From assembly GCF_900113005.1 (NCBI RefSeq), contig NZ_FONW01000001.1:558001-622000 (forward strand): DNA of 64,000 nt. The letters run 5' to 3'. Below, piece by piece: positions 1-64,000 of this stretch. Position numbers and translations under genes: made by a program. The number at the start of each line of letters is the position of its first letter. Position 1 is the stretch's first letter. The notes under the pieces were generated by a model. It searched no databases and was not told where the DNA came from. It saw only the letters and a list, made by a program, of their open reading frames with translations. The stretch is from Sunxiuqinia elliptica (GTDB lineage: Bacteria > Bacteroidota > Bacteroidia > Bacteroidales > Prolixibacteraceae).

Positions 1-587
1 GCCAAAATGGTCATCAGGAGCTTCGTTTTTTTACCAATATGGCTGGTTTTGGCTTTGATGCTTTGGTTGCCGAGAAGGCCAATCGCTTGAAGGAACGGGG
101 ACGTGCAGATTGGTTTGTGTACCTGCAAAGTTTGGTAAGCAGCTACCTGTCTTATAAAACCCGACAGGTGAGTGTGGTGGTGGATGGCAAGGAACTTCGT
201 GATTTGATTTTTTCAGTGAGTGTTGGGATTGGAAAGTACAACGGAGGAGGTTTGCTGCAAGCGCCCAATGCTGTTCCCGACAATGGCCTTTTTCAAGTCA
301 CCATCATTCATAAAATCGGGTTGGTTGGTATTTTGAAGAATTTGCCAGGCCTGTTTAATGGCCGCTTTATTAAGGATCGTCGGGTGTCTGTCCTTCAAGG
401 GAAGGAAGTGTTGGTTGAATCCGCTTTTGAATTGGCTGGTGAAGCCGACGGAGAAAACCTAGGAAATCACCGTTTCGAGCTAACTGTTCTCCCGAAGAAG
501 TTGCAGGTGATTGTTGGTAAAAAAGCATTTCCAAAATCACAGGAGCAAGCAAAATCGGAAGAACTGGAAGGTGTTCTTTTGGATTAG
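1..587 (+). CDS. Diacylglycerol/sphingosine kinase-family lipid kinase, C-terminal part (5' truncated by window edge)
   Basis: The frame is open to the left edge (first full codon at base 3), so only the C-terminal ~194 residues are present. Visible family hallmarks are a GFGFDA stretch near the start, a GIGKYNGGG loop and the motif PNAVPDNGLF, followed by a C-terminal beta-rich segment ending in ELAGEADGE. In the YegS/DgkB family these form the second, beta-sandwich domain, which completes the active site for ATP-dependent phosphorylation of a lipid hydroxyl. The N-terminal nucleotide-binding domain lies outside the window. The next gene is convergent. The family call is secure from these motifs; the lipid substrate cannot be told. 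Confidence 0.85.
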   Translation, partial: QNGHQELRFFTNMAGFGFDALVAEKANRLKERGRADWFVYLQSLVSSYLSYKTRQVSVVVDGKELRDLIFSVSVGIGKYNGGGLLQAPNAVPDNGLFQVTIIHKIGLVGILKNLPGLFNGRFIKDRRVSVLQGKEVLVESAFELAGEADGENLGNHRFELTVLPKKLQVIVGKKAFPKSQEQAKSEELEGVLLD

Positions 588-628
588 GTGATAAGTGTTG
601 ATCTTCAAAGTGGTACTCTTTTGTTCTT

Positions 629-1516
629 CTAGCTGTGATTGACCTTTTTGCTTAGTGCGATAAGTTCTTGAGCCAGTTTTTCGTCAGTAGCATAAAGAAT
701 TCCCCGATGGTTCATAAAGGTCGAATCCGAACGATTTAAATCCAATGGCTGGCCATGCATGTCGCTAACCCAAGCTTGAGCTTCTTGATAAATGCAGGCA
801 CTTGCAGCATAGTCCCACAGGCTTCCACCTCCTGGTTCCTCTTTGGCATATTTGAAATAACATGCTGGTGCTTGCTCCAATACCCAACAGGCATTCAAGG
901 CCGCGCCCCCCTGGAAACGTGTTTGAAACCCGTGATACCCTAGCTTTTTGCTGATGGCTTCCAAGGCTTCCAAGGAAGTTTCAAACAGAGCGTGATCTTG
1001 AAAACTGGTATCGCTAATTAAATGCAAGGGAGTATCGGCGGGAATTGCCACGGTCCATTTTTGTCCATTACGGAAAGCTCCTTGCCCTTTTACAGCTTGA
1101 TACATGGTTTGGGTCATTGGGTCATAAATAACCCCGATAACCGGCTCTCCGGCTTTTGAAACCAAACCAATGGAAACGGCATAACCATGCTGTTGTTTAA
1201 TGAAGGCCAAAGTCCCATCCATCGGGTCGATGCACCAGAAATAGTCTTTCTCAAACCGTTCGTGATTATCGGGGCTTTCTTCCCCCAAGGTTCCCAAGTC
1301 ATAGTTTTGGGTAACTTCAGCCAACGATTCCAAGATCATTTCCTGGGCCATCAAATCCACTTCTGTAACCACCTGTGAGGCCAGGCTGTCACCTCCCGTT
1401 TTATTTTTAACGGTCAGCTCTTTTGTTGTGTAGTTTGAAATTAACTGTCCAGCTTTTTGGGCTGCATTGCTTGCGGCTTGGCTCAGTACTTGAAGGTCTT
1501 GGCTATATCGTTTCAT
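629..1516 (-). CDS. Inositol monophosphatase-family phosphatase (IMPase/CysQ-like)
   Basis: 295 residues, close to the usual family length. The metal-site motifs are readable: GEES (around residue 98), DPMDGT (around residue 117, family consensus DPxDGT) and a C-terminal WDYAA (family WDxAA). These enzymes are Mg2+-dependent, Li+-sensitive phosphatases acting on inositol phosphates, 3'-phosphoadenosine 5'-phosphate or related small phosphates. The sequence alone does not decide between SuhB-like and CysQ-like substrates. It lies 11 bp downstream of a kinase-like gene on the same strand, so the two are probably co-transcribed and may act on the same phosphorylated small molecule (inference). 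Cytosolic; no signal peptide. Confidence 0.85.
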   Translation of the reverse strand: MKRYSQDLQVLSQAASNAAQKAGQLISNYTTKELTVKNKTGGDSLASQVVTEVDLMAQEMILESLAEVTQNYDLGTLGEESPDNHERFEKDYFWCIDPMDGTLAFIKQQHGYAVSIGLVSKAGEPVIGVIYDPMTQTMYQAVKGQGAFRNGQKWTVAIPADTPLHLISDTSFQDHALFETSLEALEAISKKLGYHGFQTRFQGGAALNACWVLEQAPACYFKYAKEEPGGGSLWDYAASACIYQEAQAWVSDMHGQPLDLNRSDSTFMNHRGILYATDEKLAQELIALSKKVNHS

Positions 1517-1527
1517 CTGAATTGGGC

Positions 1528-2508
1528 TTATTGATTTAATTGTTTAACAACTTGGCGGGCGAGTCGTTCGCTGTAACTGTTAATTTTCCAGTGCCCGGGG
1601 CTCCATCCTTTCAAAAACCGGTGAAAATCGGTCCATGCAACGGGAAAAAGCGCACGCCAGTTGGCTTCAACTTCATCGGCATTTTGTGGTTTATTGTAGC
1701 GCGCGATGGCCTGTCGGAGTTCATCAAAGTATGTATCCAGCAATTGGGTTTCCAGTTGTTCACAATCTTCTTCGTAAAGGCAGCTGCCTATAAAATAAGC
1801 TAGGTCTTTCATACCACATCCTCCTCCTACATACTGGAAATCAACAGCAGCAACCTGCTTCCCGTTGGGCGAGAAACAGAAGTTGGCCAACTTTGCATCG
1901 CCATGCACCAAGGTTTGGAAGGGGCTGTTTTGAAGGAGTTGATCAATTGCCCGGGCTGAATTTTTCAAGGATTTGTCGGTTAGTACCTTGAGTTCATCCG
2001 GGCGGGTGTCTAAATGCCAGTAAGTGCCTACTGTCCAAAGTCCGGTGGGCTTTTCTCCTAAAAAGTTGGCATGAAAATTAGCCAGCCACTTGATGCAGGC
2101 CGTCAATTCGTCCCAAGTAACTGCTGATTTTCGTTCCGGAAAGCCTGATTCGTCCATATCTTCGAGCACCATCAGGACTTCGTCGCCTTGCTTTTCCAGT
2201 GCTAAGCATTGTGGAATTCGGCAAGCAGCATCGCAGCGATGGCTCCACTGTTGATACCAATGAGTCTCAACTTGGTACGAATGCAGTTTTCGCTGGTGCG
2301 AAAGATCGGTATTCCAGCCCCTGGGATGATGATCATTCTCCGGTAAACGTACGTGTTTGACCACAACCGTTGAATAATCAGAATCTTTCAAGCCAATACG
2401 GACGATTCGCCCATAACCACTCCAAAGGTTCTGGATGGTTTCTAGTTCCTCAAGGGCACTCGCTCCTGTTGCCTGGAGGATAATATGTTGAAAATGGTTA
2501 TTTATCAT
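1528..2508 (-). CDS. Phosphotransferase-family kinase (aminoglycoside/ecdysteroid-kinase-like)
   Basis: 326 residues. The C-terminal half has the protein-kinase-like small-molecule kinase signature: [11 protein letters not shown] (catalytic HGD) and [10 protein letters not shown] (metal-binding DFQ in place of DFG). The N-terminal half shows a beta-strand-rich lobe with VVVKHVRLP as the probable ATP-lysine strand. Such enzymes transfer phosphate from ATP to an alcohol on a small molecule; family members include choline, aminoglycoside and ecdysteroid kinases, and the substrate here is unknown. It is the first gene of a two-gene operon with the IMPase-type phosphatase (11-bp gap) and is divergent from the HAD gene at 2696. 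Confidence 0.75.
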
Positions 2509-2695
2509 TGCTTCTGAAATGCTGTTTTTTGAAGGCGCAAAGATAGTGATTCGGATAATTTGGGAAGAATTAAGGCTGGCTGACAGCGATTCTTAACGAA
2601 TAGGTTAACAATTTGAGATGGGAATCATGCATTTTAAACATTCACTTCATCAGCTTCAGAATTGTGGCTACTTTCGAGGAAAAATAAAACGCATT

Positions 2696-3343
2696 ATGAC
2701 CCAGTTTTCTCATCTGATTTTTGATTTAGACGGAACGTTGATCAACTCAAAGCTTGGAATAAACAACTCATTGGACTACATGCTTAGCCGTATGAATGTG
2801 GACGTAGAAGGAGCAGCAGTTGTGGATAGTTTGATTGGGCCTCCCATTCAGGATGGGCTTAAAAACGTGTTGGGCTTTGATGCCAAACAGGTTGAGCTGG
2901 GAGTTCGTTTATTTCGAGAATATTACAGCCAGCAAGGAATGTACGAAGGGGAGTTGTATCCGGGAATTCTGGAAATGTTGGAAGAACTGTATCAGCAAGG
3001 GAAGAAGTTGTATGTGGCAACTTCAAAAAAGGACCAGTTTGTGGGGACGGTGCTGCGTCATTTTGAATTGGATCGTTATCTGGTTGATACGCAGGGGTCA
3101 GGAGGAGGTGGTCTGCACACCAAGGCTGGCTTGATTACAGCACTTATGGATCGGAATCAGCTAATTCCTTCAGCGGACTTCGTAATGATTGGCGATACGC
3201 GTTACGATATTGTGGGCGGAAAGGCCAATGAAATAAGTACAATTGCTGTAGGCTATGGTTTTGGTGACAATGAAGAGCTTAAAAGCTTAGGCCCGGACTA
3301 TTTTGTAGAAGAAGCAGAAGACCTGTACGAGCTGTTGGTTTGA
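2696..3343 (+). CDS. HAD-superfamily hydrolase (phosphoglycolate phosphatase-like)
   Basis: The frame is open from an ATG at 2618, but HAD motif I (FDLDGTL) would then sit over 30 residues in. The ATG at 2696 places it at residue 9, as in the family, so I chose that start (215 aa). Motif I DLDGT, motif II TSKK, and motif III/IV GDTRYDIVGG are all present, and the segment between is a helical cap as in the Gph/PGP group. Predicted to dephosphorylate a small phosphorylated metabolite in the cytosol. The exact substrate is unknown; 2-phosphoglycolate or pyrophosphate are family possibilities. Confidence 0.85.
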   Translation: MTQFSHLIFDLDGTLINSKLGINNSLDYMLSRMNVDVEGAAVVDSLIGPPIQDGLKNVLGFDAKQVELGVRLFREYYSQQGMYEGELYPGILEMLEELYQQGKKLYVATSKKDQFVGTVLRHFELDRYLVDTQGSGGGGLHTKAGLITALMDRNQLIPSADFVMIGDTRYDIVGGKANEISTIAVGYGFGDNEELKSLGPDYFVEEAEDLYELLV

Positions 3344-3434
3344 TGGGATCTGAAGCCCTGTCTGTTTGCCAGTCAATAAACCTCCAATACGCTGAACAAT
3401 ACTGACAATCTGAAGATAGCTAAACACAAAACTG

Positions 3435-4037
3435 ATGACTAAAAAGGTACTTTTATTTTTATCACAAGGATTTGAAGCTTATGAGGCAAGTGTTTTTACT
3501 GATGTAATTGGGTGGAGCCGAGAGGCCGGAATCGAGCCTGTAGAGCTGATTACAACAGGCTTACGATCAGAATTGACTTGTTACTGGAATTTGAAGGTAA
3601 AACCAGAGTTGGCATTTCACCAGATCAATGTAGATGATTACGATGCTTTGGCTATTCCGGGAGGAGCAGAAAGTGCTGGTTTTTTTGAAGATGCATATGA
3701 TGTAAAGTTTCTTGATTTGATTAAAGAGTTTGATCAAGAAAATAAGATAATTGCATCAATTTGTGTGGCTGCTTTGCCAATTGGAAAATCTGGAGTTTTA
3801 GAGAACAGGGAGGCAACAACCTGGGATTTAAATGATGGTAAAAGAAGAAGAGAATTAGCTGATTTTGGCGCAATTGTGCGAGATGAACGAATTGTAATTG
3901 ACAAGAATATTATCACATCAACAGGACCTGCAACCGGATTGGATGTTGCTTTTCATTTGTTAGAAATGTTAACCGATTCGGAGAATGTTGAGGAAGTTAA
4001 AAGAAACATGCGTTTTACCCTTGATGAATTGAAGTGA
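3435..4037 (+). CDS. DJ-1/PfpI family protein
   Basis: 200 residues with the DJ-1/PfpI fold signature: an early glutamate in GFEAYEAS, the IPGG strand near residue 75, and the nucleophile-elbow cysteine in ASICVAALPIG (around residue 110). The C-terminal STGPATGLDVAFHLLEML is typical of DJ-1 proteins. Members act as glyoxalase/deglycase-like enzymes, chaperones or amidotransferase-like proteins; the specific activity is not deducible. Cytosolic, single gene, convergent with pheS; a weak stem-loop follows. Confidence 0.85.
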   Translation: MTKKVLLFLSQGFEAYEASVFTDVIGWSREAGIEPVELITTGLRSELTCYWNLKVKPELAFHQINVDDYDALAIPGGAESAGFFEDAYDVKFLDLIKEFDQENKIIASICVAALPIGKSGVLENREATTWDLNDGKRRRELADFGAIVRDERIVIDKNIITSTGPATGLDVAFHLLEMLTDSENVEEVKRNMRFTLDELK

Positions 4038-4087
4038 TTGGGTAATTGTAGAGTACAATGAACTCAAATTCAGTCTTTAAAATAAGC

Positions 4088-4111
4088 AATCCCGAACATT
4101 GGTCCGGGATT
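4088..4111. terminator. Weak bidirectional stem-loop between DJ-1 gene and pheS
   Basis: AATCCCG (4088-4094) pairs with CGGGATT (4105-4111) across a 10-nt loop, midway between two convergent genes. There is no long T-run on the + side; a short T-rich stretch follows on the minus side. The position suggests a shared terminator, but strength is uncertain. Confidence 0.4.
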
Positions 4112-4134
4112 CTCTGTGTGAAATTATTTTTATT

Positions 4135-5154
4135 CTAATACGCTGATTCAAATTGACGAAGGAAGCGAACATCATTTTCAAAGAAATGTCGGATATCTTT
4201 GATTCCATATTTCAACATGGTGATTCGTTCAATTCCCATTCCGAAAGCAAATCCGGTATATTTTTTCGAGTCAATGCCACACAGATCCAATACGTTAGGA
4301 TCAACCATGCCACAGCCCAGAATTTCTAGCCAACCGGTGTACTTACAAACGTTACAGCCTTTTCCACCACAAATGGAGCAGCTTACATCCATTTCAGCCG
4401 ATGGCTCGGTAAATGGGAAGTACGATGGACGCAAACGGATTTGTGTTTTTTCACCAAACAGCTCACGAGAGAAGTAAAGCAGCGTTTGCTTTAAATCGGC
4501 AAAGGATACATTCTCGTCAACATACAAACCTTCAATTTGGTGGAAAATACAGTGTGCCCGTGCCGAGATCGCTTCATTCCGGAAAACACGTCCCGGGAAA
4601 ATAGCACGAATGGGTGGTTGTGTTTTTTCCATCACGCGAGCCTGTACACTTGATGTGTGGGTACGCAAAAGGACATCCGGATCTTTCTGAATGAAGAAGG
4701 TATCTTGCATATCACGAGCCGGGTGTTCTGGTGGAAAGTTCAATGCTGAAAACACATGCCAGTCATCTTCAATCTCAGGACCTTCAGCAACGGTAAATCC
4801 CAGTCTTCCAAAAATTTCGATAATCTCGTTGCGAACAATTGCCAGTGGGTGGCGGGTTCCCAATCGCATGGGTTCTCCCGGCATGCTTAAATCGGTTGCA
4901 GCATCGCCTTGATCGGCATTGTCGAAACTGTCTTTCAGTTCGTTGATTTTATCGAGGGCTTTGTTTTTTAGGACATTGATTGCTTGTCCAACAGCTTTCT
5001 TTTGCTCGGCAGGTACAGTTTTAAAGTCGGCAAACAATTGGCCTACCAAACCTTTTTTACTGATGTACTTGATGCGGAGTTCTTCCACTTCCTCTTTGGT
5101 TGAAGCTTTTAGTGCTTCAATTTCGTCTTGTAACTGCTTAATTTTATCTAACAT
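4135..5154 (-). CDS. pheS: Phenylalanine--tRNA ligase alpha subunit
   Basis: 339 residues when started at the ATG at 5154 (MLDKIKQL...). An upstream in-frame ATG at 5196 would add 14 residues with no family support. The N-terminal coiled coil is followed by the class II aminoacyl-tRNA synthetase core: FRNEAI (motif 2), FHQIEGLYV, and motif 3 GFAFGMGIERITML near the C-terminus. A CxxCGGKGCNVC cysteine cluster, seen in many bacterial PheS, lies before the GWLEILGCGMVDP strand. It forms the catalytic part of the (alpha-beta)2 enzyme charging tRNA-Phe. No pheT is adjacent, so the beta subunit must be encoded elsewhere, as is common in Bacteroidota. Confidence 0.97.
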   Translation of the reverse strand: MLDKIKQLQDEIEALKASTKEEVEELRIKYISKKGLVGQLFADFKTVPAEQKKAVGQAINVLKNKALDKINELKDSFDNADQGDAATDLSMPGEPMRLGTRHPLAIVRNEIIEIFGRLGFTVAEGPEIEDDWHVFSALNFPPEHPARDMQDTFFIQKDPDVLLRTHTSSVQARVMEKTQPPIRAIFPGRVFRNEAISARAHCIFHQIEGLYVDENVSFADLKQTLLYFSRELFGEKTQIRLRPSYFPFTEPSAEMDVSCSICGGKGCNVCKYTGWLEILGCGMVDPNVLDLCGIDSKKYTGFAFGMGIERITMLKYGIKDIRHFFENDVRFLRQFESAY

Positions 5155-5312
5155 CGTATCTGCTGTTGAAATAGATCGACAAAGATAATCATTCAAGGCG
5201 AAATCCTAAGCCCAAATCCTGGATTTTAAAAGTTCTTGATTTTCAGCTTGAAAATTGGGAAATAGAATCAAGACGATAGATATTGGATTTTTGGATTCTC
5301 AGATGTTCGGAC

Positions 5313-5341
5313 AATCTTGAAATTCAAACAACTTCAAGATT
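5313..5341. repeat. Inverted repeat upstream of pheS / downstream of the cyclophilin operon
   Basis: AATCTTGAA (5313-5321) and TTCAAGATT (5333-5341) are perfect complements separated by 11 nt. It sits in the ~290-bp gap between the end of the cyclophilin operon and the pheS start. There is no adjacent T-run, so it may be a processing stem or operator instead of a classical terminator. Nothing else is evident in this gap. Confidence 0.35.
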
Positions 5342-5442
5342 CAAGTAGGTTTGCCCAACCTGAAAGAACACGAACTAGAAACTTCTCACCTTCACTTTAG
5401 GCACTTTTGCGCTTTTACCCGGTTCCTTTTGGCTTTCCGAAC

Positions 5443-6795
5443 TTACTGAATAATGCTGATTTTCTTGACACGGATATCCTGTTCGGGACGGAAATCATCG
5501 TCCGTTTTTTGCTGGACAATACGATCGGCAATATCAAGGCCGCTAATAACTTCGCCAAAAATGGTGTAGGTGCCATCCAAATGAGGGGCACCACCTTCTG
5601 TTTTGTAAATCCGTCGCTGTTCTACAGTAAAGGTATGCCCGTTTTCTTGTTCGATCTCATTCAACTCCGAATCCGAATAGACACGACCGGTAACAATGTA
5701 GTACTGCGAACCATCCGAACGACGCTTGCTGTTTCCCCGATCTGGTTTCCGCGGTGATCCAATCATGCCGCGCTTGTGGAAAAGCGTGGGAACAATGTGT
5801 GCGGGTAGCGAATAGCCGGGGCCTTTCCAACCCACCACATCATCCGGTCCGGCATAACGGGTGTCTGCTGCTCCACTCTGAATCCCAAAACCTTTGATTA
5901 CCCGGTGGACCAAAAGGCTGTCGTAATAGTTTTCGCGGACCAGTCGGATAAAGTTATCGCGGTACTCAGGTGTTTCATTAAACAGCCGAATGCGAATCGT
6001 TCCGTAGTCCGTTTCAATCAGTAAGCCTTTTATTTTGCTGTTGGCCTCGCTTAAGGCTTTGCTGGTTTTTGTCTGCAGATTTTCCAGTTTTTGGGGTTGT
6101 TCAGTTCTTTTTTTAAGCAAATCGGCAATGTAGGTTGAAGGGATGACCAGGTTTTGATTCTCGTAGCTGATCACTTCGGCAAAGCCAAGTCCGATGCACT
6201 GGAAATTAGAGACGAAGACAGGGGTTCCGTAGTTTTTGGATCGAAACTGGTTGTCAACGCGATAGAGCTTCGCCCCGGAAAGGGTGGCAAACTCCAGTAC
6301 TTTGCCACGGTGCAGTGGAAGGGTGTTGTTTTGTGGTTTGGTGAGGTAAATACTTTTAGCCGACTCAGGAGCAATGCCAGCATACAAGGGGATGGGCTGC
6401 CGTTCGATGCCTTCAACTTTCAGAAGAACCAGGTTATTGATACGGTCAACAGCTTGGTAGCCTGAGACAGTATAAGTTTGTTCTTCATCAAAAGGAGTGA
6501 TGCGGGCGGTAGTTGCATTTTCCAGTGTGGATAGGCGACATACAACCGTTTGCTGATCAACAAAGAAAGCCGTTTCACTTTCTAAAAAACGACCTTTGTC
6601 AAAGCTTTCAATTTTAACCAGTGCAGGAATAAAATGGGCGTAAGATTGTCCTTCAGAAGAAGGTGTCTTTTTCGGAGCTTCCTGTTTTGTAGGCTGTTTT
6701 TCCTTTGTTGCGTTGGAGGAACAACTGCCCAATCCAAGCGTTAGCCCGAGAATAGCGAGGAAGAACAGGCTATTTTTTGCACGGTTAAAAATCAT
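5443..6795 (-). CDS. Lipoprotein with degenerate trypsin/HtrA-like domain fused to a cyclophilin PPIase
   Basis: 450 residues. A lipoprotein signal ends at GLGSCS (Cys25). Residues ~55-230 read as a trypsin-2/HtrA-like domain: ETAFFVD, then DRINNLVLLKVEG (Asp-loop position), then NYGTPVF where active proteases have SGGPV. The catalytic His position is Ser89 and the catalytic Ser position is Tyr189, so protease activity is very unlikely. Residues ~257-450 are a cyclophilin domain with LVHRVIKGFGIQSG (Arg298, Phe303) and SQYYIVTG. Cyclophilins catalyse peptidyl-prolyl isomerisation. Third gene of an operon of three cyclophilins (8-bp gap to the one before). I infer a membrane-anchored periplasmic folding factor with a client-binding pseudoprotease domain. 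Confidence 0.8.
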   Translation of the reverse strand: MIFNRAKNSLFFLAILGLTLGLGSCSSNATKEKQPTKQEAPKKTPSSEGQSYAHFIPALVKIESFDKGRFLESETAFFVDQQTVVCRLSTLENATTARITPFDEEQTYTVSGYQAVDRINNLVLLKVEGIERQPIPLYAGIAPESAKSIYLTKPQNNTLPLHRGKVLEFATLSGAKLYRVDNQFRSKNYGTPVFVSNFQCIGLGFAEVISYENQNLVIPSTYIADLLKKRTEQPQKLENLQTKTSKALSEANSKIKGLLIETDYGTIRIRLFNETPEYRDNFIRLVRENYYDSLLVHRVIKGFGIQSGAADTRYAGPDDVVGWKGPGYSLPAHIVPTLFHKRGMIGSPRKPDRGNSKRRSDGSQYYIVTGRVYSDSELNEIEQENGHTFTVEQRRIYKTEGGAPHLDGTYTIFGEVISGLDIADRIVQQKTDDDFRPEQDIRVKKISIIQ

Positions 6796-6803
6796 GGTTG
6801 TTT

Positions 6804-7616
6804 TTATTGAATTACATTCACTTCAATAACGACATCTTTTAGTGGACGATTGTTGCCGTCCACCTCGAGTGCAGCAATCTTATCGATTACTTCAAAGCCA
6901 GAGATACATTGCCCGAAAATGGTGTATTTGCCATCTAAATCAGGATAACCGCCGACGGTGGTGTATGCTTGGCGTTGAGCTTCCGAAAATTCAAGGGTGT
7001 TCCGGTTAAGCTCATAGCGCGAAGCGATGTCTTTTTTCACTTGGCCGGCAATTTTCCGGAATTCGTCAACTTTATTCTCTGCTTTTAGCTGTTTTAGCTG
7101 TTCGCGAACTTCCGGGGTGTAGATCTGACGGGTGATTTTTTTTCGGATTGGACGATTCACAGCCATCTCAAGCGTATCAAGTTGGCCGGAAGTAAATACC
7201 TGTCCTTTGACAATGTAAAACTGGGAAATGTCCGATTGTTTAAATGGGTTTACTTCATCTGGTTGCCGGGGAGCGCAAAGGGCTCCTTTCTGATGAAAAT
7301 AGTGCCCAATAATTTCGTCATCAACCGTATGCTCCGGATCGCCATAGCCAATACGCTTTCCCGGGGGAGCATTTCGCGACGATTTGGAACCTCCCTGGAT
7401 AAGGAAATTCTGAATAACCCGGTAAAACAAGGTCTTATCGTAGTACCCTTCGTTAGCCAATTTAATAAAGGCATCACGATGTTTGGGGGTATCATCATAC
7501 AGTTTGAATTTCATGGTGCCCAAGTTGGTCTTTACTTCAACCACATGTGTTTGAGCTTGGGCGGCCCAATTCAACCCCAATAGAATAATAATCAAAAATG
7601 TAATTTGCTTCATCAA
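6804..7616 (-). CDS. Periplasmic cyclophilin-type peptidyl-prolyl isomerase
   Basis: 270 residues with a classical signal peptide (hydrophobic core FLIIILLGL, probable cleavage after AQA near residue 21). The cyclophilin core is clear: TLFYRVIQNFLIQGG, ISQFYIVKG and YTIFGQCISGFEVIDKI. A ~50-residue charged insertion (about 145-200) splits the domain between the SQFYI strand and the C-terminal strands, as in many Bacteroidota cyclophilins. Its start codon overlaps the stop of the upstream cyclophilin by 4 bp (ATGA), and the downstream gene follows after 8 bp, so translational coupling in one operon is likely. Start could also be the second Met. Confidence 0.9.
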   Translation of the reverse strand: MMKQITFLIIILLGLNWAAQAQTHVVEVKTNLGTMKFKLYDDTPKHRDAFIKLANEGYYDKTLFYRVIQNFLIQGGSKSSRNAPPGKRIGYGDPEHTVDDEIIGHYFHQKGALCAPRQPDEVNPFKQSDISQFYIVKGQVFTSGQLDTLEMAVNRPIRKKITRQIYTPEVREQLKQLKAENKVDEFRKIAGQVKKDIASRYELNRNTLEFSEAQRQAYTTVGGYPDLDGKYTIFGQCISGFEVIDKIAALEVDGNNRPLKDVVIEVNVIQ

Positions 7617-8437
7617 TCCAATACTTTCACTTTCATTTGAACATCTTCCAATGGACGGTCATATTGGTCTGTTGCTACAGCCGCAATTTTGTCCAATACA
7701 TCCAATCCCTCAATTACCTCGCCAAAGATGGTGTATTCGTTGTCAAGCGAAGGATAACCACCAACGGTGGTGTAGGCTTTCCGACGTTCTGCGTCAATTT
7801 TTATTGGAGCCAACTGACTGGCTTCTTGGTTTGCGGCTTCCCTTAGTTCGGCAACTCGGATGTTGAATTCGTCCAGCTTATTTTCCATTTTCAGCTGGTT
7901 TAGTTCATCTTGGGCTTGGCTAAAATGCTTTTGCATCAGTTGCTTTTCGCGCTGTTTGTTCATCTTCATCTCCATGGTATCCAAGGCACCATGGCTAAAA
8001 ACTGTTCCTTGGAGAATGTAAAACTGAGATCCTGAAGATCGTTTTTCGGGGTTGCTCGGGCCTCCTCGACGAGCTGCAGCCAACACGCCTCTTTTGTGGA
8101 AGAGGGAAGAATCGATTTCAGCAGGTAAAGTATAGCCCGGAGTTCCACCGCCAAGACGTTTGCCAGCTTCTGCATTCTTTGAGTTAGGATCTCCTCCTTG
8201 AATCATAAAGTTTTCGATCACCCGATGGAAAAGCAAACCATCAAAGAATCCTTCCTCTGTCAGTTTGATAAAGTTGTCGCGATGGGCAGGTGTCTGATTA
8301 AACAGGCGAATGGTCATGTCTCCATAACTTGTTTCAATTTTTACATGATGTTCAGCGGTTTGTGACTTTTGAGGCGTTCCGCACGAAACCTGAAACAGTA
8401 GCGTTAAAATAAGGAGGCTGTAGCCAAATTGCTTCAT
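7613..8437 (-). CDS. Lipoprotein cyclophilin-type peptidyl-prolyl isomerase
   Basis: Started at the ATG at 8437 (MKQFGYSLL...), which gives a clean lipoprotein signal with lipobox QVSCG at about residue 20; the longer frame to 8482 adds 15 non-signal residues. 274 aa. Cyclophilin motifs: LLFHRVIENFMIQGG, SSGSQFYILQG and YTIFGEVIEGLDVLDKIA. A charged insertion of ~50 residues follows the SQFYI strand. First gene of the three-cyclophilin operon, overlapping the second by 4 bp. Expected role: proline isomerisation during periplasmic or outer-membrane protein folding. Confidence 0.9.
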   Translation of the reverse strand: MKQFGYSLLILTLLFQVSCGTPQKSQTAEHHVKIETSYGDMTIRLFNQTPAHRDNFIKLTEEGFFDGLLFHRVIENFMIQGGDPNSKNAEAGKRLGGGTPGYTLPAEIDSSLFHKRGVLAAARRGGPSNPEKRSSGSQFYILQGTVFSHGALDTMEMKMNKQREKQLMQKHFSQAQDELNQLKMENKLDEFNIRVAELREAANQEASQLAPIKIDAERRKAYTTVGGYPSLDNEYTIFGEVIEGLDVLDKIAAVATDQYDRPLEDVQMKVKVLD

Positions 8438-8628
8438 GATATTAAGGTATGAGATTGTTTGAATATTTGAGTTGTCGCACAAATATAAGAATAATGGGAG
8501 GGACTTGAAAAGGGGGCAAAGGGTGATAAGTCAGGGATGGCTCCCAAAGTGTTTTTAACTGCGAACGACTAATCGATAAGTTGAACACCGGGGGCTGAAA
8601 ACTCAAAAAAATAGTATCTTGCCCAATT

Positions 8629-9174
8629 ATGGAACGACTACAGGTAAACTCAAAAATAGAACTGGAACGCTTGAAGTATTCACATGCTTTTCAGGTTTTT
8701 CAAGCCATTGATACGAATCGTGATTTTCTGGAAACCTGGTTGCCTTTTGTGCAGGATACCGAGACTCAGGAAGATACTGAAGCATTTGTGTGCTCGGTAA
8801 CATCGCGCCCAACGAGTGAGCGGGATGAAGTTTTCGTGATTTGGTACGAGGGACACTTTGCTGGTTTAATCGGTTATAAGGATACCGACCGCGTGAATTT
8901 GAAAACGGAAATTGGTTATTGGCTGATTAAACGGATGACGGGTAAGGGAATCATTACCCAGGCAACTAAAGCTCTGGTTGACTTTGCATTTAGCAGCCTG
9001 GGAATGAATCGCATAATTATTCGATGTGGAGTGGGCAATGACAAGAGTGCTGCTATACCTCGTCGACTTGGGTTTTCGTATGAAGGAGCGGAGCGGGAAG
9101 GAGAGAAGCATCACAATAAATACATCGATTTAGAAATTTACAGTTACTTAAAACGAGAATGGAAGTCCTCTTAG
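8629..9174 (+). CDS. GNAT family N-acetyltransferase (RimJ/RimL-like)
   Basis: 181 residues matching the RimJ/RimL group: N-terminal ELERLKYSHA, central EIGYWLIKRMTGKGIITQA (acetyl-CoA pyrophosphate loop, here R-M-T-G-K-G, family Q/R-x-x-G-x-G) and GMNRIIIRCGVGNDKSAAIPRRLGF near the C-terminus. The family transfers acetyl from acetyl-CoA to the N-terminus of ribosomal proteins or to small amines; the substrate here is unknown. Cytosolic, monocistronic, divergent from the cyclophilin operon. Confidence 0.88.
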   Translation: MERLQVNSKIELERLKYSHAFQVFQAIDTNRDFLETWLPFVQDTETQEDTEAFVCSVTSRPTSERDEVFVIWYEGHFAGLIGYKDTDRVNLKTEIGYWLIKRMTGKGIITQATKALVDFAFSSLGMNRIIIRCGVGNDKSAAIPRRLGFSYEGAEREGEKHHNKYIDLEIYSYLKREWKSS

Positions 9175-9282
9175 TGATTGATTATTAAAAATTAAAGGGT
9201 GTTTTGGTCTATTGTCAATTTTCTTTTTCAGACCTAAAACCTTTTTAATCTTTGAATCGTTTAATGTTTTGTTCGATTTTTT

Positions 9283-9290
9283 TACATTTG
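9283..9290 (+). promoter_or_regulatory. Bacteroidota-type -7 box upstream of the ACP-like gene
   Basis: TACATTTG matches the TAnnTTTG consensus of the primary sigma factor in Bacteroidota and lies 70 bp upstream of the start at 9360. No good -33 TTTG is found at the usual 19-21 bp distance, so this is a partial match. Confidence 0.4.
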
Positions 9291-9359
9291 CAATGAATTT
9301 TATGTCCAAAAGCCAGAAAACAGTTGGACGAAAACAAGAAAACAAAAACATTAAACACA

Positions 9360-9596
9360 ATGGAAAACAAAACAATCAGAAGAACTCTGTATAGAGTTTT
9401 AAGGAAAACGGGGGTCCCCAGGAAGGAGATAGAGTTGGATGCGACCTTCAATGATGATCTGAATTTTGATCAGGTGGATTGGGCTCTGTTCTTGTTCTAC
9501 CTTGAAGAATCATTCAAGATCGATGTAAAAGATGAGGAGATTTCACGGATGCATCAAGTTCGTGATACCTTGAGTCTCATGGAAATGATGGCATAA
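9360..9596 (+). CDS. Acyl-carrier-protein-like small protein lacking the phosphopantetheine serine
   Basis: 78 residues from the ATG at 9360; the longer frame from 9324 adds a lysine/threonine stretch with no family support. The helix pattern and the motif NDDLNFDQVDWALFLFYLEE align with the ACP helix-II signature D-S-L-D-x-V-E, but the prosthetic-group serine is replaced by Gln38. It therefore cannot be charged with 4'-phosphopantetheine in the usual way. A free-standing gene with its own -7 box upstream and a good terminator 32 bp downstream, not next to fatty-acid genes. Function unknown; a protein-interaction or regulatory relative of ACP is my inference. Confidence 0.6.
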   Translation: MENKTIRRTLYRVLRKTGVPRKEIELDATFNDDLNFDQVDWALFLFYLEESFKIDVKDEEISRMHQVRDTLSLMEMMA

Positions 9597-9627
9597 ATTA
9601 GGTATAAATAATTTGAGTTAATGAAGG

Positions 9628-9655
9628 AGACGGCCTTAGAAGACCGTCTTTTTTT
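9628..9655 (+). terminator. Intrinsic terminator after the ACP-like gene
   Basis: AGACGG (9628-9633) pairs with CCGTCT (9644-9649), with further partial pairing inside, followed directly by six T residues (9650-9655). Confidence 0.85.
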
Positions 9656-9707
9656 GTGCCTGAAAACATGGTCGCAAGCCCCAGAATTCTATGTAACTTT
9701 ACAATAG

Positions 9708-10286
9708 GTGATTGTAAGGAGTGAGGCTTTGAGAAAGGATAAACACATATCTCTCTCGGAAAAAGAACTACTTGTTAAGTTGAATCGTGGAGACGTGGAA
9801 GCTTTCAACAGGCTCTTTCGATCGTTCTATAAACCGCTCTACTTCTATGTTTTTCGGATAACGGGTGAGTCGGAAGCAAGTAAAGATATTCTTCAGGACG
9901 TATTCTCTCAACTTTGGAAAGAGCGTAATAACCTGCCTATTCGGTATTCCTTGAATGGCTATCTGTACCGAATGGCTCGGAATAAAAGCTTGAACTACAT
10001 TCAGCAGAAGAAAAGAGAAGATTTGAGAAACAAAGATTACCGAAACGCCTTACTTCATTCGATTGATTCGGAAAACCAGGCTGATCGTAAAGAGCTACTT
10101 CGATTAGTTGATCAACAAGTGTCAGAATTTCCTTCCCGTCAAAAGCAAGTTTTTTTGCTTAGCCGTCAACAAGGTTTAACCCATAGAGAAATTGCGGAGC
10201 ATTTAAATCTTTCTCTAAAAACGGTAGAATCCTTGATATACCGAAGTTTACGGCGCCTTAAAAACAATCTGAAAAATTTTTTTTGA
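9708..10286 (+). CDS. ECF-type RNA polymerase sigma factor (FecI-like, Bacteroidetes family)
   Basis: 192 residues. The in-frame TAG at 9705 immediately precedes the GTG at 9708, so the start must be GTG here (or a later TTG). Region 2 reads FNRLFRSFYKPLYFYVF...SKDILQDVFSQLW and region 4 reads FPSRQKQVFLLSRQQGLTHREIAEHLNLSLKTVESLIYRS. This is the sigma type that partners FecR anti-sigma factors. It is followed by a second ECF sigma gene and one fecR, upstream of a SusC/SusD locus, so it probably drives that locus upon substrate import (family knowledge plus context). Confidence 0.93.
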   Translation: MIVRSEALRKDKHISLSEKELLVKLNRGDVEAFNRLFRSFYKPLYFYVFRITGESEASKDILQDVFSQLWKERNNLPIRYSLNGYLYRMARNKSLNYIQQKKREDLRNKDYRNALLHSIDSENQADRKELLRLVDQQVSEFPSRQKQVFLLSRQQGLTHREIAEHLNLSLKTVESLIYRSLRRLKNNLKNFF

Positions 10287-10363
10287 AAAAAAGTGGGACG
10301 ACTTGTAAGTGATCTTTGATTTTGAGTTGCCTTAGAAACAGAAAATCAAAGCAGATTTTTACA

Positions 10364-11062
10364 ATGAAAGCTGAAAACCGCTCTGTTTCATTTTTGACGG
10401 CATCTGTTTCAAGCTGGGCAATTCCCTCGGTTTCGAGAACAGACCAAAACGACACCTCTAAGGTGTTGTCGGTGCTGCATCCGCGGGAAGAATCGTCCGA
10501 GGAGTCAGATGCAGAATGCTTGGACCGGATTGTGTGTGAAGACCGGGGAGCCTTTCGGAAGTTATTCGAAAAGTATTACAAGGAGTTGTATGGTTTTGCT
10601 CGGAAATATGTGGATTCCGGAGATGCTTGTAAAGACATTCTCCAAGATGTTTTCTCTTACCTCTGGGAAAAACGCGACCGGCTGGAAATCAATCAATCTG
10701 TGAAAGCCTACTTGTATCGAGCCGTTTACCACGGATGTCTGAATCATCTGAAAAAGACAAACAGCGACCTGCAGCATTTAAGCAATTTCCATTTGCAACA
10801 GCAGCAAAGTCGCTCATATGCCAATGATGCAGTGGAGCAGCTTCAGGAGAAAGAGCTACAAAAGACGATTCGGCGTGCGGTGAATGAATTGCCGGAACAG
10901 TGCCGAAAGATTTTTTCACTAAGCCGTGAAAAAGGCTTGAAACACAAAGAAATTGCTCGTGAACTCAATATTTCAACAAAGACGGTGGAGGTTCAGATTT
11001 ACCGTGCTCTGAAATATTTGAAGCACCAATTGAAGTTACAGGAAAAGCAAAACAACAATTAA
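10364..11062 (+). CDS. Second ECF-type sigma factor with N-terminal extension
   Basis: 232 residues from the ATG at 10364 (an ATG at 10316 is also in frame). The ECF core begins near residue 52 (CEDRGAFRKLFEKYYKELYGFA...CKDILQDVFSYLW) and region 4 is LPEQCRKIFSLSREKGLKHKEIARELNISTKTVEVQIYRAL. The first ~50 residues are serine- and acid-rich and absent from typical family members. It sits between another ECF sigma gene and fecR (13 bp before fecR), which makes it the more likely direct FecR partner. The two sigma factors are clearly paralogous in region 4. Possible division of labour is inference. Confidence 0.9.
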   Translation: MKAENRSVSFLTASVSSWAIPSVSRTDQNDTSKVLSVLHPREESSEESDAECLDRIVCEDRGAFRKLFEKYYKELYGFARKYVDSGDACKDILQDVFSYLWEKRDRLEINQSVKAYLYRAVYHGCLNHLKKTNSDLQHLSNFHLQQQQSRSYANDAVEQLQEKELQKTIRRAVNELPEQCRKIFSLSREKGLKHKEIARELNISTKTVEVQIYRALKYLKHQLKLQEKQNNN

Positions 11063-11074
11063 GAACGACACCGA

Positions 11075-12172
11075 ATGAAAACGCAACATCATATCGATCA
11101 ATTAATCCTCAATTACTTGGAAGGTGGCTTAAGCCGGGAGGAAAGGCATGAGCTGGAAGTATGGCTTCGTGAAGACGCTGCCAACCAAAGTTACCTGGAG
11201 GAAATGCAAGCTGTGTGGATTGCAGCTGAAACCGAACTGCAAATTACGGACGACGTCATTGGTCAGGAGTGGGAAAAGCTGGAGAAGCGTCATTTTTCAA
11301 AGCCCGGGAATACGTTCAACTGGCAGCGTTGGGCAAAGATTGCTGCGATCTTTCTACTTGGAGCACTGTTCTCTTGGGGAATTAGCAGTTACCAAATGAA
11401 CAGCTACTTTGCAGAGCTGGAAGAGAGTGTGATTGAAGCGCCGATGGGGGCGAAGTCAACCATCACTTTACCCGATGGATCAACCGTGATTTTGAATGCC
11501 GGAAGTGTGTTGAAATACGCGGGCGATTTTGGGAAGAACATTCGGGAGGTTTCCCTGGAAGGAGAAGCTTTCTTTGAGGTTGCTCAGGATAAGTCGAAGC
11601 GTTTTCAGGTTCGGACTTCCGACATTACGGTGAAAGCCTATGGAACCAAGTTCAATGTAAAGAGTTATGGCGATGAGCGCACCATTGAAACCACTTTGGT
11701 CGAAGGTTCTGTGAGCATTGTTAAGAATAACAGGCAAAAATCAAAAAAGGAAGAGTTGTTCCTGAAACCGCACGAACAGCTGGTTTTTTATAAAGCAAGC
11801 GAGGAGATCGAACCTGTCGAGGCAGTGACGCCGGAAGCGGCTCAGCCCGAACAAACTGTTGAACGAAAGCCTGAAAAGATCTTGATCTCCAAAGGAATTG
11901 ATCCGCAGCTTTTTACCTCATGGACCGAGGATCGCTTAATCATGAAGAGCGAACCGATGCAAAAGATGGTGATCAAAATTGAACGAAAATACAATGTGAA
12001 AATTCATTTTGAAGATGCTGATTTGAAAGATTTTCGATTTTCAGGAATTATTGAAAATGAAACGCTTGAGAATGTACTGGCTGCCATTAGCATTGCATCT
12101 CCAATCGACTATACACTAAAAGACCGCGATGTTTGGCTACGTAAGAAAAAGGAAGAAAAGAATAAGAACTAA
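11075..12172 (+). CDS. FecR-family anti-sigma factor
   Basis: 365 residues. An N-terminal cytosolic helical part (1-80) carries ILNYLEGGLSREERHELEVWL, typical of the sigma-binding region. One membrane segment lies at ~86-106 (WAKIAAIFLLGALFSWGI). The periplasmic FecR domain follows (GAKSTITLPDGSTVILNAGS, LEGEAFFEVA, TKFNVKSY, TTLVEGSV), then a DUF4974 C-terminal domain (FTSWTEDRLIMKSEPMQKMVIKIERKYN). It holds the ECF sigma factor inactive until the STN domain of its cognate SusC-type transporter signals substrate binding. Directly downstream of two sigma genes and upstream of such a SusC. Confidence 0.94.
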   Translation: MKTQHHIDQLILNYLEGGLSREERHELEVWLREDAANQSYLEEMQAVWIAAETELQITDDVIGQEWEKLEKRHFSKPGNTFNWQRWAKIAAIFLLGALFSWGISSYQMNSYFAELEESVIEAPMGAKSTITLPDGSTVILNAGSVLKYAGDFGKNIREVSLEGEAFFEVAQDKSKRFQVRTSDITVKAYGTKFNVKSYGDERTIETTLVEGSVSIVKNNRQKSKKEELFLKPHEQLVFYKASEEIEPVEAVTPEAAQPEQTVERKPEKILISKGIDPQLFTSWTEDRLIMKSEPMQKMVIKIERKYNVKIHFEDADLKDFRFSGIIENETLENVLAAISIASPIDYTLKDRDVWLRKKKEEKNKN

Positions 12173-12182
12173 CTAACTCAAA

Positions 12183-12246
12183 CTCGAATGAAACGAGCAC
12201 GCTAAAGACGATCAAATTGCGATGAATGCGAGCGTGCGAGTTCGAG
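12183..12246 (+). promoter_or_regulatory. Long stem-loop between fecR and susC
   Basis: Outer arms CTCGAA (12183-12188) and TTCGAG (12241-12246) and inner arms GCACGCT (12197-12203) and AGCGTGC (12231-12237) are complementary, giving a bulged stem enclosing about 27 nt. No T-run follows. It could lower read-through or stabilise the susCD message. Confidence 0.45.
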
Positions 12247-12269
12247 AAAAACATCAAAAATAGAAACGA

Positions 12270-15200
12270 ATGAAAATCAAACCTGACTTTAGGATGAGGC
12301 CTCCGGTGCTGTTCATCCTGCTATTCCTCACCTTATTGTGGACGCAACCCGCACTGGCACAATCTGAAGGATTATCGGTAAATCTAAGCAATCAACCAAT
12401 TAAGGTTGTGTTTAATTCCATTCAGGAACAAAGCGATTATCGATTCTTTTACAGCGATGATGTGATTGACCTGAACGAACGGTATTCGATCTCATTTAGC
12501 AACAAATCGATTCAGGAAGCTTTGGAAATCCTGACCTCGAAAACGCAACTTTCATTTAAAATTGTTGAGGAAAAACTGATTGTTGTTTCCAACCAAGCGA
12601 TTCAGAGTTCAGCTTTTTTGGTGAAAGGGCGGATCGTATCGGCCACAGATAATGAGCCGCTTCCCGGCGTAAATGTTGTGCTTCAGGGGACAACGACAGG
12701 GAAGGTTTGTGACTTTGATGGGAATTATGAGATTGAAGTTCCCAATGAATCTGCTGTGCTGGTATTTTCATTTATTGGGTTTAAAAAGCAGGTAGTGCCA
12801 GTCAATGCCAGACCAGTTGTTAATGTGGCTTTGGAAGAGGATGTAAGTTCCATCGAAGAGGTGGTGGTAACCGCACTAAGTATTGAACGCGATAAAAACT
12901 CGCTGGGCTATTCCATTACGCAGGTTAGTGGCGACGATATAAACGGAGCCAAAGAAAGTAATCCAATTAATTCGTTGGCTGGGAAAGTATCTGGTTTGCA
13001 GATCACCAAGTCGCCAACTGGGGTCGATGGTTCTTCGCGGGTGGTCTTGCGGGGAGTGGCTTCCATGCTTGGGAATAACCGGCCGCTGTTTGTAATTGAT
13101 GGAATTCCGATGAATGCCGGTTATGGCGGAGCCGGCCGCTGGGGAGGTAAAGACAGTGGCGATGCCTTGTCTGATCTCAACCCGGAAGATATTGAATCGA
13201 TGAGTGTATTGAAAGGGGCAGGAGCCGCGGCAGCTTATGGATCGCGAGGAGCCAATGGCGTAATTTTGATCACCACTAAAAAAGGAAAGAATAAAAAAGG
13301 CATTGGCGTTTCTTTCTCATCGGGTTATACCGCTGAAACGCCGATGGTAACTCCTGATTTTCAATATGAATATACCCAGGGAGCTTTTGGACAATACCCA
13401 ACTTTAGCGGGAAATCCGGCAAAGCCTCTTGCTGATTATCCTTGGATATGGAGCTATGGGACTAAAATTGAGGGTCAAACGGAAACCAACTGGCTGGGGC
13501 AAGAGGAACAAATGACTCGTCAGCCCAATCCTTACGACGCGTTTTTCCGTACCGGAAGCTCATTTGTTAATACCATTTCCTTTGATGGGGGTAATGAGAA
13601 TACCACTTTCCGGGCTTCAATTACCAATCAGGATTCAAAAGGAATTATGCCTAACAATGACTTGTCGAGGCAAACCATTAACCTGAGAGGATTCTCAAAA
13701 TTGGGGGAGAAGTTGGAGTTTGATTCCAAACTAACCTACATCCGGTCGAAAGTTGAAAATCGCCCCTACCTCGCTGAAGATGGATCGAATATCGTTCAGT
13801 CGATTAGTATTTTACCTCGAAATATTTCGCTTGAATCAATGAAAAACAATACGGTTGATGCGGATGGCAATATGCTGGATTGGAACATTGACCCAACGTT
13901 TGCAAATCCTTACTGGGTATTGGAGAATATTTACAATGCTGATGAGAAGAACCGGCTTCAGGGAATGTTCTCCGTAAAATGGGATATAACAGATAATTTT
14001 AATGCATTGGTTCGGTCGGGAGTTGACTATTCAAATGCCAATAGCAAAGAACATGAAAACCCGGGAAGGCCATCCGATGGAAATCCTGGCAAAGGGAGTG
14101 TTGCTCAAACTATGGGAAACACCATGGAGTGGAACACAGACTTTTTAGCAACTTACAGCAAGGAGTATAACGACTTTTCATTTAGCTTGAGTGCCGGAGG
14201 AAATTACCGCTACAACAAGTACAATTCGATTTCACAAGGGGGACGCGTGATGAAAGTTCCAGGCTTGTATCATATTTCAAACTACGAAAGCTTTGGCACC
14301 AGCGAGTGGTTTTCCGAGAAATCCGTTTATTCACTATACAGTCTTGGGCAGTTCTCTTACAAAAACTACCTGTACTTGGATGTGACCGCTCGAAATGATT
14401 GGTCGTCAACCTTACCGCTTAGTAACAACTCCTACTTCTATCACTCCGAGAATGTTAGTTTGTTATTTTCTGAAGCATTCAATCTAAACTGGGATTGGCT
14501 GGATACTGGTAAAATTCGGGCTTCTTTTGCCAAAGTGGGGAATGATACGGGAGCGTATGAAATTGCACAGTATTACAGTATTCAGCAAACTCAAACCGAT
14601 TTTCCGCTTGCAGGCATTGGGGGGCAATTGCCTCATTTTGATTTGCAACCGGAAGAAACCGAATCGTGGGAAGTTGGAACAAACCTGAGTTTCCTAAAAA
14701 ACCGTCTGGTGTTCGACTTCACGTATTACTACAGTGTTTCCGACAACCAAATTATGAATGTCGACCTGACTCCTTCAACGGGCTACGGAACGAAGAAAAT
14801 GAATGCCGGGAAGCTGCAAAATACCGGTTATGAGGTGCAGCTTAATGCCAAACCACTTGAATCGAAAAATGGCTTAAACTGGGATGTCATCCTTACTTGG
14901 TCTAAAAATAAGTCGGAGGTTGAGGAGCTTTATGGCGATATGGAGTTTTTGCCTCTGGCTGAAGAGTTTCACATGATGATTCAGGCTCGTCCGGGGGAGG
15001 CTTATGGAATGATTTATACCACAGACTACAAGCGCGATGCTTTTGGTAACAAATTGATTGACAAGGATGGTTTTGCCCAGGCAGGAGAATGGAAAGCCAT
15101 GGGCAATATCAATCCCGATTGGATTGGAGGGATAAATAACCGAATCAGTTACAAAGACCTTAGCTTAAACTTCCTCATTGACGTTCAGATGGGCGGTGAT

Positions 15201-15656
15201 GTTTATTCGTGGGGAAAAGCTTACATGGGACTTTTCGGAACCAGTGTTGAAACCCTGGAAGGCCGGGAAGAATGGAATGCTGGCACAGGAGGATTTGTGG
15301 AAGATGGTGTGAGCGAATCAAATGGACAGCCCAATACGGTTGCGATTGATCCAACGATGCGCTGGTACAACATTTACAACAGGCAAATAGGAACCGAGTG
15401 GATTCAGGATGCGACGAACGTCAGGTTAAGAGAGCTTGTGTTGGCGTATAAGCTACCTTCCAAATGGATTGCAAAACTGCCTGTCGAGAATGTTAACTTT
15501 TCATTGGTTGGGCGTAATCTTTTCTTCCTGTACCGAGCGATGGATCACTTTGATCCGGAAACCGGATTTAGCAGTGGCAATACCGGGAATGGTATTGAGC
15601 ACTTGTCGCTGCCATCAACAACAAGTTATGGCGTAAATCTGAAAATTAACTTCTAG
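12270..15656 (+). CDS. SusC/RagA-type TonB-linked outer membrane transporter with STN signalling domain
   Basis: 1128 residues. Order: signal peptide (ending LAQS near residue 32), STN domain (~35-105; LSNQPIKVVFNSIQEQ, NKSIQEALEIL), carboxypeptidase-D-like domain (~115-190; GVNVVLQGTTTG, FSFIGFKKQVVPV), plug (~195-330; ALSIERDKNSLGYSI, GAGAAAAYGSRGANGVILITTKKGK) and a 22-strand barrel ending in a terminal aromatic (KINF). It imports a glycan or glycoconjugate fragment with the SusD lipoprotein, powered by TonB. The STN domain explains the upstream FecR/sigma genes. SusD follows after 17 bp. Confidence 0.96.
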   Translation: MKIKPDFRMRPPVLFILLFLTLLWTQPALAQSEGLSVNLSNQPIKVVFNSIQEQSDYRFFYSDDVIDLNERYSISFSNKSIQEALEILTSKTQLSFKIVEEKLIVVSNQAIQSSAFLVKGRIVSATDNEPLPGVNVVLQGTTTGKVCDFDGNYEIEVPNESAVLVFSFIGFKKQVVPVNARPVVNVALEEDVSSIEEVVVTALSIERDKNSLGYSITQVSGDDINGAKESNPINSLAGKVSGLQITKSPTGVDGSSRVVLRGVASMLGNNRPLFVIDGIPMNAGYGGAGRWGGKDSGDALSDLNPEDIESMSVLKGAGAAAAYGSRGANGVILITTKKGKNKKGIGVSFSSGYTAETPMVTPDFQYEYTQGAFGQYPTLAGNPAKPLADYPWIWSYGTKIEGQTETNWLGQEEQMTRQPNPYDAFFRTGSSFVNTISFDGGNENTTFRASITNQDSKGIMPNNDLSRQTINLRGFSKLGEKLEFDSKLTYIRSKVENRPYLAEDGSNIVQSISILPRNISLESMKNNTVDADGNMLDWNIDPTFANPYWVLENIYNADEKNRLQGMFSVKWDITDNFNALVRSGVDYSNANSKEHENPGRPSDGNPGKGSVAQTMGNTMEWNTDFLATYSKEYNDFSFSLSAGGNYRYNKYNSISQGGRVMKVPGLYHISNYESFGTSEWFSEKSVYSLYSLGQFSYKNYLYLDVTARNDWSSTLPLSNNSYFYHSENVSLLFSEAFNLNWDWLDTGKIRASFAKVGNDTGAYEIAQYYSIQQTQTDFPLAGIGGQLPHFDLQPEETESWEVGTNLSFLKNRLVFDFTYYYSVSDNQIMNVDLTPSTGYGTKKMNAGKLQNTGYEVQLNAKPLESKNGLNWDVILTWSKNKSEVEELYGDMEFLPLAEEFHMMIQARPGEAYGMIYTTDYKRDAFGNKLIDKDGFAQAGEWKAMGNINPDWIGGINNRISYKDLSLNFLIDVQMGGDVYSWGKAYMGLFGTSVETLEGREEWNAGTGGFVEDGVSESNGQPNTVAIDPTMRWYNIYNRQIGTEWIQDATNVRLRELVLAYKLPSKWIAKLPVENVNFSLVGRNLFFLYRAMDHFDPETGFSSGNTGNGIEHLSLPSTTSYGVNLKINF

Positions 15657-15673
15657 ACATTCAAAAGATTAAG

Positions 15674-17161
15674 ATGATGAAAAACACGATAAAATGGTAT
15701 ATCCTGATCCTGCTATTTACTTTTTCAGTTGGATGTGATGACGAGTTTAAGGAGATCAATTCGAACCCGAATGCGGTGACCGACATTGATGATGAATATC
15801 TGTTTGCCAATGCTGTTTTGCAGAGCTTGCGGGGAAATGGCAATACCTATGCTCAGTTTCCTTTTGCATCGCAGTATGCCCATGTGTACACGGGGCTAAG
15901 CAACAAGATGTTTATCGATCGGTATTACGATAATTTCACGAGTGCTGAATATCGTGATTTGTACGAAGGGATTTTTTATGGTCCAATCCGTCATATTCAG
16001 GATGTTATTCGAATGACAAAACCTGGCGGGGATCGGGAAAATGAGGTACGCCATGCCATGGCTCAGGTGGTTGCAGCAATGAACTTCTCCCGATTGGCTG
16101 ATGCCTTTGGCAGTGTGCCTTATCAGCAAGGAGGACTGGGGCAGGAAGGAAACTTGTATCCCGAGTTTGACTCTGTCGAGTTTATTTATAAAGACATGAT
16201 GAACAAGCTGAAAGAGGTTATTTCGGTTTTGCAGTCGGCTGATGCCAAGAAGGGCTATCCCGGGGCAGATCCGTTCTTTAACAACGATTTGGACAAATGG
16301 AGTCGCTTTGCAAACTCACTGCGTTTGCGTTTGGCCATGCGTATTCGGCTTGTCGCTCCCGATGATGCGAATCCGGTTATTGTAGAATGCTTGTCGCTTC
16401 CTTTGATCGAAGAAAATGAGCAGAATGTTCGCAATGAAAATCAAGACTCAGATATTAGTGAGTTCCAAAATCCTGCCTACAATCAATATGGATATTGGAA
16501 GTGGAAAATGAGTGACTTCTTCGTGGAAACCTTGAAAAACATGGAGGACCCGCGGTTGGAGGTTTTTGCAGCCGCCAATGCAAATGGTGAATACCTTGGA
16601 CTGCCCAATGGATTGAGCGATACGGAATTGTCTAAGCAGAACCTGGAACTGATTGCTGTTCCAAGTGATCAATTGGTTGGGAAAGCATCAACTATTTACT
16701 ACCTAACGGCTGCCGAAGTGTGGCTGTTGCGTGCCGAAGCTGCTTTGTTTGGCCTTGTGCCTGGTGATGCAAATGAGCTGTATCAAACAGCAATTCGGAA
16801 GTCCTTGCAACAGTGGCAGGTTTCAGAAGAAGCAATATCGGCTTACCTCAGCGATAACCAATACACAACACTGGTCGGAAGCACTGAAAGACAATTTGAA
16901 CAGATTGCTACGCAGTTGTGGATTGCCGTACTGCCAAATGCAATGGAAGGATGGAGTACGATTCGTCGTACCGGTTATCCGGTACTTCCCAACCGTTATG
17001 CTCCGAAATACGATTTAGGAGTGACCGATGGAGAATTACCAACACGCTGCAAGTATCCTTCTTCAGAGGTGAATATCAATCAGGAGAATTACCTGAAGGC
17101 CATTGCAGAGCAAGGGCCGGACGAAATAACGACGCCGCTTTGGTGGGATGTCAAGAATTAA
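15674..17161 (+). CDS. SusD/RagB-family outer-membrane binding lipoprotein
   Basis: 495 residues. Lipoprotein signal with cysteine in FSVGCDD (~residue 21), then the family motif INSNPNAVTDID. TPR-like helices typical of SusD are visible (VWLLRAEAALFGLVPGDANELYQTAIRKSLQQW), with a C-terminal RRTGYPVLPNRYAP. It is closest to the SusD-like group often paired with peptide or small-glycan SusC proteins. Expected as the lid of the SusC barrel, capturing the substrate on the cell surface. Part of an operon with susC upstream and a PKD lipoprotein downstream. Confidence 0.94.
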   Translation: MMKNTIKWYILILLFTFSVGCDDEFKEINSNPNAVTDIDDEYLFANAVLQSLRGNGNTYAQFPFASQYAHVYTGLSNKMFIDRYYDNFTSAEYRDLYEGIFYGPIRHIQDVIRMTKPGGDRENEVRHAMAQVVAAMNFSRLADAFGSVPYQQGGLGQEGNLYPEFDSVEFIYKDMMNKLKEVISVLQSADAKKGYPGADPFFNNDLDKWSRFANSLRLRLAMRIRLVAPDDANPVIVECLSLPLIEENEQNVRNENQDSDISEFQNPAYNQYGYWKWKMSDFFVETLKNMEDPRLEVFAAANANGEYLGLPNGLSDTELSKQNLELIAVPSDQLVGKASTIYYLTAAEVWLLRAEAALFGLVPGDANELYQTAIRKSLQQWQVSEEAISAYLSDNQYTTLVGSTERQFEQIATQLWIAVLPNAMEGWSTIRRTGYPVLPNRYAPKYDLGVTDGELPTRCKYPSSEVNINQENYLKAIAEQGPDEITTPLWWDVKN

Positions 17162-17195
17162 AAACAATCAAAAAACCATATTAAAATCGAACGTT

Positions 17196-18131
17196 ATGAA
17201 AAAAATTGGCTATTTGTTTTTTACCATGTTTGCCATGACCTTGTTGCTGGCTTCCTGTAGTGAAGATGATCCGCAAGCTCCCGTTGTTGAGCTATTTGCA
17301 GAAGTGGACGAAAACGATTCGTACACCGTTAATTTTACGACTCAGTCGGAGCATGCAAGTTCCTTCTCTTGGAACTTTGGTGATGGCGAAAGTGGAAGCG
17401 GAGCAACCATAAGCCACACTTATACACAATCGGGAGAGTATACGGTAACCCTTACTGCCTCTGGCGAAGGTGGCGATGTTTCAAAAACCAAAGCGGTGAC
17501 GATTGTGGCTTCAATGGAAGAATTGTTAACCGGAGGAGCTGCTGCAAGTAACGGAAAAACATGGGTAATGAGTAAAACAGCGTCCAACAGCGATGGTGCA
17601 TTCTCGTTCACCAATACCCCTTATCTGCCTGCTCCTGATGATGTGTTGACACAATTTGGCATTGGCACGGAGTATGATAACGAGTTTACTTTCTATCACG
17701 ATGGCTCATACAAGATCGATGCTAAAAATAGCAATGTCTTGGCTAGTGCAATCCATGCCTATGTAAACGGCACGCTCGTTGGCGATCCTATTTGGGACTT
17801 GGGCTTAGCTGTAGAAAGTTACACCGTACCTCAGAATGCAACATTTACAATGAATGAAGGCGATTTGACAGTCACTGCTCGTCAGGAGAATCCAAGTTCT
17901 GGAACGGTTTCTGATATTGAAGATATTACTTTCGAAGGGGTTACCTGGATTGAGTTTTCTCAGGAAGCCTATTTCGGAATTCTTACTTACGATACAAAAA
18001 TTATTATTCGGGATATTACAGCAGACCGGATGACCGTTTCGTTATTGGTTTCAACATTGAGTCCAGAGGCTTACCCGGAAGATTTCATGAAACCATCCAT
18101 CATGTACACCCTTAGTTTCGATAAAAAATAG
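17196..18131 (+). CDS. PKD-domain surface lipoprotein of the SusCD locus
   Basis: 311 residues from the ATG at 17196, giving signal LLLASCSED; the frame is open from 17148 but that would overlap susD without a signal. A PKD domain follows the signal (SFSWNFGDGESGSGATISHTY, then GEYTVTLTASG). The C-terminal ~200 residues form a beta-rich domain of unknown type with EFTFYHDGSYKID and ITADRMTVSLLVST, resembling the C-terminal lipocalin-like repeats found in such lipoproteins. By position it is the SusE/F-like accessory glycan-binding protein. Confidence 0.8.
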   Translation: MKKIGYLFFTMFAMTLLLASCSEDDPQAPVVELFAEVDENDSYTVNFTTQSEHASSFSWNFGDGESGSGATISHTYTQSGEYTVTLTASGEGGDVSKTKAVTIVASMEELLTGGAAASNGKTWVMSKTASNSDGAFSFTNTPYLPAPDDVLTQFGIGTEYDNEFTFYHDGSYKIDAKNSNVLASAIHAYVNGTLVGDPIWDLGLAVESYTVPQNATFTMNEGDLTVTARQENPSSGTVSDIEDITFEGVTWIEFSQEAYFGILTYDTKIIIRDITADRMTVSLLVSTLSPEAYPEDFMKPSIMYTLSFDKK

Positions 18132-18195
18132 ACCTGATTATTGCTTTAGACGACGAGTCGTTTGAAGGAGATATTAATTTTAAAAAAGAGAATAG

Positions 18196-19815
18196 ATGTT
18201 ATTACGATGTTTCATTGCTTGCTTGATTGTGTTTTCCATTGTGGCTTGTGAGTCGGGTGAGAAGCCAGTGAAGAAAGAAGGTTTCCTGAAAGTTGAAGGA
18301 CAGCATTTTGTTGACTCAGAAGGGAGGCAGGTTATTCTTAGTGGGATCAATTTCATTAGTAAAGATCCGAAAGAAAAGTACATGCCTTTGCAAGGGAAAG
18401 AGACGTTTGAGCAATTTGAGCGCTGGGGATTTAACTGTATTCGTTTGGGTATTATTTGGGATGGTTTAGAGCCTGAACCCGGACAATACAATGAAGCTTA
18501 TTTGAAAGAAATTGACAAACGCATTGAATGGGCGAAGGAGCATGGCCTCTACGTTTTCCTGGACATGCACCAGGACCTGTATGGGGCAGAGTTTTCAGAT
18601 GGTGCGCCAGATTGGGCTACTTTGGATGAGGGAAAGCCTCATTATACCGGAGCTGTTTGGAGTGATTCTTACCTGATTAGCCCGGCGGTTCAAACTGCTT
18701 TCGATAATTTTTGGAATAATAAGCCGGCTTCAGATGGTATGGGTATTCAGGATCACTATGCTAACCTATGGAAATACATTGCCAAGCGCTATGCAAATAA
18801 TACCACGGTTATTGGCTATGATTTGATGAATGAGCCCTTTATGGGAACATCTGCTCAACAGGTTATGCCCTTGATGCTGGGCGCTTATGCACAGGTTTTG
18901 GTCGAAGAAACGGGGCAGATGCCGCCATCGGCTGAAGAGCTGGAAGCAATGTGGGCAGATGAAGCATCGCGTTTAAAAGCGTTGGAGCTAATCGCAACCA
19001 AAGAAAAATATGCCAAGGTGGTGGATGCTGTGTATGAATTGAGTGCTGATTTTGAGCGGAACCAACTGCAGCCAATGTATCAGAAGGTGGCTAATGCCAT
19101 TCGCGAAGTGGATGCTGAGCACATTTTGTTTTTCAACCACAATTATTTTGTCAACACGGGAGTTGCTACGGCTTTGGAAGCGACAAAACTTCCTGACGGA
19201 AGTCGTGATCCTCAAGTGGCTTATGCTGCCCATGGTTATGATTTGGTTGTAGACACGAAAGAGGTTGAGAATCCAAGTTATGAGCGTGTGGAGTTTATTT
19301 TCGAGCGTATTGCCGAAAGTGGGAAACGCATGAATATGCCGGTATTGCTTGGAGAGTGGGGGGCTTTACATGGTAAATCGGCAAAAATGGTTGAAACGGC
19401 TCAGCATTTGGTAGGCTTAATCGAAGAACATCAGTTTAGTAATACTTACTGGGCGTATTATGGCGACATAGCTGAATATCCCTACTTTCAGGAAGCAATC
19501 ATCCGGCCCTTTCCCCAAGAGGTGTCGGGGACACTGAAATCGTATGACTATAATCCTGCTACCGGCGAATTTACCATGACTTGGGAGGAGGAAGCTGCCA
19601 TTAAAGCGCCGACGATGATTTATCTGCCTTGGCTTTCATGTGTCAATGAAGATATTCGAATTGTACCTGAATTTGAGAAGTTGGAAACTGAGCAAATCAA
19701 CGGATCGGATGCTGGTTGGTTGATGGTGCCTCCAACAGGAAAAGGAGGAACCAGGGAAATGACGATTCAGTTTAGTCGTCAGGATAAGAAGGATTATTTA
19801 ATCTTGGAGCAGTAG
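18196..19815 (+). CDS. GH5-family glycoside hydrolase lipoprotein, endoglycoceramidase-like
   Basis: 539 residues; lipoprotein cysteine at IVACESG (~residue 19). The GH5 TIM barrel shows NCIRLGIIWDGLEPEPG, FLDMHQDLYG, GAPDWATLDEG, DLMNEPF (acid/base Glu213) and LLGEWGAL (nucleophile Glu387). The DMHQDLY...GAPxWAT pattern, FDNFWN, and the C-terminal beta domain with RPFPQEVSGT and IKAPTMIYLP agree, from memory, with endoglycoceramidases, which release intact oligosaccharide from glycosphingolipids. About 60 residues after NEPF are an insertion relative to those enzymes. Last gene of the SusCD operon, probably displayed on the outer membrane. Other beta-glycosides (e.g. steryl glucosides) remain possible. 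Confidence 0.85.
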   Translation: MLLRCFIACLIVFSIVACESGEKPVKKEGFLKVEGQHFVDSEGRQVILSGINFISKDPKEKYMPLQGKETFEQFERWGFNCIRLGIIWDGLEPEPGQYNEAYLKEIDKRIEWAKEHGLYVFLDMHQDLYGAEFSDGAPDWATLDEGKPHYTGAVWSDSYLISPAVQTAFDNFWNNKPASDGMGIQDHYANLWKYIAKRYANNTTVIGYDLMNEPFMGTSAQQVMPLMLGAYAQVLVEETGQMPPSAEELEAMWADEASRLKALELIATKEKYAKVVDAVYELSADFERNQLQPMYQKVANAIREVDAEHILFFNHNYFVNTGVATALEATKLPDGSRDPQVAYAAHGYDLVVDTKEVENPSYERVEFIFERIAESGKRMNMPVLLGEWGALHGKSAKMVETAQHLVGLIEEHQFSNTYWAYYGDIAEYPYFQEAIIRPFPQEVSGTLKSYDYNPATGEFTMTWEEEAAIKAPTMIYLPWLSCVNEDIRIVPEFEKLETEQINGSDAGWLMVPPTGKGGTREMTIQFSRQDKKDYLILEQ

Positions 19816-19855
19816 TTGGATTGAAGGTAGAAACCAAGATGAATAAGCAAGGGAA

Positions 19856-19887
19856 GGCATATCTTTTAATAGGATATGTCTTTTTTT
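19856..19887 (+). terminator. Intrinsic terminator after the GH5 operon
   Basis: GGCATATC (19856-19863) pairs with GATATGTC (19873-19880), one G-U pair, followed by seven T residues (19881-19887). It closes the sigma-to-GH5 block. Confidence 0.8.
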
Positions 19888-19963
19888 AGTTGTAAAACTG
19901 AGCTTTTCGAACAAGATTTGTAAATTGATGTTGATTAGAACAAATCTTAAATTTTTACGACCT

Positions 19964-20776
19964 ATGGAATATTTAGAAAAAGGATCGGATTGGATTTCCC
20001 AAATGGCAATCCAGTACGGGATGAAGCTGGTTGCAGCTATTATTACGTTGGTTATTGGTCTTTGGGTGATTAACATGCTGACCAATGCCATTAATAAATT
20101 CATGGACCGCAGAAATATTGATGTTTCACTTCGTGGTTTCTTGAAAGGAATGTTTAACATTCTGCTGAAAGTGATGCTGGTGATTTCGGTAATTGGCATG
20201 CTGGGTATTGAAATGACTTCGTTCATTGCTATTCTTGGTGCTGCTGGTTTGGCCGTTGGTATGGCTTTGTCAGGCACCTTGCAAAATTTTGCTGGCGGTG
20301 TTATTATTCTGATCATCAAGCCTTTCAAGGTTGGCGATTACATTGAGGCGCAAGGATATGCCGGAACTGTTAGTGAAATTCAGATTTTCAATACCGTATT
20401 GAAAACGCCGGATAATGTAACTATCGTAATTCCAAACGGAGGCTTGTCAACGGGCTCTGTCAAAAATTATTCAACGGAAGCTCGTCGTCGGGTTGACTTT
20501 GTTTTTGGTATTGCCTATGGAGATAATTACGATCAGGCCAAAGACTTAATCGTTCGCCTGGCTAATGAAGATTCACGTATTTTGAAAGATCCTGCTCCAT
20601 TCATTGTGCTTAGCGAATTGGCCGATAGCTCGGTAAACATTACTGTACGGGTGTGGTGTAATGCGGCTGACTACTGGGCAATAAAATTCGATTTAACAGA
20701 GCGTGTTTATAAAGAATTCCCAAAAGATGGATTGAATATTCCGTTTCCTCAAATGGATGTTCATGTACATCAATAA
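19964..20776 (+). CDS. mscS: Small-conductance mechanosensitive channel, MscS family
   Basis: 270 residues from the ATG at 19964; a TTG/ATG further up (19925) would add 13 residues. Three membrane helices fit MscS: ~19-41 (LVAAIITLVIGLWVINML), ~62-85 and the glycine/alanine-rich pore helix AILGAAGLAVGMALSGTLQNFAGGV, which carries the AxxGxAxG pattern of TM3. The cytosolic beta domain is marked by PFKVGDYIEAQG and IPNGGLSTGSVKNYS. It is a stretch-activated pressure-release channel in the inner membrane. Single gene. Confidence 0.95.
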   Translation: MEYLEKGSDWISQMAIQYGMKLVAAIITLVIGLWVINMLTNAINKFMDRRNIDVSLRGFLKGMFNILLKVMLVISVIGMLGIEMTSFIAILGAAGLAVGMALSGTLQNFAGGVIILIIKPFKVGDYIEAQGYAGTVSEIQIFNTVLKTPDNVTIVIPNGGLSTGSVKNYSTEARRRVDFVFGIAYGDNYDQAKDLIVRLANEDSRILKDPAPFIVLSELADSSVNITVRVWCNAADYWAIKFDLTERVYKEFPKDGLNIPFPQMDVHVHQ

Positions 20777-20797
20777 GCCAGAAAATGAAATTAACTT

Positions 20798-20900
20798 GGT
20801 CCTGAGTAATCAGGATCATCTTATTTCTCCACTTTTTGGTGGAGAGAAACACAATAGCTGCCTTTGACAAGGTAGCTGGTTTTTGTCTGCTGTTGGCAGA
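20798..20900. repeat. Four consecutive small stem-loops between mscS and the DUF3078 gene
   Basis: Arms: GGTCCTGA/TCAGGATC (20798-20805, 20810-20817), TCTCCAC/GTGGAGA (20826-20832, 20839-20845), AGCTGCC/GGTAGCT (20856-20862, 20871-20877; followed by TTTTTG) and TCTGC/GCAGA (20886-20890, 20896-20900). The third has a short T-run and may be the mscS terminator. Confidence 0.4.
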
Positions 20901-20935
20901 TATGAGTTAGCAAGAAAATAAATAATGACAGACGA

Positions 20936-21820
20936 ATGAAAAAATTACTCATTCTACTTATGGTATTACCGCTTGTGGGATTTTCTCAAGCGGAATCAGA
21001 TTCGACTAAAGTTTGGAAATTTGGTGGAAACGCATCGATTAATTTCTCTCAGGTATCGCTCTCCAATTGGGCTGCCGGGGGTAAAAGTTCTGCATCAGGA
21101 ACGTTTCTTTTCAATTCATTTGCCAATTACCAGAAAGGCAAGATTAGCTGGGAGAACTCGCTGGACTTAGGCTATGGCTTGATGAAAGAGGAGGACAGCC
21201 AATCGGTAAAAACCGATGATAAAATTGACTTTAGCTCAAAAATTGGCTTGAAAGGAAAAGGCAAGATATTTTACTCTGCCTTGTTTAATTTCCGAACCCA
21301 AATGGCTGACGGATTTAAATACCCGGATCGTGATAATCGGATCTCAACATTTATGGCTCCAGGATATTTTACTTTGGCACTGGGGGCTGATTATAAGCCC
21401 AACGATAAGTTCTCCTTGTTTGTGTCTCCAATAACCGGGAAAATGACGGTTGTAACTGACGATGTATTGTCGGATGAAGGGGCTTTTGGGGTTGACCCTG
21501 GCAAAAAGAGCCGAGGAGAAATGGGAGCATTCCTGAAGACGCAGTTTAAAACAACAGTTGTTGAGAATGTTAGCCTGGAAACCAAATTAGATTTGTTCTC
21601 CAATTATTTGGATACACCGCAAAATATCGATATCCATTGGGATATTTTGCTGAACATGAAAATTAATGATTACCTATCAGCAAATCTGATTACCAATCTG
21701 ATTTATGATGACGATGTAAGCATCGCTATCGATAAGGATGGCGATGGTGTGATTGATGAGAAAGGACCAAGAGTTCAGTTTAAAGAGCTTTTTGGTGTTG
21801 GTTTAAGCTTCAAATTCTAG
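20936..21820 (+). CDS. DUF3078 outer-membrane beta-barrel protein
   Basis: 294 residues. Signal peptide (LLILLMVLPLVGFSQA, cleavage near residue 19), then the DUF3078 hallmark QVSLSNWAAGGKSSASG. Alternating aromatic/polar strands follow to a terminal SFKF, the usual end of an outer-membrane barrel. Near the C-terminus DKDGDGVIDEKG is a calcium-loop-like DxDGDGxxD motif inside an extracellular loop. DUF3078 proteins are abundant and uncharacterised in Bacteroidota. Monocistronic. Confidence 0.88.
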   Translation: MKKLLILLMVLPLVGFSQAESDSTKVWKFGGNASINFSQVSLSNWAAGGKSSASGTFLFNSFANYQKGKISWENSLDLGYGLMKEEDSQSVKTDDKIDFSSKIGLKGKGKIFYSALFNFRTQMADGFKYPDRDNRISTFMAPGYFTLALGADYKPNDKFSLFVSPITGKMTVVTDDVLSDEGAFGVDPGKKSRGEMGAFLKTQFKTTVVENVSLETKLDLFSNYLDTPQNIDIHWDILLNMKINDYLSANLITNLIYDDDVSIAIDKDGDGVIDEKGPRVQFKELFGVGLSFKF

Positions 21821-21940
21821 AAAAACACCTCAAAAACGGCTAAAATATTATTGTTAATTTAACGATATATTTTCGTTCGTTGTAAAAAGTGGGGGGTTCC
21901 TTTAGAAAAACGTTCAGTTCATACAATTGATGCCTAAAAA

Positions 21941-21973
21941 TTTGAAAATGTGGTGTGGGTTGATGTAAATTTG
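21941..21973 (+). promoter_or_regulatory. Consensus Bacteroidota promoter in a gene-free region
   Basis: TTTG (21941-21944), a 21-bp spacer, and TAAATTTG (21966-21973) match the TTTG-N19-21-TAnnTTTG consensus exactly. No + strand ORF follows before the terminator at 22059, so it probably drives a noncoding RNA. Confidence 0.55.
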
Positions 21974-21979
21974 AAGTAC

Positions 21980-22089
21980 TTCATAAGGAAGTTTAAGCAT
22001 AATTAAAACCAGTTTAATTTTTCTCTTTCATTCACTCTTAAGCGCACAAGCAATCCAGGCCGGCGAGTTCTTCGCCGGCTTTCTTTTTT
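21980..22089 (+). ncRNA. Candidate small RNA (~110 nt)
   Basis: The stretch lies between a consensus promoter (21941-21973) and a strong intrinsic terminator (22059-22089) and has no start codon followed by a plausible reading frame. It contains an A/T-rich first half and a pyrimidine-rich TTTTTCTCTTTCATTC tract. I do not recognise an RNA family. Transcript ends are inferred from the promoter and terminator only. Confidence 0.4.
22059..22089 (+). terminator. Strong intrinsic terminator
   Basis: GCCGGCGA (22059-22066) pairs perfectly with TCGCCGGC (22072-22079), with a 5-nt loop, followed by a T-rich tract (22080-22090, one C). It lies 240 bp after the DUF3078 stop and so fits better as the end of the candidate small RNA; it also abuts the stop of the convergent S4 gene. 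Confidence 0.85.
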
Positions 22090-22301
22090 TAAACGATTGC
22101 GATGCGCTGTCCTTCAAACTCAACGATGTCACCTTTCCTGACCTTAGCTCGCTTCCGAAACTCAGTTTCACCATTAAGTAAAACCAAGCCTTCGTCAACC
22201 ACCAATTTAGCCATGCCTCCAGACTCAACGAGGCGAAGCAGTTTGAGCAGCTTGATTAATTCGATGTATTCTGTACTTAAATTAAATTCTTTCATCTCCA
22301 T
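22089..22301 (-). CDS. Small S4-domain RNA-binding protein (YbcJ-like)
   Basis: 70 residues. Nearly the whole protein is one S4 fold: YIELIKLLKLLRLVESGGMAK, VDEGLVLLNGE, then KVRKGDIVEFEG. The YbcJ/YaaA-type free-standing S4 proteins bind structured RNA, often linked to ribosome assembly. It is the last of three small minus-strand genes (3 bp after the MmcQ gene stop), likely co-transcribed. Start may be Met1 or Met3. Confidence 0.85.
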   Translation of the reverse strand: MEMKEFNLSTEYIELIKLLKLLRLVESGGMAKLVVDEGLVLLNGETEFRKRAKVRKGDIVEFEGQRIAIV

Positions 22302-22304
22302 GGT

Positions 22305-22658
22305 CTACAATTCGTTTAATTGTGCTTGTTGTTTTTTAGGTAGTTTGTTAACCACTAGTTGGTACGAGTGGTCAATCCATTCTTTTAACTGTTGATCTGA
22401 AACCGAACCATCAATGGTAATGGTGTTCCAGTGTTTTTTATGCATGTGATAGCCAGGTAAAACACACGCGTGTTTTTCGCGTAGCTCAAGGGCTAATTCT
22501 GGGTCACATTTTAAATTCATGCTAAGTGGCCCTTCCAGGTCTGTCAAGGCAAACATTTTGTCCATGACCTTAAAAACCAATGTGGTTTCGTCAAAAGGAA
22601 AATCTTCAGTTACTCCCGGTTTTGCAATGCAATATGCTCTTAGTTCTTCAATATTCAT
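22305..22658 (-). CDS. MmcQ/YjbR family protein
   Basis: 117 residues from the ATG at 22658; the frame is open to 22679 but family proteins begin at MNIEELRAYC. Motifs: KPGVTEDFPFDETTLVFKVMDKMFAL, MNLKCDPELALELRE, and HWNTITIDGSVSDQQLKEWIDHSYQLVV. MmcQ/YjbR proteins have a CyaY-like fold and were suggested to bind DNA; the biological role is not established. Adjacent to small S4 and YraN genes. Confidence 0.9.
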   Translation of the reverse strand: MNIEELRAYCIAKPGVTEDFPFDETTLVFKVMDKMFALTDLEGPLSMNLKCDPELALELREKHACVLPGYHMHKKHWNTITIDGSVSDQQLKEWIDHSYQLVVNKLPKKQQAQLNEL

Positions 22659-22703
22659 AAGGGATCTTGTCTGATGCAAAAATAATTAAAAACTGTTGGA
22701 GAT

Positions 22704-23066
22704 TCAGGCTGTCGGATAAAATGCATCTTTAATATGCTCCAATTCAAAGTCAGGGCCTTGAAAGATGATGGAGATGACATCAAACCGGGTGTCAAGCTGG
22801 CTGTTACTTTCTTGAATGTAGGCTTCGGCAGCATTGATCAAAAAACGAATTTTCCGATTACTGACTGCCTCGGACGGATGTTCATAATTGGTGCTTGTTC
22901 GTGCTTTGACCTCGACGATAACCAATTCATCTTGGTCAATGGCAATGATGTCAATTTCGTAATGATTCCACCGCCAATTGGTCTTTACAATTTGATAACC
23001 AAGCGTTCGGAGGTGTGCTTGAGCAAGCTCTTCGCCTTTATTTCCAACTTTTTTTTGCTGGTTCAT
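22704..23066 (-). CDS. yraN: YraN/UPF0102 family endonuclease-like protein
   Basis: 120 residues from the ATG at 23066 (the frame is open to 23099 but the family starts at the GNKGEELA helix). PD-(D/E)xK-type core: GNKGEELAQAHLRTLGYQIV, NHYEIDIIAID, VIVEVKART and the C-terminal RFDVISI. These residues form a nuclease-like metal site, although activity is unproven for most members. Conserved across bacteria; probably first in a three-gene minus-strand operon with MmcQ and S4 genes. Confidence 0.92.
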   Translation of the reverse strand: MNQQKKVGNKGEELAQAHLRTLGYQIVKTNWRWNHYEIDIIAIDQDELVIVEVKARTSTNYEHPSEAVSNRKIRFLINAAEAYIQESNSQLDTRFDVISIIFQGPDFELEHIKDAFYPTA

Positions 23067-23132
23067 AATAAATTTACTTTCCAAAGCAAGATAAGTCAAT
23101 GATAATTAAGCTCAAAATTTGGAGGAGGGTTC

Positions 23133-23173
23133 GTAAACATTTTTGATGATGAATTGTAATGATGTAAACATTT
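23133..23173 (+). promoter_or_regulatory. Direct repeats upstream of the metal-efflux operon
   Basis: GTAAACATTT occurs at 23133-23142 and again at 23164-23173, 31 bp apart (three helical turns), just before the TolC-like start at 23199. It could be an operator for a metal-responsive regulator not encoded nearby. Confidence 0.35.
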
Positions 23174-23198
23174 GTTCCTAAAAGTAACTCATGACACC

Positions 23199-24434
23199 AT
23201 GCTCAGATATTTTACACTCTTTTTTATTTTGTTGACTATGTCGACTGCTGGGCAGAACCGGCTTTTGTTGTTGCAGCAGGCCGTCGATTCTGCGTTTCTG
23301 AATAATCCTGATTTAAACCAAGCCAGAGCCGTTTTAACCCAAAAGGAAAATGAATGGCGAACCCTTACCGGAATTGAGGCTCCCGAGTTTAGCTATTTTG
23401 AAGAGGGAATCAATAAGGATGTGACCAAGCCTTTTGAGGAAAGGCGGTGGACCGTCTCGCAAAAGGTTGATTTCCCATTGACAACGGTCTATCGCTTAAA
23501 AGCAGTAAGGCAAGAGGCTAAAGCTCTGAGCTATCGGATTCAGGCGATGGAAAATGAAATCCGATCACGGGTAAAGTCCAAGTATATCGAAGTGTTGTAT
23601 GCCCTGCATCTTCAGGAGTTGGGGCGTCAACAAAAGGCTTTAGCCGATGATTTATACAAAGCAGCCTACACCCGTTTCGAAACCGGAATGGGAAATGGAA
23701 TGGACTTGATGAATGCCGAACTGCAGGTGGCTGAAGCGGAAAACGTGCTGAGCGAAGCCGAACGCTTATTGCATATGGCTCGTTATAGTTTGTTTTACTT
23801 GATGGGGCTTGAAGTTTCAGAAATCAGCTATGCCATTCAGTTTTCGGATACTTTGAGTAGCAATTCTGTGGAGATCAATCAAATTCAAGCTTTGGAAGTG
23901 CTGCATGAGCAGCCTGCTTATATTGCTGCTTTGTACGATTATCAAGCGGCTGAAAACAAATTGAAAGAAGCTAAAAGCAATATTCTGCCAGATATTAGCT
24001 TTAACCTGTACCAACAAAACTATGGCGATGGCTATAATTTTCATGGGTTTGAAGTTGGGCTAAGTATCCCAATTTGGTTGCCATTCGAGCAGAAGGGGAG
24101 AATTAAGATGGCCGAAGCCAGGCAAACAGAAATTGAGTGGCAGCAAAAGTCGATTGAACTGGATATGAAACAGCAAATTGAGCATGCTTGGCATAATTAT
24201 CAAAGCAGTAAGCAAGTTATTGATCGTTACAACGAAACGATGAGTGAGAAGTCAGAGAAGTTGCAAGCGTTGAGCCTAAAGGCTTATCAGCTAGGAGAAA
24301 TTGACTTATTGAACTTGTTGAATGCTCAGCAAACATACCTAACCAACCAAAAACGGTACTTGACAGCACTACGAGATTACTATTTGGAGCTGGCTTTGCT
24401 CGAAAAATACCTCAATTTAAAACTTGTCTATTAA
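23199..24434 (+). CDS. TolC/CusC-type outer membrane efflux protein
   Basis: 411 residues from the ATG at 23199 (a TTG at 23172 is also in frame). Signal peptide LRYFTLFFILLTMSTAGQN, then two long heptad-like coiled segments (about 85-190 and 300-400) as in TolC, with the repeated motif L-x-x-A-x-Q-x-Y/F (LLNAQQTYLTNQKRYLTAL). First gene of a three-gene RND efflux operon with a periplasmic adaptor and a Cus/Czc-type pump. It forms the outer-membrane exit duct. Confidence 0.92.
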   Translation: MLRYFTLFFILLTMSTAGQNRLLLLQQAVDSAFLNNPDLNQARAVLTQKENEWRTLTGIEAPEFSYFEEGINKDVTKPFEERRWTVSQKVDFPLTTVYRLKAVRQEAKALSYRIQAMENEIRSRVKSKYIEVLYALHLQELGRQQKALADDLYKAAYTRFETGMGNGMDLMNAELQVAEAENVLSEAERLLHMARYSLFYLMGLEVSEISYAIQFSDTLSSNSVEINQIQALEVLHEQPAYIAALYDYQAAENKLKEAKSNILPDISFNLYQQNYGDGYNFHGFEVGLSIPIWLPFEQKGRIKMAEARQTEIEWQQKSIELDMKQQIEHAWHNYQSSKQVIDRYNETMSEKSEKLQALSLKAYQLGEIDLLNLLNAQQTYLTNQKRYLTALRDYYLELALLEKYLNLKLVY

Positions 24435-24446
24435 AAAAATCACATC

Positions 24447-25649
24447 ATGATACGATTTAAAAACCTATTTATTGGCCTGATTTTGGGAAGTATTGCTATG
24501 CTGGCCGGTTCCTGTTCAGGCGATCAGTCTGATGAAAAAGCAAAGGTCGAAATACAGGAAACTCCTCCTTCTGTTTCTGGCGAAGGCGGTGGGAAACTGT
24601 TGATTAGCTTGTCTGAAAAAGAAAAGAATGAATTGAAGATTCAAACGGCTGAAGTTACGAGTAATATCCAAAACTACAGTTTGTTGGCACCGGGGGTTGT
24701 GTTTCCGGCTCCTGGCCACGTGAGCCTGATCAGTACACCCATTGATGGTCGTATTAGTGCCATCATGGTTCGTGAAGGAGAGATGGTGAGGAAAGGGCAG
24801 GAGCTGTTCAAAATTGAAAGTTTGGTATTTGGCAACTTGGTGGCTGAATATCTGCAAGCTATTGCTGAGGAAAAGTTTCAGACCACGCGTTTGGAGCGCT
24901 TGAAACAACTGGTGGAACAGACCATCAGCTCAAAGTCAGAGTTAGATCGGGCGATGTCGGATTATCAGCGAGCTACGGCAGCTTCGATTGCTTCTTTTGC
25001 CAAGCTAAAAGCAATTGGCGTTCCGGATCATGAAATTGAAACCTTTAAGAATGCTGATAAAATTGATCCAAGTTTGAAAATTCATGCGCCCATTTCCGGA
25101 AGTTTTGATCAACGAATGGTTGAGTTGGGGCAGGCGGTTAATGCTTTGGAACAAGTAGGACGCATTATCGACCAGCGACAAGTCTTGGTTCGTGGTTACT
25201 TAAGCCCGGAAGACGTTCGCTTTGTGCAGGTGGGAGATACGGTGACTGTTGCGCGGCGTGAAAATGGTGGCAGAGGACTTCAATCGGTTGTGAGCTCGGT
25301 AAATCCAGGTTTGGATGAAGAGAATCGCTCGGTGGTGGTCAATGTTGAGGTGAAACCGGAAAACGGATGGCCCCGACCTGGAGAAAATGTCCGGTTGGAG
25401 ATTGCTACCAGCTCGTTGGGCGAGGTGTTTGCTGTTCCGCTGAAAGCAGTCACATACGATGGAAATCAAGCCGTTGTTTTTGTGAAAAAGGATGCGTTGA
25501 CCTACGAAAAACGATTTATCACGATTGCAGAGGTGCGGGATCAGTTTGCTATTGTAAAAGGAGGCATGCAACCGGGCGAAGCCTTGGCCGTTTCGCAGGT
25601 TTTTAGTTTGAAAGCCCTATCGCGTTACGAATTAATTTCTGAAGAATAA
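24447..25649 (+). CDS. RND efflux periplasmic adaptor lipoprotein (CusB/CzcB-like)
   Basis: 400 residues; lipobox LAGSCSG (Cys ~23). The adaptor domain order is seen: lipoyl half (VSLISTPIDGRISAIMVREGEMVRKGQELFKIE), helical hairpin (~125-200), lipoyl half (IHAPISGSFDQRMVELGQAVN), beta-barrel and membrane-proximal domain (VPLKAVTYDGNQAVVFVKKD). It links the inner-membrane pump and the outer-membrane duct. Twelve bp after the TolC gene and 18 bp before the pump. No metal-binding histidine tail is seen. Confidence 0.93.
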   Translation: MIRFKNLFIGLILGSIAMLAGSCSGDQSDEKAKVEIQETPPSVSGEGGGKLLISLSEKEKNELKIQTAEVTSNIQNYSLLAPGVVFPAPGHVSLISTPIDGRISAIMVREGEMVRKGQELFKIESLVFGNLVAEYLQAIAEEKFQTTRLERLKQLVEQTISSKSELDRAMSDYQRATAASIASFAKLKAIGVPDHEIETFKNADKIDPSLKIHAPISGSFDQRMVELGQAVNALEQVGRIIDQRQVLVRGYLSPEDVRFVQVGDTVTVARRENGGRGLQSVVSSVNPGLDEENRSVVVNVEVKPENGWPRPGENVRLEIATSSLGEVFAVPLKAVTYDGNQAVVFVKKDALTYEKRFITIAEVRDQFAIVKGGMQPGEALAVSQVFSLKALSRYELISEE

Positions 25650-25667
25650 TCCCAAAGATCAACTATC

Positions 25668-28600
25668 ATGCTCAATCGAATTATTGAATTTTCTGTGCGA
25701 CAAAAGTTTGTGGCACTTTCCTTGGTTGTTTTGATGGCTGTTGCCGGGGTGTATTCTTTGCTTCGCATTCCGATTAACTCCTTGCCGGATGTTACCCCCG
25801 TGCAGGTGCTGGTCATTACAAAGGCTGGCCGCTATTCGCCTTACGATGTCGAAAAGCTGGTGAGCTATCCCATTGAAACAGCCATGAACGGTTTGCCTGA
25901 TGTAAAAGAAGTACGTTCCATTTCTCAGTTTGGATTGTCGGCTGTTACAGTGGAATTTGAAGAGAATACCGATATTTATTTTGCTCGTCAAATGGTGAGT
26001 CAACGTTTGCAATCCATCACGGATGAGTTACCGCCAGATGTGTCGGCTCCGCAGTTGGGGCCTATTTCAACGGCTCTTGGTGAAATTTACCAGTACGAGG
26101 TCAAAGGAGAAAACTATTCTTTAACTGAGTTGCGCGAAATACAGGACTGGCTAATTGCTCCGCAGCTGAAAATCGTAAAAGGGGTGACTGAAATCAACTC
26201 TTTTGGAGGTTTTGTCAAGCAGTATGATGTGATCATTCAACCCGGAAAAATGCGCAACTATGGAATCGGTATCCAGGATATCATCCAGGCCATTGAGCAG
26301 AACAACAGTGTGAGTGGCGGAAACTACCTTGAACACAATCGGGAGCAATATATTGTGCGCGGTTTTGGGCAAATAAATAGTAAAGAGGATATTCTGAATA
26401 TTGTTGTAACCAAGCTCGATAATAAACCTGTTTTTATCAAAGACCTGGCCGAGGTGGAACTGGGAACTCAAATTCGTCAGGGTGGGGTCACCCGCGATGG
26501 ACGAGGAGAAGTGGTCACTGGCATTGTGATGATGCTTCGTGGAGGCAATGGACGTGAAGTCATTGGCGACATTGAAGCGAAGATTGAATCCATTAATCAA
26601 AACCTGCCAGAGGGCGTGGAGATTGAAAAGTTTTACGACCAGTCGGACTTGATTGAACGTACTACAGGAACCATTACGACCAACTTAGTTGAAGGTGGTT
26701 TTCTGGTCATTGTTGTGTTATTGCTTCTGCTGGGTGAATTTTCGGGGGCAATTATTGTTGCCATGGTTATTCCGCTGTCGATGCTGTTTGCCTTTATTGG
26801 GATGCGAGAGTTTGGTTTGGCAGCAAACCTGATGAGTCTTGGAGCAATTGACTTTGGTATGGTCGTGGACGGTTCTGTGGTGATGGTTGAAAATATTATT
26901 CATCGTTTACGCGATAAGGAAAAAGGGAAAACTTCTGATGAAACGATTATTCAGGCAGCCAAACAGGTAGCGCGTCCCATCTTTTTTGGGGTGCTGATTA
27001 TTCTAATGGTTTATGTCCCAATTATGACTTTTAGCGGCATGGAAGGGATCCTGTATCGACCGATGGCCATTACGGTGGCAGCAGCTGTTTTAGGCTCTTT
27101 GCTGTTGGCTTTGGTGTTTATTCCTTCCATATCAGCCTTGGTGTTTAAACGAGGAATAAAGCCCCGGAAGAATTGGTTGATTAGCTGGCTGCAGCCTATT
27201 TATCAGCGTTTTCTGGAACGAAATATTCAACGTCGGGTGGTAGTGCTCAGCGTCGCTTTGGTTGTCTTTGCCTTTTCTTTAGTGGTCATGTTTCGTTTGG
27301 GAAGTGAATTCTTGCCTGAACTGGAGGAAGGATCGATCCTGGTTGAACAGGTACGGATGCCTTCGGTAACCCTCGAGGAATCGATTGAAAATGCGAATTG
27401 GCTGGCCGGTCAGCTGATGAAAAATATTCCGGAAATTAAAACGGTGGTACCAAAAACCGGGCGTTCCGATTTGGCTAACGACTGGATGGGGGTGCATCAA
27501 ACGGACGTGTGGGTTGTGCTCAAAAATCCGGATGAATGGCGTGACGGAATTAGCAAACCAGATATTATTGCCGAAATTGAGCCTTACCTGAAAACCGAAC
27601 CGGGCTTGGCTTACAACTTTACGCAGCCAATTGCGATGCGGGTAGACGAGCTTACAAGCGGTGTAAAATCAGACTTGGCGGTGAAAATCTATGGCGAAGA
27701 CCTGGAAGAACTCAACCGAATTGGAGAATCTATTTCCCAAGTGGTTGCCGGACTCGACGGTACCGATAACTTCTTTGTGGAGCAGCCGATTGGACAGCCC
27801 TATCTGACCATTGAAATTGACCGGGAGGCTGTTGCTTCATTTGGATTGAATGTGGATGAAGTACAGCAAGTTATTGAAGCTGGAATTGGAGGTCAGATCG
27901 CAGGACAGGTGTATGAAGGTCAGCGGCGATTCGATATTCAGGTGCGTTATCCTGAGGGCATTCGGGAGCAGCTGCAGCAAATTCAGCAAGTTCCGGTACA
28001 GCTTGGAAATGGACAGTTTATTCCGCTGAAGCGGGTCAGCCGGATTATGGCTCAGGAGGGGCCACGAGAAATTCAGCGGGAAAATGGCTGGCGTCGCCTG
28101 ATTGTTGGCGTCAACATTAAAAACATGGATATTGGAACGTATGTGGCCCAATTGCAGCAAGCGATTGATGAGCGGGCCAATGTGCCGGCAGGTTATTTCT
28201 TGGAGTATGGCGGAACCTTTGAGAATCAGCGACGGGCAATGAACCATTTACTATTGGTTGTTCCTCTTTCATTATTTATCATCATTGGATTGCTTTACCT
28301 GAGTTTTGGACACATGCGTTATGCCATGATTATTTTGATGAACCTGCCATTTGCTTTATCAGGAGGTGTCTTTTTGTTGTGGATTCGAGGAATGTACCTA
28401 TCTGTTTCTGCAAGTATCGGTTTTGTGGCTTTGTTTGGAGTTGCTGTGCTGAACGGTATTGTGTTGATCGACCATGTCAATGAATTGCGCAAAACACAAA
28501 AAGGCCCACTGAAAGATTTGGTTATTCACGGCGCTGCAGATCGCTTGCGACCGGTTTTAATGACGGCTTTGGTCGCGAGTTTAGGCTTTATTCCGATGGC

Positions 28601-28760
28601 TTTTAACTCAGGGCCAGGATCCGAAGTGCAACGGCCATTAGCCACAGTGGTTATTGGTGGTCTGATTACGTCCACTTTACTAACCTTGATGGTGTTGCCA
28701 ACCATTTATTTGTGGGTCGAAAAACGGCGCAAAAAAGAAAAGCCCGTTCTTGAGGACTAA
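25668..28760 (+). CDS. Heavy-metal efflux RND pump (CusA/CzcA family)
   Basis: 1030 residues, 12 membrane helices in two halves. The HME-RND proton-relay motif IDFGMVVDGSVVMVENI is present in the fourth helix; the DFG..D....E pattern is diagnostic for metal-exporting members, as opposed to drug-exporting AcrB types. N-terminal RIPINSLPDVTPVQVLV and VSYPIETAMNGLPDV and C-terminal GFVALFGVAVLNGIVLIDHV are also typical. It exports monovalent (Cu/Ag) or divalent (Co/Zn/Cd) cations from the periplasm or cytosol in exchange for protons; the metal cannot be decided from what I checked. Third gene of the operon. Confidence 0.95.
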   Translation: MLNRIIEFSVRQKFVALSLVVLMAVAGVYSLLRIPINSLPDVTPVQVLVITKAGRYSPYDVEKLVSYPIETAMNGLPDVKEVRSISQFGLSAVTVEFEENTDIYFARQMVSQRLQSITDELPPDVSAPQLGPISTALGEIYQYEVKGENYSLTELREIQDWLIAPQLKIVKGVTEINSFGGFVKQYDVIIQPGKMRNYGIGIQDIIQAIEQNNSVSGGNYLEHNREQYIVRGFGQINSKEDILNIVVTKLDNKPVFIKDLAEVELGTQIRQGGVTRDGRGEVVTGIVMMLRGGNGREVIGDIEAKIESINQNLPEGVEIEKFYDQSDLIERTTGTITTNLVEGGFLVIVVLLLLLGEFSGAIIVAMVIPLSMLFAFIGMREFGLAANLMSLGAIDFGMVVDGSVVMVENIIHRLRDKEKGKTSDETIIQAAKQVARPIFFGVLIILMVYVPIMTFSGMEGILYRPMAITVAAAVLGSLLLALVFIPSISALVFKRGIKPRKNWLISWLQPIYQRFLERNIQRRVVVLSVALVVFAFSLVVMFRLGSEFLPELEEGSILVEQVRMPSVTLEESIENANWLAGQLMKNIPEIKTVVPKTGRSDLANDWMGVHQTDVWVVLKNPDEWRDGISKPDIIAEIEPYLKTEPGLAYNFTQPIAMRVDELTSGVKSDLAVKIYGEDLEELNRIGESISQVVAGLDGTDNFFVEQPIGQPYLTIEIDREAVASFGLNVDEVQQVIEAGIGGQIAGQVYEGQRRFDIQVRYPEGIREQLQQIQQVPVQLGNGQFIPLKRVSRIMAQEGPREIQRENGWRRLIVGVNIKNMDIGTYVAQLQQAIDERANVPAGYFLEYGGTFENQRRAMNHLLLVVPLSLFIIIGLLYLSFGHMRYAMIILMNLPFALSGGVFLLWIRGMYLSVSASIGFVALFGVAVLNGIVLIDHVNELRKTQKGPLKDLVIHGAADRLRPVLMTALVASLGFIPMAFNSGPGSEVQRPLATVVIGGLITSTLLTLMVLPTIYLWVEKRRKKEKPVLED

Positions 28761-28780
28761 AGAAAGAATTGATTTTCAAC

Positions 28781-28818
28781 TTAAAGCAAGTGAGTTTTTC
28801 AGAGTTCACTTGCTTTAA
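28781..28818. terminator. Bidirectional stem-loop between the efflux operon and LD-carboxypeptidase gene
   Basis: TTAAAGCAAGTGA (28781-28793) is perfectly complementary to TCACTTGCTTTAA (28806-28818), 12-nt loop. It sits between convergent genes and overlaps the minus-strand stop codon. Only a short T-run flanks it. Confidence 0.65.
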
Positions 28819-29714
28819 CGATAAAGCTTTGCTTCATTTTCGCCAACGGCTAAAGTATAGTTGGCTCCAAGTATCAAGGGTAAGTTGCGTTCAATATGTC
28901 CGGCCGGAAAATCAAAACAAACAGGATAGTCGTAGTCTTGAACCGAAGCTTGAATGATTTCATAAGCCGTTTGTCCAAATGGAGAGTCGTTGTCCTTCAT
29001 TTCTGTAAACCCTCCGACAACTAAACCATGGAGGTATTCCAGTTTGCCGGCCAATTTTAGGCTGTGCATAATCCGGTCGAGGTGATAGAGGTATTCCGAA
29101 AGATCCTCAATGAATAAGATATCTCCTTTGGTATTGGCTTGTAAAGGGGTGCCTAATAAACTGTAAAGAATAGATAGGTTGCCACCAACCAATAAGCCTT
29201 GCCCTTTGCCTTCGCGATTGAAATTGTGGGCAGGAACAGAAATCGCTTCGGCTTGTCCTCGCAGAACTTTTACCAACTCGGCAAAGCTTTCTGTAGGCTG
29301 TTCTTCCCGAAGATAAAAGCCGGGCATTGCCCCATGAATACTACAAAATCCTTCTTGCTGAATCTTGGCGTGCAAAATGGTAATGTCGCTAAAACCGACC
29401 AACCATTTGGGGTGCTTTCTGAAGTTTGAAAAGTCAAGCTGATCAACAAGCCGGATGGCTCCGTAGCCTCCTCTGGAGCAAATAATTGCCTTGCAGTCAG
29501 GATCGTCCAATGCTTCCTGCAGGTCTTTTAAGCGTTGCTCATCGGTCGAGGCAAACTGAAAATGACTATCGAAGACATGCTCTCCCCAACGAATGTCGAA
29601 GCCTTCTTTTTGCAGAAGTTCAACGCCAGCTTCAATCTTCTGACGAGGAACTTTTCCTGCTGGAGACACAATTCGAATTCGGTCGCCAGTTTTTAAAAAA
29701 TTTGCTTGCTGCAT
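28815..29714 (-). CDS. ldcA: LD-carboxypeptidase (peptidase family S66)
   Basis: 299 residues. Family features in order: GDRIRIVSPAGKVP near the N-terminus, CSRGGYGAIRLVDQLDF, GFSDIT (nucleophile Ser), FIEDLSEYLYHLDR (catalytic Glu) and FPAGHIERNLPLILG (catalytic His). S66 enzymes cleave the terminal D-alanine from murein tetrapeptides during peptidoglycan recycling, or microcin-like peptides in MccF members. No signal peptide, so cytosolic. Monocistronic, divergent from the F420-reductase-like gene. Confidence 0.93.
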   Translation of the reverse strand: MQQANFLKTGDRIRIVSPAGKVPRQKIEAGVELLQKEGFDIRWGEHVFDSHFQFASTDEQRLKDLQEALDDPDCKAIICSRGGYGAIRLVDQLDFSNFRKHPKWLVGFSDITILHAKIQQEGFCSIHGAMPGFYLREEQPTESFAELVKVLRGQAEAISVPAHNFNREGKGQGLLVGGNLSILYSLLGTPLQANTKGDILFIEDLSEYLYHLDRIMHSLKLAGKLEYLHGLVVGGFTEMKDNDSPFGQTAYEIIQASVQDYDYPVCFDFPAGHIERNLPLILGANYTLAVGENEAKLYR

Positions 29715-29790
29715 AGCTTATTATTTTTCGTGATGAAGGTACAAATCTTCTTTTGCCCTCAAAAACCAAAGGTTGAAGAAAATCGTACTT

Positions 29791-29818
29791 AAAAGTGAGT
29801 TTTGTAATATTCACTTTT
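29791..29818. promoter_or_regulatory. Inverted repeat in the divergent promoter region
   Basis: AAAAGTGA (29791-29798) and TCACTTTT (29811-29818) are perfect complements with a 12-bp spacer, 12 bp upstream of the start at 29831. The symmetry and spacing suit a dimeric repressor site; no regulator gene is adjacent. Confidence 0.3.
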
Positions 29819-29830
29819 AGACAAATTGCG

Positions 29831-30487
29831 ATGAGAAAACGTGTTGGGATTTTAGGAACAGGAAGTGTTGGCCGTGTTCTGGCCAGCGGCTTTCTAAAAT
29901 ATGGTTACGAGGTCAGAATTGGAACTCGCGACCGGCATCGACTAGATGACTGGCTTGAAAAAGCTGGGGATGGAGTTGCGGTCTGTAGCTTTGAGGAGGC
30001 TGCGCACTTCGGCGACTTGGTTGTGTTAGCGGTGAAAGGCAGCGCTGTGGAATTTGTGTTAGACTTGGCAGGAGGTGCTAATTTGCATGAAAAAACAGTG
30101 ATTGACACTTGTAACCCGATTAGTGATGAAGATCCGGAAAATGGGGTTTTACGCTTTTTCACCAAACCAAATTACTCGTTGATGGAGCACTTGCAGGAGA
30201 AGTATTCCCGCATTCATTTTGTAAAAGCATTTAGTAGCATTGGCAATGCACTGATGGTTAATCCTTATTTTGAGGAAGGGAAACCAACCATGTTTATTTG
30301 CGGGAACAATGAGCAAGCGAAGCAGCAGGTGACAGAAGTCCTTCATTTATTTGGTTGGGATGTGGAAGACATGGGAAAAGTTGAAGCCGCTCGGGCTATT
30401 GAACCTTTGTGCATGTTATGGTGTATTCCAGGCTTCCTGAAAAATGAATGGAATCATGCTTTTAAAATGTTAAAAAGCGAAGCCTGA
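29831..30487 (+). CDS. NADP-binding oxidoreductase, F420H2:NADP reductase-like (NPDR family)
   Basis: 218 residues from the ATG at 29831 (an earlier in-frame ATG at 29795 lies over the inverted repeat). Rossmann motif VGILGTGSVGRVLASGFLKYGYEVRIGTRD: GxGxxG followed by a basic GTRD that favours NADP. Later VVLAVKGSAVEFVL, TVIDTCNPI and AFSSIGNALMVNP. The domain is shared by F420-dependent NADP reductases and STEAP-like proteins; Bacteroidota generally lack F420, so the true partner is uncertain. Monocistronic, with a terminator overlapping its stop. Confidence 0.8.
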   Translation: MRKRVGILGTGSVGRVLASGFLKYGYEVRIGTRDRHRLDDWLEKAGDGVAVCSFEEAAHFGDLVVLAVKGSAVEFVLDLAGGANLHEKTVIDTCNPISDEDPENGVLRFFTKPNYSLMEHLQEKYSRIHFVKAFSSIGNALMVNPYFEEGKPTMFICGNNEQAKQQVTEVLHLFGWDVEDMGKVEAARAIEPLCMLWCIPGFLKNEWNHAFKMLKSEA

Positions 30488-30516
30488 TTTTCAATGATCA
30501 GAAAATCAGGCTTTTC
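30480..30516 (+). terminator. Intrinsic terminator overlapping the stop codon
   Basis: AGCCTGATTTTC (30481-30492) pairs perfectly with GAAAATCAGGCT (30501-30512), 8-nt loop, followed by TTT. The 5' arm contains the TGA stop of the upstream gene. Confidence 0.75.
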
Positions 30517-30673
30517 GCATTAAAGGGATAAGTATTCTTATCGAATTGATTGATGGTAGCAAATGTAAAGAATATTCAACTTTTTTTGCAGTCCTATTTT
30601 CAAAAAATAGGTGCCATTTTGCATTTTTTAACCATCAGCTATAATTTATCCTTTTGTTGTTGCCACTTCGATT

Positions 30674-32050
30674 TTATTGTGGTTTTAGCTTAACGGTAAA
30701 ATGCCGCATAATGGGTGCCTCTTGTGTAATTTGGAAGCCGGAAGTGATGCTTTCACGTCGGTCAAAAATATTTTTTAAGCCAGCAGCCACAACATCCATA
30801 TGGTTGTTGGTGTAAGTGCGTCGTGGAATAGCAAGCCTTAAAAATTCCAGTTTTGGATACCGATTTTCTTTGGTTACCGGATCACGGTCAGCAAGTAGGG
30901 TTCCCACTTCAACCCCACGTACACCAGCTTCCAGGTAAAGCTCAATAGCTAGTGTTTGTGCAATAAATTGCTCTTTGGGAACGTGGGTTAAAAAACGCTT
31001 GGCATCAACAAACACAGCATGACCACCTAAAGGATTCTGAACCGGAATTCCCATGTTGATGAGCTGGTTGCCCAGGTAGTGAACCTGACGAATCCTGTTT
31101 TCGAGATAGTCGGCACTGGTAACTTCATCCAAGCCAACGGCAAGGGCATTCATGTCGCGTCCGGCCATTCCTCCGTAGGTATTAAAGCCTTCGTACATGA
31201 TGTTGTAGACCGAAGCTTGCTGGAACCAATCTTCGTGGCGCATGGCTAAAATACCACCGATATTGACAATGCCATCCTTTTTACTGCTCATGGTCATTCC
31301 ATCAGCCAGTTCATACATTTCGCGTACAATTTCACGGATAGTTTTGTTTTGATAGCCGGGCTCCCGGTTTTGGATAAACCAAGCATTTTCAGCAAAGCGG
31401 GCTGAGTCAAAAATAACCGGGATTTCATAGCGATCGGCCAACTGGCGCACTTCCCGAAGGTTAGCCAGCGAAACAGGTTGGCCTCCGGAACTGTTACAGG
31501 TTAAGGTAACAATAATCATTGGAACCTGCTCGTGAGGATAGCTTTCCAGCACTTGGCTTAGCTTTTCCAGGTCAATATTTCCTTTGAAGGGATGATTACC
31601 GTTGGTGTCAAAAGCTTCATCAACAGAACAGTCGATGGCCTTTGCTTTACGAAACTCAATATGTCCTTTGGTGGTGTCAAAATGGGAGTTTCCCGGTACT
31701 ACATCACCTTTTTTTACCAAAACGGAGAATAGCACATTTTCAGCCGCTCTTCCTTGGTGGACTGGAAGAAAATGATCGAAACCAAAAATTTCCTTGACCT
31801 GTTTTTTTAGGTTGAAATAGGACGATGATCCCGCATAGCTTTCGTCTCCGGTCATTAGAGCTCCCCACTGACGATCGCTCATTGCTCCGGTCCCACTGTC
31901 GGTTAGCAAATCAATAAAAACATGTTCACTCGGTAAGTTGAATAGGTTGTAATCAGCTTGTTTAATCCATTCTTCCCGCTCTTTACGGGTACTACGGTAG
32001 ATTGGCTCTACCATTTTTATTCTGTAATTTTCTGCAAAAGGTAAATCCAT
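30674..32050 (-). CDS. tnaA: Tryptophanase (L-tryptophan indole-lyase)
   Basis: 458 residues, full length. Beta-eliminating lyase core: YIDLLTDSGTGAMS-like IDLLTDSGTGAMSD, HQGRAAEN, SSKKDG (PLP lysine Lys258), EGFNTYGGMAGRDM and RLAIPRRTYTNNHMD. Two positions separate it from tyrosine phenol-lyase: the phenol-contacting Arg of that enzyme is Val382 here (GVEVG), and the C-terminal pattern RHFT has His450 as in tryptophanase, where tyrosine phenol-lyase has Phe. It splits tryptophan to indole, pyruvate and ammonia. Stands alone, with no Trp permease and no TnaC-like leader upstream. Window also holds trpS and a TrpB2-type gene. Confidence 0.93.
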   Translation of the reverse strand: MDLPFAENYRIKMVEPIYRSTRKEREEWIKQADYNLFNLPSEHVFIDLLTDSGTGAMSDRQWGALMTGDESYAGSSSYFNLKKQVKEIFGFDHFLPVHQGRAAENVLFSVLVKKGDVVPGNSHFDTTKGHIEFRKAKAIDCSVDEAFDTNGNHPFKGNIDLEKLSQVLESYPHEQVPMIIVTLTCNSSGGQPVSLANLREVRQLADRYEIPVIFDSARFAENAWFIQNREPGYQNKTIREIVREMYELADGMTMSSKKDGIVNIGGILAMRHEDWFQQASVYNIMYEGFNTYGGMAGRDMNALAVGLDEVTSADYLENRIRQVHYLGNQLINMGIPVQNPLGGHAVFVDAKRFLTHVPKEQFIAQTLAIELYLEAGVRGVEVGTLLADRDPVTKENRYPKLEFLRLAIPRRTYTNNHMDVVAAGLKNIFDRRESITSGFQITQEAPIMRHFTVKLKPQ

Positions 32051-32230
32051 TTCACAATCAATTTAAAGGTTCAAAAAATAATTCTTCTAAACGTCGTTAA
32101 CTGACCGGAAATGGAATGCATCGCGGTTTTTAATGTTTTTAAATCGATATTTTGCCTGATAAGCTGACATTAGTTCTTCACTCTCTCAAGCAAAAATAAG
32201 CAGATTAAAAGGAAAAAAGGATAAAAAATG

Positions 32231-33478
32231 TCAGTTTTGAGAGCTTTCCCGTATACTTAGAAACCAATTTAAAGAGGCAAATCCAAAGGGTAAAATACCA
32301 GATTGATGATCAGCATCCGGCATGAGAATTAGCCGAACGTCGTCATCGGTTAAACCAAGTTCTTCAAAATCAGTCTTTAGCTTTTCTGAGGCTACAGGTG
32401 GAACAAATAAGTCGCTTGTTCCGTGGTATAGTCGGGTGGGGATAGACGTTTCCCAGGCAGTGATACTATTGCGACTAAAAGCCTGTCGGATGGACGCAAA
32501 ATCATCATTACTCTCGTAACCTGATCGATAAGTGGGTTGGAGTAAGTCGGCAACCGTTGTTGTTAGCTCGTCATTAATAGATGCTCCACTGGTTACTCCA
32601 TCAAATAAATCAGGAATTTTTGCGGCATACTCATCAGCAAAAATTTCATTTAAAGCATTGGAAAATTGCTCGTGCTGCTGGTAGGCATGCATCAGGTAAG
32701 CCAAAAAGTAGGGCATGGGGTAGGTGTCCAACGCAACTATATTTGAGTTGATAAGGCTTAAGTTATAAGGGCCCGCTCCACTCGAGGAAGCTTTCAGTTG
32801 GTAGGATTCCAGACCGTCTTCTTCAATGGCTTTTTGAAGTTGAAGTGTGGACCAGCCTCCTTGAGAGTAGCCCATGAGGAAAAGTTCGTCATTCAACGAA
32901 GCTTTAATATGGCTTTGGCCAACAAACTCCCGGGTTGCCTTTAGCATATCGAGTAAGGAAGGCAGCGTGTTACCTCGCTCCAGATAAGGGTGAAGAACCT
33001 GTTCAGATTCGCCAAAGCCTGGATAATCCGGGATAACAACGATAAAGCCCATGGTGGCCACGCTTTCCAGAATGCGAAAAAGGTTGCTATTGGGATCGGC
33101 CGATGGCGCCCGGCTGTGTTCTACATTGGTGCCATTTTGGAAACTGATCACAGGGAAGTTACCCGATTGATCGGGAAGGGCCACTAACCCAGAAACACCA
33201 ATTTCTTCTCCTTGGAAGGTACTTGTGTAGACAAGTTTAAAAACGGAAGCATCATTTGAAACCTCGTTGGCGAGCCCGGCAGCCTCATCAAATTGTGATG
33301 CCAGAACAGTAAAGCTGACTTGGGCCATTCCCTGAGAAATGGTACTGACAAACTTCTCCGATTCCAAGTAGTTAAACTGTTGAGGTTCATCGGTAATTGG
33401 ATCATCGTTGTTTGAACAGGAAACAATAAAAAGGCTGAGCAATAAGCTGAGTATGAGAAAGGTATTTTGAAGCTTCAT
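32231..33478 (-). CDS. Secreted alpha/beta-hydrolase lipoprotein (secretory-lipase-like)
   Basis: 415 residues; lipoprotein signal LFIVSCSNND (Cys21). Alpha/beta-hydrolase catalytic set: nucleophile elbow GYSQGG, Asp in YHGTSDLFVPP and His in PDADHQSG. The N-terminal part (VSGLVALPDQSGNFPVISFQNGTNV, VVIPDYPGFGES) resembles secretory lipases and S9-like esterases. Substrate unknown; probably esters or lipids outside the cell. It follows folK by 17 bp on the same strand, so may be transcribed with the pterin genes, though no functional link is obvious. Confidence 0.8.
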   Translation of the reverse strand: MKLQNTFLILSLLLSLFIVSCSNNDDPITDEPQQFNYLESEKFVSTISQGMAQVSFTVLASQFDEAAGLANEVSNDASVFKLVYTSTFQGEEIGVSGLVALPDQSGNFPVISFQNGTNVEHSRAPSADPNSNLFRILESVATMGFIVVIPDYPGFGESEQVLHPYLERGNTLPSLLDMLKATREFVGQSHIKASLNDELFLMGYSQGGWSTLQLQKAIEEDGLESYQLKASSSGAGPYNLSLINSNIVALDTYPMPYFLAYLMHAYQQHEQFSNALNEIFADEYAAKIPDLFDGVTSGASINDELTTTVADLLQPTYRSGYESNDDFASIRQAFSRNSITAWETSIPTRLYHGTSDLFVPPVASEKLKTDFEELGLTDDDVRLILMPDADHQSGILPFGFASLNWFLSIRESSQN

Positions 33479-33495
33479 CGTTTTTGTTTTAGTGG

Positions 33496-33888
33496 TTAAT
33501 GCTCCTGATTTTTGGCATGAAAGCCCAATTCGGCTGCCGACTGGCGCAGGAAATCACGCGTGTAATAGTCCTGGTCAACAATTTCATCGTTCCAAACCAT
33601 AATATCCAGATCGATTGTCCGGGGGCCAAATTTAATTTGTGAGCGATCTCTCCCAAGTTGGTCTTCTACCTTTTTCAGGTACTTGTTTAACTCCTTCAAG
33701 CTCCACTTTGTTTCAATTTTTACAGCTCCGTTGGTAAAGTCATGCTGGTCGGTAAAGCCAATGGGCTTTGTACTTAGCATGGAGGAGGTCTGTAAAACGT
33801 GCACATCGTGGGTTAATATGCGAATGGCTTGCGGGATATTTTTCTCAGCGTCAATATTCGATCCGATGCCAATAATACAGGTGTTCAT
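33496..33888 (-). CDS. folK: 2-amino-4-hydroxy-6-hydroxymethyldihydropteridine diphosphokinase (HPPK)
   Basis: 130 residues, shorter than the usual ~160. HPPK motifs: IGIGSNIDAEKNI at the N-terminus, LSTKPIGFTDQHDFTNGAVKIET, and the diagnostic KFGPRTIDLDIM with catalytic aspartates. The C-terminal part after the DLD strand is abbreviated, which is seen in a group of Bacteroidota enzymes (from memory). It pyrophosphorylates hydroxymethyl-dihydropterin on the way to folate. Overlaps the folX stop by 4 bp; last pterin gene of folM-folX-folK. Confidence 0.9.
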   Translation of the reverse strand: MNTCIIGIGSNIDAEKNIPQAIRILTHDVHVLQTSSMLSTKPIGFTDQHDFTNGAVKIETKWSLKELNKYLKKVEDQLGRDRSQIKFGPRTIDLDIMVWNDEIVDQDYYTRDFLRQSAAELGFHAKNQEH

Positions 33889-34238
33889 CGTTGGGCTTCC
33901 ATTTCAAATGAGACTGACTCGGCAAAGCGTAGGGCATGGGGTTTGTCCACCTCCACTTTGGCCCAGCGTACCCGGTCGTCTTTCATGATCATTTCGAGTA
34001 AGTTTTTGGTCAATACTTCGAGGAGCTTAAAGCGTCCTTCCTGAACGTAAGCAATAACTTGCTTGGTAATTACCTTATAGTCGTAAATGCCATCCGGTTC
34101 ATCAGCCTCAATGGCTTCGTTCGGAACACTAACTTCAATTTCAAGGTTGATAATAACGTCTTGCTTATTGACAAGTTCTTCGGGATTGAACCCGATAAAC
34201 GTTCGTAATAATAAGTTTTTTACGCGTATTCGTGCCAT
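33885..34238 (-). CDS. folX: FolX-like dihydroneopterin (triphosphate) epimerase/aldolase
   Basis: 117 residues of the FolB/FolX tunnelling fold. The segments IRVKNLLLRTFIGF, NKQDVIINLEI, RFKLLEVLTKNLLE and VEVDKPHALRFAESVS agree closely, by memory, with E. coli FolX rather than FolB: RTFIG in strand 1 and K-x-HALR-x-A-x-SVS at the end. FolX epimerises dihydroneopterin triphosphate to the monapterin form. A dihydroneopterin aldolase role (FolB) is the alternative. Lies between folM-like and folK genes with 11-bp and -4-bp spacing, so clearly co-transcribed. Confidence 0.82.
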   Translation of the reverse strand: MARIRVKNLLLRTFIGFNPEELVNKQDVIINLEIEVSVPNEAIEADEPDGIYDYKVITKQVIAYVQEGRFKLLEVLTKNLLEMIMKDDRVRWAKVEVDKPHALRFAESVSFEMEAQR

Positions 34239-34249
34239 AGGTTGGGTGC

Positions 34250-34975
34250 TTAGTTTTTTCCCAAACTTTCACCGCCATCAGCAAAAAGCAGTTGGCCGGT
34301 TAAATGGGAGTTTGCTAAAATATAATCAAGGCTTTGGAGAATTGGTTCCAACCCTCCTGGTTTTTTCATTGGTATGTTTGCCGCCAAGTTCCAAAGATAG
34401 CTATCATCTTTGTCCTCAGGAGGTAGCGTTACGCCGGGGGCAATGGCATTGACCCGAATTCCCGGAGCCAGCTCCAGAGCTGCCATCTTCGTGAGCTCCC
34501 AAAGTGCTTTTTTGGAAATCGAGTAGGCTGCATAGTTTGATTGATTGTTGGTTATGCGAGTATCAACAAAGTTGATGATGATCCCATTTGCTGTTTGGTT
34601 CGCCATGGCTTTGCTCAGTAAAAAGGGGGCTTCAAAATTCACCGCTAACTGTTGGCGAAGTAAGTCGAATGAGCTGTCTTTCAAATATCCGGGCTCAAAA
34701 ACTGAAGCATTGTTGAGCAGCAAACCGATGCTTGAAAATTGCTTGCTAACTTCCGGAATCAGTTGCTCAACCTCCTCAGCTTGCATTAAATTGGCTTTAA
34801 AAATCTCAAACTGACTTTCAGGATGTCGTTGGCTTAACTCTTGCTGCAAGGCCTTGGCCTGGGTTGCAGAGCTGTTGTAATGCAAGGCAAGGTTCCATCC
34901 CTTGTTGGCCAGATGCATAGCAAGTGCTTTCCCGATACGTTTTGATGCGCCAGTGATTAGTGCCGTTTTGTTCAT
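34250..34975 (-). CDS. folM: FolM/PTR1-like pteridine reductase (short-chain dehydrogenase)
   Basis: 241 residues, SDR fold. The cofactor motif is TGASKRIG: an Arg in place of the usual second Gly of TGxxxGIG, which is a hallmark of pteridine reductases (PTR1, FolM). LLNNASVF (NNAS), active-site YSISK and IRVNAIAPG follow. In E. coli FolM reduces dihydromonapterin to tetrahydromonapterin. Its placement directly upstream of folX supports that role here. First gene of the pterin operon; divergent from the universal stress gene. Confidence 0.85.
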   Translation of the reverse strand: MNKTALITGASKRIGKALAMHLANKGWNLALHYNSSATQAKALQQELSQRHPESQFEIFKANLMQAEEVEQLIPEVSKQFSSIGLLLNNASVFEPGYLKDSSFDLLRQQLAVNFEAPFLLSKAMANQTANGIIINFVDTRITNNQSNYAAYSISKKALWELTKMAALELAPGIRVNAIAPGVTLPPEDKDDSYLWNLAANIPMKKPGGLEPILQSLDYILANSHLTGQLLFADGGESLGKN

Positions 34976-35179
34976 CCTGTAATTTACTGTTTTATGTCAA
35001 TAGAGTCAACAGCAAATAACTGAATTTGTTTTGAGCGGGGTTGTGTCGTTTTTGAATAGAATTGGATAATATGTTAAAAAATAGGTTTTAAGATATTCCT
35101 TTCAATTTTTGAAACTAAACACGCTGGAATCCCATAAAATAGGATAGAAACAAAGTTTAACCAGCAAAAATCACACGCC

Positions 35180-36280
35180 ATGGAAGAAAAGATTATTACC
35201 ATTGCCCTGTTGCCTTATTCAAAAGCGGAAGTCTTACGTTCGATGTTGGAAGCTAAGGGAATTGAGTGCTCGCTGGAGAATGTCAACTTGATTCAGGGAG
35301 CAGTTGCTACAGGAGTAAAAGTTCAAATTAAGGCTAAAGATGCGAAGAAGGCTTATCCTATTTTGAATAAGTTGCTTGGGAGTATCGAAAAGCCGATGCA
35401 GAAAAGTGAAAACTTTATTCTGATTCCGGTTGATTTCTCAAATTATTCGCTTCGAGCAGCTTCTATGGCTTTTGAAATCGCAACGGAACTGGATTCATCG
35501 GTTGTCTTTTACCATGTCATCCCTCAGCCTGATTATTTTACCATTCCTTATTCGGATGTGATGGCTTTGGATGCCGGTCTTTATGAGCACCTAAAAGAGC
35601 GGGAGGATTACATAAACGAGGAGTTCGATAAGTTTTTGAGGAAGTTGTCGGAATTGGTTGGAAAGAAAGTTTGGCAATCGGTGCATATGGAGCAGATTGT
35701 GAAGATGGGCTATCCGGAAGAAGATATTCTGTCGTATACTGAAATCCATCCTCCACGGTTGATTGTAATGGGTATTAAAGGCCCAGACGAAGGGCATGGC
35801 GGAGTGATGGGAAGCACAACGGCGGGGGTTATTTACAAAGCCAATGTGCCCGTTTTAGTGATTCCTGAAAAAGCTCCTTTGTTAAATCTGGCAGCCGTTA
35901 AGAAAGTGGTTTACGCAACCAATTTTGATGAAAAGGACTTTATAGCAATTGATAAGTTGCTGGGTTTGTTGCAGCCTTTCAATACCGAGCTAACTTGCTT
36001 GCATATTGGCGATCAGGATGAATCAGAATGGGACCGGGCAAAGTTGGGCAATATGGGTAAGGTGCTGAAGAAGAACCATAAAGATGCCGCACTGAAATGC
36101 GTCATTGTTCCGGGAAATGATATTCTGCAAGATTTGGAGAAATACATTGAGAAGAATGACATTGATGTTTTATCGCTGACGACTCACAAGCGGAACATGA
36201 TTACAAGGATCTTCAATCCAAGTATTGCCAGGAAGATGGTTTTCCACCTCAAGACACCACTTTTGGTGTTCCATGCCTGA
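35180..36280 (+). CDS. Tandem universal stress protein with N-terminal DUF2007-like domain
   Basis: 366 residues. Residues ~1-70 resemble the DUF2007 signal-transducing domain (LPYSKAEVLRSMLEAKGIECSLENVNL). USP domain 1 (~80-235) begins FILIPVDFSNYSLRAASMAF and has the ATP-loop GIKG...GVMGSTTAGVIYKANVPVLVIPE. USP domain 2 (~245-366) begins KVVYATNFDEKDF and ends IARKMVFHLKTPLLVFHA but lacks the full G-x2-G-x9-G loop, so it probably does not bind ATP. Cytosolic stress or energy-state sensor by family. The DUF2007 fusion is unusual. Confidence 0.85.
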   Translation: MEEKIITIALLPYSKAEVLRSMLEAKGIECSLENVNLIQGAVATGVKVQIKAKDAKKAYPILNKLLGSIEKPMQKSENFILIPVDFSNYSLRAASMAFEIATELDSSVVFYHVIPQPDYFTIPYSDVMALDAGLYEHLKEREDYINEEFDKFLRKLSELVGKKVWQSVHMEQIVKMGYPEEDILSYTEIHPPRLIVMGIKGPDEGHGGVMGSTTAGVIYKANVPVLVIPEKAPLLNLAAVKKVVYATNFDEKDFIAIDKLLGLLQPFNTELTCLHIGDQDESEWDRAKLGNMGKVLKKNHKDAALKCVIVPGNDILQDLEKYIEKNDIDVLSLTTHKRNMITRIFNPSIARKMVFHLKTPLLVFHA

Positions 36281-36310
36281 ACGAAATAGATCGTAATCGA
36301 GCATAAAAAG

Positions 36311-36347
36311 CAAAGAGCTCTCGGAAACTAGTCCCGGGGGCTCTTTG
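36311..36347. terminator. Bidirectional terminator between USP gene and riboflavin synthase gene
   Basis: CAAAGAGC (36311-36318) pairs with GCTCTTTG (36340-36347), with further GC pairing inside. On the minus strand it is followed by CTTTTT, so it best serves ribE; it lies between convergent genes. Confidence 0.7.
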
Positions 36348-36381
36348 TGCGATTGTGATTGTTATTAAAATTAGCAAGTGG

Positions 36382-36990
36382 CTACTTGAAAGTTGCCAGT
36401 TTGCTTAGGTATTTTCCAATAATGTCGAATTCCAAGTTCACCACAGATCCAGCTTCAAACGTGTGGAAGTTGGTTTCCTGGTATGTGTAAGGAATAATTG
36501 CTACCTGGAAAGAGTTGTCTTTTGAATTAACAACAGTCAGGCTCACGCCATTAACGGTAACCGATCCTTTTTCAACGGTCATGTATCCTTGCAGCGCTTT
36601 CGACTTGTCAAAAGGATATTCAAAGGTAAAGTACCAGCTACCTTCAGCTTCTTCAACCTTGGTGCAAGTTGCTGTTTGGTCAACATGTCCTTGAACGATG
36701 TGTCCATCCAAACGGCCATTCATCATCATGCTACGCTCAAGGTTTACTTTTGAGCCTACTTCCCAATGTCCGAGATTGGTTTTTAGCAAAGTTTCCTTAA
36801 CGGCAGTCACCGTATAGGTTTTGGCTTGCTGGTCAAGTTTAACTACAGTTAAGCACACGCCGTTGTGCGCCAAACTTTGATCAATTTTTAATTCGTCAAC
36901 AAAGGAGCAGGTCAAAGTAAAGTGGTAATTTTCCTGATCTTTTTCGATGGCTTTGACGATACCATATTCTTCTACGATTCCTGAAAACAT
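36382..36990 (-). CDS. ribE: Riboflavin synthase alpha subunit
   Basis: 202 residues from the ATG at 36990; the family N-terminus MFSGIVEEYG fixes this start, although the frame runs to 37017. The protein is an internal duplication of lumazine-binding domains: LAHNGVCLTVVKL and VTVNGVSLTVVNS are the paired substrate-site motifs, with MNGRLDGHIVQGHVD between. The enzyme dismutates two 6,7-dimethyl-8-ribityllumazine molecules into riboflavin. Standalone, no FMN riboswitch seen upstream. Confidence 0.96.
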   Translation of the reverse strand: MFSGIVEEYGIVKAIEKDQENYHFTLTCSFVDELKIDQSLAHNGVCLTVVKLDQQAKTYTVTAVKETLLKTNLGHWEVGSKVNLERSMMMNGRLDGHIVQGHVDQTATCTKVEEAEGSWYFTFEYPFDKSKALQGYMTVEKGSVTVNGVSLTVVNSKDNSFQVAIIPYTYQETNFHTFEAGSVVNLEFDIIGKYLSKLATFK

Positions 36991-37297
36991 GTGCTTTGTT
37001 TTTTTTGATGAAGGCAAATTTATCGAATTCGAAGGACTTGGAGAAATGAGCAGGTGAATTCTTCCGAAAAGAGCGCAAGCTATTTGTCAATTGCTTAGCA
37101 GATGCGCAAAAAACGAAACTACATGTTGTCTGGAAACTTGTGATTAGAAACAAGGCAACAGATTTTCGGATCTTTGGAACTAGGACGCAATAGATCCTGA
37201 AATAAATTCAGGATGACGCTTAAATGGAGAATATAGGAATTCAGTAACTTCGGACTTTTCAAGCAACTTGAAACTTTGAATTGAGTAGGCACTGATT
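36991..37297. other. Intergenic region, 307 bp, upstream of ribE
   Basis: No credible gene in either strand. It contains one perfect palindrome (37194-37214, listed separately) and an A/T-rich stretch near 37220-37260. Confidence 0.6.
37194..37214. repeat. REP-like palindrome (ATCCTGAA/TTCAGGAT)
   Basis: ATCCTGAA (37194-37201) and TTCAGGAT (37207-37214) pair perfectly around ATAAA and are followed by GACG. The word resembles, from memory, a short palindromic element found dispersed in many bacterial genomes. A partly similar stem is at 20798-20817. Confidence 0.45.
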
Positions 37298-39232
37298 TTA
37301 TAGGCTGGCTTTTACAAATTGTTGCTGGTAGATGTTTTGGTTGGTTTTTATTTGAATGAAATAATGTCCCGGTGTCAGTTGGCTCAGGTCGAGCTGATTA
37401 TGATATAGTTCTGGAACTGCGATGAGCCTGCCGAGACTATTGCTTATTCGGACGCTTACGATTCGTTCGTTGGGTTTTGGCTCAATGACCAATTGATCTA
37501 CCACCGGGTTGGGGTATAGCTTGAGCATTTGGGCTGTCAACTGGTTGGTTGACATGGTAACGGAGCCTTTGGTTATCAGCCATAAATCCGGATCAAAGTC
37601 AATCGAGTCGGGGCGCTCATCTAAAATAAAGGATTGTGGGTTAACGGTATGGTGTAGTCGAAGTAGTTTGCTTTGGCCGTCTTTCCAAACTTGAACCGGT
37701 AGGTGCATTTCGAAAAAGTCGACTGAGCTATCGGAGGTTGTTTGGTTGACCGTCAGTAGTTGTTTGCCGTTATCACTGTAGTCGGTGTAGTGGTGTAACA
37801 CGTAACTCGGATAGCCTGCACCGTAATACCAATCATTGAAAAATTCGGTTAACGAAGTGTCGGCAGCAGCTTCGAGGTGAGTCACAAAATCTTGATTTCT
37901 AGCAAATCCATACTTGAGTGCAGGATCGTTGAAATAGTTCTTCAAGGCTTTGAAAAACGCTTCATCCCCGAGTTCCCAACGAAGCATGTGGAGCAAATAG
38001 GCCCCTTTGGAGTAGGAGAGGCGTGAGCTAAAAAGCGTACTGATTTGGGTGGTGTCCTTGACAAAAACTGACCCCATGGGAGATGTCGTGATTCTGCTGA
38101 TTTGGTTCTTCTTCCAGAGCTCCCAGTAGGCACCATTGAGCAAATTTTCGTAGCACAAGCCAGTAAGGTAGGTTGCAAAACCCTCATTAAGCCAAATGTC
38201 TTGCCAACTGCCCAGAGTAATGCAGTCGCCAAACCACTGATGGGCCATTTCGTGGGCTACGAGCTCAAAATCGAGGTGGTACATAAAACTCATGGTTTGG
38301 TGTTCCATCCCTCCAGCCCAGCCAAATTGCGCATGTCCATATTTTTCGTCAGCAAAAGGATATTGGCCGATCAACTCATTAAGCAACTCCATGATATTCA
38401 GCATATCTGCGGTTTTTGTTTTGGCTTTTTCGAGGTACGATGGATAAACGTAGTTTAGGATTTGAATGGAATCATTTTCTTGCTTTAAGTAGACTTCATC
38501 CGTTGCATAGTCGGTTACAGCAATGGCTACCAGGTAGGTGGCTATTGGGTAGTTGTGCTTCCACTTTGTTTGCACCTTTCCGTTTTCAGTCACTCTGGAA
38601 ATTAGTTTTCCATTACTTGCTACACGGTAACCTTCGGGACAGATAACATTGATCTCTATTGAATCGACTTTATCAACCAGACTTTGCTTGCAAGGCCACC
38701 ACTCTTTGGCTCCATAGGGTTCTGATAAAGTCCATAAGATGGGCGTTCCATCAGGAGTTTGTGTGGTTTTGAATGATCCGAAACCAGTACTTGAAGGAAC
38801 TCCGTGGTAGGCAATTTTGATTATTGCAGATTCGTTGACTGCGATGGGATTTTCGAAGTTGATTTTGATTTTATTGTCTTCATGTGTCCAAGTGAAGGAC
38901 GAAGCTTGCATTCGAATGGAATCAATGACCAAGTTATTTTGGAGATCCAATTCCATCGACGAAAGGGGGGTGGACAAAGCTTTGATATGAAACTGAATGT
39001 CTCCGGAAATAGCTCGAATTGCAGGGTCAACCGTCCAGTTTGTCCGAACGAAGTGGAGGTCATAATCTTGGTAGCCCACATTTTCCTGGAACTGCGCTTT
39101 TTTAAGCCAGGCTTGTCCTTCTTGTTGAGCCATCTTTTCAATAAAGGCAGAATCCGGAGCTTGGCTGTCCTGTGCCTGAGCTACCCTTAGAATGAATAAA
39201 CAGGCTAGGATTAAATATATCGTTCGTTTCAT
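37298..39232 (-). CDS. M1-family aminopeptidase with type IX secretion sorting domain
   Basis: 644 residues. Signal peptide to about AQA-QDS (residue 21). The M1 beta-sandwich is followed by the substrate-recognition motif GGMEH (307-311, GAMEN variant) and zinc site HEMAHQWFGD (His327, Glu328, His331) with Glu350 in WLNEGFATY. The C-terminal ~75 residues (LKLYPNPVVDQLVIEP ... GHYFIQIKT) are a type A T9SS sorting domain, so the enzyme is exported across the outer membrane and anchored or released. Removes N-terminal residues from peptides outside the cell. It implies a functional T9SS elsewhere in the genome. Confidence 0.94.
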   Translation of the reverse strand: MKRTIYLILACLFILRVAQAQDSQAPDSAFIEKMAQQEGQAWLKKAQFQENVGYQDYDLHFVRTNWTVDPAIRAISGDIQFHIKALSTPLSSMELDLQNNLVIDSIRMQASSFTWTHEDNKIKINFENPIAVNESAIIKIAYHGVPSSTGFGSFKTTQTPDGTPILWTLSEPYGAKEWWPCKQSLVDKVDSIEINVICPEGYRVASNGKLISRVTENGKVQTKWKHNYPIATYLVAIAVTDYATDEVYLKQENDSIQILNYVYPSYLEKAKTKTADMLNIMELLNELIGQYPFADEKYGHAQFGWAGGMEHQTMSFMYHLDFELVAHEMAHQWFGDCITLGSWQDIWLNEGFATYLTGLCYENLLNGAYWELWKKNQISRITTSPMGSVFVKDTTQISTLFSSRLSYSKGAYLLHMLRWELGDEAFFKALKNYFNDPALKYGFARNQDFVTHLEAAADTSLTEFFNDWYYGAGYPSYVLHHYTDYSDNGKQLLTVNQTTSDSSVDFFEMHLPVQVWKDGQSKLLRLHHTVNPQSFILDERPDSIDFDPDLWLITKGSVTMSTNQLTAQMLKLYPNPVVDQLVIEPKPNERIVSVRISNSLGRLIAVPELYHNQLDLSQLTPGHYFIQIKTNQNIYQQQFVKASL

Positions 39233-39338
39233 CTTTTTGAGGTCAAGAAATTTCGCTTGCTCTTAAATATAAAACAAAAGAAGCATAAACCGTACTTGAT
39301 TTATGCTTCCCTTGAAAATTCCTATCGTAAATTTCGTG

Positions 39339-40400
39339 CTATCGTTTTTGATATTGCTCCTCGTAATAGTTTTGGTAATCGCCACTGGTTACGTTTTTCA
39401 GCCATGCTTCATTCTCAAGGTACCAATCAATGGTTTTTTCCAAGCCCTCTTCAAATTGCAGACTAGGAACCCAGCCCAACTCTTTTTGTAGCTTAGTAGA
39501 GTCGATGGCATAGCGTAAGTCATGTCCGGCACGGTCTTTCACGTAAGTAATTAACTGCTCAGAGGTGCCGTTTCCACGTCCTAGCTTCCGGTCCATAATG
39601 GTACACATCAGCTTAATTAAGTCAATGTTAGTCCACTCGTTATGCCCGCCAATGTTGTAGGTTTCGCCGACTTTACCTTGATGAAAAATAACATCAATTG
39701 CGCGGGCGTGGTCTTCCACCCACAGCCAATCCCGGATGTTTTCGCCCTTGCCGTAAACCGGAAGCGGGCGGTTGTTCCGAATGTTGTTAATAAACAGCGG
39801 AATTAGCTTTTCGGGAAATTGGAATGATCCATAATTGTTGGAACAGTTGGAAACCAGTGTTGGCAAGCCAAACGTATCATGATAGGCCCTGACAAAATGG
39901 TCGGAGCTTGCTTTGGATGCCGAGTAAGGACTGTGTGGATCGTAAGCTGTTTGCTCGGTAAACAGGCCTTCATTTCCTAGTGAACCATACACTTCATCGG
40001 TCGAAATATGGTAAAACAGCTTATCTGCAGCTTGGTTTTTCCAGGTTGCCCGTGCCGCATTCAGCAGGTTGACTGTTCCAATAAGGTTGGTGAAAACAAA
40101 TTCGGTAGGGTTCGAAATCGACCGGTCAACATGTGATTCGGCTGCCAAGTGAATAACCCCATCAAATTGTTTCTCCAAAAACAGCTTTTGGATCGCTTCT
40201 CCATCGACAATATCTGCTTTGACAAATTCGTAATTGGGCTTTCCCTCCACATCTTTCAGATTGGCCAAGTTCCCGGCATAGGTCAATTTGTCGAGGTTGA
40301 CAATTTGGTAGTTGGGGTACTTGCTTACAAAAAGCCGAACAACATGGGAGCCAATAAAACCGGCTCCTCCGGTAATGAGTATTGTCTTAGTTGCTTGCAT
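39339..40400 (-). CDS. rfbB: dTDP-glucose 4,6-dehydratase
   Basis: 353 residues from the ATG at 40400; the open frame to 40469 adds 23 unsupported residues. NAD-binding TGGAGFIGSHVVRLF, HLAAESHVDRSI, HISTDEVYGSLG (catalytic Thr-Asp-Glu), PYSASKASSDHFVRAY (YxxxK) and NCSNNYG, PVYGKGENIRDWLWVEDHARAID are all canonical for RmlB/RfbB. It forms dTDP-4-keto-6-deoxyglucose, precursor of rhamnose and other deoxysugars. The other rml genes are not in the window; the neighbour upstream is a sulfatase. Confidence 0.96.
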   Translation of the reverse strand: MQATKTILITGGAGFIGSHVVRLFVSKYPNYQIVNLDKLTYAGNLANLKDVEGKPNYEFVKADIVDGEAIQKLFLEKQFDGVIHLAAESHVDRSISNPTEFVFTNLIGTVNLLNAARATWKNQAADKLFYHISTDEVYGSLGNEGLFTEQTAYDPHSPYSASKASSDHFVRAYHDTFGLPTLVSNCSNNYGSFQFPEKLIPLFINNIRNNRPLPVYGKGENIRDWLWVEDHARAIDVIFHQGKVGETYNIGGHNEWTNIDLIKLMCTIMDRKLGRGNGTSEQLITYVKDRAGHDLRYAIDSTKLQKELGWVPSLQFEEGLEKTIDWYLENEAWLKNVTSGDYQNYYEEQYQKR

Positions 40401-40472
40401 AGCGCTGTTTTTGATGTAATGATTAACTGGTTGTAGCATAAACGGAGCGGATAGCCACTTCGTATGCACGTT

Positions 40473-42047
40473 CTAGTTGTTTGCCGAAATAAAATCAATT
40501 TGATGCCATTCTCCTTTGATTGGATCATTGGCCAGCGGTTTGCCCGAAGTACTTCGTCCCTCCTGGATGTAACGCACCAAAATTTCTTTTAGCTGACTCA
40601 CTTTTTCTGGATTGTCGGCTTGCAGGTTGTTTTTTTCCGAAGGATCATCTTTTAAATTGTATAATTGAACCTTAGGAAGTCCTTTAAGGGCTTCTTTATC
40701 ATCTGGGCGAGGGAAGCTCCATCCGCCTGAACCTGGGCACATGATTAGTTTCCAGTCTCCTTGCCGAATGGCAAAACTTCCGTTGATGGAATGGTGGACG
40801 GTTGCTTCGCGTAAAGGTTGGCTGAGCTGTCCTTGTCTGAAAATGGGCAGTAAGCTGTAGCTGTCTTCTCCTTCGTTGTCGGCCAACTGATAACCGGTAA
40901 TGTCTGCACAGGTTGCCATCAGGTCGGTGGTACAAATTGTTTCGTCTGAAACCAAGCCCGGTTCGATCACGGCCGGCCATTTAGCCAGGAATGGAACCCG
41001 GTGTCCGCCTTCAAAAATGTCGGCTTTATGGCCACGATAAACGCCATTGGGGTGATGGCCAGCAGCCACCAGTTCTTCAATTTTAGAGGCTGGAGAACAG
41101 CCATTATCCGTGGTGAAAATGATCAATGTATTTTCTTCTATTCCGGCTTCTTTTACACTTGCCAACAGCTTACCCATCCAGTCATCAATCATCAAAACAA
41201 AATCACCGTATGGATTCAGACCACTCTTTCCCTGCCACTCTTCGGTAGGAAGAATTGGGGTGTGTGGCGATGGCAATGGTAAATACAAAAAGAATGGATC
41301 TTCAGTTTCGGCTTGCTCTTTGACGTAAGCCATGGCTTTTCGAAACAGGTTGGGAGTTACATCTTCGTGATCAAAATCAGCTGCAGTTGGGCCTTTCCGC
41401 CACCAGGAATATTCTCCGGTATTTTCGGAAACTGAGTCGGGGACCATGGTTGGCATGCCATTTTCAACATAGACGTAGGGCGCCATATCGAGTGATCCAC
41501 AGAAGCCATAAGCATAGTCAAACCCAAGATCGTTTGGAGAGTGGCTAATGGGCTTGGAAAAATCGAGGTTGTCAAAGTCTTTTAAGTCCCAACCTTCTCC
41601 GCCAAACTCTGTTGTGTCCTTCATGGCCCAGTTCCATCCCAAGTGCCACTTGCCAATGAAAGCGGTGTGGTAACCTTGCTTTTGGAGCATGGAGGCAACA
41701 GTGGTCCGGCTGGTTGGGATCAAGGCTTTGGATTTCCCTGTTAGTACACCACTTTTCAAGGTGCTGCGCCAGTTGTATCGGCCAGTGATGATTCCGTATC
41801 GTGTAGGCGTGCATACCGATGAAGAGGTATGGGCATCCGTAAAACGGACTCCTTCAGCTGCCAGCTGATCCAAGTGCGTTGTTTTTATTTTCCCATTGGC
41901 TTGGTTGGCAGATACATCACCATAGCCCATGTCATCTGCTAAAACATAGATAATGTTGGGTTTTTGTTGCTGTTGTGTTGTTTCAACAGAGCAGCTGCCT
42001 AATGCACAAGCAGAGCCCAGACCGGCTAATAACAAGGAATTCTTCAT
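40473..42047 (-). CDS. Sulfatase lipoprotein (family S1, formylglycine type)
   Basis: 524 residues. Lipobox ACALGSCS (Cys19). Metal site NIIYVLADDMGYGD, then the formylglycine consensus CTPTR with Cys79, the residue an FGE-type maturase (aerobic) or anSME (anaerobic) converts to formylglycine. LPSPHTPILP and IIFTTDNGCSP are further S1 signatures. It removes sulfate esters from glycans or other organic sulfates, probably at the cell surface or periplasm. No SusC/D pair adjoins, so the substrate is not indicated by context. No maturase gene is in the window. Confidence 0.95.
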   Translation of the reverse strand: MKNSLLLAGLGSACALGSCSVETTQQQQKPNIIYVLADDMGYGDVSANQANGKIKTTHLDQLAAEGVRFTDAHTSSSVCTPTRYGIITGRYNWRSTLKSGVLTGKSKALIPTSRTTVASMLQKQGYHTAFIGKWHLGWNWAMKDTTEFGGEGWDLKDFDNLDFSKPISHSPNDLGFDYAYGFCGSLDMAPYVYVENGMPTMVPDSVSENTGEYSWWRKGPTAADFDHEDVTPNLFRKAMAYVKEQAETEDPFFLYLPLPSPHTPILPTEEWQGKSGLNPYGDFVLMIDDWMGKLLASVKEAGIEENTLIIFTTDNGCSPASKIEELVAAGHHPNGVYRGHKADIFEGGHRVPFLAKWPAVIEPGLVSDETICTTDLMATCADITGYQLADNEGEDSYSLLPIFRQGQLSQPLREATVHHSINGSFAIRQGDWKLIMCPGSGGWSFPRPDDKEALKGLPKVQLYNLKDDPSEKNNLQADNPEKVSQLKEILVRYIQEGRSTSGKPLANDPIKGEWHQIDFISANN

Positions 42048-42358
42048 GCTCTTAAAAATGTTTGTTTTCGTTATACTTCGGCAACTTTTTTAGTTACGCG
42101 AGGTACGGTTTCGTAATTGAGTTTTTCTTTTAGATCGCTTTAACCGCTTGCTTAGTTGCTTGCGGTTGCAGGTAGTCTATCAGACAAAAGTAAGCTTTTC
42201 AAATGAAGAATTAAAGGCGTAAAGAGAGCCGTTGAGGGCGAAGGAGAGAGTGGAGTCAAAAGCGAAATAGTATCTGTGTTTTATAATGATCTAATCTTCT
42301 AGGAAGAAAATGGGAGTATTGGGGTCACCTTTTTTAATTTAACCGAATTAATTATTAT
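42048..42358. other. Intergenic region upstream of the sulfatase and of the peptide island
   Basis: 311 bp without a gene. Contains the imperfect inverted repeat AACCGC/GCGGTT (around 42138-42169) and becomes very A/T rich towards its right end, which leads directly into the 11-bp tandem repeat. Confidence 0.5.
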
Positions 42359-42457
42359 AATCTGTACTTAATCTGTACTTAATCTGTACTTAATCTGTAC
42401 TTGATCTGTACTTGATCTGTTCTTGATCTGTTCTTGATCTGTTCTTGATCTGTTCTG
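42359..42457 (+). repeat. 11-bp tandem repeat, nine units
   Basis: Nine consecutive 11-bp units: AATCTGTACTT four times, GATCTGTACTT once, GATCTGTTCTT three times, GATCTGTTCTG once. The variants change in order along the array, as expected from stepwise duplication. It ends 136 bp upstream of the HlyD-type start at 42593. The period is close to one helical turn, so a DNA-binding or phase-variable promoter function is possible. Confidence 0.95.
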
Positions 42458-42592
42458 GATCGTGATCGTTTGCTTGCCTGCTTAATAGCGTTATAAAAGA
42501 GAAATTATATGTTTTTGACAATGTTCCTGTTTGCCAATGAGCAGTGGTGGTATTGTCTAATCGTTATTAACTCGATTAAAAAGCGGAAAAAT

Positions 42593-43742
42593 ATGGGATC
42601 ACCAATATTTCCTAAAGAGATTATAAATGTTTCTGTTGAGCATCATTTTGCACGATTTAGTCGGAAATCAAGTCTAATCTATATCGTAGTACTATTGTTT
42701 CTTGTGGTTACAACAACATCGTTATTTTTAATAAAAACAGAAATTACGGTACAAAGTAGAGGCATTTTCCGTTCATCATCTGAGCCTGCAGAACTAGTTT
42801 CACCGGTAGTCGCCCAAGTAGTCAAATCTAATCTAGAAGAAAATCAATCTGTTTTATTTGGAGATACTTTGGTTTGGCTTGATTGTAAGAAGCAATCGGA
42901 GCGGATTACTCATATTGAAAGAAGGATCTTTGAAAATGAAGCCTATTTGAATGATGTTTCCTCCTTGCTGAGCTTTAGGTATTCGGATTTAGAAACCAGT
43001 CTTTATAAAACAACTCACGCAGAATACCGCCAAAAGCTTTCGGAGTTTGATATGCAGATCGAATTATTTCAGAAATCATTTATGCGGGCCAAAATGCTAT
43101 TTGATAAACAAGTGATTCCTGTAGCTGAGCTTGAGGATAAACAATTTCAATTGGATAAAGTACTGGAAGAGAAGCAGATTTATATTCAAATGAGCCGGAA
43201 TGAGTGGCAACAACAAGCTGTTAGTTATCAGCAAGATAATAAGGCTTACTTAAGCGAAATAGAGAGCCTGAAAAGCGAAATAAAGAATTATGCCATAACA
43301 GCTCCGACCACAGGGCACATAACTAATTACAATGGTATAAAGCCAGGAGGTTTTGTTACTATCGGACAAACAATAGCCATCGTACACCCTAATGATCATG
43401 TTATCGCAGAGAACCTTGTTGCGCCGGAAGATATAGGCTATTTGCAAAAAGAGATGCAAGTTATTTTTCAGGTATGATGCATACAATTACAACCAATGGG
43501 GGGTGGCAACAGGTACTATTATCGATATCTCAAATGGGATTTACTTTGTCAACAATCAGCCGTTTTTTAAAGTACGGAGTAGTATTGACCAGCAGTACCT
43601 ATCGTTAAGAAATGGTTTTACTGGTGAATTAAAAAAGGGGCTTACAAATACAGCGAGGTATAGAATTACGAAACGTACACTTGCCCAATTATTATTTGAT
43701 AAAACAGATAGTTGGCTTAATCCTAATATAATTTCAGAGTAG
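42593..43742 (+). pseudogene. HlyD-type membrane fusion protein interrupted by a 1-nt insertion
   Basis: Start at the ATG at 42593 gives an N-terminal membrane helix (~residues 27-47, LIYIVVLLFLVVTTTSLFLI), a lipoyl half, long helices (~90-220) and the second lipoyl half ITAPTTGHITNYNGIKPGGFVTIGQTIAIV. At 43475 the frame hits TGA. Skipping one base there continues in the next frame as VDAYNYNQWGVATGTIIDIS, which is the standard HlyD beta-domain continuation, to 43742. One extra nucleotide therefore splits the gene. It would bridge the exporter and TolC for peptide secretion. Could be a sequencing error, a true mutation, or a +1 frameshift site. 22 bp before the C39 exporter. Confidence 0.85.
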
Positions 43743-43764
43743 CTTCTTTTTAATTCTAGTGTTT

Positions 43765-45930
43765 ATGAACATAAAAATAAAACAACGTGATATTACAGAT
43801 TGTGGAGCTGCCTGTTTGGCTTCTGTGGCTGCTTATTACAGCCTTAAATTATCTGTTTCAAAAATCCGACAGTGGGCAGGAACAGATAAAAAGGGGACTA
43901 ATGCCTGGGGATTGATAAAAGCAGCTGAAAAAATGCGGATGACCGCTAAAGGAGTGAAAGCAACTTCTGCAGCCTTAACAGAGGTTCCATTGCCTGCAAT
44001 TGCACATGTCATTGTAAAAGAAAAACTGCAACATTATGTTGTTATTTATAAAGTAACTTCCTCCTATGTTGAAAAAATGGATCCTGGAACTGGTAAATTG
44101 GAAAAACAACCCATTGAGGATTTTGAAAGAGAATGGACAGGCATTTTAATTTTACTATCTCCTTCCGGTGATTTTGTTGCAGGAAATGAGAAGGTCTCAA
44201 ATTTTAAACGCTTTCGATTTCTACTTCATCCGCACCGGAGAACACTTTTACAAACTTTGTTTGGTGCAGCAGTTTTTACCATACTTGGATTAGCAACCTC
44301 TATCTACATTCAAAAAATTACCGATCATGTTCTCATAAATGGAAATCGTAACCTTTTAAACCTGCTGAGTATTGTGATGATTATTATCTTATTGCTTCAG
44401 GTTTTTATTGGTTCCGTTCAAACCATATTGGTGTTAAAAACAGGGCAATTAATTGATGCCCGTTTGATTTTAGGATATTATAAGCATTTATTAAAGTTGC
44501 CTCAACGTTTTTTCGATACCATGCGTACCGGCGAAATTGTCTCGCGGATTAATGATGCTGTAAAAATAAGGGCATTCATTAATGATTCCATGATTAACTT
44601 CATCGTTAACCTGTTTATTGTAATTTTTGCCTTTGCGCTCATGTTTGTTTACAACTGGAAGCTAGCGCTAATTATGTTGTTAGTAATTCCCCTGTTTGTA
44701 TTGCTTTACCTAACGGTTAACTATCTGAATAAAAAACGCGAACGAAAAATGATGGAGCAGGCGGCAGAGTTGGAATCTCAGTTGGTGGAATCCATTAATT
44801 CAGAGCGGACGATAAAACAATTGGGCATTGAAGGGTTTGCTAACATTAAAACAGAAGTACGCTTTATTTCTCTGCTTCATTCGTCCTATAAATCGGGACT
44901 TAATTCTGTTTTCTCCGAAAACTCATCTCTGTTTATCAGTCGAATTTTTACCATAATTCTATTATGGGTAGGGAGCCTGTTTGTGTTGAAGCAGGAAATT
45001 ACACCGGGTGAATTGATGTCGTTCTATGCACTTATTGGTTATTTTACCGGTCCTGTGTCCAGCTTGGTTGGTATGAATAAAACATACCAAAATGCCAGTA
45101 TTGCTGCCGATCGTTTATTTGAAATAATGGATTTGGAGCAAGAACCCGATGAAGATTTGGTGGATGCGACTACCGTTGACTTGGGTGATATCGTTTTTGA
45201 AAAGGTTTCGTTTAGCTATGGAACGCGTGTTGATGTTTTTGAGGATTTCAATGTAACGTTTAAGCAGGGGAAAGTTACCGCTATTATTGGCGAAAGTGGC
45301 TCGGGAAAAACAACCATTGCTGCTTTGATCCAAAAATTATATCCGGTAAACGAAGGTGCTATTTATGTAGGAAGTACTAACATTAGATATTTTAGCAATC
45401 AAAGCCTGCGACAGGTCGTGGGAATTGTTCCTCAGAACCTCGATCTTTTCAATGGAAAGGTTATCGATAACATTGCAGTGGGGGAATTTAACCCTGATAT
45501 GCAACAGGTTCTTGCCATTTGTACGCAGTTAGGAATAATTGAATTTATTGAAAAACTACCCAACGGATTTAATACCTTGGTGGGTGAACACGGGGCAACA
45601 CTTTCGGGAGGGCAAAAACAACGGTTGGCTATTGCGCGTGCATTGTACCGAAATCCACAAATACTAATTATGGACGAAGCCACTTCTTCATTGGATGCTG
45701 ATGCTGAAAACAAGGTTCAGGAAACCATGCGTAAGTTACAGGCTGAGGGGAAAACAGTAGTAATAATAGCACATCGTTTAAGTACGGTTTTAATGGCCGA
45801 TAATATTGTGGTGCTGGAAGATGGAACGTTAATTGAACAGGGGATTCATGACGATCTTTATGCCCAGCAGGGGAAATACTACTCACTTTGGCAAAAACAA
45901 ATGCCGGCTTTAACAAAACAAAATCTTTAA
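43765..45930 (+). CDS. Peptidase-containing ABC exporter (C39 peptidase-TM-ATPase, PCAT)
   Basis: 721 residues from the ATG at 43765 (GTG at 43759 in frame). N-terminal C39 peptidase: QRDITDCGAACLAS with Cys13, His90 (LQHYVV) and Asp106 (MDPGTG), all three catalytic positions intact. Six membrane helices span ~165-445. The ATPase shows Walker A GESGSGKTT, signature LSGGQKQRLAIARAL, Walker B ILIMDEATSSLD and the H-loop IAHRLST. These exporters cut leader peptides after a Gly-Gly pair and export the mature peptide. The three small GG-leader peptides 0.4 kb downstream are the obvious substrates. Confidence 0.96.
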   Translation: MNIKIKQRDITDCGAACLASVAAYYSLKLSVSKIRQWAGTDKKGTNAWGLIKAAEKMRMTAKGVKATSAALTEVPLPAIAHVIVKEKLQHYVVIYKVTSSYVEKMDPGTGKLEKQPIEDFEREWTGILILLSPSGDFVAGNEKVSNFKRFRFLLHPHRRTLLQTLFGAAVFTILGLATSIYIQKITDHVLINGNRNLLNLLSIVMIIILLLQVFIGSVQTILVLKTGQLIDARLILGYYKHLLKLPQRFFDTMRTGEIVSRINDAVKIRAFINDSMINFIVNLFIVIFAFALMFVYNWKLALIMLLVIPLFVLLYLTVNYLNKKRERKMMEQAAELESQLVESINSERTIKQLGIEGFANIKTEVRFISLLHSSYKSGLNSVFSENSSLFISRIFTIILLWVGSLFVLKQEITPGELMSFYALIGYFTGPVSSLVGMNKTYQNASIAADRLFEIMDLEQEPDEDLVDATTVDLGDIVFEKVSFSYGTRVDVFEDFNVTFKQGKVTAIIGESGSGKTTIAALIQKLYPVNEGAIYVGSTNIRYFSNQSLRQVVGIVPQNLDLFNGKVIDNIAVGEFNPDMQQVLAICTQLGIIEFIEKLPNGFNTLVGEHGATLSGGQKQRLAIARALYRNPQILIMDEATSSLDADAENKVQETMRKLQAEGKTVVIIAHRLSTVLMADNIVVLEDGTLIEQGIHDDLYAQQGKYYSLWQKQMPALTKQNL

Positions 45931-45956
45931 GTTGAATAACATTAAAAACGATAGAA

Positions 45957-46310
45957 ATGGCAAAACTATTTAATCAAATTGAACTGATAGAGCGAATTGA
46001 CCAATTAATTCGCTTCAGGGCAACAGGGAATCCCAAAGCTTTGGCCGAAAAGTTTAGTGTATCTGAATCAACGATCTATAGAATTATTGAGACTATAAAA
46101 GAATTAGGTGCCCCTGTAGAATACAGCTTGGTATGCCAAAGCTACATTTATACCGAAGAAGTCAATTTTTTATGCGGCTTTTTCACACGCAACCTTTCAC
46201 AATCAGAATACAAAAAGGTAAATGGAGGCTTTCAAAACTTAAAACTAGTTTCTGAAAAAATGACTTCACTGTCAAAATTTGAGAGTGGTACTTTTTACAT
46301 TAGTGGGTGA
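45957..46310 (+). CDS. Small helix-turn-helix regulator of the peptide island
   Basis: 117 residues. N-terminal winged-HTH of the HTH_11/DeoR-like type: LIERIDQLIRFRATGNPKALAEKFSVSESTIYRIIETIKELGAPVEYSL; the rest is a short C-terminal part without known domain (SYIYTEEVNFLCGFF). It lies 26 bp after the exporter and 58 bp before the first GG-peptide. Similar small HTH proteins accompany GG-peptide genes in Bacteroidota (from memory). Probably a local transcription regulator of the peptide genes. Confidence 0.75.
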   Translation: MAKLFNQIELIERIDQLIRFRATGNPKALAEKFSVSESTIYRIIETIKELGAPVEYSLVCQSYIYTEEVNFLCGFFTRNLSQSEYKKVNGGFQNLKLVSEKMTSLSKFESGTFYISG

Positions 46311-46367
46311 GTATCGCGCGCAACTCATAAAGAAAAAGCTATTATTAACTCACAAAAATTAAAGATT

Positions 46368-46535
46368 ATGGAAAAAGAATTAGTTTTAAATCAAGCCAGA
46401 GTGCAAGAACTGGGCATGGAAGAACTTAAAGCCGTTGAAGGAGGAATGTTTGATCCGATTTCCTTATGGGTTCAACGCCAAGTTGCAGAGTTTCTAACCG
46501 GATTTGAAGCAGGGTGGAATGACAACAAGTATTAA
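46368..46535 (+). CDS. Double-glycine leader peptide 1 (bacteriocin-like, 55 aa)
   Basis: ATG 46368 to TAA 46533-46535, 55 residues, not found by length-filtered gene calling. Leader M1-G26 ends in MEELKAVEGG: L-x-x-E/D-L-x-x-V-x-G-G, the canonical C39 cleavage signature. Predicted mature peptide: 29 residues, MFDPISLWV...GWNDNKY, amphipathic with a GFEAG (GxxxG) motif; no cysteine. First of three consecutive peptide genes, 11 bp before the next. Role as bacteriocin subunit or signal peptide is inference. Confidence 0.85.
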   Translation: MEKELVLNQARVQELGMEELKAVEGGMFDPISLWVQRQVAEFLTGFEAGWNDNKY

Positions 46536-46546
46536 ATGAAATTATT

Positions 46547-46693
46547 ATGAAAAAATTAACTTTCGAGCTAACAACTTTTGACCTGAAAGAGATTTCTGGC
46601 GGTGGTCTATATGAAGTCGGCTATTCATTTGGACGTTATTGTGCTAATGCCTTTGATTTTTACAAGGGAATTTATGATGGAATATTTCAATAA
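46547..46693 (+). CDS. Double-glycine leader peptide 2 (bacteriocin-like, 48 aa)
   Basis: ATG 46547 to TAA 46691-46693, 48 residues. Leader ends FDLKEISGG (residues 11-19). Predicted mature peptide: 29 residues, starts GLYEVGYSFG, ends YDGIFQ, aromatic-rich, one cysteine, with two GxxxG motifs (GYSFG and GIYDG). Starts 11 bp after peptide 1 and ends 10 bp before peptide 3. The stretch YEVGYSFG aligns with YYIGKNIG of peptide 3. Below the size cut-off of usual annotation. Confidence 0.83.
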   Translation: MKKLTFELTTFDLKEISGGGLYEVGYSFGRYCANAFDFYKGIYDGIFQ

Positions 46694-46703
46694 TTTTAAA
46701 GTT

Positions 46704-46853
46704 ATGGAAAACATAAAAGTAGCGACATTAGATTCAAAAAGCCTCAAATTAATAAACGGGGGTGATACTAGATCTTATTATATTGGCAAAAACATAGGAG
46801 ATGGTTTACGTAAAGCATTTATAGCTTGTGGTATTATATCTTTGTTTTTGTAA
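46704..46853 (+). CDS. Double-glycine leader peptide 3 (bacteriocin-like, 49 aa)
   Basis: The frame is open from 46602, but only the ATG at 46704 gives a leader: MENIKVATLDSKSLKLINGG, cleavage after Gly20. Predicted mature peptide: 29 residues, DTRSYYIGKNIGDG...GIISLFL, with GKNIG (GxxxG), a basic middle and a hydrophobic C-terminal half with one cysteine. Followed by an intrinsic terminator, so the three peptide genes likely form the end of the operon or a separate transcript. Confidence 0.83.
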   Translation: MENIKVATLDSKSLKLINGGDTRSYYIGKNIGDGLRKAFIACGIISLFL

Positions 46854-46863
46854 AAGCTCTAGC

Positions 46864-46890
46864 AAAGGCCGGTTTTCAAACCGGCTTTTG
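46864..46890 (+). terminator. Intrinsic terminator after the peptide genes
   Basis: GCCGGTTT (46868-46875) and AAACCGGC (46878-46885) are complementary; the innermost pairs probably open into the loop. TTTT follows. It separates the GG-peptide genes from the CPBP genes. Confidence 0.8.
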
Positions 46891-46912
46891 TATATCGATA
46901 AAACCCTGTTGA

Positions 46913-47590
46913 ATGCTTAAACAATTCTTTAGTTTTCTTTTGCATCCAAATTTAAGAAATGAACCAAGATCGTTAAATGTTCATGGTTTATTTGTACTGT
47001 TAGGGCGATTTTTGCTGGCTTACTTTGGGGTGGCTATTTTAAGTTCACTCGCATTTTTCCCAATATTGAGAATGATGGATTTATTACCTGAAAGCAAAAT
47101 AGCCACTTCTGAGATTCCCCTATCTTTTAAACTAATAGTTTTTGTTCCTATTTATGAAGAGGCAATATTCCGGCTTCCATTAAGATTTACGAAACGGAAT
47201 CTTGCGATCTCGCTGGCTGCATTGTTTTTTTTAGTGTTTTATCATGTATTTGAACTTTACATGTTGATTGCAATTGCGGTTTTTATTGCTTTAATTCCCT
47301 CTTTTGTCACGATTCCTGCGTTTGTTATTTTAAGGGCTGGTACTGTTTGGAAGAAGTATTTTCCTCTGTTATATTATGGGTTCGCACTAAGTTTTGGAAT
47401 ATTGCACTTATTTAATTTTGAGAATCTGAGATTGGCCCACTTTTTTGTTTTTCCGTTTATTGTATTTAATCAGATTGTAATGGGCTTAATGTTAGGATAT
47501 ATTCGGGTAGAGTATAAATATGGATTTATTTATAGTATCATTTTACATTTTCTGATCAATCTCCCATTAATCCTACTTTCTCATCTTTGA
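46913..47590 (+). CDS. CPBP-family intramembrane protease (candidate immunity protein) 1
   Basis: 225 residues, very hydrophobic, about six membrane helices. CPBP (Abi) motifs: YEEAIFR (EE at 82-83, Arg87), FGILHLFN (F-x-x-x-H) and LHFLIN near the C-terminus (H-x-x-x-N). CPBP proteins beside GG-peptide genes commonly give self-immunity, or process the peptides (family knowledge). The gene begins 22 bp after the peptide terminator, in the same AT-rich island. Confidence 0.8.
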   Translation: MLKQFFSFLLHPNLRNEPRSLNVHGLFVLLGRFLLAYFGVAILSSLAFFPILRMMDLLPESKIATSEIPLSFKLIVFVPIYEEAIFRLPLRFTKRNLAISLAALFFLVFYHVFELYMLIAIAVFIALIPSFVTIPAFVILRAGTVWKKYFPLLYYGFALSFGILHLFNFENLRLAHFFVFPFIVFNQIVMGLMLGYIRVEYKYGFIYSIILHFLINLPLILLSHL

Positions 47591-47634
47591 TGTTTGAGAT
47601 AAGGTTGAAATAGAAGCTCACAAACAAAAGCTTT

Positions 47635-48468
47635 ATGAAACTAACCGGTTGGCAAAGAGTACTTTTAATCTTGATTCCATTTTTGTTGATTTCAGGAATA
47701 TTTCAGTTTGCAGGAGCATTGTTGTTTAATATTCCACTCTATGCAAATGGAGAAATGACTTCTTTACAAAAGATGGTACTTGCACTTTTTAATCTAATGG
47801 GAACCATTACTATTGTTTGGTTTTTTGTGTGTCGGATTGATCAAGAACCTTTTAAACGCACTGGACTAATGCAGCCAACACCTATTGCTGGTTTAGGAAT
47901 AGCTGCCGTGCTAACTTGTGCAATGTTTGTCGTTGGCTTCTTTTTTTTGGAGTGGTGGGGTGAGCTTAATTTCGTAGCAATTCAGTTCGATTTTGCTGCT
48001 GGTTTTTACTTACTAGTCGCTTATTTGGCTATTGCAATTTTGGAAGAACTTCTCTTTCGAGGATATGTTCTGAGGAATTTGTTACGCTCATTTCGAGAAG
48101 CAACAGCGTTGATTTTATCTTCGTGCTTGTTTAGTATTTTTCATCTTTTGAATCTGACGATTAGCTGGTTAGGAGCAATTAATATCTTCCTGGTAGGTCT
48201 TTTATTTGGAATTGCTTATTTGTGTTACCGCAGTTTGTGGTTGCCCGTTTGCATCCATTTCTTTTGGAACTTTAGTCAATCTCTTTTAGGATTTCGGGTT
48301 AGTGGTCAAGATGCTTACTCGATGATTGTTATTGATTTGCCGGAAAAGAATAGTTGGAATGGTGGTGACTTTGGTTTCGAAGGTTCCATACTCGCAGTCG
48401 TTTGCCAGTTGGTCGGGATTGCTCTGTTTTGGCGGTTTTATCAAAAAAAGAAAGGCCTTGCCGGTTAA
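47635..48468 (+). CDS. CPBP-family intramembrane protease 2
   Basis: 277 residues, about eight membrane helices. Motif 1 LEELLFRGYVLR (EE at 137-138, Arg142), motif 2 FSIFHLLN, motif 3 CIHFFWNFSQ are all intact, matching an active CAAX-like glutamic metalloprotease. It is 44 bp after the first CPBP gene, and a second immunity/processing protein for the peptide system is one possibility; general membrane proteolysis is another. Convergent with galE. Confidence 0.82.
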   Translation: MKLTGWQRVLLILIPFLLISGIFQFAGALLFNIPLYANGEMTSLQKMVLALFNLMGTITIVWFFVCRIDQEPFKRTGLMQPTPIAGLGIAAVLTCAMFVVGFFFLEWWGELNFVAIQFDFAAGFYLLVAYLAIAILEELLFRGYVLRNLLRSFREATALILSSCLFSIFHLLNLTISWLGAINIFLVGLLFGIAYLCYRSLWLPVCIHFFWNFSQSLLGFRVSGQDAYSMIVIDLPEKNSWNGGDFGFEGSILAVVCQLVGIALFWRFYQKKKGLAG

Positions 48469-48490
48469 GACAAAGCCTTTGTAATTGTTT

Positions 48491-48516
48491 GCAATACTTC
48501 TTGAAGGAAGTATTGC
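48491..48516. repeat. Perfect stem-loop between CPBP2 and galE
   Basis: GCAATACTTC (48491-48500) and GAAGTATTGC (48507-48516) pair perfectly over a 6-nt loop. No T-run follows; it lies in the convergent gap. Confidence 0.5.
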
Positions 48517-48524
48517 TAAAACCT

Positions 48525-49553
48525 TTATTGGATATTGCGTAAGCGTTTTTCCCAGTTCCAGGCAGAGAGCAGGGTCTCTTCCAGTTCTTTTTCGGCTTTC
48601 CAGCCCAGCTCTTCGTTAGCATAGGTGGTATCCGCCCAAATTTTCTCAATATCGCCTTCACGACGAGGAACAATCTGGTAGTTAAGTTTAACACCGGTTG
48701 CTTTCTCAAAACCTTTCACAATTTGAAGCACCGAGTAGCCATTTCCTGTTCCCAGGTTAAACACTTCGTAGCCCGCCTTATTTTTGCTTTCCAACAGGCG
48801 TTTAATGGCAATAACGTGGGCTTTAGCCAAGTCCACGACATTGATGTAATCACGAATTGCTGAGCCGTCAGCAGTGTCATAGTCATCGCCAAATACACTT
48901 AGCTTTTCGCGAATTCCTGCTGCCGTTTGCGTGATAAAGGGCACCAGGTTTTGAGGAACTCCCAAGGGCAGTTCACCAATCAATGCGGTTGGGTGAGCAC
49001 CAATAGGGTTAAAATAGCGTAAGGCAATCGCTTGTAATTCAGGGTAAGCTTTTACGCTATCGTGTAAAATATCTTCGTTAACACGTTTGGTGTTGCCATA
49101 AGGCGATTCGGCATCCTGGCGTGGTGTGTCTTCGGTAACCGGAAGTTTATCTGGCTGTCCATAAACCGTACACGATGAAGAGAACACAATGTTGGCAATC
49201 TTGTATTTGCGCTGGCATTCCAGAATGTTGATCAGCGAAACCAAGTTGTTGCGGTAGTAATGCAATGGTTTTTCCACTGATTCGCCAACTGCTTTTGAAG
49301 CCGCAAAATGAATGATGGCATCCACATCCTGATTTCGATTAAAAAAGTCATCGGTTTTAGCGGTATCAGCCAGGTTGAATTGTTCAAATTCCGGCCGTTT
49401 TCCGGAGATCTCTTCAATGCTATCCAGCACATCGGCGCTTGAATTGGAGAGGTCGTCAACAATAATTACATCATAGCCTGCATTGTGCAGTTCCACTACT
49501 GTGTGAGAGCCGATATAACCGGTTCCTCCGGTAACAAGTATCTTTTTAGTCAT
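48525..49553 (-). CDS. galE: UDP-glucose 4-epimerase
   Basis: 342 residues. TGGTGYIGSHTVVEL (NAD site), HFAASKAVGES, FSSSCTVYGQP and PYGNTKRVNEDIL (Y-x-x-x-K) are standard for GalE, with NLGTGNGYSVLQ and WADTTYANEELGW in the C-terminal lobe. Interconverts UDP-glucose and UDP-galactose (or the GlcNAc/GalNAc pair) for glycan synthesis and galactose use. Monocistronic. Confidence 0.95.
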   Translation of the reverse strand: MTKKILVTGGTGYIGSHTVVELHNAGYDVIIVDDLSNSSADVLDSIEEISGKRPEFEQFNLADTAKTDDFFNRNQDVDAIIHFAASKAVGESVEKPLHYYRNNLVSLINILECQRKYKIANIVFSSSCTVYGQPDKLPVTEDTPRQDAESPYGNTKRVNEDILHDSVKAYPELQAIALRYFNPIGAHPTALIGELPLGVPQNLVPFITQTAAGIREKLSVFGDDYDTADGSAIRDYINVVDLAKAHVIAIKRLLESKNKAGYEVFNLGTGNGYSVLQIVKGFEKATGVKLNYQIVPRREGDIEKIWADTTYANEELGWKAEKELEETLLSAWNWEKRLRNIQ

Positions 49554-49669
49554 AGTAAGTGAGTATTTTTTCCAAAACTACAAATTTTCGGGCAGAGCTT
49601 AATTGTTAAGTCTTGTGTATGTTACGTCAACTATGCTTAAAACTCCTTTAAAATGTTGAAAACTTAGGC

Positions 49670-49700
49670 TTGTGAGCGTATTAATTTTTCTTTATTTTTG
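49670..49700 (+). promoter_or_regulatory. Promoter of the HU/SPOR gene
   Basis: TTG (49670-49672), a 20-bp spacer and TATTTTTG (49693-49700) match the Bacteroidota TTG/TAnnTTTG pattern. It lies 20 bp before the GTG start at 49720. Confidence 0.55.
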
Positions 49701-49719
49701 AGCTTAAACAGATAATTGC

Positions 49720-50637
49720 GTGAAATTATTAACCTACATCAAAGAACTTTTATTGTTGAATGACTGTGTGATCATTCCGGGCTTTGGAGGGTTTGTGAGT
49801 AATTACAAATCAGCTACCGTTCAGAATGCGCGCTTCAGTCCACCATCGAAGGCCGTTAGCTTTAACGAAAAGTTGACTTTCAATGATGGTTTGCTGATCA
49901 ACCATATTGTTGAAAAAGAAGGTGAAAATTACCTGGCAGTAAGTCGTAAGGTCGATTTGCTGGTGCAGGAGATGAATTATCGGCTTACTGATGGCGAAAC
50001 CATCGAGATTGATGGCGTTGGTTCATTGGCTTACGATGAGAACGAAAACCTGGCTTTTCAACCTGTTGTAACAGCAAACTTGAATTTGGATGCTTACGGT
50101 TTGGGAACTTTTGAGTACGAAACCTTGTATGCCAAGAAACTCGTGCGCACCCAGATTTCGCAGGAAGAGCGCGATGCCGTTCAGGTATTCTTCCAAAAGC
50201 GGACCCTGAAAAAAGTGTTGGTGGCTGTTCCCTTGTTGTTTGCTTTGGCCGTAGCGCCCGTTCGCAACAATACCAGTCATTTGCAACAATCCAACTTGAC
50301 TAGTTTAACTGAAATGATGACAATGCGTGAAGTGGTTCAGCGTTTGGAACCACGTCCGGCAGTTGTTGAAACTGCTGTTGCAGAGCAACCAACCATTGCT
50401 GTTGAAGATCATCATTACTTCATCATAGGCGGTAGTTTCCGTAGTGAGGCGAATGCCAACAAGTTCATGCAACAAAAGCAAACAGAAGGATTTAAAGCAA
50501 AAAATATTGGCTTTATAAAAGGTTTGCACTACATCGCTTTGGATAGCTTTGCCAGTTTTAAGCAGGCCAAGGCAGCTCAATCGAAGATTAAGACGGAATC
50601 CCCCGGATCGGGCGTTTGGATTTACGTTAAACGATAA
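49720..50637 (+). CDS. HU-CCDC81/SPOR-domain envelope protein
   Basis: 305 residues, GTG start. Residues 1-115 form the bacterial HU-CCDC81 tandem HU fold (VIIPGFGGFVSNYKSATV, ETIEIDGVGSLAYDE). One membrane helix at ~167-184 (KVLVAVPLLFALAVAPV). A periplasmic linker leads to a C-terminal SPOR domain (~225-305; HHYFIIGGSFRSEANANKF, GLHYIALDSFASF) which binds denuded peptidoglycan. It connects the cytosol with the cell-wall division site; function not established. Strong terminator follows. Confidence 0.88.
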   Translation: MKLLTYIKELLLLNDCVIIPGFGGFVSNYKSATVQNARFSPPSKAVSFNEKLTFNDGLLINHIVEKEGENYLAVSRKVDLLVQEMNYRLTDGETIEIDGVGSLAYDENENLAFQPVVTANLNLDAYGLGTFEYETLYAKKLVRTQISQEERDAVQVFFQKRTLKKVLVAVPLLFALAVAPVRNNTSHLQQSNLTSLTEMMTMREVVQRLEPRPAVVETAVAEQPTIAVEDHHYFIIGGSFRSEANANKFMQQKQTEGFKAKNIGFIKGLHYIALDSFASFKQAKAAQSKIKTESPGSGVWIYVKR

Positions 50638-50643
50638 AAAAGA

Positions 50644-50668
50644 AAACCCCTCATTGAGGGGTTTTTTT
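50644..50668 (+). terminator. Intrinsic terminator after the HU/SPOR gene
   Basis: AAACCCCTC (50644-50652) pairs with GAGGGGTTT (50656-50664), 3-nt loop, T-run to 50668. Confidence 0.9.
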
Positions 50669-50694
50669 ATGCTTTGTTGTTGCAGGTAGCTCTC

Positions 50695-51696
50695 TTAGTA
50701 GAGCTTTCTAAAACCAACAAGTTCCTTAACTTCTTTTAGGGTTTTTAAAGCTGATTCCCGTGCTTTTTCAGCACCCATACGGGCAACCTTAGCCAAATAT
50801 TCATTGTCGTCAAGAATATCGACAATACGCTCGCGAATGGGCAGGGTTACTTTAATAATATCTTCAGCCAATTGCTTTTTCATATCGCCATAGCGAATTT
50901 CGCATTGGTTGTAGGCTGTTTCAAATTGTTCAATAACGGTAGGTTCCGAAACAATCTTCATCAAAGTAAACAGGTTTTGGATTGCTTCTGGCTTTTCTGA
51001 ATTAGCTTCTGTTGGACCTGAGTCAGTTACTGCCCGCATCACTTTTTTTCGAATATCTTTCTCGGTATCAAACAGGTTGATGGCATTGCCTTCTGACTTA
51101 CCCATTTTCCCACTTCCATCAAGCCCAGGTACTTTGATTAAGTCGGCACCGTCAAAAGTAAATGGTTTTGGAATTGGGAACACCTCAGACTTATACATGC
51201 GGTTGAAACGTTTTCCAAACTTCCGGGCCATTTCCAGGTTTTGTTCCTGGTCTTTTCCTACTGGTACAAAATGAGCTTTGTGAATCAAAATGTCCGAAGC
51301 CATCAAAACCGGGTAGGTTAAAAGGCCGGCGTTTACGTTTTCGGGTTGTTTCCGGGCCTTGTCCTTGAATGAAGTGGTTCGCTCCAATTCACCCAAATAG
51401 GCATTCATATTCAAAATGGTGTACAGTTCGGTAATTTCTGGAACATCGCTTTGAATAAAGATGGTTGATTTCTCCGGATCGATGCCACAGGCCAAGTATT
51501 CAGCCAATACCTGCTTCACTCCAGCCTGCAGGTTGTCAGGCGTTGGATGTGTTGTCAGTGAGTGAATATCGGCAATAAAGAAATAGCAGTTAAAGTCTTC
51601 CTGCATGCGCAGAAAGTTTTGTACGGCTCCAAAGTAGTTTCCTAAATGGAGGTATCCAGTTGGCCTAATGCCACTAACAACGGTTGCTTTATTCAT
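50695..51696 (-). CDS. trpS: Tryptophan--tRNA ligase
   Basis: 333 residues. Class I synthetase motifs: YLHLGNYFGAVQNF (HIGH motif) and GKMGKSEGN (KMSKS motif), plus DIHSLTTH and the tryptophan-pocket MASDILIHKA. Charges tRNA-Trp. Divergent from the TrpB2-type gene 0.6 kb away, whose leader peptide has two Trp codons. A structured region precedes trpS (see 51774-51821). Confidence 0.96.
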   Translation of the reverse strand: MNKATVVSGIRPTGYLHLGNYFGAVQNFLRMQEDFNCYFFIADIHSLTTHPTPDNLQAGVKQVLAEYLACGIDPEKSTIFIQSDVPEITELYTILNMNAYLGELERTTSFKDKARKQPENVNAGLLTYPVLMASDILIHKAHFVPVGKDQEQNLEMARKFGKRFNRMYKSEVFPIPKPFTFDGADLIKVPGLDGSGKMGKSEGNAINLFDTEKDIRKKVMRAVTDSGPTEANSEKPEAIQNLFTLMKIVSEPTVIEQFETAYNQCEIRYGDMKKQLAEDIIKVTLPIRERIVDILDDNEYLAKVARMGAEKARESALKTLKEVKELVGFRKLY

Positions 51697-52152
51697 TTTC
51701 TATTTTTTTTACTGGTCGTTAAGTCTTTCTTTTTCGACTTAACTTGTCGTTTGTGCTGTTTTTAAGGAAAAACACAACGGGTGAATCCTACTGCTGTTAC
51801 AGCCCGCTTCCAATTTGTTGTTTCCCTGAAAAAATGAAATGCAAAAATACGCTGAATCCTTGAAACACAAAAATTTATTTTAAAAGACTGGCATCGGTGG
51901 GCTGTTCTTTGGGGGTCTTAAATTAATGCAGACAAACCTAGGGAATGACGAAGATGAAAAGTCCTTTAAAGGGTCTTGAAAACCGCAAATACTGTCTTTT
52001 ATGATTTGCTGAGAGGTAAAAGGTCAATGCACTGGGTTCAATTGTCAATGAGAAAAAATTAATCTAAAACGTGTTTAATGAGTCAACTCGGTTTATAAAT
52101 CGAAGTGAAAACTGAAAAATAATAATTAGTTTTACGGAAAATTAAAGAACAG
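51697..52152. other. Divergent regulatory region between trpS and the trp leader
   Basis: 456 bp without a gene. Next to the trpS start is the inverted repeat GTTAAGTC/GACTTAAC (51718-51725, 51736-51743). At 51774-51821 nested complementary arms (ACAAC/GTTGT, CGGG/CCCG, CTG/CAG) could form a multi-stem 5' leader in the trpS transcript. No clear -7 box is visible for the leader at 52153. Confidence 0.5.
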
Positions 52153-52242
52153 ATGTACAAAATGCCTTTATACGGAACGGAATGGCACTGGCGTAATGTG
52201 AAAATGGAAACGCTGGAGCAAATTGTTGTTTTACGATCATAG
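52153..52242 (+). CDS. Tryptophan leader peptide with Trp-His-Trp (attenuator)
   Basis: ATG 52153 to TAG 52240-52242, 29 residues. It starts MYKMPLYGTEWHWRNVK, with TGG codons at 52183 and 52189. The only other feature before the trpB-like start is the strong terminator at 52251-52288, 8 bp after the leader stop. This is the classical arrangement of ribosome-mediated attenuation: when Trp-tRNA is scarce the ribosome stalls at WHW and the terminator is avoided. Inference is from layout only. Confidence 0.7.
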   Translation: MYKMPLYGTEWHWRNVKMETLEQIVVLRS

Positions 52243-52250
52243 AGGCCGTG

Positions 52251-52288
52251 AAATGGGGTTTGTTGTATATGCAGCAAACCCCATTTTT
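52251..52288 (+). terminator. Attenuator terminator upstream of the TrpB2-type gene
   Basis: AAATGGGGTTTG (52251-52262) is perfectly complementary to CAAACCCCATTT (52275-52286), and three further pairs close the loop; TTTTT spans 52284-52288. A possible competing (antiterminator) pairing is AGCAAATT (52217-52224) with GGTTTGTT (52257-52264), eight pairs with three G-U. Confidence 0.85.
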
Positions 52289-52324
52289 AGTTTGAAATAT
52301 TCATTTAAAAAGAAACAATAAATC

Positions 52325-53701
52325 ATGGCTAAACACAAAAAAATCTATCTGGATGACTCTGAAATGCCGAAACAATGGTACAACTTGGCACCAGATCTAC
52401 CTTCTCCTTTAAATCCACCTTTAGGACCTGATGGAAATCCAGTTTCACCGGAACAGCTGGCTGCTGTTTTTCCAATGAACCTCATTGAGCAAGAGATGAG
52501 TCAGGACCGTTGGATTGATATTCCTGAAGAAATTCGCGAGCATTTGGTACGCTGGCGTCCTAGTCCGCTGATTCGGGCTTATGAGTTGGAGGAGGCGCTG
52601 GGAACACCAGCTAAAATCTACTATAAAAATGAAGGGGTTTCTCCTGCGGGAAGCCATAAACCCAATACGGCCATTCCTCAGGCTTGGTACAACAAGCAAT
52701 TTGGGATTAAAAAGTTAACAACTGAAACAGGTGCTGGACAATGGGGATCTGCTTTGTCTTTTGCTTGTTCCGTAATCGGAGGTATCGAGTGCAAGGTGTT
52801 TATGGTGCGTGTTAGCTTTGAGCAAAAGCCTTTCCGCCAAATGTTGATGAATACCTGGGGTGGAACGTGTATCCCTAGCCCGAGTACGGAAACCCAAGCC
52901 GGACGCGATATTTTAGCGAAATATCCCGACACGCCAGGCTCGTTAGGTATTGCCATTTCTGAAGCAATTGAAGCTGCAGTTACTGATGAAACGGGCCAAA
53001 CTCGTTATACGTTGGGATCGGTGCTTAACCACGTGATGTTGCACCAGACCGTTATTGGCTTGGAGGCTAAAAAGCAGTTGGCAAAAGTGGGAATTGAAAA
53101 ACCAGATGTGGTTATTGGCTGCTGTGGTGGTGGAAGTAACTTTGCAGGTTTGGCTTTCCCATTCATCTATGACAAAATTAATGGAGCCGACATTCAGGTA
53201 ATTGGAGCTGAGCCATTCTCGTGCCCAACGTTAACCAAGGCACCGTTTATTTACGATAATGGTGATGTTGCCCAAATGACTCCGATGATGGCGATGCATA
53301 GCTTGGGACACAACTTTGTTCCAGCGCCAATTCATGCTGGAGGTTTGCGTTACCACGGAATGGCTCCGTTGGTAAGTGCTGCTTTACGCGATAACTTGAT
53401 GGAAGCTCAGGCTATTCACCAAAGTGAGTGTTTCGAAGCTGGACTTCTATTTGCAAAAACGGAAGGAATTATTCCTGCGCCAGAAACAACACATGCCATT
53501 GCTTCGGCCATTCGCGAAGCTAAAAAAGCCAAAGAAGAGGGCAAGGAGAAAACAATCCTGTTTAACTTCAGTGGCCATGGCTTAATGGACTTGGTTGGTT
53601 ACGACAAATACTTGAACGGACAATTGCACGATTATGAGTATCCGGATGCAGAGATTGCATTGAACCTGGAGAAATTGCAAGGTTATCCGTTACCCAAATA
53701 A
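52325..53701 (+). CDS. trpB: TrpB2-type tryptophan synthase beta chain
   Basis: 458 residues, longer than TrpB1 (~400), with the N-terminal extension of the TrpB2 class. PLP site GSHKPNTA (Lys112), ETGAGQWG, the phosphate loop [20 protein letters not shown] and NFSGHG. TrpB2 enzymes condense indole with serine to make tryptophan, without a TrpA partner; there is no trpA here. Preceded by a Trp-rich leader and terminator. With tryptophanase in the same window, it may recapture indole. Confidence 0.92.
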
Positions 53702-53723
53702 GAATTGTAAAAGATCGAGATAG

Positions 53724-53754
53724 AAAGACCCAGCCATTCCGGTTGGGTCTTTTT
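53724..53754 (+). terminator. Intrinsic terminator after trpB
   Basis: AAAGACCCA (53724-53732) pairs with TGGGTCTTT (53744-53752), three further pairs inside, T-run to 53754. Confidence 0.88.
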
Positions 53755-53870
53755 GTTGGTAAGTATTTGATCCTTTGCCTGCTTTGGGGTTGGCTGAAAG
53801 CGGAATGGAATTTGCATGAGGTACTCCCGTTATCGAGATATAAATATGTTGGTTTAAAAAATAAAGATTT

Positions 53871-54581
53871 ATGGATAAGAGAAACTGGATACAAGCTGCA
53901 ATTGTTGCGGTAGCCTTGGTGATTGCCGGCTATTTTATAGGAAATATGCACCGCAATTCGGTCAGTTACAATCGCTTTGTGCAGGTAAAAGGTCTTTCTG
54001 AAAAAGAGGTCATGGCAGACTTGGCTGTTTGGCCCATTCAAATTACTTTAACTGGGAATGACCTGAAAGCACTGAAATCGGATATTGAGAAGCAAAAAGC
54101 AGAGGTGCAGCAGTTTTTTACGGACCAGGGGTTTGATGAGCATGAGTTGACAATTGGTTCAACCAATATTGAAGATGCTCGGGCACAGCTCTATGGCGGA
54201 AATTCAGATGGACGGGCCTACCGCTATGTGGTGAAAACAGAATTTACGGTACGTACAGGTGACATTGAAAAGCTTCAAACAGCATTGACCGAGTCGCTGA
54301 GTCTAATCTCGAAAGGAGTGTTGATTGGCTCAAAAAATACTTGGCGCCCTATTGAATATATTTTCACGCGATTGAATGAGATTAAGCCGGCAATGATTGA
54401 AGAAGCTACAAAAAATGCACGTGAAGTGGCTGAAAAATTCGCCTTGGATTCCAATTCAAAGGTGGGTAAGATCAAGACTGCCCGCCAAGGCTTATTTACA
54501 ATCAATGATCGTGATCAGAACAGTCCGCATATCAAAATCGTGCGTGTGGTTTCTACCATCGATTATTTTTTGGAGGACTAA
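53871..54581 (+). CDS. SIMPL-domain (DUF541) periplasmic protein
   Basis: 236 residues. One N-terminal membrane/signal helix (IQAAIVAVALVIAGYFIG, ~7-24), then a SIMPL/DUF541 domain: VKGLSEKEVMADLAVWPIQI, FDEHELTIGSTNIEDA, YRYVVKTEFTVRTGDI, the family hydrophobic helix and KIKTARQGLF. SIMPL proteins, such as the BP26/OMP28 group, form rings or channels in the periplasm; function is poorly understood. Monocistronic. Confidence 0.9.
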   Translation: MDKRNWIQAAIVAVALVIAGYFIGNMHRNSVSYNRFVQVKGLSEKEVMADLAVWPIQITLTGNDLKALKSDIEKQKAEVQQFFTDQGFDEHELTIGSTNIEDARAQLYGGNSDGRAYRYVVKTEFTVRTGDIEKLQTALTESLSLISKGVLIGSKNTWRPIEYIFTRLNEIKPAMIEEATKNAREVAEKFALDSNSKVGKIKTARQGLFTINDRDQNSPHIKIVRVVSTIDYFLED

Positions 54582-54621
54582 GAAACAGTTTCTAAATAGA
54601 AAAGAGACAATTTACAATAGT

Positions 54622-54658
54622 AAGCCTGGTCAGCATAGCCTGATCGGGCTTGTTTTTT
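54622..54658. terminator. Terminator between SIMPL and the Dma-like gene
   Basis: AAGCC (54622-54626) and GGCTT (54647-54651) with inner TCAG/CTGA pairing, followed by TTTTTT (54653-54658) on the + strand. Confidence 0.65.
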
Positions 54659-55829
54659 ATAGTGTCCAGCTGGCACTCAGCGCCATGCCATAAGATTGCA
54701 GCCGGACTTTTGCATAGCCAATATCTTGAGTCGGAAGCTTTACGAATGGTTGTAAGTTGATGCTCACTCGTGAGCTGATTTGCTGTTGCACACTCATTTG
54801 GAAATTTAGTACACTTAGCCAGTGCTGGTTTTCGTTAGTAAGGTGTACTTCCTGTGAATTTTGGGCATAGCTGCTGGTGTCTTCAAAGTAATAATCCTCC
54901 TTAAGCATCAGGTAGGAAGAAATCCCAGTTCCGATATGAATAGTTGTTTTGCCGCTTTTTAAAAGCGCATATTGGATGTTTAATGGGATATCAAGTACCC
55001 GGCAATCAGCATCAACCGTTTGGGCAGCATAATCAACCTCATTATTGTAATTGTTGAGGTTGGTTTCATATAGTTTTTTCGCATAAACAGCTCCGGTGCT
55101 GACTTGCCATTTGGGGGTTAAATTCCAGCTTACGAGTACCCCAATATCACCTCCAAAGCTTCCATCATTCAGGTTGTCAACCCCATTGTAAGCTGGAGCG
55201 ACTAATAGGCTTAAGGCGAGTTGCCTGCCTTTTTGGTCAGCATCAAGCTGGAGTGGATGAGCTGCTACTTGGTTGGTTTCCTGCGGCTTTTTGTACTCTT
55301 TCGATTGACGAAGTTCATTTGTGTCGGGCAGTTCATCGTCCGAAAATTTTGCGGGTAGCTTTTCTCGAAGCCTTAGTGATGAGTCAGGCGTACGCTCTTT
55401 ATCAGTAGGCTCTTGTGCTTTGTTTAGAGCTATTTGCGAATGGGGTTTTTTCTTGCTTTCTCCAGAAGGTAATGGTTGTAGTATTTGTTGAGGCTGGATG
55501 GCAGAATCGAGTACCTGTTCTTTTAATTCGGAAGGGGGATCGGGAATGCTTTTTTCCTCTTCTGTGACTGCTTCTTTCTGGACAAACTGTTCGGTTGTCG
55601 ACTCTTCGGGGGTAGGCCATAGCATCCAAAGCGAAAAAGCTAAAATAATCAGAGCAGCTATGCCTCCAATCGGACTGAGCCAAAGGGCAATGCTTTTGCT
55701 GTTAGAGTATTGCTCCAAGCGCATTTCAAGCTTCCGCCAATCCTCGTCATTGTATGAAACCGGGTCATATTCCGGATTCAGTCCTTCCCGGAATAGCTGA
55801 TCGATATTTTGGGGCTCTTTGGATTTCAT
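54657..55829 (-). CDS. Dual-membrane anti-sigma factor/outer-membrane barrel protein (Dma-like)
   Basis: 390 residues. Residues 1-45 are cytosolic and charged (ENIDQLFREGLNPEY-like, here QNIDQLFREGLNPEYD), one membrane helix at ~48-71, a long Glu/Lys/Pro-rich periplasmic linker (~75-195), and a C-terminal outer-membrane beta-barrel (~200-390) ending ALSASWTL. A protein with this order spans both membranes. It overlaps the stop of the upstream ECF sigma gene by 4 bp. This matches the dual-membrane-spanning anti-sigma proteins (Dma) described for Bacteroides, from memory, where the barrel senses the outer membrane. Confidence 0.75.
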   Translation of the reverse strand: MKSKEPQNIDQLFREGLNPEYDPVSYNDEDWRKLEMRLEQYSNSKSIALWLSPIGGIAALIILAFSLWMLWPTPEESTTEQFVQKEAVTEEEKSIPDPPSELKEQVLDSAIQPQQILQPLPSGESKKKPHSQIALNKAQEPTDKERTPDSSLRLREKLPAKFSDDELPDTNELRQSKEYKKPQETNQVAAHPLQLDADQKGRQLALSLLVAPAYNGVDNLNDGSFGGDIGVLVSWNLTPKWQVSTGAVYAKKLYETNLNNYNNEVDYAAQTVDADCRVLDIPLNIQYALLKSGKTTIHIGTGISSYLMLKEDYYFEDTSSYAQNSQEVHLTNENQHWLSVLNFQMSVQQQISSRVSINLQPFVKLPTQDIGYAKVRLQSYGMALSASWTL

Positions 55830-56452
55830 GATGGATCCGACTTAGGCTGAAATGCTTGGTTTATAAATGATCGACAGGCTGATTCAATTTTGTACCGCCA
55901 GATGAGAAGGACAACGATGGATTGTGGGTGAGCAAGCATGTGTTGTAGTTTCTGTCTGGCTTTGTAAAGGTTTGATCTTGAGGTACTGGCACTGATGCCA
56001 ATCAAGTCTGCAATCTCTTCGTGTGAGTAACCATCAATGGCGTAGAGGTTAAACACCATCCGATAGGTTGGTGGAAGTCGTTGTACGATGGCTAATAAAT
56101 CTTCGTACCCGAGTCGGTGTTCAGCAATTGCTTCGTTTGGCAGTTCATCGGATTGTTCCAGTTTTTCGATGCGTGTCCATTTTAGGTTGGTCCGGTAATA
56201 ATCGATCGAGGCATGGTAGATAATTTTGCTGAGCCAGGTTTTGAAAGGCCAGTTATCATTGTATTTTTCAATATTGGTTAAGGCCTTGAAAAAGCCATCG
56301 TTCAGTACCTCTGTGGCTTCTTGGTGGTTGTTGGCATAGCGCAAGCAGATCTTCATGCCAAATCCGTAGAGCTTTTGGTACAGTAACCTTTGGCTCTGTC
56401 GGTCTTGTTTTCGACAACCCTCAATCAACTGCTGTAACTCTTTTTCTATCAT
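55826..56452 (-). CDS. ECF-type sigma factor paired with the Dma-like protein
   Basis: 208 residues. Region 2: LYQKLYGFGMKICLRYANNHQEATEVLNDGFFKAL; region 4: LPPTYRMVFNLYAIDGYSHEEIADLIGISASTSRSNLYKARQKL. The type is that of Bacteroidota ECF21-like factors, distinct from the FecI-like ones at 9.7-11 kb. The stop overlaps the start of the anti-sigma gene (ATGA). Probably activates envelope-maintenance genes when the partner releases it. The C-terminal ~30 residues are an unusual basic tail. Confidence 0.9.
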   Translation of the reverse strand: MIEKELQQLIEGCRKQDRQSQRLLYQKLYGFGMKICLRYANNHQEATEVLNDGFFKALTNIEKYNDNWPFKTWLSKIIYHASIDYYRTNLKWTRIEKLEQSDELPNEAIAEHRLGYEDLLAIVQRLPPTYRMVFNLYAIDGYSHEEIADLIGISASTSRSNLYKARQKLQHMLAHPQSIVVLLIWRYKIESACRSFINQAFQPKSDPS

Positions 56453-56552
56453 CGGAAGAATGACTGCTAATTATTGGCAACTCTTCTTTTTCTGTCATAG
56501 GCGTATTTGATGTAATTTAAGATTTTATTTTCAGTATTTATTCATTTGTCGC

Positions 56553-57506
56553 TTAGAAACCGTCCCTAGCCAAGGAAAAGGTTCGGGTTATGGTGAAGCC
56601 CCAACGAAATTCACCCTTATTCCACGAACTGCTTGTGGATGGAATGAATTGGTTTTCCAGAATGGCTGTTGAATTGGTGAAACTGGCATTGAATACATGT
56701 CCTCCTGTTTCTATCTCAAGGCCAATTCCCAAGGGATGATAAAAATGAAATCCCTTCTGTTCCAGAAAGTAGTCTGTGCTTTCAGAGCTTCTGAAAGGGA
56801 TAAAATAGTCGGCAATCAAAGCCATACTTGGGCTAAGTTTTACCCGAGCTCCAAATCCAAGCGCCAAAAGATTGTTGACGTCCATGTGGGAGACATAATT
56901 GCGTCGGACATAGCTTGGTAGTATGGCAAGTGATAGGCCATTACTGAATTTTCGGGTAACAATGACTTGGGCCAGGTAACTCATTCGATCACCAAACGAT
57001 TGAAAAGAAGCATCAGAATTTGCAGCTTCGGATTTTTGCATGACCGACACGACTGTGTTTCCATAAAGGCTGAGGGAAATCGGAGTCCTATTATCGGTGC
57101 TTTGACGAATGAGGCGGAGTTTGGAGTTGAGATACACGAATTCTTTTTGATTGGTATTGACTCCATTGGGAGCCCCCTTTGTCCGTCCGATTCCAATACT
57201 CCACAGGTCGGATATGCCGTAGTCAAAGCCAATAAGAATATCAGAGGAATTATCCAGTCCGTAAAAGGTTTGAAAACCTCCAAGCTCACCTCCAATATCT
57301 CCAAAGCGGTGCATTACCACAAAGAGCAAATCATTTTTGTGAATGGTCTCATTGGATTGCCCGTTAATAATCTGAGGTGACTTGAAGGTCCCCATAACGG
57401 GCTGCAGTTGTTTTGGTGTCGAGTCGTTAAATAGTTGGGCTAAATCCTGTCCGAAAACTGGACTGGCTAGTAAGTAGGTCAATAGAAGTATGATGATTTG
57501 TTTCAT
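56553..57506 (-). CDS. DUF5777-family outer-membrane beta-barrel protein
   Basis: 317 residues from the ATG at 57506; the open frame to 57608 would add 34 residues before the signal peptide. Signal LLLTYLLASPVFGQ. Diagnostic HRFGDIGGELGGFQTFYGLDNSSDILIGFDYGISD block, then beta strands to FSLARDGF. Such barrels occur with YceI, CHRD and cytochrome c genes in Bacteroidota; role unknown. It follows YceI after 209 bp on the same strand. Confidence 0.85.
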   Translation of the reverse strand: MKQIIILLLTYLLASPVFGQDLAQLFNDSTPKQLQPVMGTFKSPQIINGQSNETIHKNDLLFVVMHRFGDIGGELGGFQTFYGLDNSSDILIGFDYGISDLWSIGIGRTKGAPNGVNTNQKEFVYLNSKLRLIRQSTDNRTPISLSLYGNTVVSVMQKSEAANSDASFQSFGDRMSYLAQVIVTRKFSNGLSLAILPSYVRRNYVSHMDVNNLLALGFGARVKLSPSMALIADYFIPFRSSESTDYFLEQKGFHFYHPLGIGLEIETGGHVFNASFTNSTAILENQFIPSTSSSWNKGEFRWGFTITRTFSLARDGF

Positions 57507-57715
57507 CGTTTTGGATTTACTTGGTGCATAAATGTTCTCTTTTGCAGCTCGAGGGCTGTTTATGAGAAGCCAATGCCCCCTTTCACGAGCAAGAGAATAG
57601 CGGAGCATTGGGCTTCTTGAATCAACGAATCGCTTCGTTTTTTTTTGAGTTCAATATTCGGTTCGTGTTGTCATGGCTATTTTGCGTGTTTTATTCGTTA
57701 ACTTGAATCTTAATT

Positions 57716-58261
57716 TTAGTTTGTTGGTACGTTGTAATGAGCGATAACCGTTACTTCTACCACTTCAGCAATATTCTTGAAGACTAATCGTGGGATTTTG
57801 ATGTCATGATCTTTCAGGATGACCGGAAAAGTCGCTTCGGCTGCCAATCCTTTGTCATTGATTTGTAGCTTAGCCTGAACTGTATAACTTTTGGTTACAT
57901 TGTGAATACTTAGTTCTCCATTTGCAGTGACGGTGGTAATCCCTTGCTGATTGAAGTCAACTGGGTCCTGAATGTTGCCTTTGAATTCGGCATAGGGATA
58001 TCGATCACTTTCCAGGTACTTCTCGTTGAAATGTTCCTGCATCAACGGTTTCTTAAATTCAAATGTCTGGATTGCTACCTTAAAATAGATTGACTGAGTT
58101 TCTGCATCAATCGCTGAAACTCCTTGTTTGCTGATTGCACTGATATTTTCAAGAGGAGCTTCCGAAAAGAAACTTAAGCTCACCTGATCTGCAATCAGCG
58201 TTTGAGCGTTGGTTACCTGCGCAGTCAGAAGTAGAAGAATGGTAAGAGCTATTGTTTTCAT
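57716..58261 (-). CDS. YceI-family periplasmic lipid-binding protein
   Basis: 181 residues; signal peptide TILLLLTAQVTNAQ. YceI lipocalin fold signs: ISFFSEAPLENISA-like start (VSLSFFSEAPLENIS), FEFKKPLMQEHFNEKYLESDRYPYAEFKG and GELSIHNVTKSYTVQAKLQ. The fold binds isoprenoid chains such as ubiquinone precursors. Downstream of a c-type cytochrome lipoprotein (21-bp gap), suggesting a redox-related set. Confidence 0.93.
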   Translation of the reverse strand: MKTIALTILLLLTAQVTNAQTLIADQVSLSFFSEAPLENISAISKQGVSAIDAETQSIYFKVAIQTFEFKKPLMQEHFNEKYLESDRYPYAEFKGNIQDPVDFNQQGITTVTANGELSIHNVTKSYTVQAKLQINDKGLAAEATFPVILKDHDIKIPRLVFKNIAEVVEVTVIAHYNVPTN

Positions 58262-58282
58262 TACAATTATTTTGACCTTCGT

Positions 58283-58651
58283 TTATGGTGAACAGTTCGC
58301 AATCCAGACCATTAATGAATCCCTGACTGCCTGAGGTAGAGGCGCATTTCCCTGAGGCATATCCGCATTGTTTGAAAGGACACGTGTGTTGAAAGAGCCA
58401 AGGTATTGGCTTACGCCATTGTAAGTACTAAAATCTCCGGGACCTTGAGAATTCCCTTCGTGGTGACATTCGATACAGTACTGGGTTAAAACTCCCTTCA
58501 CATAATTGGAGTAGGTGATATCCATCTCCGGGTATTGAGGAACGCAGTCCGTGGGATCTGGGTCTTCATTTGCCATTTCTGAAGCTGTGTTTGAGCAGCT
58601 TCCCAAAAAAAAGACGATCCCAATGAGCATTAGTAGTCTTTGTTTCTTCAT
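58283..58651 (-). CDS. c-type cytochrome lipoprotein
   Basis: 122 residues; lipobox FLGSCSNT (Cys19). Heme-binding CIECH (C-x-x-C-H) near residue 59, a probable axial Met in ADMPQG. Preceded by a Tyr-rich segment as in the Bacteroidota single-heme cytochrome lipoproteins. Likely a periplasmic electron carrier. Between CHRD and YceI genes. Confidence 0.88.
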   Translation of the reverse strand: MKKQRLLMLIGIVFFLGSCSNTASEMANEDPDPTDCVPQYPEMDITYSNYVKGVLTQYCIECHHEGNSQGPGDFSTYNGVSQYLGSFNTRVLSNNADMPQGNAPLPQAVRDSLMVWIANCSP

Positions 58652-58703
58652 GCTACTTGATTTATCAGATTAAACTTATCCTTTCCATTCATGATGCTAG
58701 GGG

Positions 58704-59213
58704 TTAGTATCCACTGCCGCCTCCATTTCCCGGATTGCTGGGCGTTGAGCTGTCTTTGGTTAAAGTTGCCAATACCTCTCCTGAAGGGTAGTCTGGCGTG
58801 TGTATTTGAGCATAGATTTTACCTGAAGCTAAATCAGTGGCCTGTTGTGAGCTGAGCGTTGCAGAACCGGAAACAGTGCCTGATGTTGTATTGGAAAAGC
58901 CGGTAATTTCAATGATAACAGGAGCTTCATTATGGAAGTGCATAGCTGCTACATTAGAGCCTAAGCCAGACCAGGTAATCGTATAGCTAAGTTTCAGCGT
59001 TGCTGGGTCAAAAGTCGCTTTTACGGTTCCGGTTGCTGATGTAGTGACGCTTTCAGAAGATTTGACGAAGGTTCCGGAATAGGCTATCTTTTGACTTGAT
59101 TCCATGTCAGAACTATCATCGTTGTTGCAGGATATCAGCCCGCTAAAGAGAAAAAGGAAGATGACAACCACAATTTGTGATTTGACTTTTAATGGGGAAC
59201 TTTTTGCTTTCAT
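58704..59213 (-). CDS. CHRD-domain lipoprotein
   Basis: 169 residues; lipobox SGLISCNND (Cys29). CHRD domain: VKATFDPATLKLSYTITWSG, MHFHNEAPVIIEI, QATDLASGKIYAQIHTPDYPSGEV. CHRD domains are beta structures first noted in chordin; bacterial roles are unknown. Ends in a Gly/Ser tail (NPGNGGGSGY). First gene of the CHRD-cytochrome-YceI group. Confidence 0.9.
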   Translation of the reverse strand: MKAKSSPLKVKSQIVVVIFLFLFSGLISCNNDDSSDMESSQKIAYSGTFVKSSESVTTSATGTVKATFDPATLKLSYTITWSGLGSNVAAMHFHNEAPVIIEITGFSNTTSGTVSGSATLSSQQATDLASGKIYAQIHTPDYPSGEVLATLTKDSSTPSNPGNGGGSGY

Positions 59214-59230
59214 GATTTGACGTTTAATGA

Positions 59231-59425
59231 TTAACTAATGGGTTCGTAATTCGTTAAAAAGGAAGAAATGAGCTCATCTTTATCCTCTTCTATTAATGGG
59301 TACGGAGCTAAAAAAGGATTCGCTGCCTGATAAAATACTTTTTTGTCTTTTTTTGTATTTCGAAGAAAGGCATTGCCTTTTGAGGCTTTTATTATTTTTG
59401 AATAAAATAGCTTAGAAGAAAGCAA
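59231..59425 (-). CDS. Hypothetical short ORF, doubtful
   Basis: 64 residues, 17 bp upstream of the CHRD gene on the same strand. Lysine-rich N-terminus, acidic C-terminus (EEDKDELISSF), no signal peptide and no domain I recognise. Could be a chance frame in the 470-bp gap between the CHRD gene and the porin. Confidence 0.2.
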   Translation of the reverse strand: MLSSKLFYSKIIKASKGNAFLRNTKKDKKVFYQAANPFLAPYPLIEEDKDELISSFLTNYEPIS

Positions 59426-59579
59426 GCGTGAAGTTATAGTAGAGATGATATTCTGCTTTTTGCAAGCATTTGTTACAAAAAGATGAGGCTGTAATAAAAT
59501 TGCAACAATTGTTAATTTATTGTTTATTAGTGCTTTGTTGAGATTCTGTCTTTGTCTTTTTCAATGTAAAATCATGAAA
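59426..59579. other. Intergenic region left of the Pho-box repeats
   Basis: No gene seen. The divergent promoters of the CHRD gene and the phosphate operon must lie in this and the adjoining stretch; the sequence is very A/T rich. Confidence 0.5.
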
Positions 59580-59623
59580 TTAATCGTTTTGTAATAGTTT
59601 GTTAATCTACTTGTAATGTTTTA
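59580..59623 (+). promoter_or_regulatory. Candidate Pho box: four 11-bp direct repeats
   Basis: TTAAT or GTAAT occurs at 59580, 59591, 59602 and 59613: an exact 11-bp period, each followed by a T-rich half (consensus KTAATnnnnTK). PhoB/PhoP boxes are direct repeats with an 11-bp period, and the downstream genes are a phosphate operon. It lies 60 bp before the porin start. Confidence 0.6.
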
Positions 59624-59682
59624 GATCTTCATTTGCCAGTGAATTCTGTCAAAGGAGTTTAAGTTTTATCAATCTTAAGTAT

Positions 59683-60663
59683 ATGAAGAAAGGAAGTCTT
59701 TTGTTATTGGCAATGCTTTGTCTTGTCGTAACAGGTATGTCGCAGAGTAATGAGTTTAAACCAGGTGGGAAGCCGTTTATGAAAATCTTTAGTAATTATC
59801 ATGCCACATTTTCGGATGGAGAATCGGTTTCAGCTTTTGAACTCAACCGGCTTTACCTTGGGTATGAGTACAATTTCAGTGAAAAATTTTCAGCTAAAGC
59901 AAATTTGGATATTGGCGACCCGGGAGCAGGTAGTCTTGAAATGACTGCTTATGTGAAAAACGCTTATATGAAATACCAGGAGGACAAGTTTTCTGTCCAC
60001 TTTGGTTTAATTCCAACAACACAGTTTAAGGTTCAGGAGAAGGCTTGGGGATACCGATACATTGAGAAGTCCTTCCAGGATGCTTATAAGTTCAACTCCA
60101 GTGCTGACTTGGGAGTGAGCGTGGCTTATCGTTTTTCGGATCTGCTTAGCGCCGACCTTAGTTTTGTAAATGGAGAGGGCTACAAGCGTTTGCAGGCTGA
60201 CAGTACCTTCCGCACTGGTTTTGGAGTTACTTTAACACCTGATGATAAAGTGACGGGGCGGGTGTATTATGACTTTATTTCAAAGGAAGAAACCCAATCT
60301 TCACTAGCCGCTTTAATCAGCTATGTTGAAGATGAGTTCTCACTTGCTGCTGAATACAACTCGCAGTTTAATGTTGGTTTTAACGAAGACCGTACATTGA
60401 GTGGAACATCAATTTATGGGACATTGAAAGCTGCTTCAAAAGTGAAAGTGTATGCTCGATTCGATTACCTGACATCAAATACTTTAGATGGCGCCTCAAA
60501 TGATTGGAATGTGAGTCGCGATGGTCAACTCTACATCGCCGGGCTGGAATATGCTCCGGTGAAAGGTGTAAAGCTGGCTCCTAATTTCCGAGGATGGAAC
60601 CCGGCTGACGATAATCAGAAGTTTAGCACTTCGCTTTTTTTGAATTGCGAAATCAAATTTTAA
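59683..60663 (+). CDS. Outer-membrane porin of the phosphate operon
   Basis: 326 residues. Signal LLLLAMLCLVVTGMSQ, then strands typical of porins (FELNRLYLGYEYNFSEKFSAKANLDIG; VHFGLIPTTQFKVQEKAWGYRYIEKSFQD) to a C-terminal EIKF. The last residue is Phe, as in outer-membrane barrels. Sits 64 bp upstream of pstS, so it probably admits phosphate or phosphorylated compounds. Family knowledge: similar Bacteroidota porins precede pst genes. Confidence 0.85.
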   Translation: MKKGSLLLLAMLCLVVTGMSQSNEFKPGGKPFMKIFSNYHATFSDGESVSAFELNRLYLGYEYNFSEKFSAKANLDIGDPGAGSLEMTAYVKNAYMKYQEDKFSVHFGLIPTTQFKVQEKAWGYRYIEKSFQDAYKFNSSADLGVSVAYRFSDLLSADLSFVNGEGYKRLQADSTFRTGFGVTLTPDDKVTGRVYYDFISKEETQSSLAALISYVEDEFSLAAEYNSQFNVGFNEDRTLSGTSIYGTLKAASKVKVYARFDYLTSNTLDGASNDWNVSRDGQLYIAGLEYAPVKGVKLAPNFRGWNPADDNQKFSTSLFLNCEIKF

Positions 60664-60727
60664 CCTACGATAAAACAAACTCCTAAGACACGAATCGATT
60701 AAATCCAAATCTAGAAAACATAAAAAC

Positions 60728-61792
60728 ATGAAAGTAGTATTATCTTTTGTTCTGGCGGTTGTCTTGTTAAGTGCATGCCAGAATTCATCGAAAAAATCAA
60801 ATGACGCTGGCGCTGACAATGTAAGTCTGACAGCTGCAGGAGCAACCTTCCCAATGCCCTATTACAACTTGGTATTTAAAGATTATACCAAAGAAACAGA
60901 TGTGCTGGTGACTTACGGAGGAATTGGTTCTGGTGGCGGTATCCGGAGTTTGAAAGATAAAGTGGTAGACTTTGGAGCTACTGATGCTTTTTTAAGCGAT
61001 GCAAAATTGGCTGAAATGCCGGGAGATGTTGTTCACATTCCAACCTGTATTGGTGCTGTGGTTATTGCTTATAACCTTCCGGGAGTTGATGAATTGAAGC
61101 TTTCAGACAAACTGTTGGAGAAAATTTTCATGGGAGAGATTACCAATTGGAATGACCCTGCGTTGAAAAGCAATAACGAAGGCGTTAATTTACCTGACTT
61201 GGAAATCACTTTTGTTCACCGTTCTGACGGTAGTGGAACAACCCACATTTTCAGCGATTATATGAGCAAAGTAAGTAACAAATGGGCTGAAGAAGTTGGC
61301 GCAGGAAAATCGCTAAAATGGCCTGTTGGAATGGGTGCTAAAGGAAATCCCGGCGTAGCTGGAACCATCAGCCAAACTGAAGGTGCGATTGGCTACATTG
61401 GATCGGAATTTGCCTTTGCTCAAAAAATCCAAACTGCTAAAGTGCAGAACAGCAGTGGCGAATACATTGAGCCAAGCATTGCCAGCATCAGTGCTGCTGC
61501 ACAAGGCGAGATTCCTGCTGACACGCGGGTGATGCTAACTAACTCTTCAGATCCTGCTTCATACCCAATTAGCGGTTTTACCTGGATCATCCTGTATAAA
61601 GATCAGGCCTACGATGGTCGTTCACAAGCGCAGGCAAAAGGAACACTGGAGTTTTTGGATTGGCTGATCAGCGAAAAAGCACAGGGACAGGCTGAAAAAG
61701 TAAATTATGCGCCACTTCCTGAAGCAGCTGTAGCGAAAGCAAAAGCCATTTTGCGTAGCGTATCTTACGGAGGAGAGAAAATTTTAAATTAA
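60728..61792 (+). CDS. pstS: Phosphate-binding lipoprotein PstS
   Basis: 354 residues; lipobox LLSACQNS (Cys16). Phosphate-binding set: LTAAGATFPMPYY, GGIGSGGGIRSL, FGATDAFLS and HRSDGSGTTHIFSDY. It delivers Pi to the PstCA permease. Expressed as first transport gene of the pst operon, 25 bp before pstC. Confidence 0.96.
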   Translation: MKVVLSFVLAVVLLSACQNSSKKSNDAGADNVSLTAAGATFPMPYYNLVFKDYTKETDVLVTYGGIGSGGGIRSLKDKVVDFGATDAFLSDAKLAEMPGDVVHIPTCIGAVVIAYNLPGVDELKLSDKLLEKIFMGEITNWNDPALKSNNEGVNLPDLEITFVHRSDGSGTTHIFSDYMSKVSNKWAEEVGAGKSLKWPVGMGAKGNPGVAGTISQTEGAIGYIGSEFAFAQKIQTAKVQNSSGEYIEPSIASISAAAQGEIPADTRVMLTNSSDPASYPISGFTWIILYKDQAYDGRSQAQAKGTLEFLDWLISEKAQGQAEKVNYAPLPEAAVAKAKAILRSVSYGGEKILN

Positions 61793-61817
61793 TCCACTGA
61801 CCCCCACAACTGAAAAA

Positions 61818-62669
61818 ATGAATAGTGACAGAATCACCAAGCTCGTTTTATTTTCAGTTTCAATATTAATTCTGATGTTGGCTGCAGGGATGGTTTACTC
61901 CTTAGTCGGAGGATCCGTGCCTGCATTCAAAACATTTGGATTGAAGTTTATCGTTTCGGGAGAGTGGGATCCAACGGAAGGCCGCGAAAACTACGGTGCA
62001 TTACCTTTTATTGTGGGCACGCTGATGACCTCATTTGCAGCATTGATTCTTTGTTTGCCTTTGTCGTTTGCCACCTCACTGTTTTTAGGTGAATATTTTC
62101 GCGGAACGCGTGTTGCCCGTATTCTTGGGCTTTTGGTTGACTTGTTGGCAGGAATTCCATCCATTGTATATGGCTTGTGGGGCTTCTATGTCCTTCGTCC
62201 GGCAATGATCGAATTGGGCTTTGGCGGACGTGGTTTCGGGATTTTTACCGCCAGTTTAATTCTGGCTGTGATGATCATTCCTTATGCTACTTCGCTGAGT
62301 AACGAAATCATCAGCATGGTGCCAAACGACCTGAAGGAAGCTGCTTACTCGTTGGGAGCGACTCGCTTGGAAGTGATTTCGAGTGTTACCATTCCCAATG
62401 CCCGTTCGGGAATTGTTGCCGGGTATATCCTGGCATTTGGTCGGGCACTGGGCGAAACGATGGCTGTAACGATGCTTATTGGTAACACCAACTTGGTCCC
62501 CAGCAGTTTTTTCGATACGGGGAATACCATGGCGAGTGTCATTGCCAACCAGTTTGGCGAGGCCGATGGACTGAAACTAAGTTCCTTGATTGCCATTGGC
62601 TTGTTGTTGTTCCTAATTACTGGTATCATCAACGCTGTTGGAAAATTGATTATAAAAAAGATGAATTAA
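61818..62669 (+). CDS. pstC: Phosphate ABC transporter permease PstC
   Basis: 283 residues, six membrane helices. EAA loop KEAAYSLGATRLEVISSVTIPNARSGIVAG; GALPFIVGTL and DLLAGIPSIVYGLWGFYVL are typical of PstC. Forms the membrane channel with PstA; 7 bp before pstA. Confidence 0.96.
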   Translation: MNSDRITKLVLFSVSILILMLAAGMVYSLVGGSVPAFKTFGLKFIVSGEWDPTEGRENYGALPFIVGTLMTSFAALILCLPLSFATSLFLGEYFRGTRVARILGLLVDLLAGIPSIVYGLWGFYVLRPAMIELGFGGRGFGIFTASLILAVMIIPYATSLSNEIISMVPNDLKEAAYSLGATRLEVISSVTIPNARSGIVAGYILAFGRALGETMAVTMLIGNTNLVPSSFFDTGNTMASVIANQFGEADGLKLSSLIAIGLLLFLITGIINAVGKLIIKKMN

Positions 62670-62676
62670 GGCTGCT

Positions 62677-63564
62677 ATGGAGGCAATTCAAGCACTTAAA
62701 AATCAGGATCACTCGGGTAGAAGGCAATTGAAAGACAAACTGTTTTTTTACGGTATAATTGTTCTTTCACTCGTTACCATATCTCCAATTATCCTGATCA
62801 TATCGAAACTGGTGGTGGAAGGCTATCGGCAAATTAGCCTGGATTTTTTGATCCAAACCACTCCGGATACCTTTGAGGCCATGACGGCCGTGTCGAACGG
62901 AGAGAAGATTCCGGGCGGTATTGCGAATGGAATTGTAGGAACGTTATTAATGGTTGTGCTGGCTTCAGCAATGGCTATTCCAATTGGTATTCTGACAGGA
63001 ATTTTTCTGTATGAGAATCAAGGTAAGTTTATGGCCAACCTGACCCGGAATATTTCGGATATTTTGCAGGGAATACCTTCGATTGTGTTGGGTTTGATTT
63101 CGTACCTCTGGGTAGTGAAGCATGTAACCAGCGGATTTTCGGCTTTGGCCGGTAGCGTTTCGTTGGCGATTATGATGTTGCCTATGATTGTGCGATCCAC
63201 CGAGGAAACATTGAAAATGATTCCACAAACACTGAAAGAGGCGGCATTGGCTTTAGGAGTTCCGTATCATAAAGTGATTTTACGGGTATTGGTTCCAACA
63301 GGCTTTAGTGGTTTACTCACGGGTATTTTGCTGGGTATTTCGCGTATTTTGGGCGAAACAGCACCTTTGCTGTTAACAGCTTTAGGAAGCTCAGTGATTA
63401 GTTTGGATATCACCAAGCCAACCAGTGCAATTCCGCTTTTGATCTGGGAGTTCTACAACGATCCCAACATGGTGGATCTAATTTGGAGCTCCTCTTTATT
63501 GCTGATGGCCATTGTGTTAATTTTGAATATTGTATCGAAGCAGATTGCAGCCAAAAGAAAATAG
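62677..63564 (+). CDS. pstA: Phosphate ABC transporter permease PstA
   Basis: 295 residues, six membrane helices. GGIANGIVGTLLMV, DILQGIPSIVLGLISYLWVV and the EAA loop KEAALALGVPYHKVILRVLVPTG identify PstA. Three bases separate its stop from the pstB start. Confidence 0.96.
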   Translation: MEAIQALKNQDHSGRRQLKDKLFFYGIIVLSLVTISPIILIISKLVVEGYRQISLDFLIQTTPDTFEAMTAVSNGEKIPGGIANGIVGTLLMVVLASAMAIPIGILTGIFLYENQGKFMANLTRNISDILQGIPSIVLGLISYLWVVKHVTSGFSALAGSVSLAIMMLPMIVRSTEETLKMIPQTLKEAALALGVPYHKVILRVLVPTGFSGLLTGILLGISRILGETAPLLLTALGSSVISLDITKPTSAIPLLIWEFYNDPNMVDLIWSSSLLLMAIVLILNIVSKQIAAKRK

Positions 63565-63567
63565 AAA

Positions 63568-64000
63568 ATGACAAACTCGATTGCTGAAGTAAAAAAACCC
63601 ATTCTTTCGATCAAGGATTTATCGATCGCATATGATAAGCACTATGCGGTGAAAAACGTATCGGTTGAGATTAAAAAGAATACGGTTACAGCTATAATGG
63701 GGCCTTCTGGATGTGGAAAAAGTACCTTGCTCCGGGCATTGAACCGGATGCACGAACTGTACGAGAACATCACCACAGAAGGGGAGGCTTTACTGAATGG
63801 GCAGAATATCTACGATATATCTCCCATCAAACTGAGGAGGCACATGGGAATGGTTTTTCAACGTCCCAATCCCTTTCCAACCATGAGTATTTACGACAAC
63901 GTGATTGCCGGTTATAAACTGAATGGTATTCGGACTAAGAAGAAGGAGCGAGATGAAATTGTAGAGCGGTCTTTGCGCGATGTAGCCCTTTGGGATGAGG
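63568..64000 (+). CDS. pstB: Phosphate ABC transporter ATPase PstB, 3' truncated by window edge
   Basis: ATG at 63568; 144 codons remain before the edge. Walker A GPSGCGKST, then LLRALNRMHELYE and the Q-loop HMGMVFQRPNPFPTMSIYDNV, which is the PstB-specific pattern. Couples ATP hydrolysis to Pi import. phoU, often next, would lie beyond the window. Confidence 0.96.
   Translation, partial: MTNSIAEVKKPILSIKDLSIAYDKHYAVKNVSVEIKKNTVTAIMGPSGCGKSTLLRALNRMHELYENITTEGEALLNGQNIYDISPIKLRRHMGMVFQRPNPFPTMSIYDNVIAGYKLNGIRTKKKERDEIVERSLRDVALWDE

Follow-up and report, generated by a model that had tools for sequence, protein, structure and literature searches.

Does a small DNA-binding protein that is encoded between a peptide exporter and its putative substrates tell the cell how busy that exporter is? 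The question is raised by an island at 42.5-48.5 kb of a 64,000-nucleotide stretch of Sunxiuqinia elliptica DNA, the whole of which is referred to as the window. The island encodes an HlyD-like adaptor, a C39-ABC exporter, an HTH_11 protein, three double-glycine (GG) peptides and two CPBP-type membrane proteins, all on the plus strand.

An island for the export of GG peptides

The exporter, a C39 peptidase / ABC exporter (PCAT; 43759..45930), combines a C39 domain, a TMD and an ATPase (PF03412, PF00664, PF00005) and scores 532.3 bits against TIGR01193, above the curated cut-off of 523.85. Its C39 peptidase domain aligns to PCAT1 (4ry2; E 7.8e-37) and also matches the ComA and LahT chains, PCAT1 being the closest solved chain. 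Cys15, His92 and Asp108 sit in C39 peptidase motifs aligned to PCAT1, where Asp108 is presumably the counterpart of a catalytic residue; the original prediction of a C39-ABC exporter with three catalytic residues is thus borne out. For PCAT1 itself, the catalytic residues are given as Cys and His (PMC6959990).

Peptides 1, 2 and 3 (46368..46535, 46547..46693 and 46704..46853) comprise 55, 48 and 49 residues. The GG junction falls after residues 26, 19 and 20 (leaders 46368-46445, 46547-46603 and 46704-46763), which leaves a predicted mature part of 29 residues in each (46446-46532, 46604-46690 and 46764-46850), in agreement with the lengths and GG positions originally predicted. All three are short ORFs beside a C39 exporter with a leader that is hydrophobic at -12, -7 and -4 and ends in GG, our definition of a double-glycine leader; their leader-profile scores are 20.5, 14.4 and 10.0. 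Among the 74 small ORFs of the window that do not overlap large genes, only the three island peptides carry the strict leader motif. By score, 208 small ORFs in the window and 153 loci carry a leader, some of these loci being copies of one and the same place, compared with one in five shuffles of the inter-gene DNA (2.29 Mb in total). At least one GG-leader ORF was found in 53 of 65 related exporter loci across Bacteroidota, so that the peptide frames are conserved beside homologous exporters, the check that had been proposed for them.

Exporter, leaders and the wide conservation of the leaders support the reading of the locus as an island for GG-peptide processing and export. The peptides are best explained as three small linear class II-type peptides, whose leaders the exporter's C39 domain would remove by cleavage behind GG. 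As such, the island is a further example of an already known type. Its description as possibly new for this lineage was too strong, as C39-exported class II peptides of Bacteroidota, the bacteroidetocins, have already been published (PMC6671954).

Two genes for CPBP-type proteins follow the peptides. The second product (47635..48468) matches PF02517 with 74.2 bits, above the cut-off of 22.4, and its predicted place in the CPBP intramembrane protease family stands. The same cannot be said of the first (46913..47590), a divergent CPBP-type membrane protein that stays below the cut-offs of both PF02517 (19.9 bits) and NF052640 (31.9 bits versus 220). The CPBP proteins probably provide immunity, and CPBP genes are present somewhere in 22 of 65 related loci. 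The mature parts are highly diverse (200 distinct), and GxxxG-type mature peptides recur as neighbours. The mature part of peptide 1 belongs to a family of 34 and that of peptide 3 to one of 16, many of them with YxxGxxxG, both families being loosely defined. Peptide 1 also matches Bacteriocin_IIc weakly, with 16.7 bits against a cut-off of 27.1, and for peptide 2, a match with an E value no higher than 0.05 was obtained from 3 of 139 other genomes of the family (best E 1.8e-7). Because of the recurring GxxxG neighbours, the CPBP genes and the weak Bacteriocin_IIc match, the island peptides are likely to be bacteriocins. They could also be signals, since C39 exporters export signals too (PMC6363468, PMC7018657) and the cassette contains a regulator. 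However, the diversity of the mature parts, the GxxxG-type neighbours and the CPBP genes all speak against signalling, which we consider unlikely.

The adaptor gene carries a net +1 frame break near 43473, which separates an N-terminal part (42593..43477; PF13437 29.7 bits, TIGR01843 42.1 bits) from a C-terminal part in a different frame (43503..43742; TIGR01843 15.2 bits, E 0.0079). Searched apart, neither piece reaches the TIGR01843 cut-off of 208.65 bits; the C-terminal part is 76% identical to that of a gene of Maribellus luteus (L004), an environmental relative whose adaptor is intact. The predicted HlyD-type adaptor is present as sequence, but its gene is split by a net one-base shift, and the island is not complete, as had been claimed, in this assembly. 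A single ORF matches both adaptor parts in 56 of 65 related loci, and one frame is kept between them in 59 of the 60 loci where both were found, on which ground a programmed frameshift was rejected. The break may be a sequencing or assembly error or a real mutation. With its adaptor broken, the circuit of the island may be dead in this genome. We see a considerable chance, if somewhat below even, that the island is decaying, in which case the adaptor would be a pseudogene and nothing would be exported through it, as the contrast with the one-frame relatives would suggest. On the other hand, the remaining island genes are open, the peptide leaders and the HTH segment are intact, the break could stem from the assembly, and the genome has another adaptor, next to its second C39 exporter (L003 9816-11129).

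Directly upstream of the adaptor gene lie 9.3 copies of an 11-bp tandem repeat (42360..42461, no strand assigned; TRF score 148), which a whole-genome pattern search with up to 2 mismatches matched at this array only. The array is a possible operator array. A conserved operator was rejected: in 59 related loci whose adaptor start could be located, the DNA preceding it (shorter than 700 bases in a few) contained nothing comparable, only arrays of at most 2.9 copies in 6 loci.

A leader-like segment behind the wHTH domain

The small HTH protein that had been predicted between exporter and peptides (45957..46310) is confirmed by HTH_11 (PF08279; 32.1 bits, cut-off 25). Residues 77-91 (46185..46229) form a GG-leader-like segment behind the wHTH domain that ends in NGG and is followed by a 26-residue tail (46230..46307). 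The original prediction did not mention this segment, although it is the most informative feature of the island. With L-12, E-8, V-4, G-2 and G-1, it is built like the exporter's own leaders. Its score of 9.8, next to 10.0 for the leader of peptide 3, is reached by a fraction of 0.0006 of 3,274 control sites.

In the structural model of the protein (m443cc2225542), residues 1-70 are confident and residues 104-117 have a pLDDT below 50. Two models agree in placing the leader-like segment beyond the confidently folded part, one as a weak helix and the other as unstructured. No PDB entry reached E 0.001 in a fold search, in which wHTH proteins such as BirA and LysR-, MntR- and MarR-type regulators came nearest, and a PDB sequence search with the HTH profile gave no match at E 0.01. 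Among 27 HTH relatives, PF08279 matches 20 at E 0.001 or better; NCBIfam holds no family specific to these tailed proteins, and its matches at E 0.01 were weak and general, TIGR00122 being the most frequent with 5 of 27 members.

Relatives of the HTH protein were scored with a profile built from 137 distinct peptide leaders, using positions -15 to -3 only. The training ORFs came from the surroundings of C39 genes in the same loci and included no HTH ORFs; one HTH ORF among the control ORFs makes the comparison conservative. All 58 distinct HTH tails exceed the 95th percentile of the control sites, and 56 of them also exceed the 99th. The motif known from the literature (hydrophobic -12 and -4, acidic -8) is carried by 24 of the 39 HTH copies in which [GA]G follows the domain, compared with 59 of 4,996 control sites.

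In an alignment of 27 HTH proteins, conservation past the domain is highest, among well-filled columns, in the five at -12, -8, -4, -2 and -1. The last G is present in 26 of 27, and conservation falls past it. With the exception of -7, these peaks coincide with published C39-recognition positions. Position -7, at which C39 favours a hydrophobic residue, is not conserved in the 27 proteins, although 17 of 26 rows in a Flavobacteria-weighted set have L or V there. A similar boundary is seen in substitution rates pooled over 24 pairs, which were hand-chosen, are not independent and have dS near saturation: dN/dS is 0.127/1.44 for the wHTH domain, 0.154/1.05 for the leader-like segment and 0.355/0.571 after GG. 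In 22 of the 24 pairs, dN is higher after GG than before it (sign test).

The segment is linked to GG peptides. HTH matches were sampled rather than collected exhaustively (40 + 24 + 24 stretches, weaker and long-frame matches omitted), from genome sets that overlap in part; the 40-stretch set was found with a model that includes the tail and both 24-stretch sets with the wHTH part only. In these 90 sampled copies, a GG-peptide ORF lies at most 1.3 kb downstream of 28 of 33 tailed copies versus 6 of 57 untailed ones, and in the subset found with the wHTH-only model the counts are 14 of 17 and 5 of 30. Three of the five tailed copies that have no downstream peptide ORF end at a contig edge, and three of the six untailed copies that do have one carry no GG behind the domain at all. 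All 29 genomes that contain a tailed copy (12 + 17) also encode a C39 domain, against a background of 44 of 61 relatives. At closer range, no C39 ORF lies within 5 kb of 10 of the 33 tailed copies, and 17 of the 57 untailed copies do lie within 5 kb of one, six of these 17 with a GG-ending tail that scores too low.

The segment could also serve structure or dimerisation in this HTH subfamily and be unrelated to the exporter, its likeness to leaders being convergent and its linkage inherited. The tree of the 70-residue domain is poorly resolved, with one supported independent pair, an independent-contrast test of tail versus peptide linkage has no power, and shared ancestry could be part of the association. 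The lack of conservation at -7 would fit this view as well. Against it, the conserved positions are those that C39 reads in published work, and the segment is outside the confident fold in both models. In addition, at most 26 residues follow the domain match in 45 of 56 copies without a downstream peptide ORF, compared with 4 of 34 with one, and the orphan tailed copies L127 and L133, which have no exporter in the fetched flanks, still adjoin GG-peptide ORFs. We therefore regard a purely structural role as very unlikely.

Possible coupling of transcription to export

The likeness of the HTH tail to the export signal of the peptides suggests that the cell may couple peptide synthesis to the status of its export apparatus. 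C39 domains have been described to read leader positions -15, -12, -7 and -4 and to require GG for binding and cleavage, with the N-terminus of the bound leader in the cytosol (PMC7018657, PMC6959990). Precursors tagged with MBP are cut (PMC6363468). The exporter RtgAB, in contrast, reads residues -22 to -18 (PMC7018657), and a folded domain immediately before the leader is thus perhaps not tolerated by every exporter.

From the observed segment, its consensus fit, its constraint and its linkage to GG peptides, we infer docking, cutting and the sign of regulation. The regulator would be a small wHTH protein with a C39-recognised leader ending in GG behind its DNA-binding domain, followed by a short tail. 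The leader-like segment would dock in the leader groove of the C39 domain, while the DNA-binding domain would stay in the cytosol, where the N-terminus of an ordinary leader lies. There, the regulator would be held or cut after GG, in competition with precursor peptides for the same groove. The free, uncut fraction would then report idle exporter capacity and set transcription of the peptide cassette. On balance, we favour this view: it seems fairly probable to us that the HTH regulator docks on the C39 domain, where it is probably cut, and thereby couples transcription to export.

The order of parts, leader, GG and short peptide, also fits a protein that is itself a precursor. Here, the tail after GG would be cut off, exported and serve as a pheromone, and the DNA-binding domain would be an enlarged leader that may sense that same tail peptide. 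In line with this, the tail is 10-35 residues long in all but one of 33 tailed copies, motifs are shared within clades (LKENF.., ..NIFPCFFYARNE.., ..LLDGT[IL]ISLL), and the pooled tail dN/dS of 0.62 is still below 1. However, constraint falls at GG, and one of the 33 copies (L229) stops exactly there, without a tail. Furthermore, F or Y is found at -3 in 28 of 73 HTH segments, picked by score, versus 5 of 125 peptides, and A at -2 in 16 of 73 versus 0 of 125. Since these positions differ from those of true substrates, the HTH protein may be cut slowly or not at all in many lineages. A pheromone precursor thus appears improbable, and docking on the C39 domain remains our preferred reading.

Whether Bacteroidota possess a general class of export-coupled one-component regulators, wHTH proteins with a C39 leader as sensory element, we consider evenly balanced. 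In such a class, the protease domain of the exporter would be the signal receptor of a gene circuit and leader occupancy the signal. Our literature search, thin on subscription journals, found no HTH protein with a GG leader, and none appears in the available text of PMC6671954, PMC6363468, PMC10986499, PMC10352776, PMC13289728, PMC6959990 and PMC7018657. If true, the proposal would describe a compact way of sensing export capacity and widen the substrates of C39 exporters to transcription factors. The HTH tail would then also mark orphan GG-peptide cassettes, such as those at L127 and L133.

Comparison with known systems

The matching of GG-peptide synthesis to export is best known from Gram-positive quorum-sensing circuits. 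Here, the regulator appears to read the exporter itself via a decoy or substrate leader. In flagella, the level of the secretion-coupled regulator FlgM follows the state of an export machine. The island regulator would share this dependence, but FlgM uses another exporter, involves no leader cutting and is an anti-sigma factor rather than a wHTH protein.

The island resembles the PCAT systems PCAT1, ComA and LahT in its domain layout, its C39 motifs and its GG leaders with hydrophobic -12 and -4 and acidic -8. In the available PCAT literature, the substrates are peptides or toxins, whereas in the island a putative DNA-binding regulator carries a leader-like segment. Neighbouring short peptides with GxxxG motifs are shared with class IIb two-peptide bacteriocins, from which the island differs in giving weak family matches only (NF038034, 18.5 bits for peptide 2, cut-off 37).

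Bacteroidetocins are likewise made by Bacteroidota with a GG leader and a C39-ABC exporter. As described, they have at least two Cys, whereas the mature parts of peptides 1, 2 and 3 contain 0, 1 and 1 and so fall outside this rule. Their regions encode a five-TM protein and mostly a thiol oxidoreductase (PMC6671954), whereas the island has the HTH protein and CPBP genes; no Pfam match to a thiol oxidoreductase was found among nine island translations. The words 'regulator' and 'helix-turn-helix' occur 0 times in the bacteroidetocin main text (PMC6671954).

Bacteroidales RiPP clusters share GG precursors with the island and, in most clusters, PCATs, but are described as modified-peptide clusters. 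One of them, BGC3, holds an HTH-domain gene of presumed regulatory function and no PCAT; in the available description, a leader in this protein is not mentioned (PMC10352776). HetC of Nostoc, a C39-type exporter like that of the island, governs cell differentiation. In the model put forward by its authors, an N-terminal portion remains once a substrate has been cut, and this portion interacts with a regulator (PMC10986499). While the available HetC text does not identify this substrate (PMC10986499), the island encodes a candidate regulator-substrate directly beside its exporter.

Island layout and peptide genes

The island lies in a draft Bacteroidota assembly of 5.09 Mb in 26 contigs. All its genes are on the forward strand. 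An HlyD-type adaptor, in two frames at 42593-43477 and 43503-43742, comes first, followed by a C39-ABC exporter at 43759-45930 and an HTH_11 protein at 45957-46310. Behind these lie three GG-leader peptides at 46368-46853, with mature parts of 29 residues each, and finally two membrane proteins of the CPBP type at 46913-48468. The exporter scores above the TIGR01193 cut-off, its peptidase domain aligns with PCAT1 (E 7.8e-37), and its closest named relatives in our scan are from Maribellus luteus (Prolixibacteraceae, 83% identity) and an uncultured Prolixibacteraceae bacterium (81%). By homology, the island belongs to the C39/GG-peptide kind. Just upstream of the adaptor gene, an 11-bp tandem array of 9.3 copies (42360-42461) is a possible operator. 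It is not conserved among relatives, and a genome-wide pattern search gave this array as the sole match.

The original prediction described the island as complete. Its components are indeed present, but a net shift of one base near 43473 splits the adaptor gene in the assembly. Among related loci, the two adaptor parts share one frame in 59 of the 60 where both could be located, and a single ORF matches both in 56/65. The break is either a mutation or a sequence error. Adaptor genes split into two ORFs also occur in Dyadobacter sp. LHD-138 (locus L040, 9196-10359), an uncultured Croceitalea (L028, 5489-6653) and a Flavobacteriaceae MAG (L066, 5747-6886), with split points not exactly at the junction broken here. 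Elsewhere in the same genome, a further C39 exporter of a different type adjoins the rpsL operon (L003); the rpsL neighbourhood of Maribellus luteus (L004) holds an island of the HTH type. This neighbourhood is possibly a hot spot for exporter islands.

Comparison with relatives bears out the three predicted peptide genes as real. Scanning named genomes for the exporter yielded 65 loci, many truncated by contig ends, of which 53 hold one or more small ORFs whose score indicates a leader. Relatives of the HTH protein occur in 49/65, with a leader-like tail in 44/65, and a CPBP gene anywhere in the locus in 22/65. For the 39 loci that span 14 kb or more, the counts are 37 (leader ORF), 33 (HTH relative), 29 (HTH with leader-like tail) and 18 (CPBP). 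The window and 153 fetched loci contain 208 leader-bearing small ORFs, against a single one over five shuffles of inter-gene DNA taken together. Mature parts are highly diverse (200 distinct), but peptides 1, 2 and 3 each belong to a loose family with members at other loci (34, 23 and 16 members), the latter two overlapping. Peptides resembling 2 and 3 repeatedly lie side by side (e.g. loci L034, L045, L056, L214 and L216), a recurrence that would fit multi-peptide class II bacteriocins.

A leader-like segment in the HTH protein

The HTH proteins themselves surfaced during the leader scan. Their alignment shows a winged HTH (wHTH) domain of ~70 residues and, behind it, a leader-like segment (-12 L, -8 E, -4 I/V, closing with [GA]G). 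What follows this pair is a variable tail, 10-35 residues long in 32/33 copies. In the window's protein the segment comprises residues 77-91, the last three being NGG. We derived a position profile from 137 distinct peptide leaders only and scored it without the two glycines; of the 58 distinct HTH tails, 56 exceeded the 99th percentile of 3,274 [GA]G sites from larger proteins that served as controls. A motif taken from papers alone matched 24/39 HTH copies versus 59/4,996 control sites. According to studies on solved complexes and mutants, C39 domains read -4, -7, -12, -15, the GG and a Glu at -8 (PMC6363468, PMC6959990, PMC7018657). The conserved positions of the HTH segment fall among these except for -7, which is not conserved in a set of 27 HTH proteins and is L or V in 17/26 rows of a Flavobacteria-weighted set. 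Judged from these sequence comparisons, the HTH protein bears a copy of the export signal.

Pooled over 24 pairs of relatives, dN/dS was 0.127/1.44 for the wHTH domain, 0.154/1.05 for the leader-like segment and 0.355/0.571 for the part behind the GG, and dN was higher behind the GG than before it in 22/24 pairs (sign test). This drop in constraint at the predicted cut site is what a leader followed by its cargo would show. The segment lies outside the confident fold in both AlphaFold models: a low-confidence helix (82-91) in the window's protein, with pLDDT <50 from residue 104 onward, and unstructured in a Tenacibaculum relative. Leaders bound to PCAT1 are described as helical at -10 to -4 (PMC6959990), equivalent here to residues 82-88.

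Some adaptor-like proteins also start with a leader-like segment, e.g. IEIRSEEVQEI[IL]G. One motif scan found six (L003 9816-11129 and L004 1767-3071, both near rpsL; L027 12244-13536; L137 3716-5041; L170 1880-3136; L178 16425-17729), scoring -0.9 to 8.4 and mostly lacking GG. Such a segment may let the adaptor dock on the exporter likewise.

Tailed HTH copies and their neighbours

HTH relatives were drawn from overlapping sets of 61 relatives, 247 class genomes and 395 phylum genomes; 88 stretches around matches, together with the window, gave 90 distinct copies. A GG-peptide ORF lies within 1.3 kb downstream of 28/33 tailed versus 6/57 untailed copies (Fisher p 1.2e-12). Three of the five tailed exceptions run into a contig edge, and three of the six untailed ones end in GG and scored too low. 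The subset found with a wHTH-only model gave 14/17 versus 5/30. In most untailed copies (48/57), no more than 26 residues follow the domain match. Shared ancestry possibly explains part of the association, since the wHTH-domain tree lacks resolution.

Linkage to a C39 ORF within 5 kb is looser (23/33 tailed versus 17/57 untailed) because cassettes can stand without an exporter: loci L127 and L133 carry HTH and peptide genes with no exporter in the fetched flanks. Each of the 29 genomes that encode a tailed copy (12 + 17) has a PF03412 match somewhere, against a background of 44/61 relatives. Near a contig edge in genome G048, locus L130 combines a tailed HTH protein, a downstream GG-leader ORF and two long ORFs, of 506 and 415 aa, which we take to resemble radical-SAM-type peptide modification genes.

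A proposed docking model and known systems

In the model we propose, regulator and precursors would compete for the C39 groove. Published work reports that a bound leader has its N-terminus in the cytosol (PMC6959990), that residues more than ~18 positions away from the cut site can mostly be dispensed with, RtgAB being an exception (PMC7018657), and that MBP-tagged precursors are cut (PMC6363468). By analogy, a DNA-binding domain in front of a C39 leader would plausibly be tolerated. The regulator could be cut, and its short tail perhaps exported; alternatively, it could be held, uncut or slowly cut. F/Y occupies -3 in 28/73 HTH segments versus 5/125 peptides, and A occupies -2 in 16/73 versus 0/125. 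These residues would favour the held or slowly cut regulator in lineages whose HTH site thereby departs from true substrates, and one HTH copy that stops exactly at the GG (locus L229) also speaks for it.

The island's peptides differ from bacteroidetocins in failing their Cys rule (PMC6671954). In Nostoc, the C39 exporter HetC has been proposed to act in a regulatory circuit, its substrate being unknown in that account (PMC10986499). In the open literature, we found no transcription regulator described as bearing a C39 leader; if docking holds true, the leader-bearing regulator would represent a new class of regulator.
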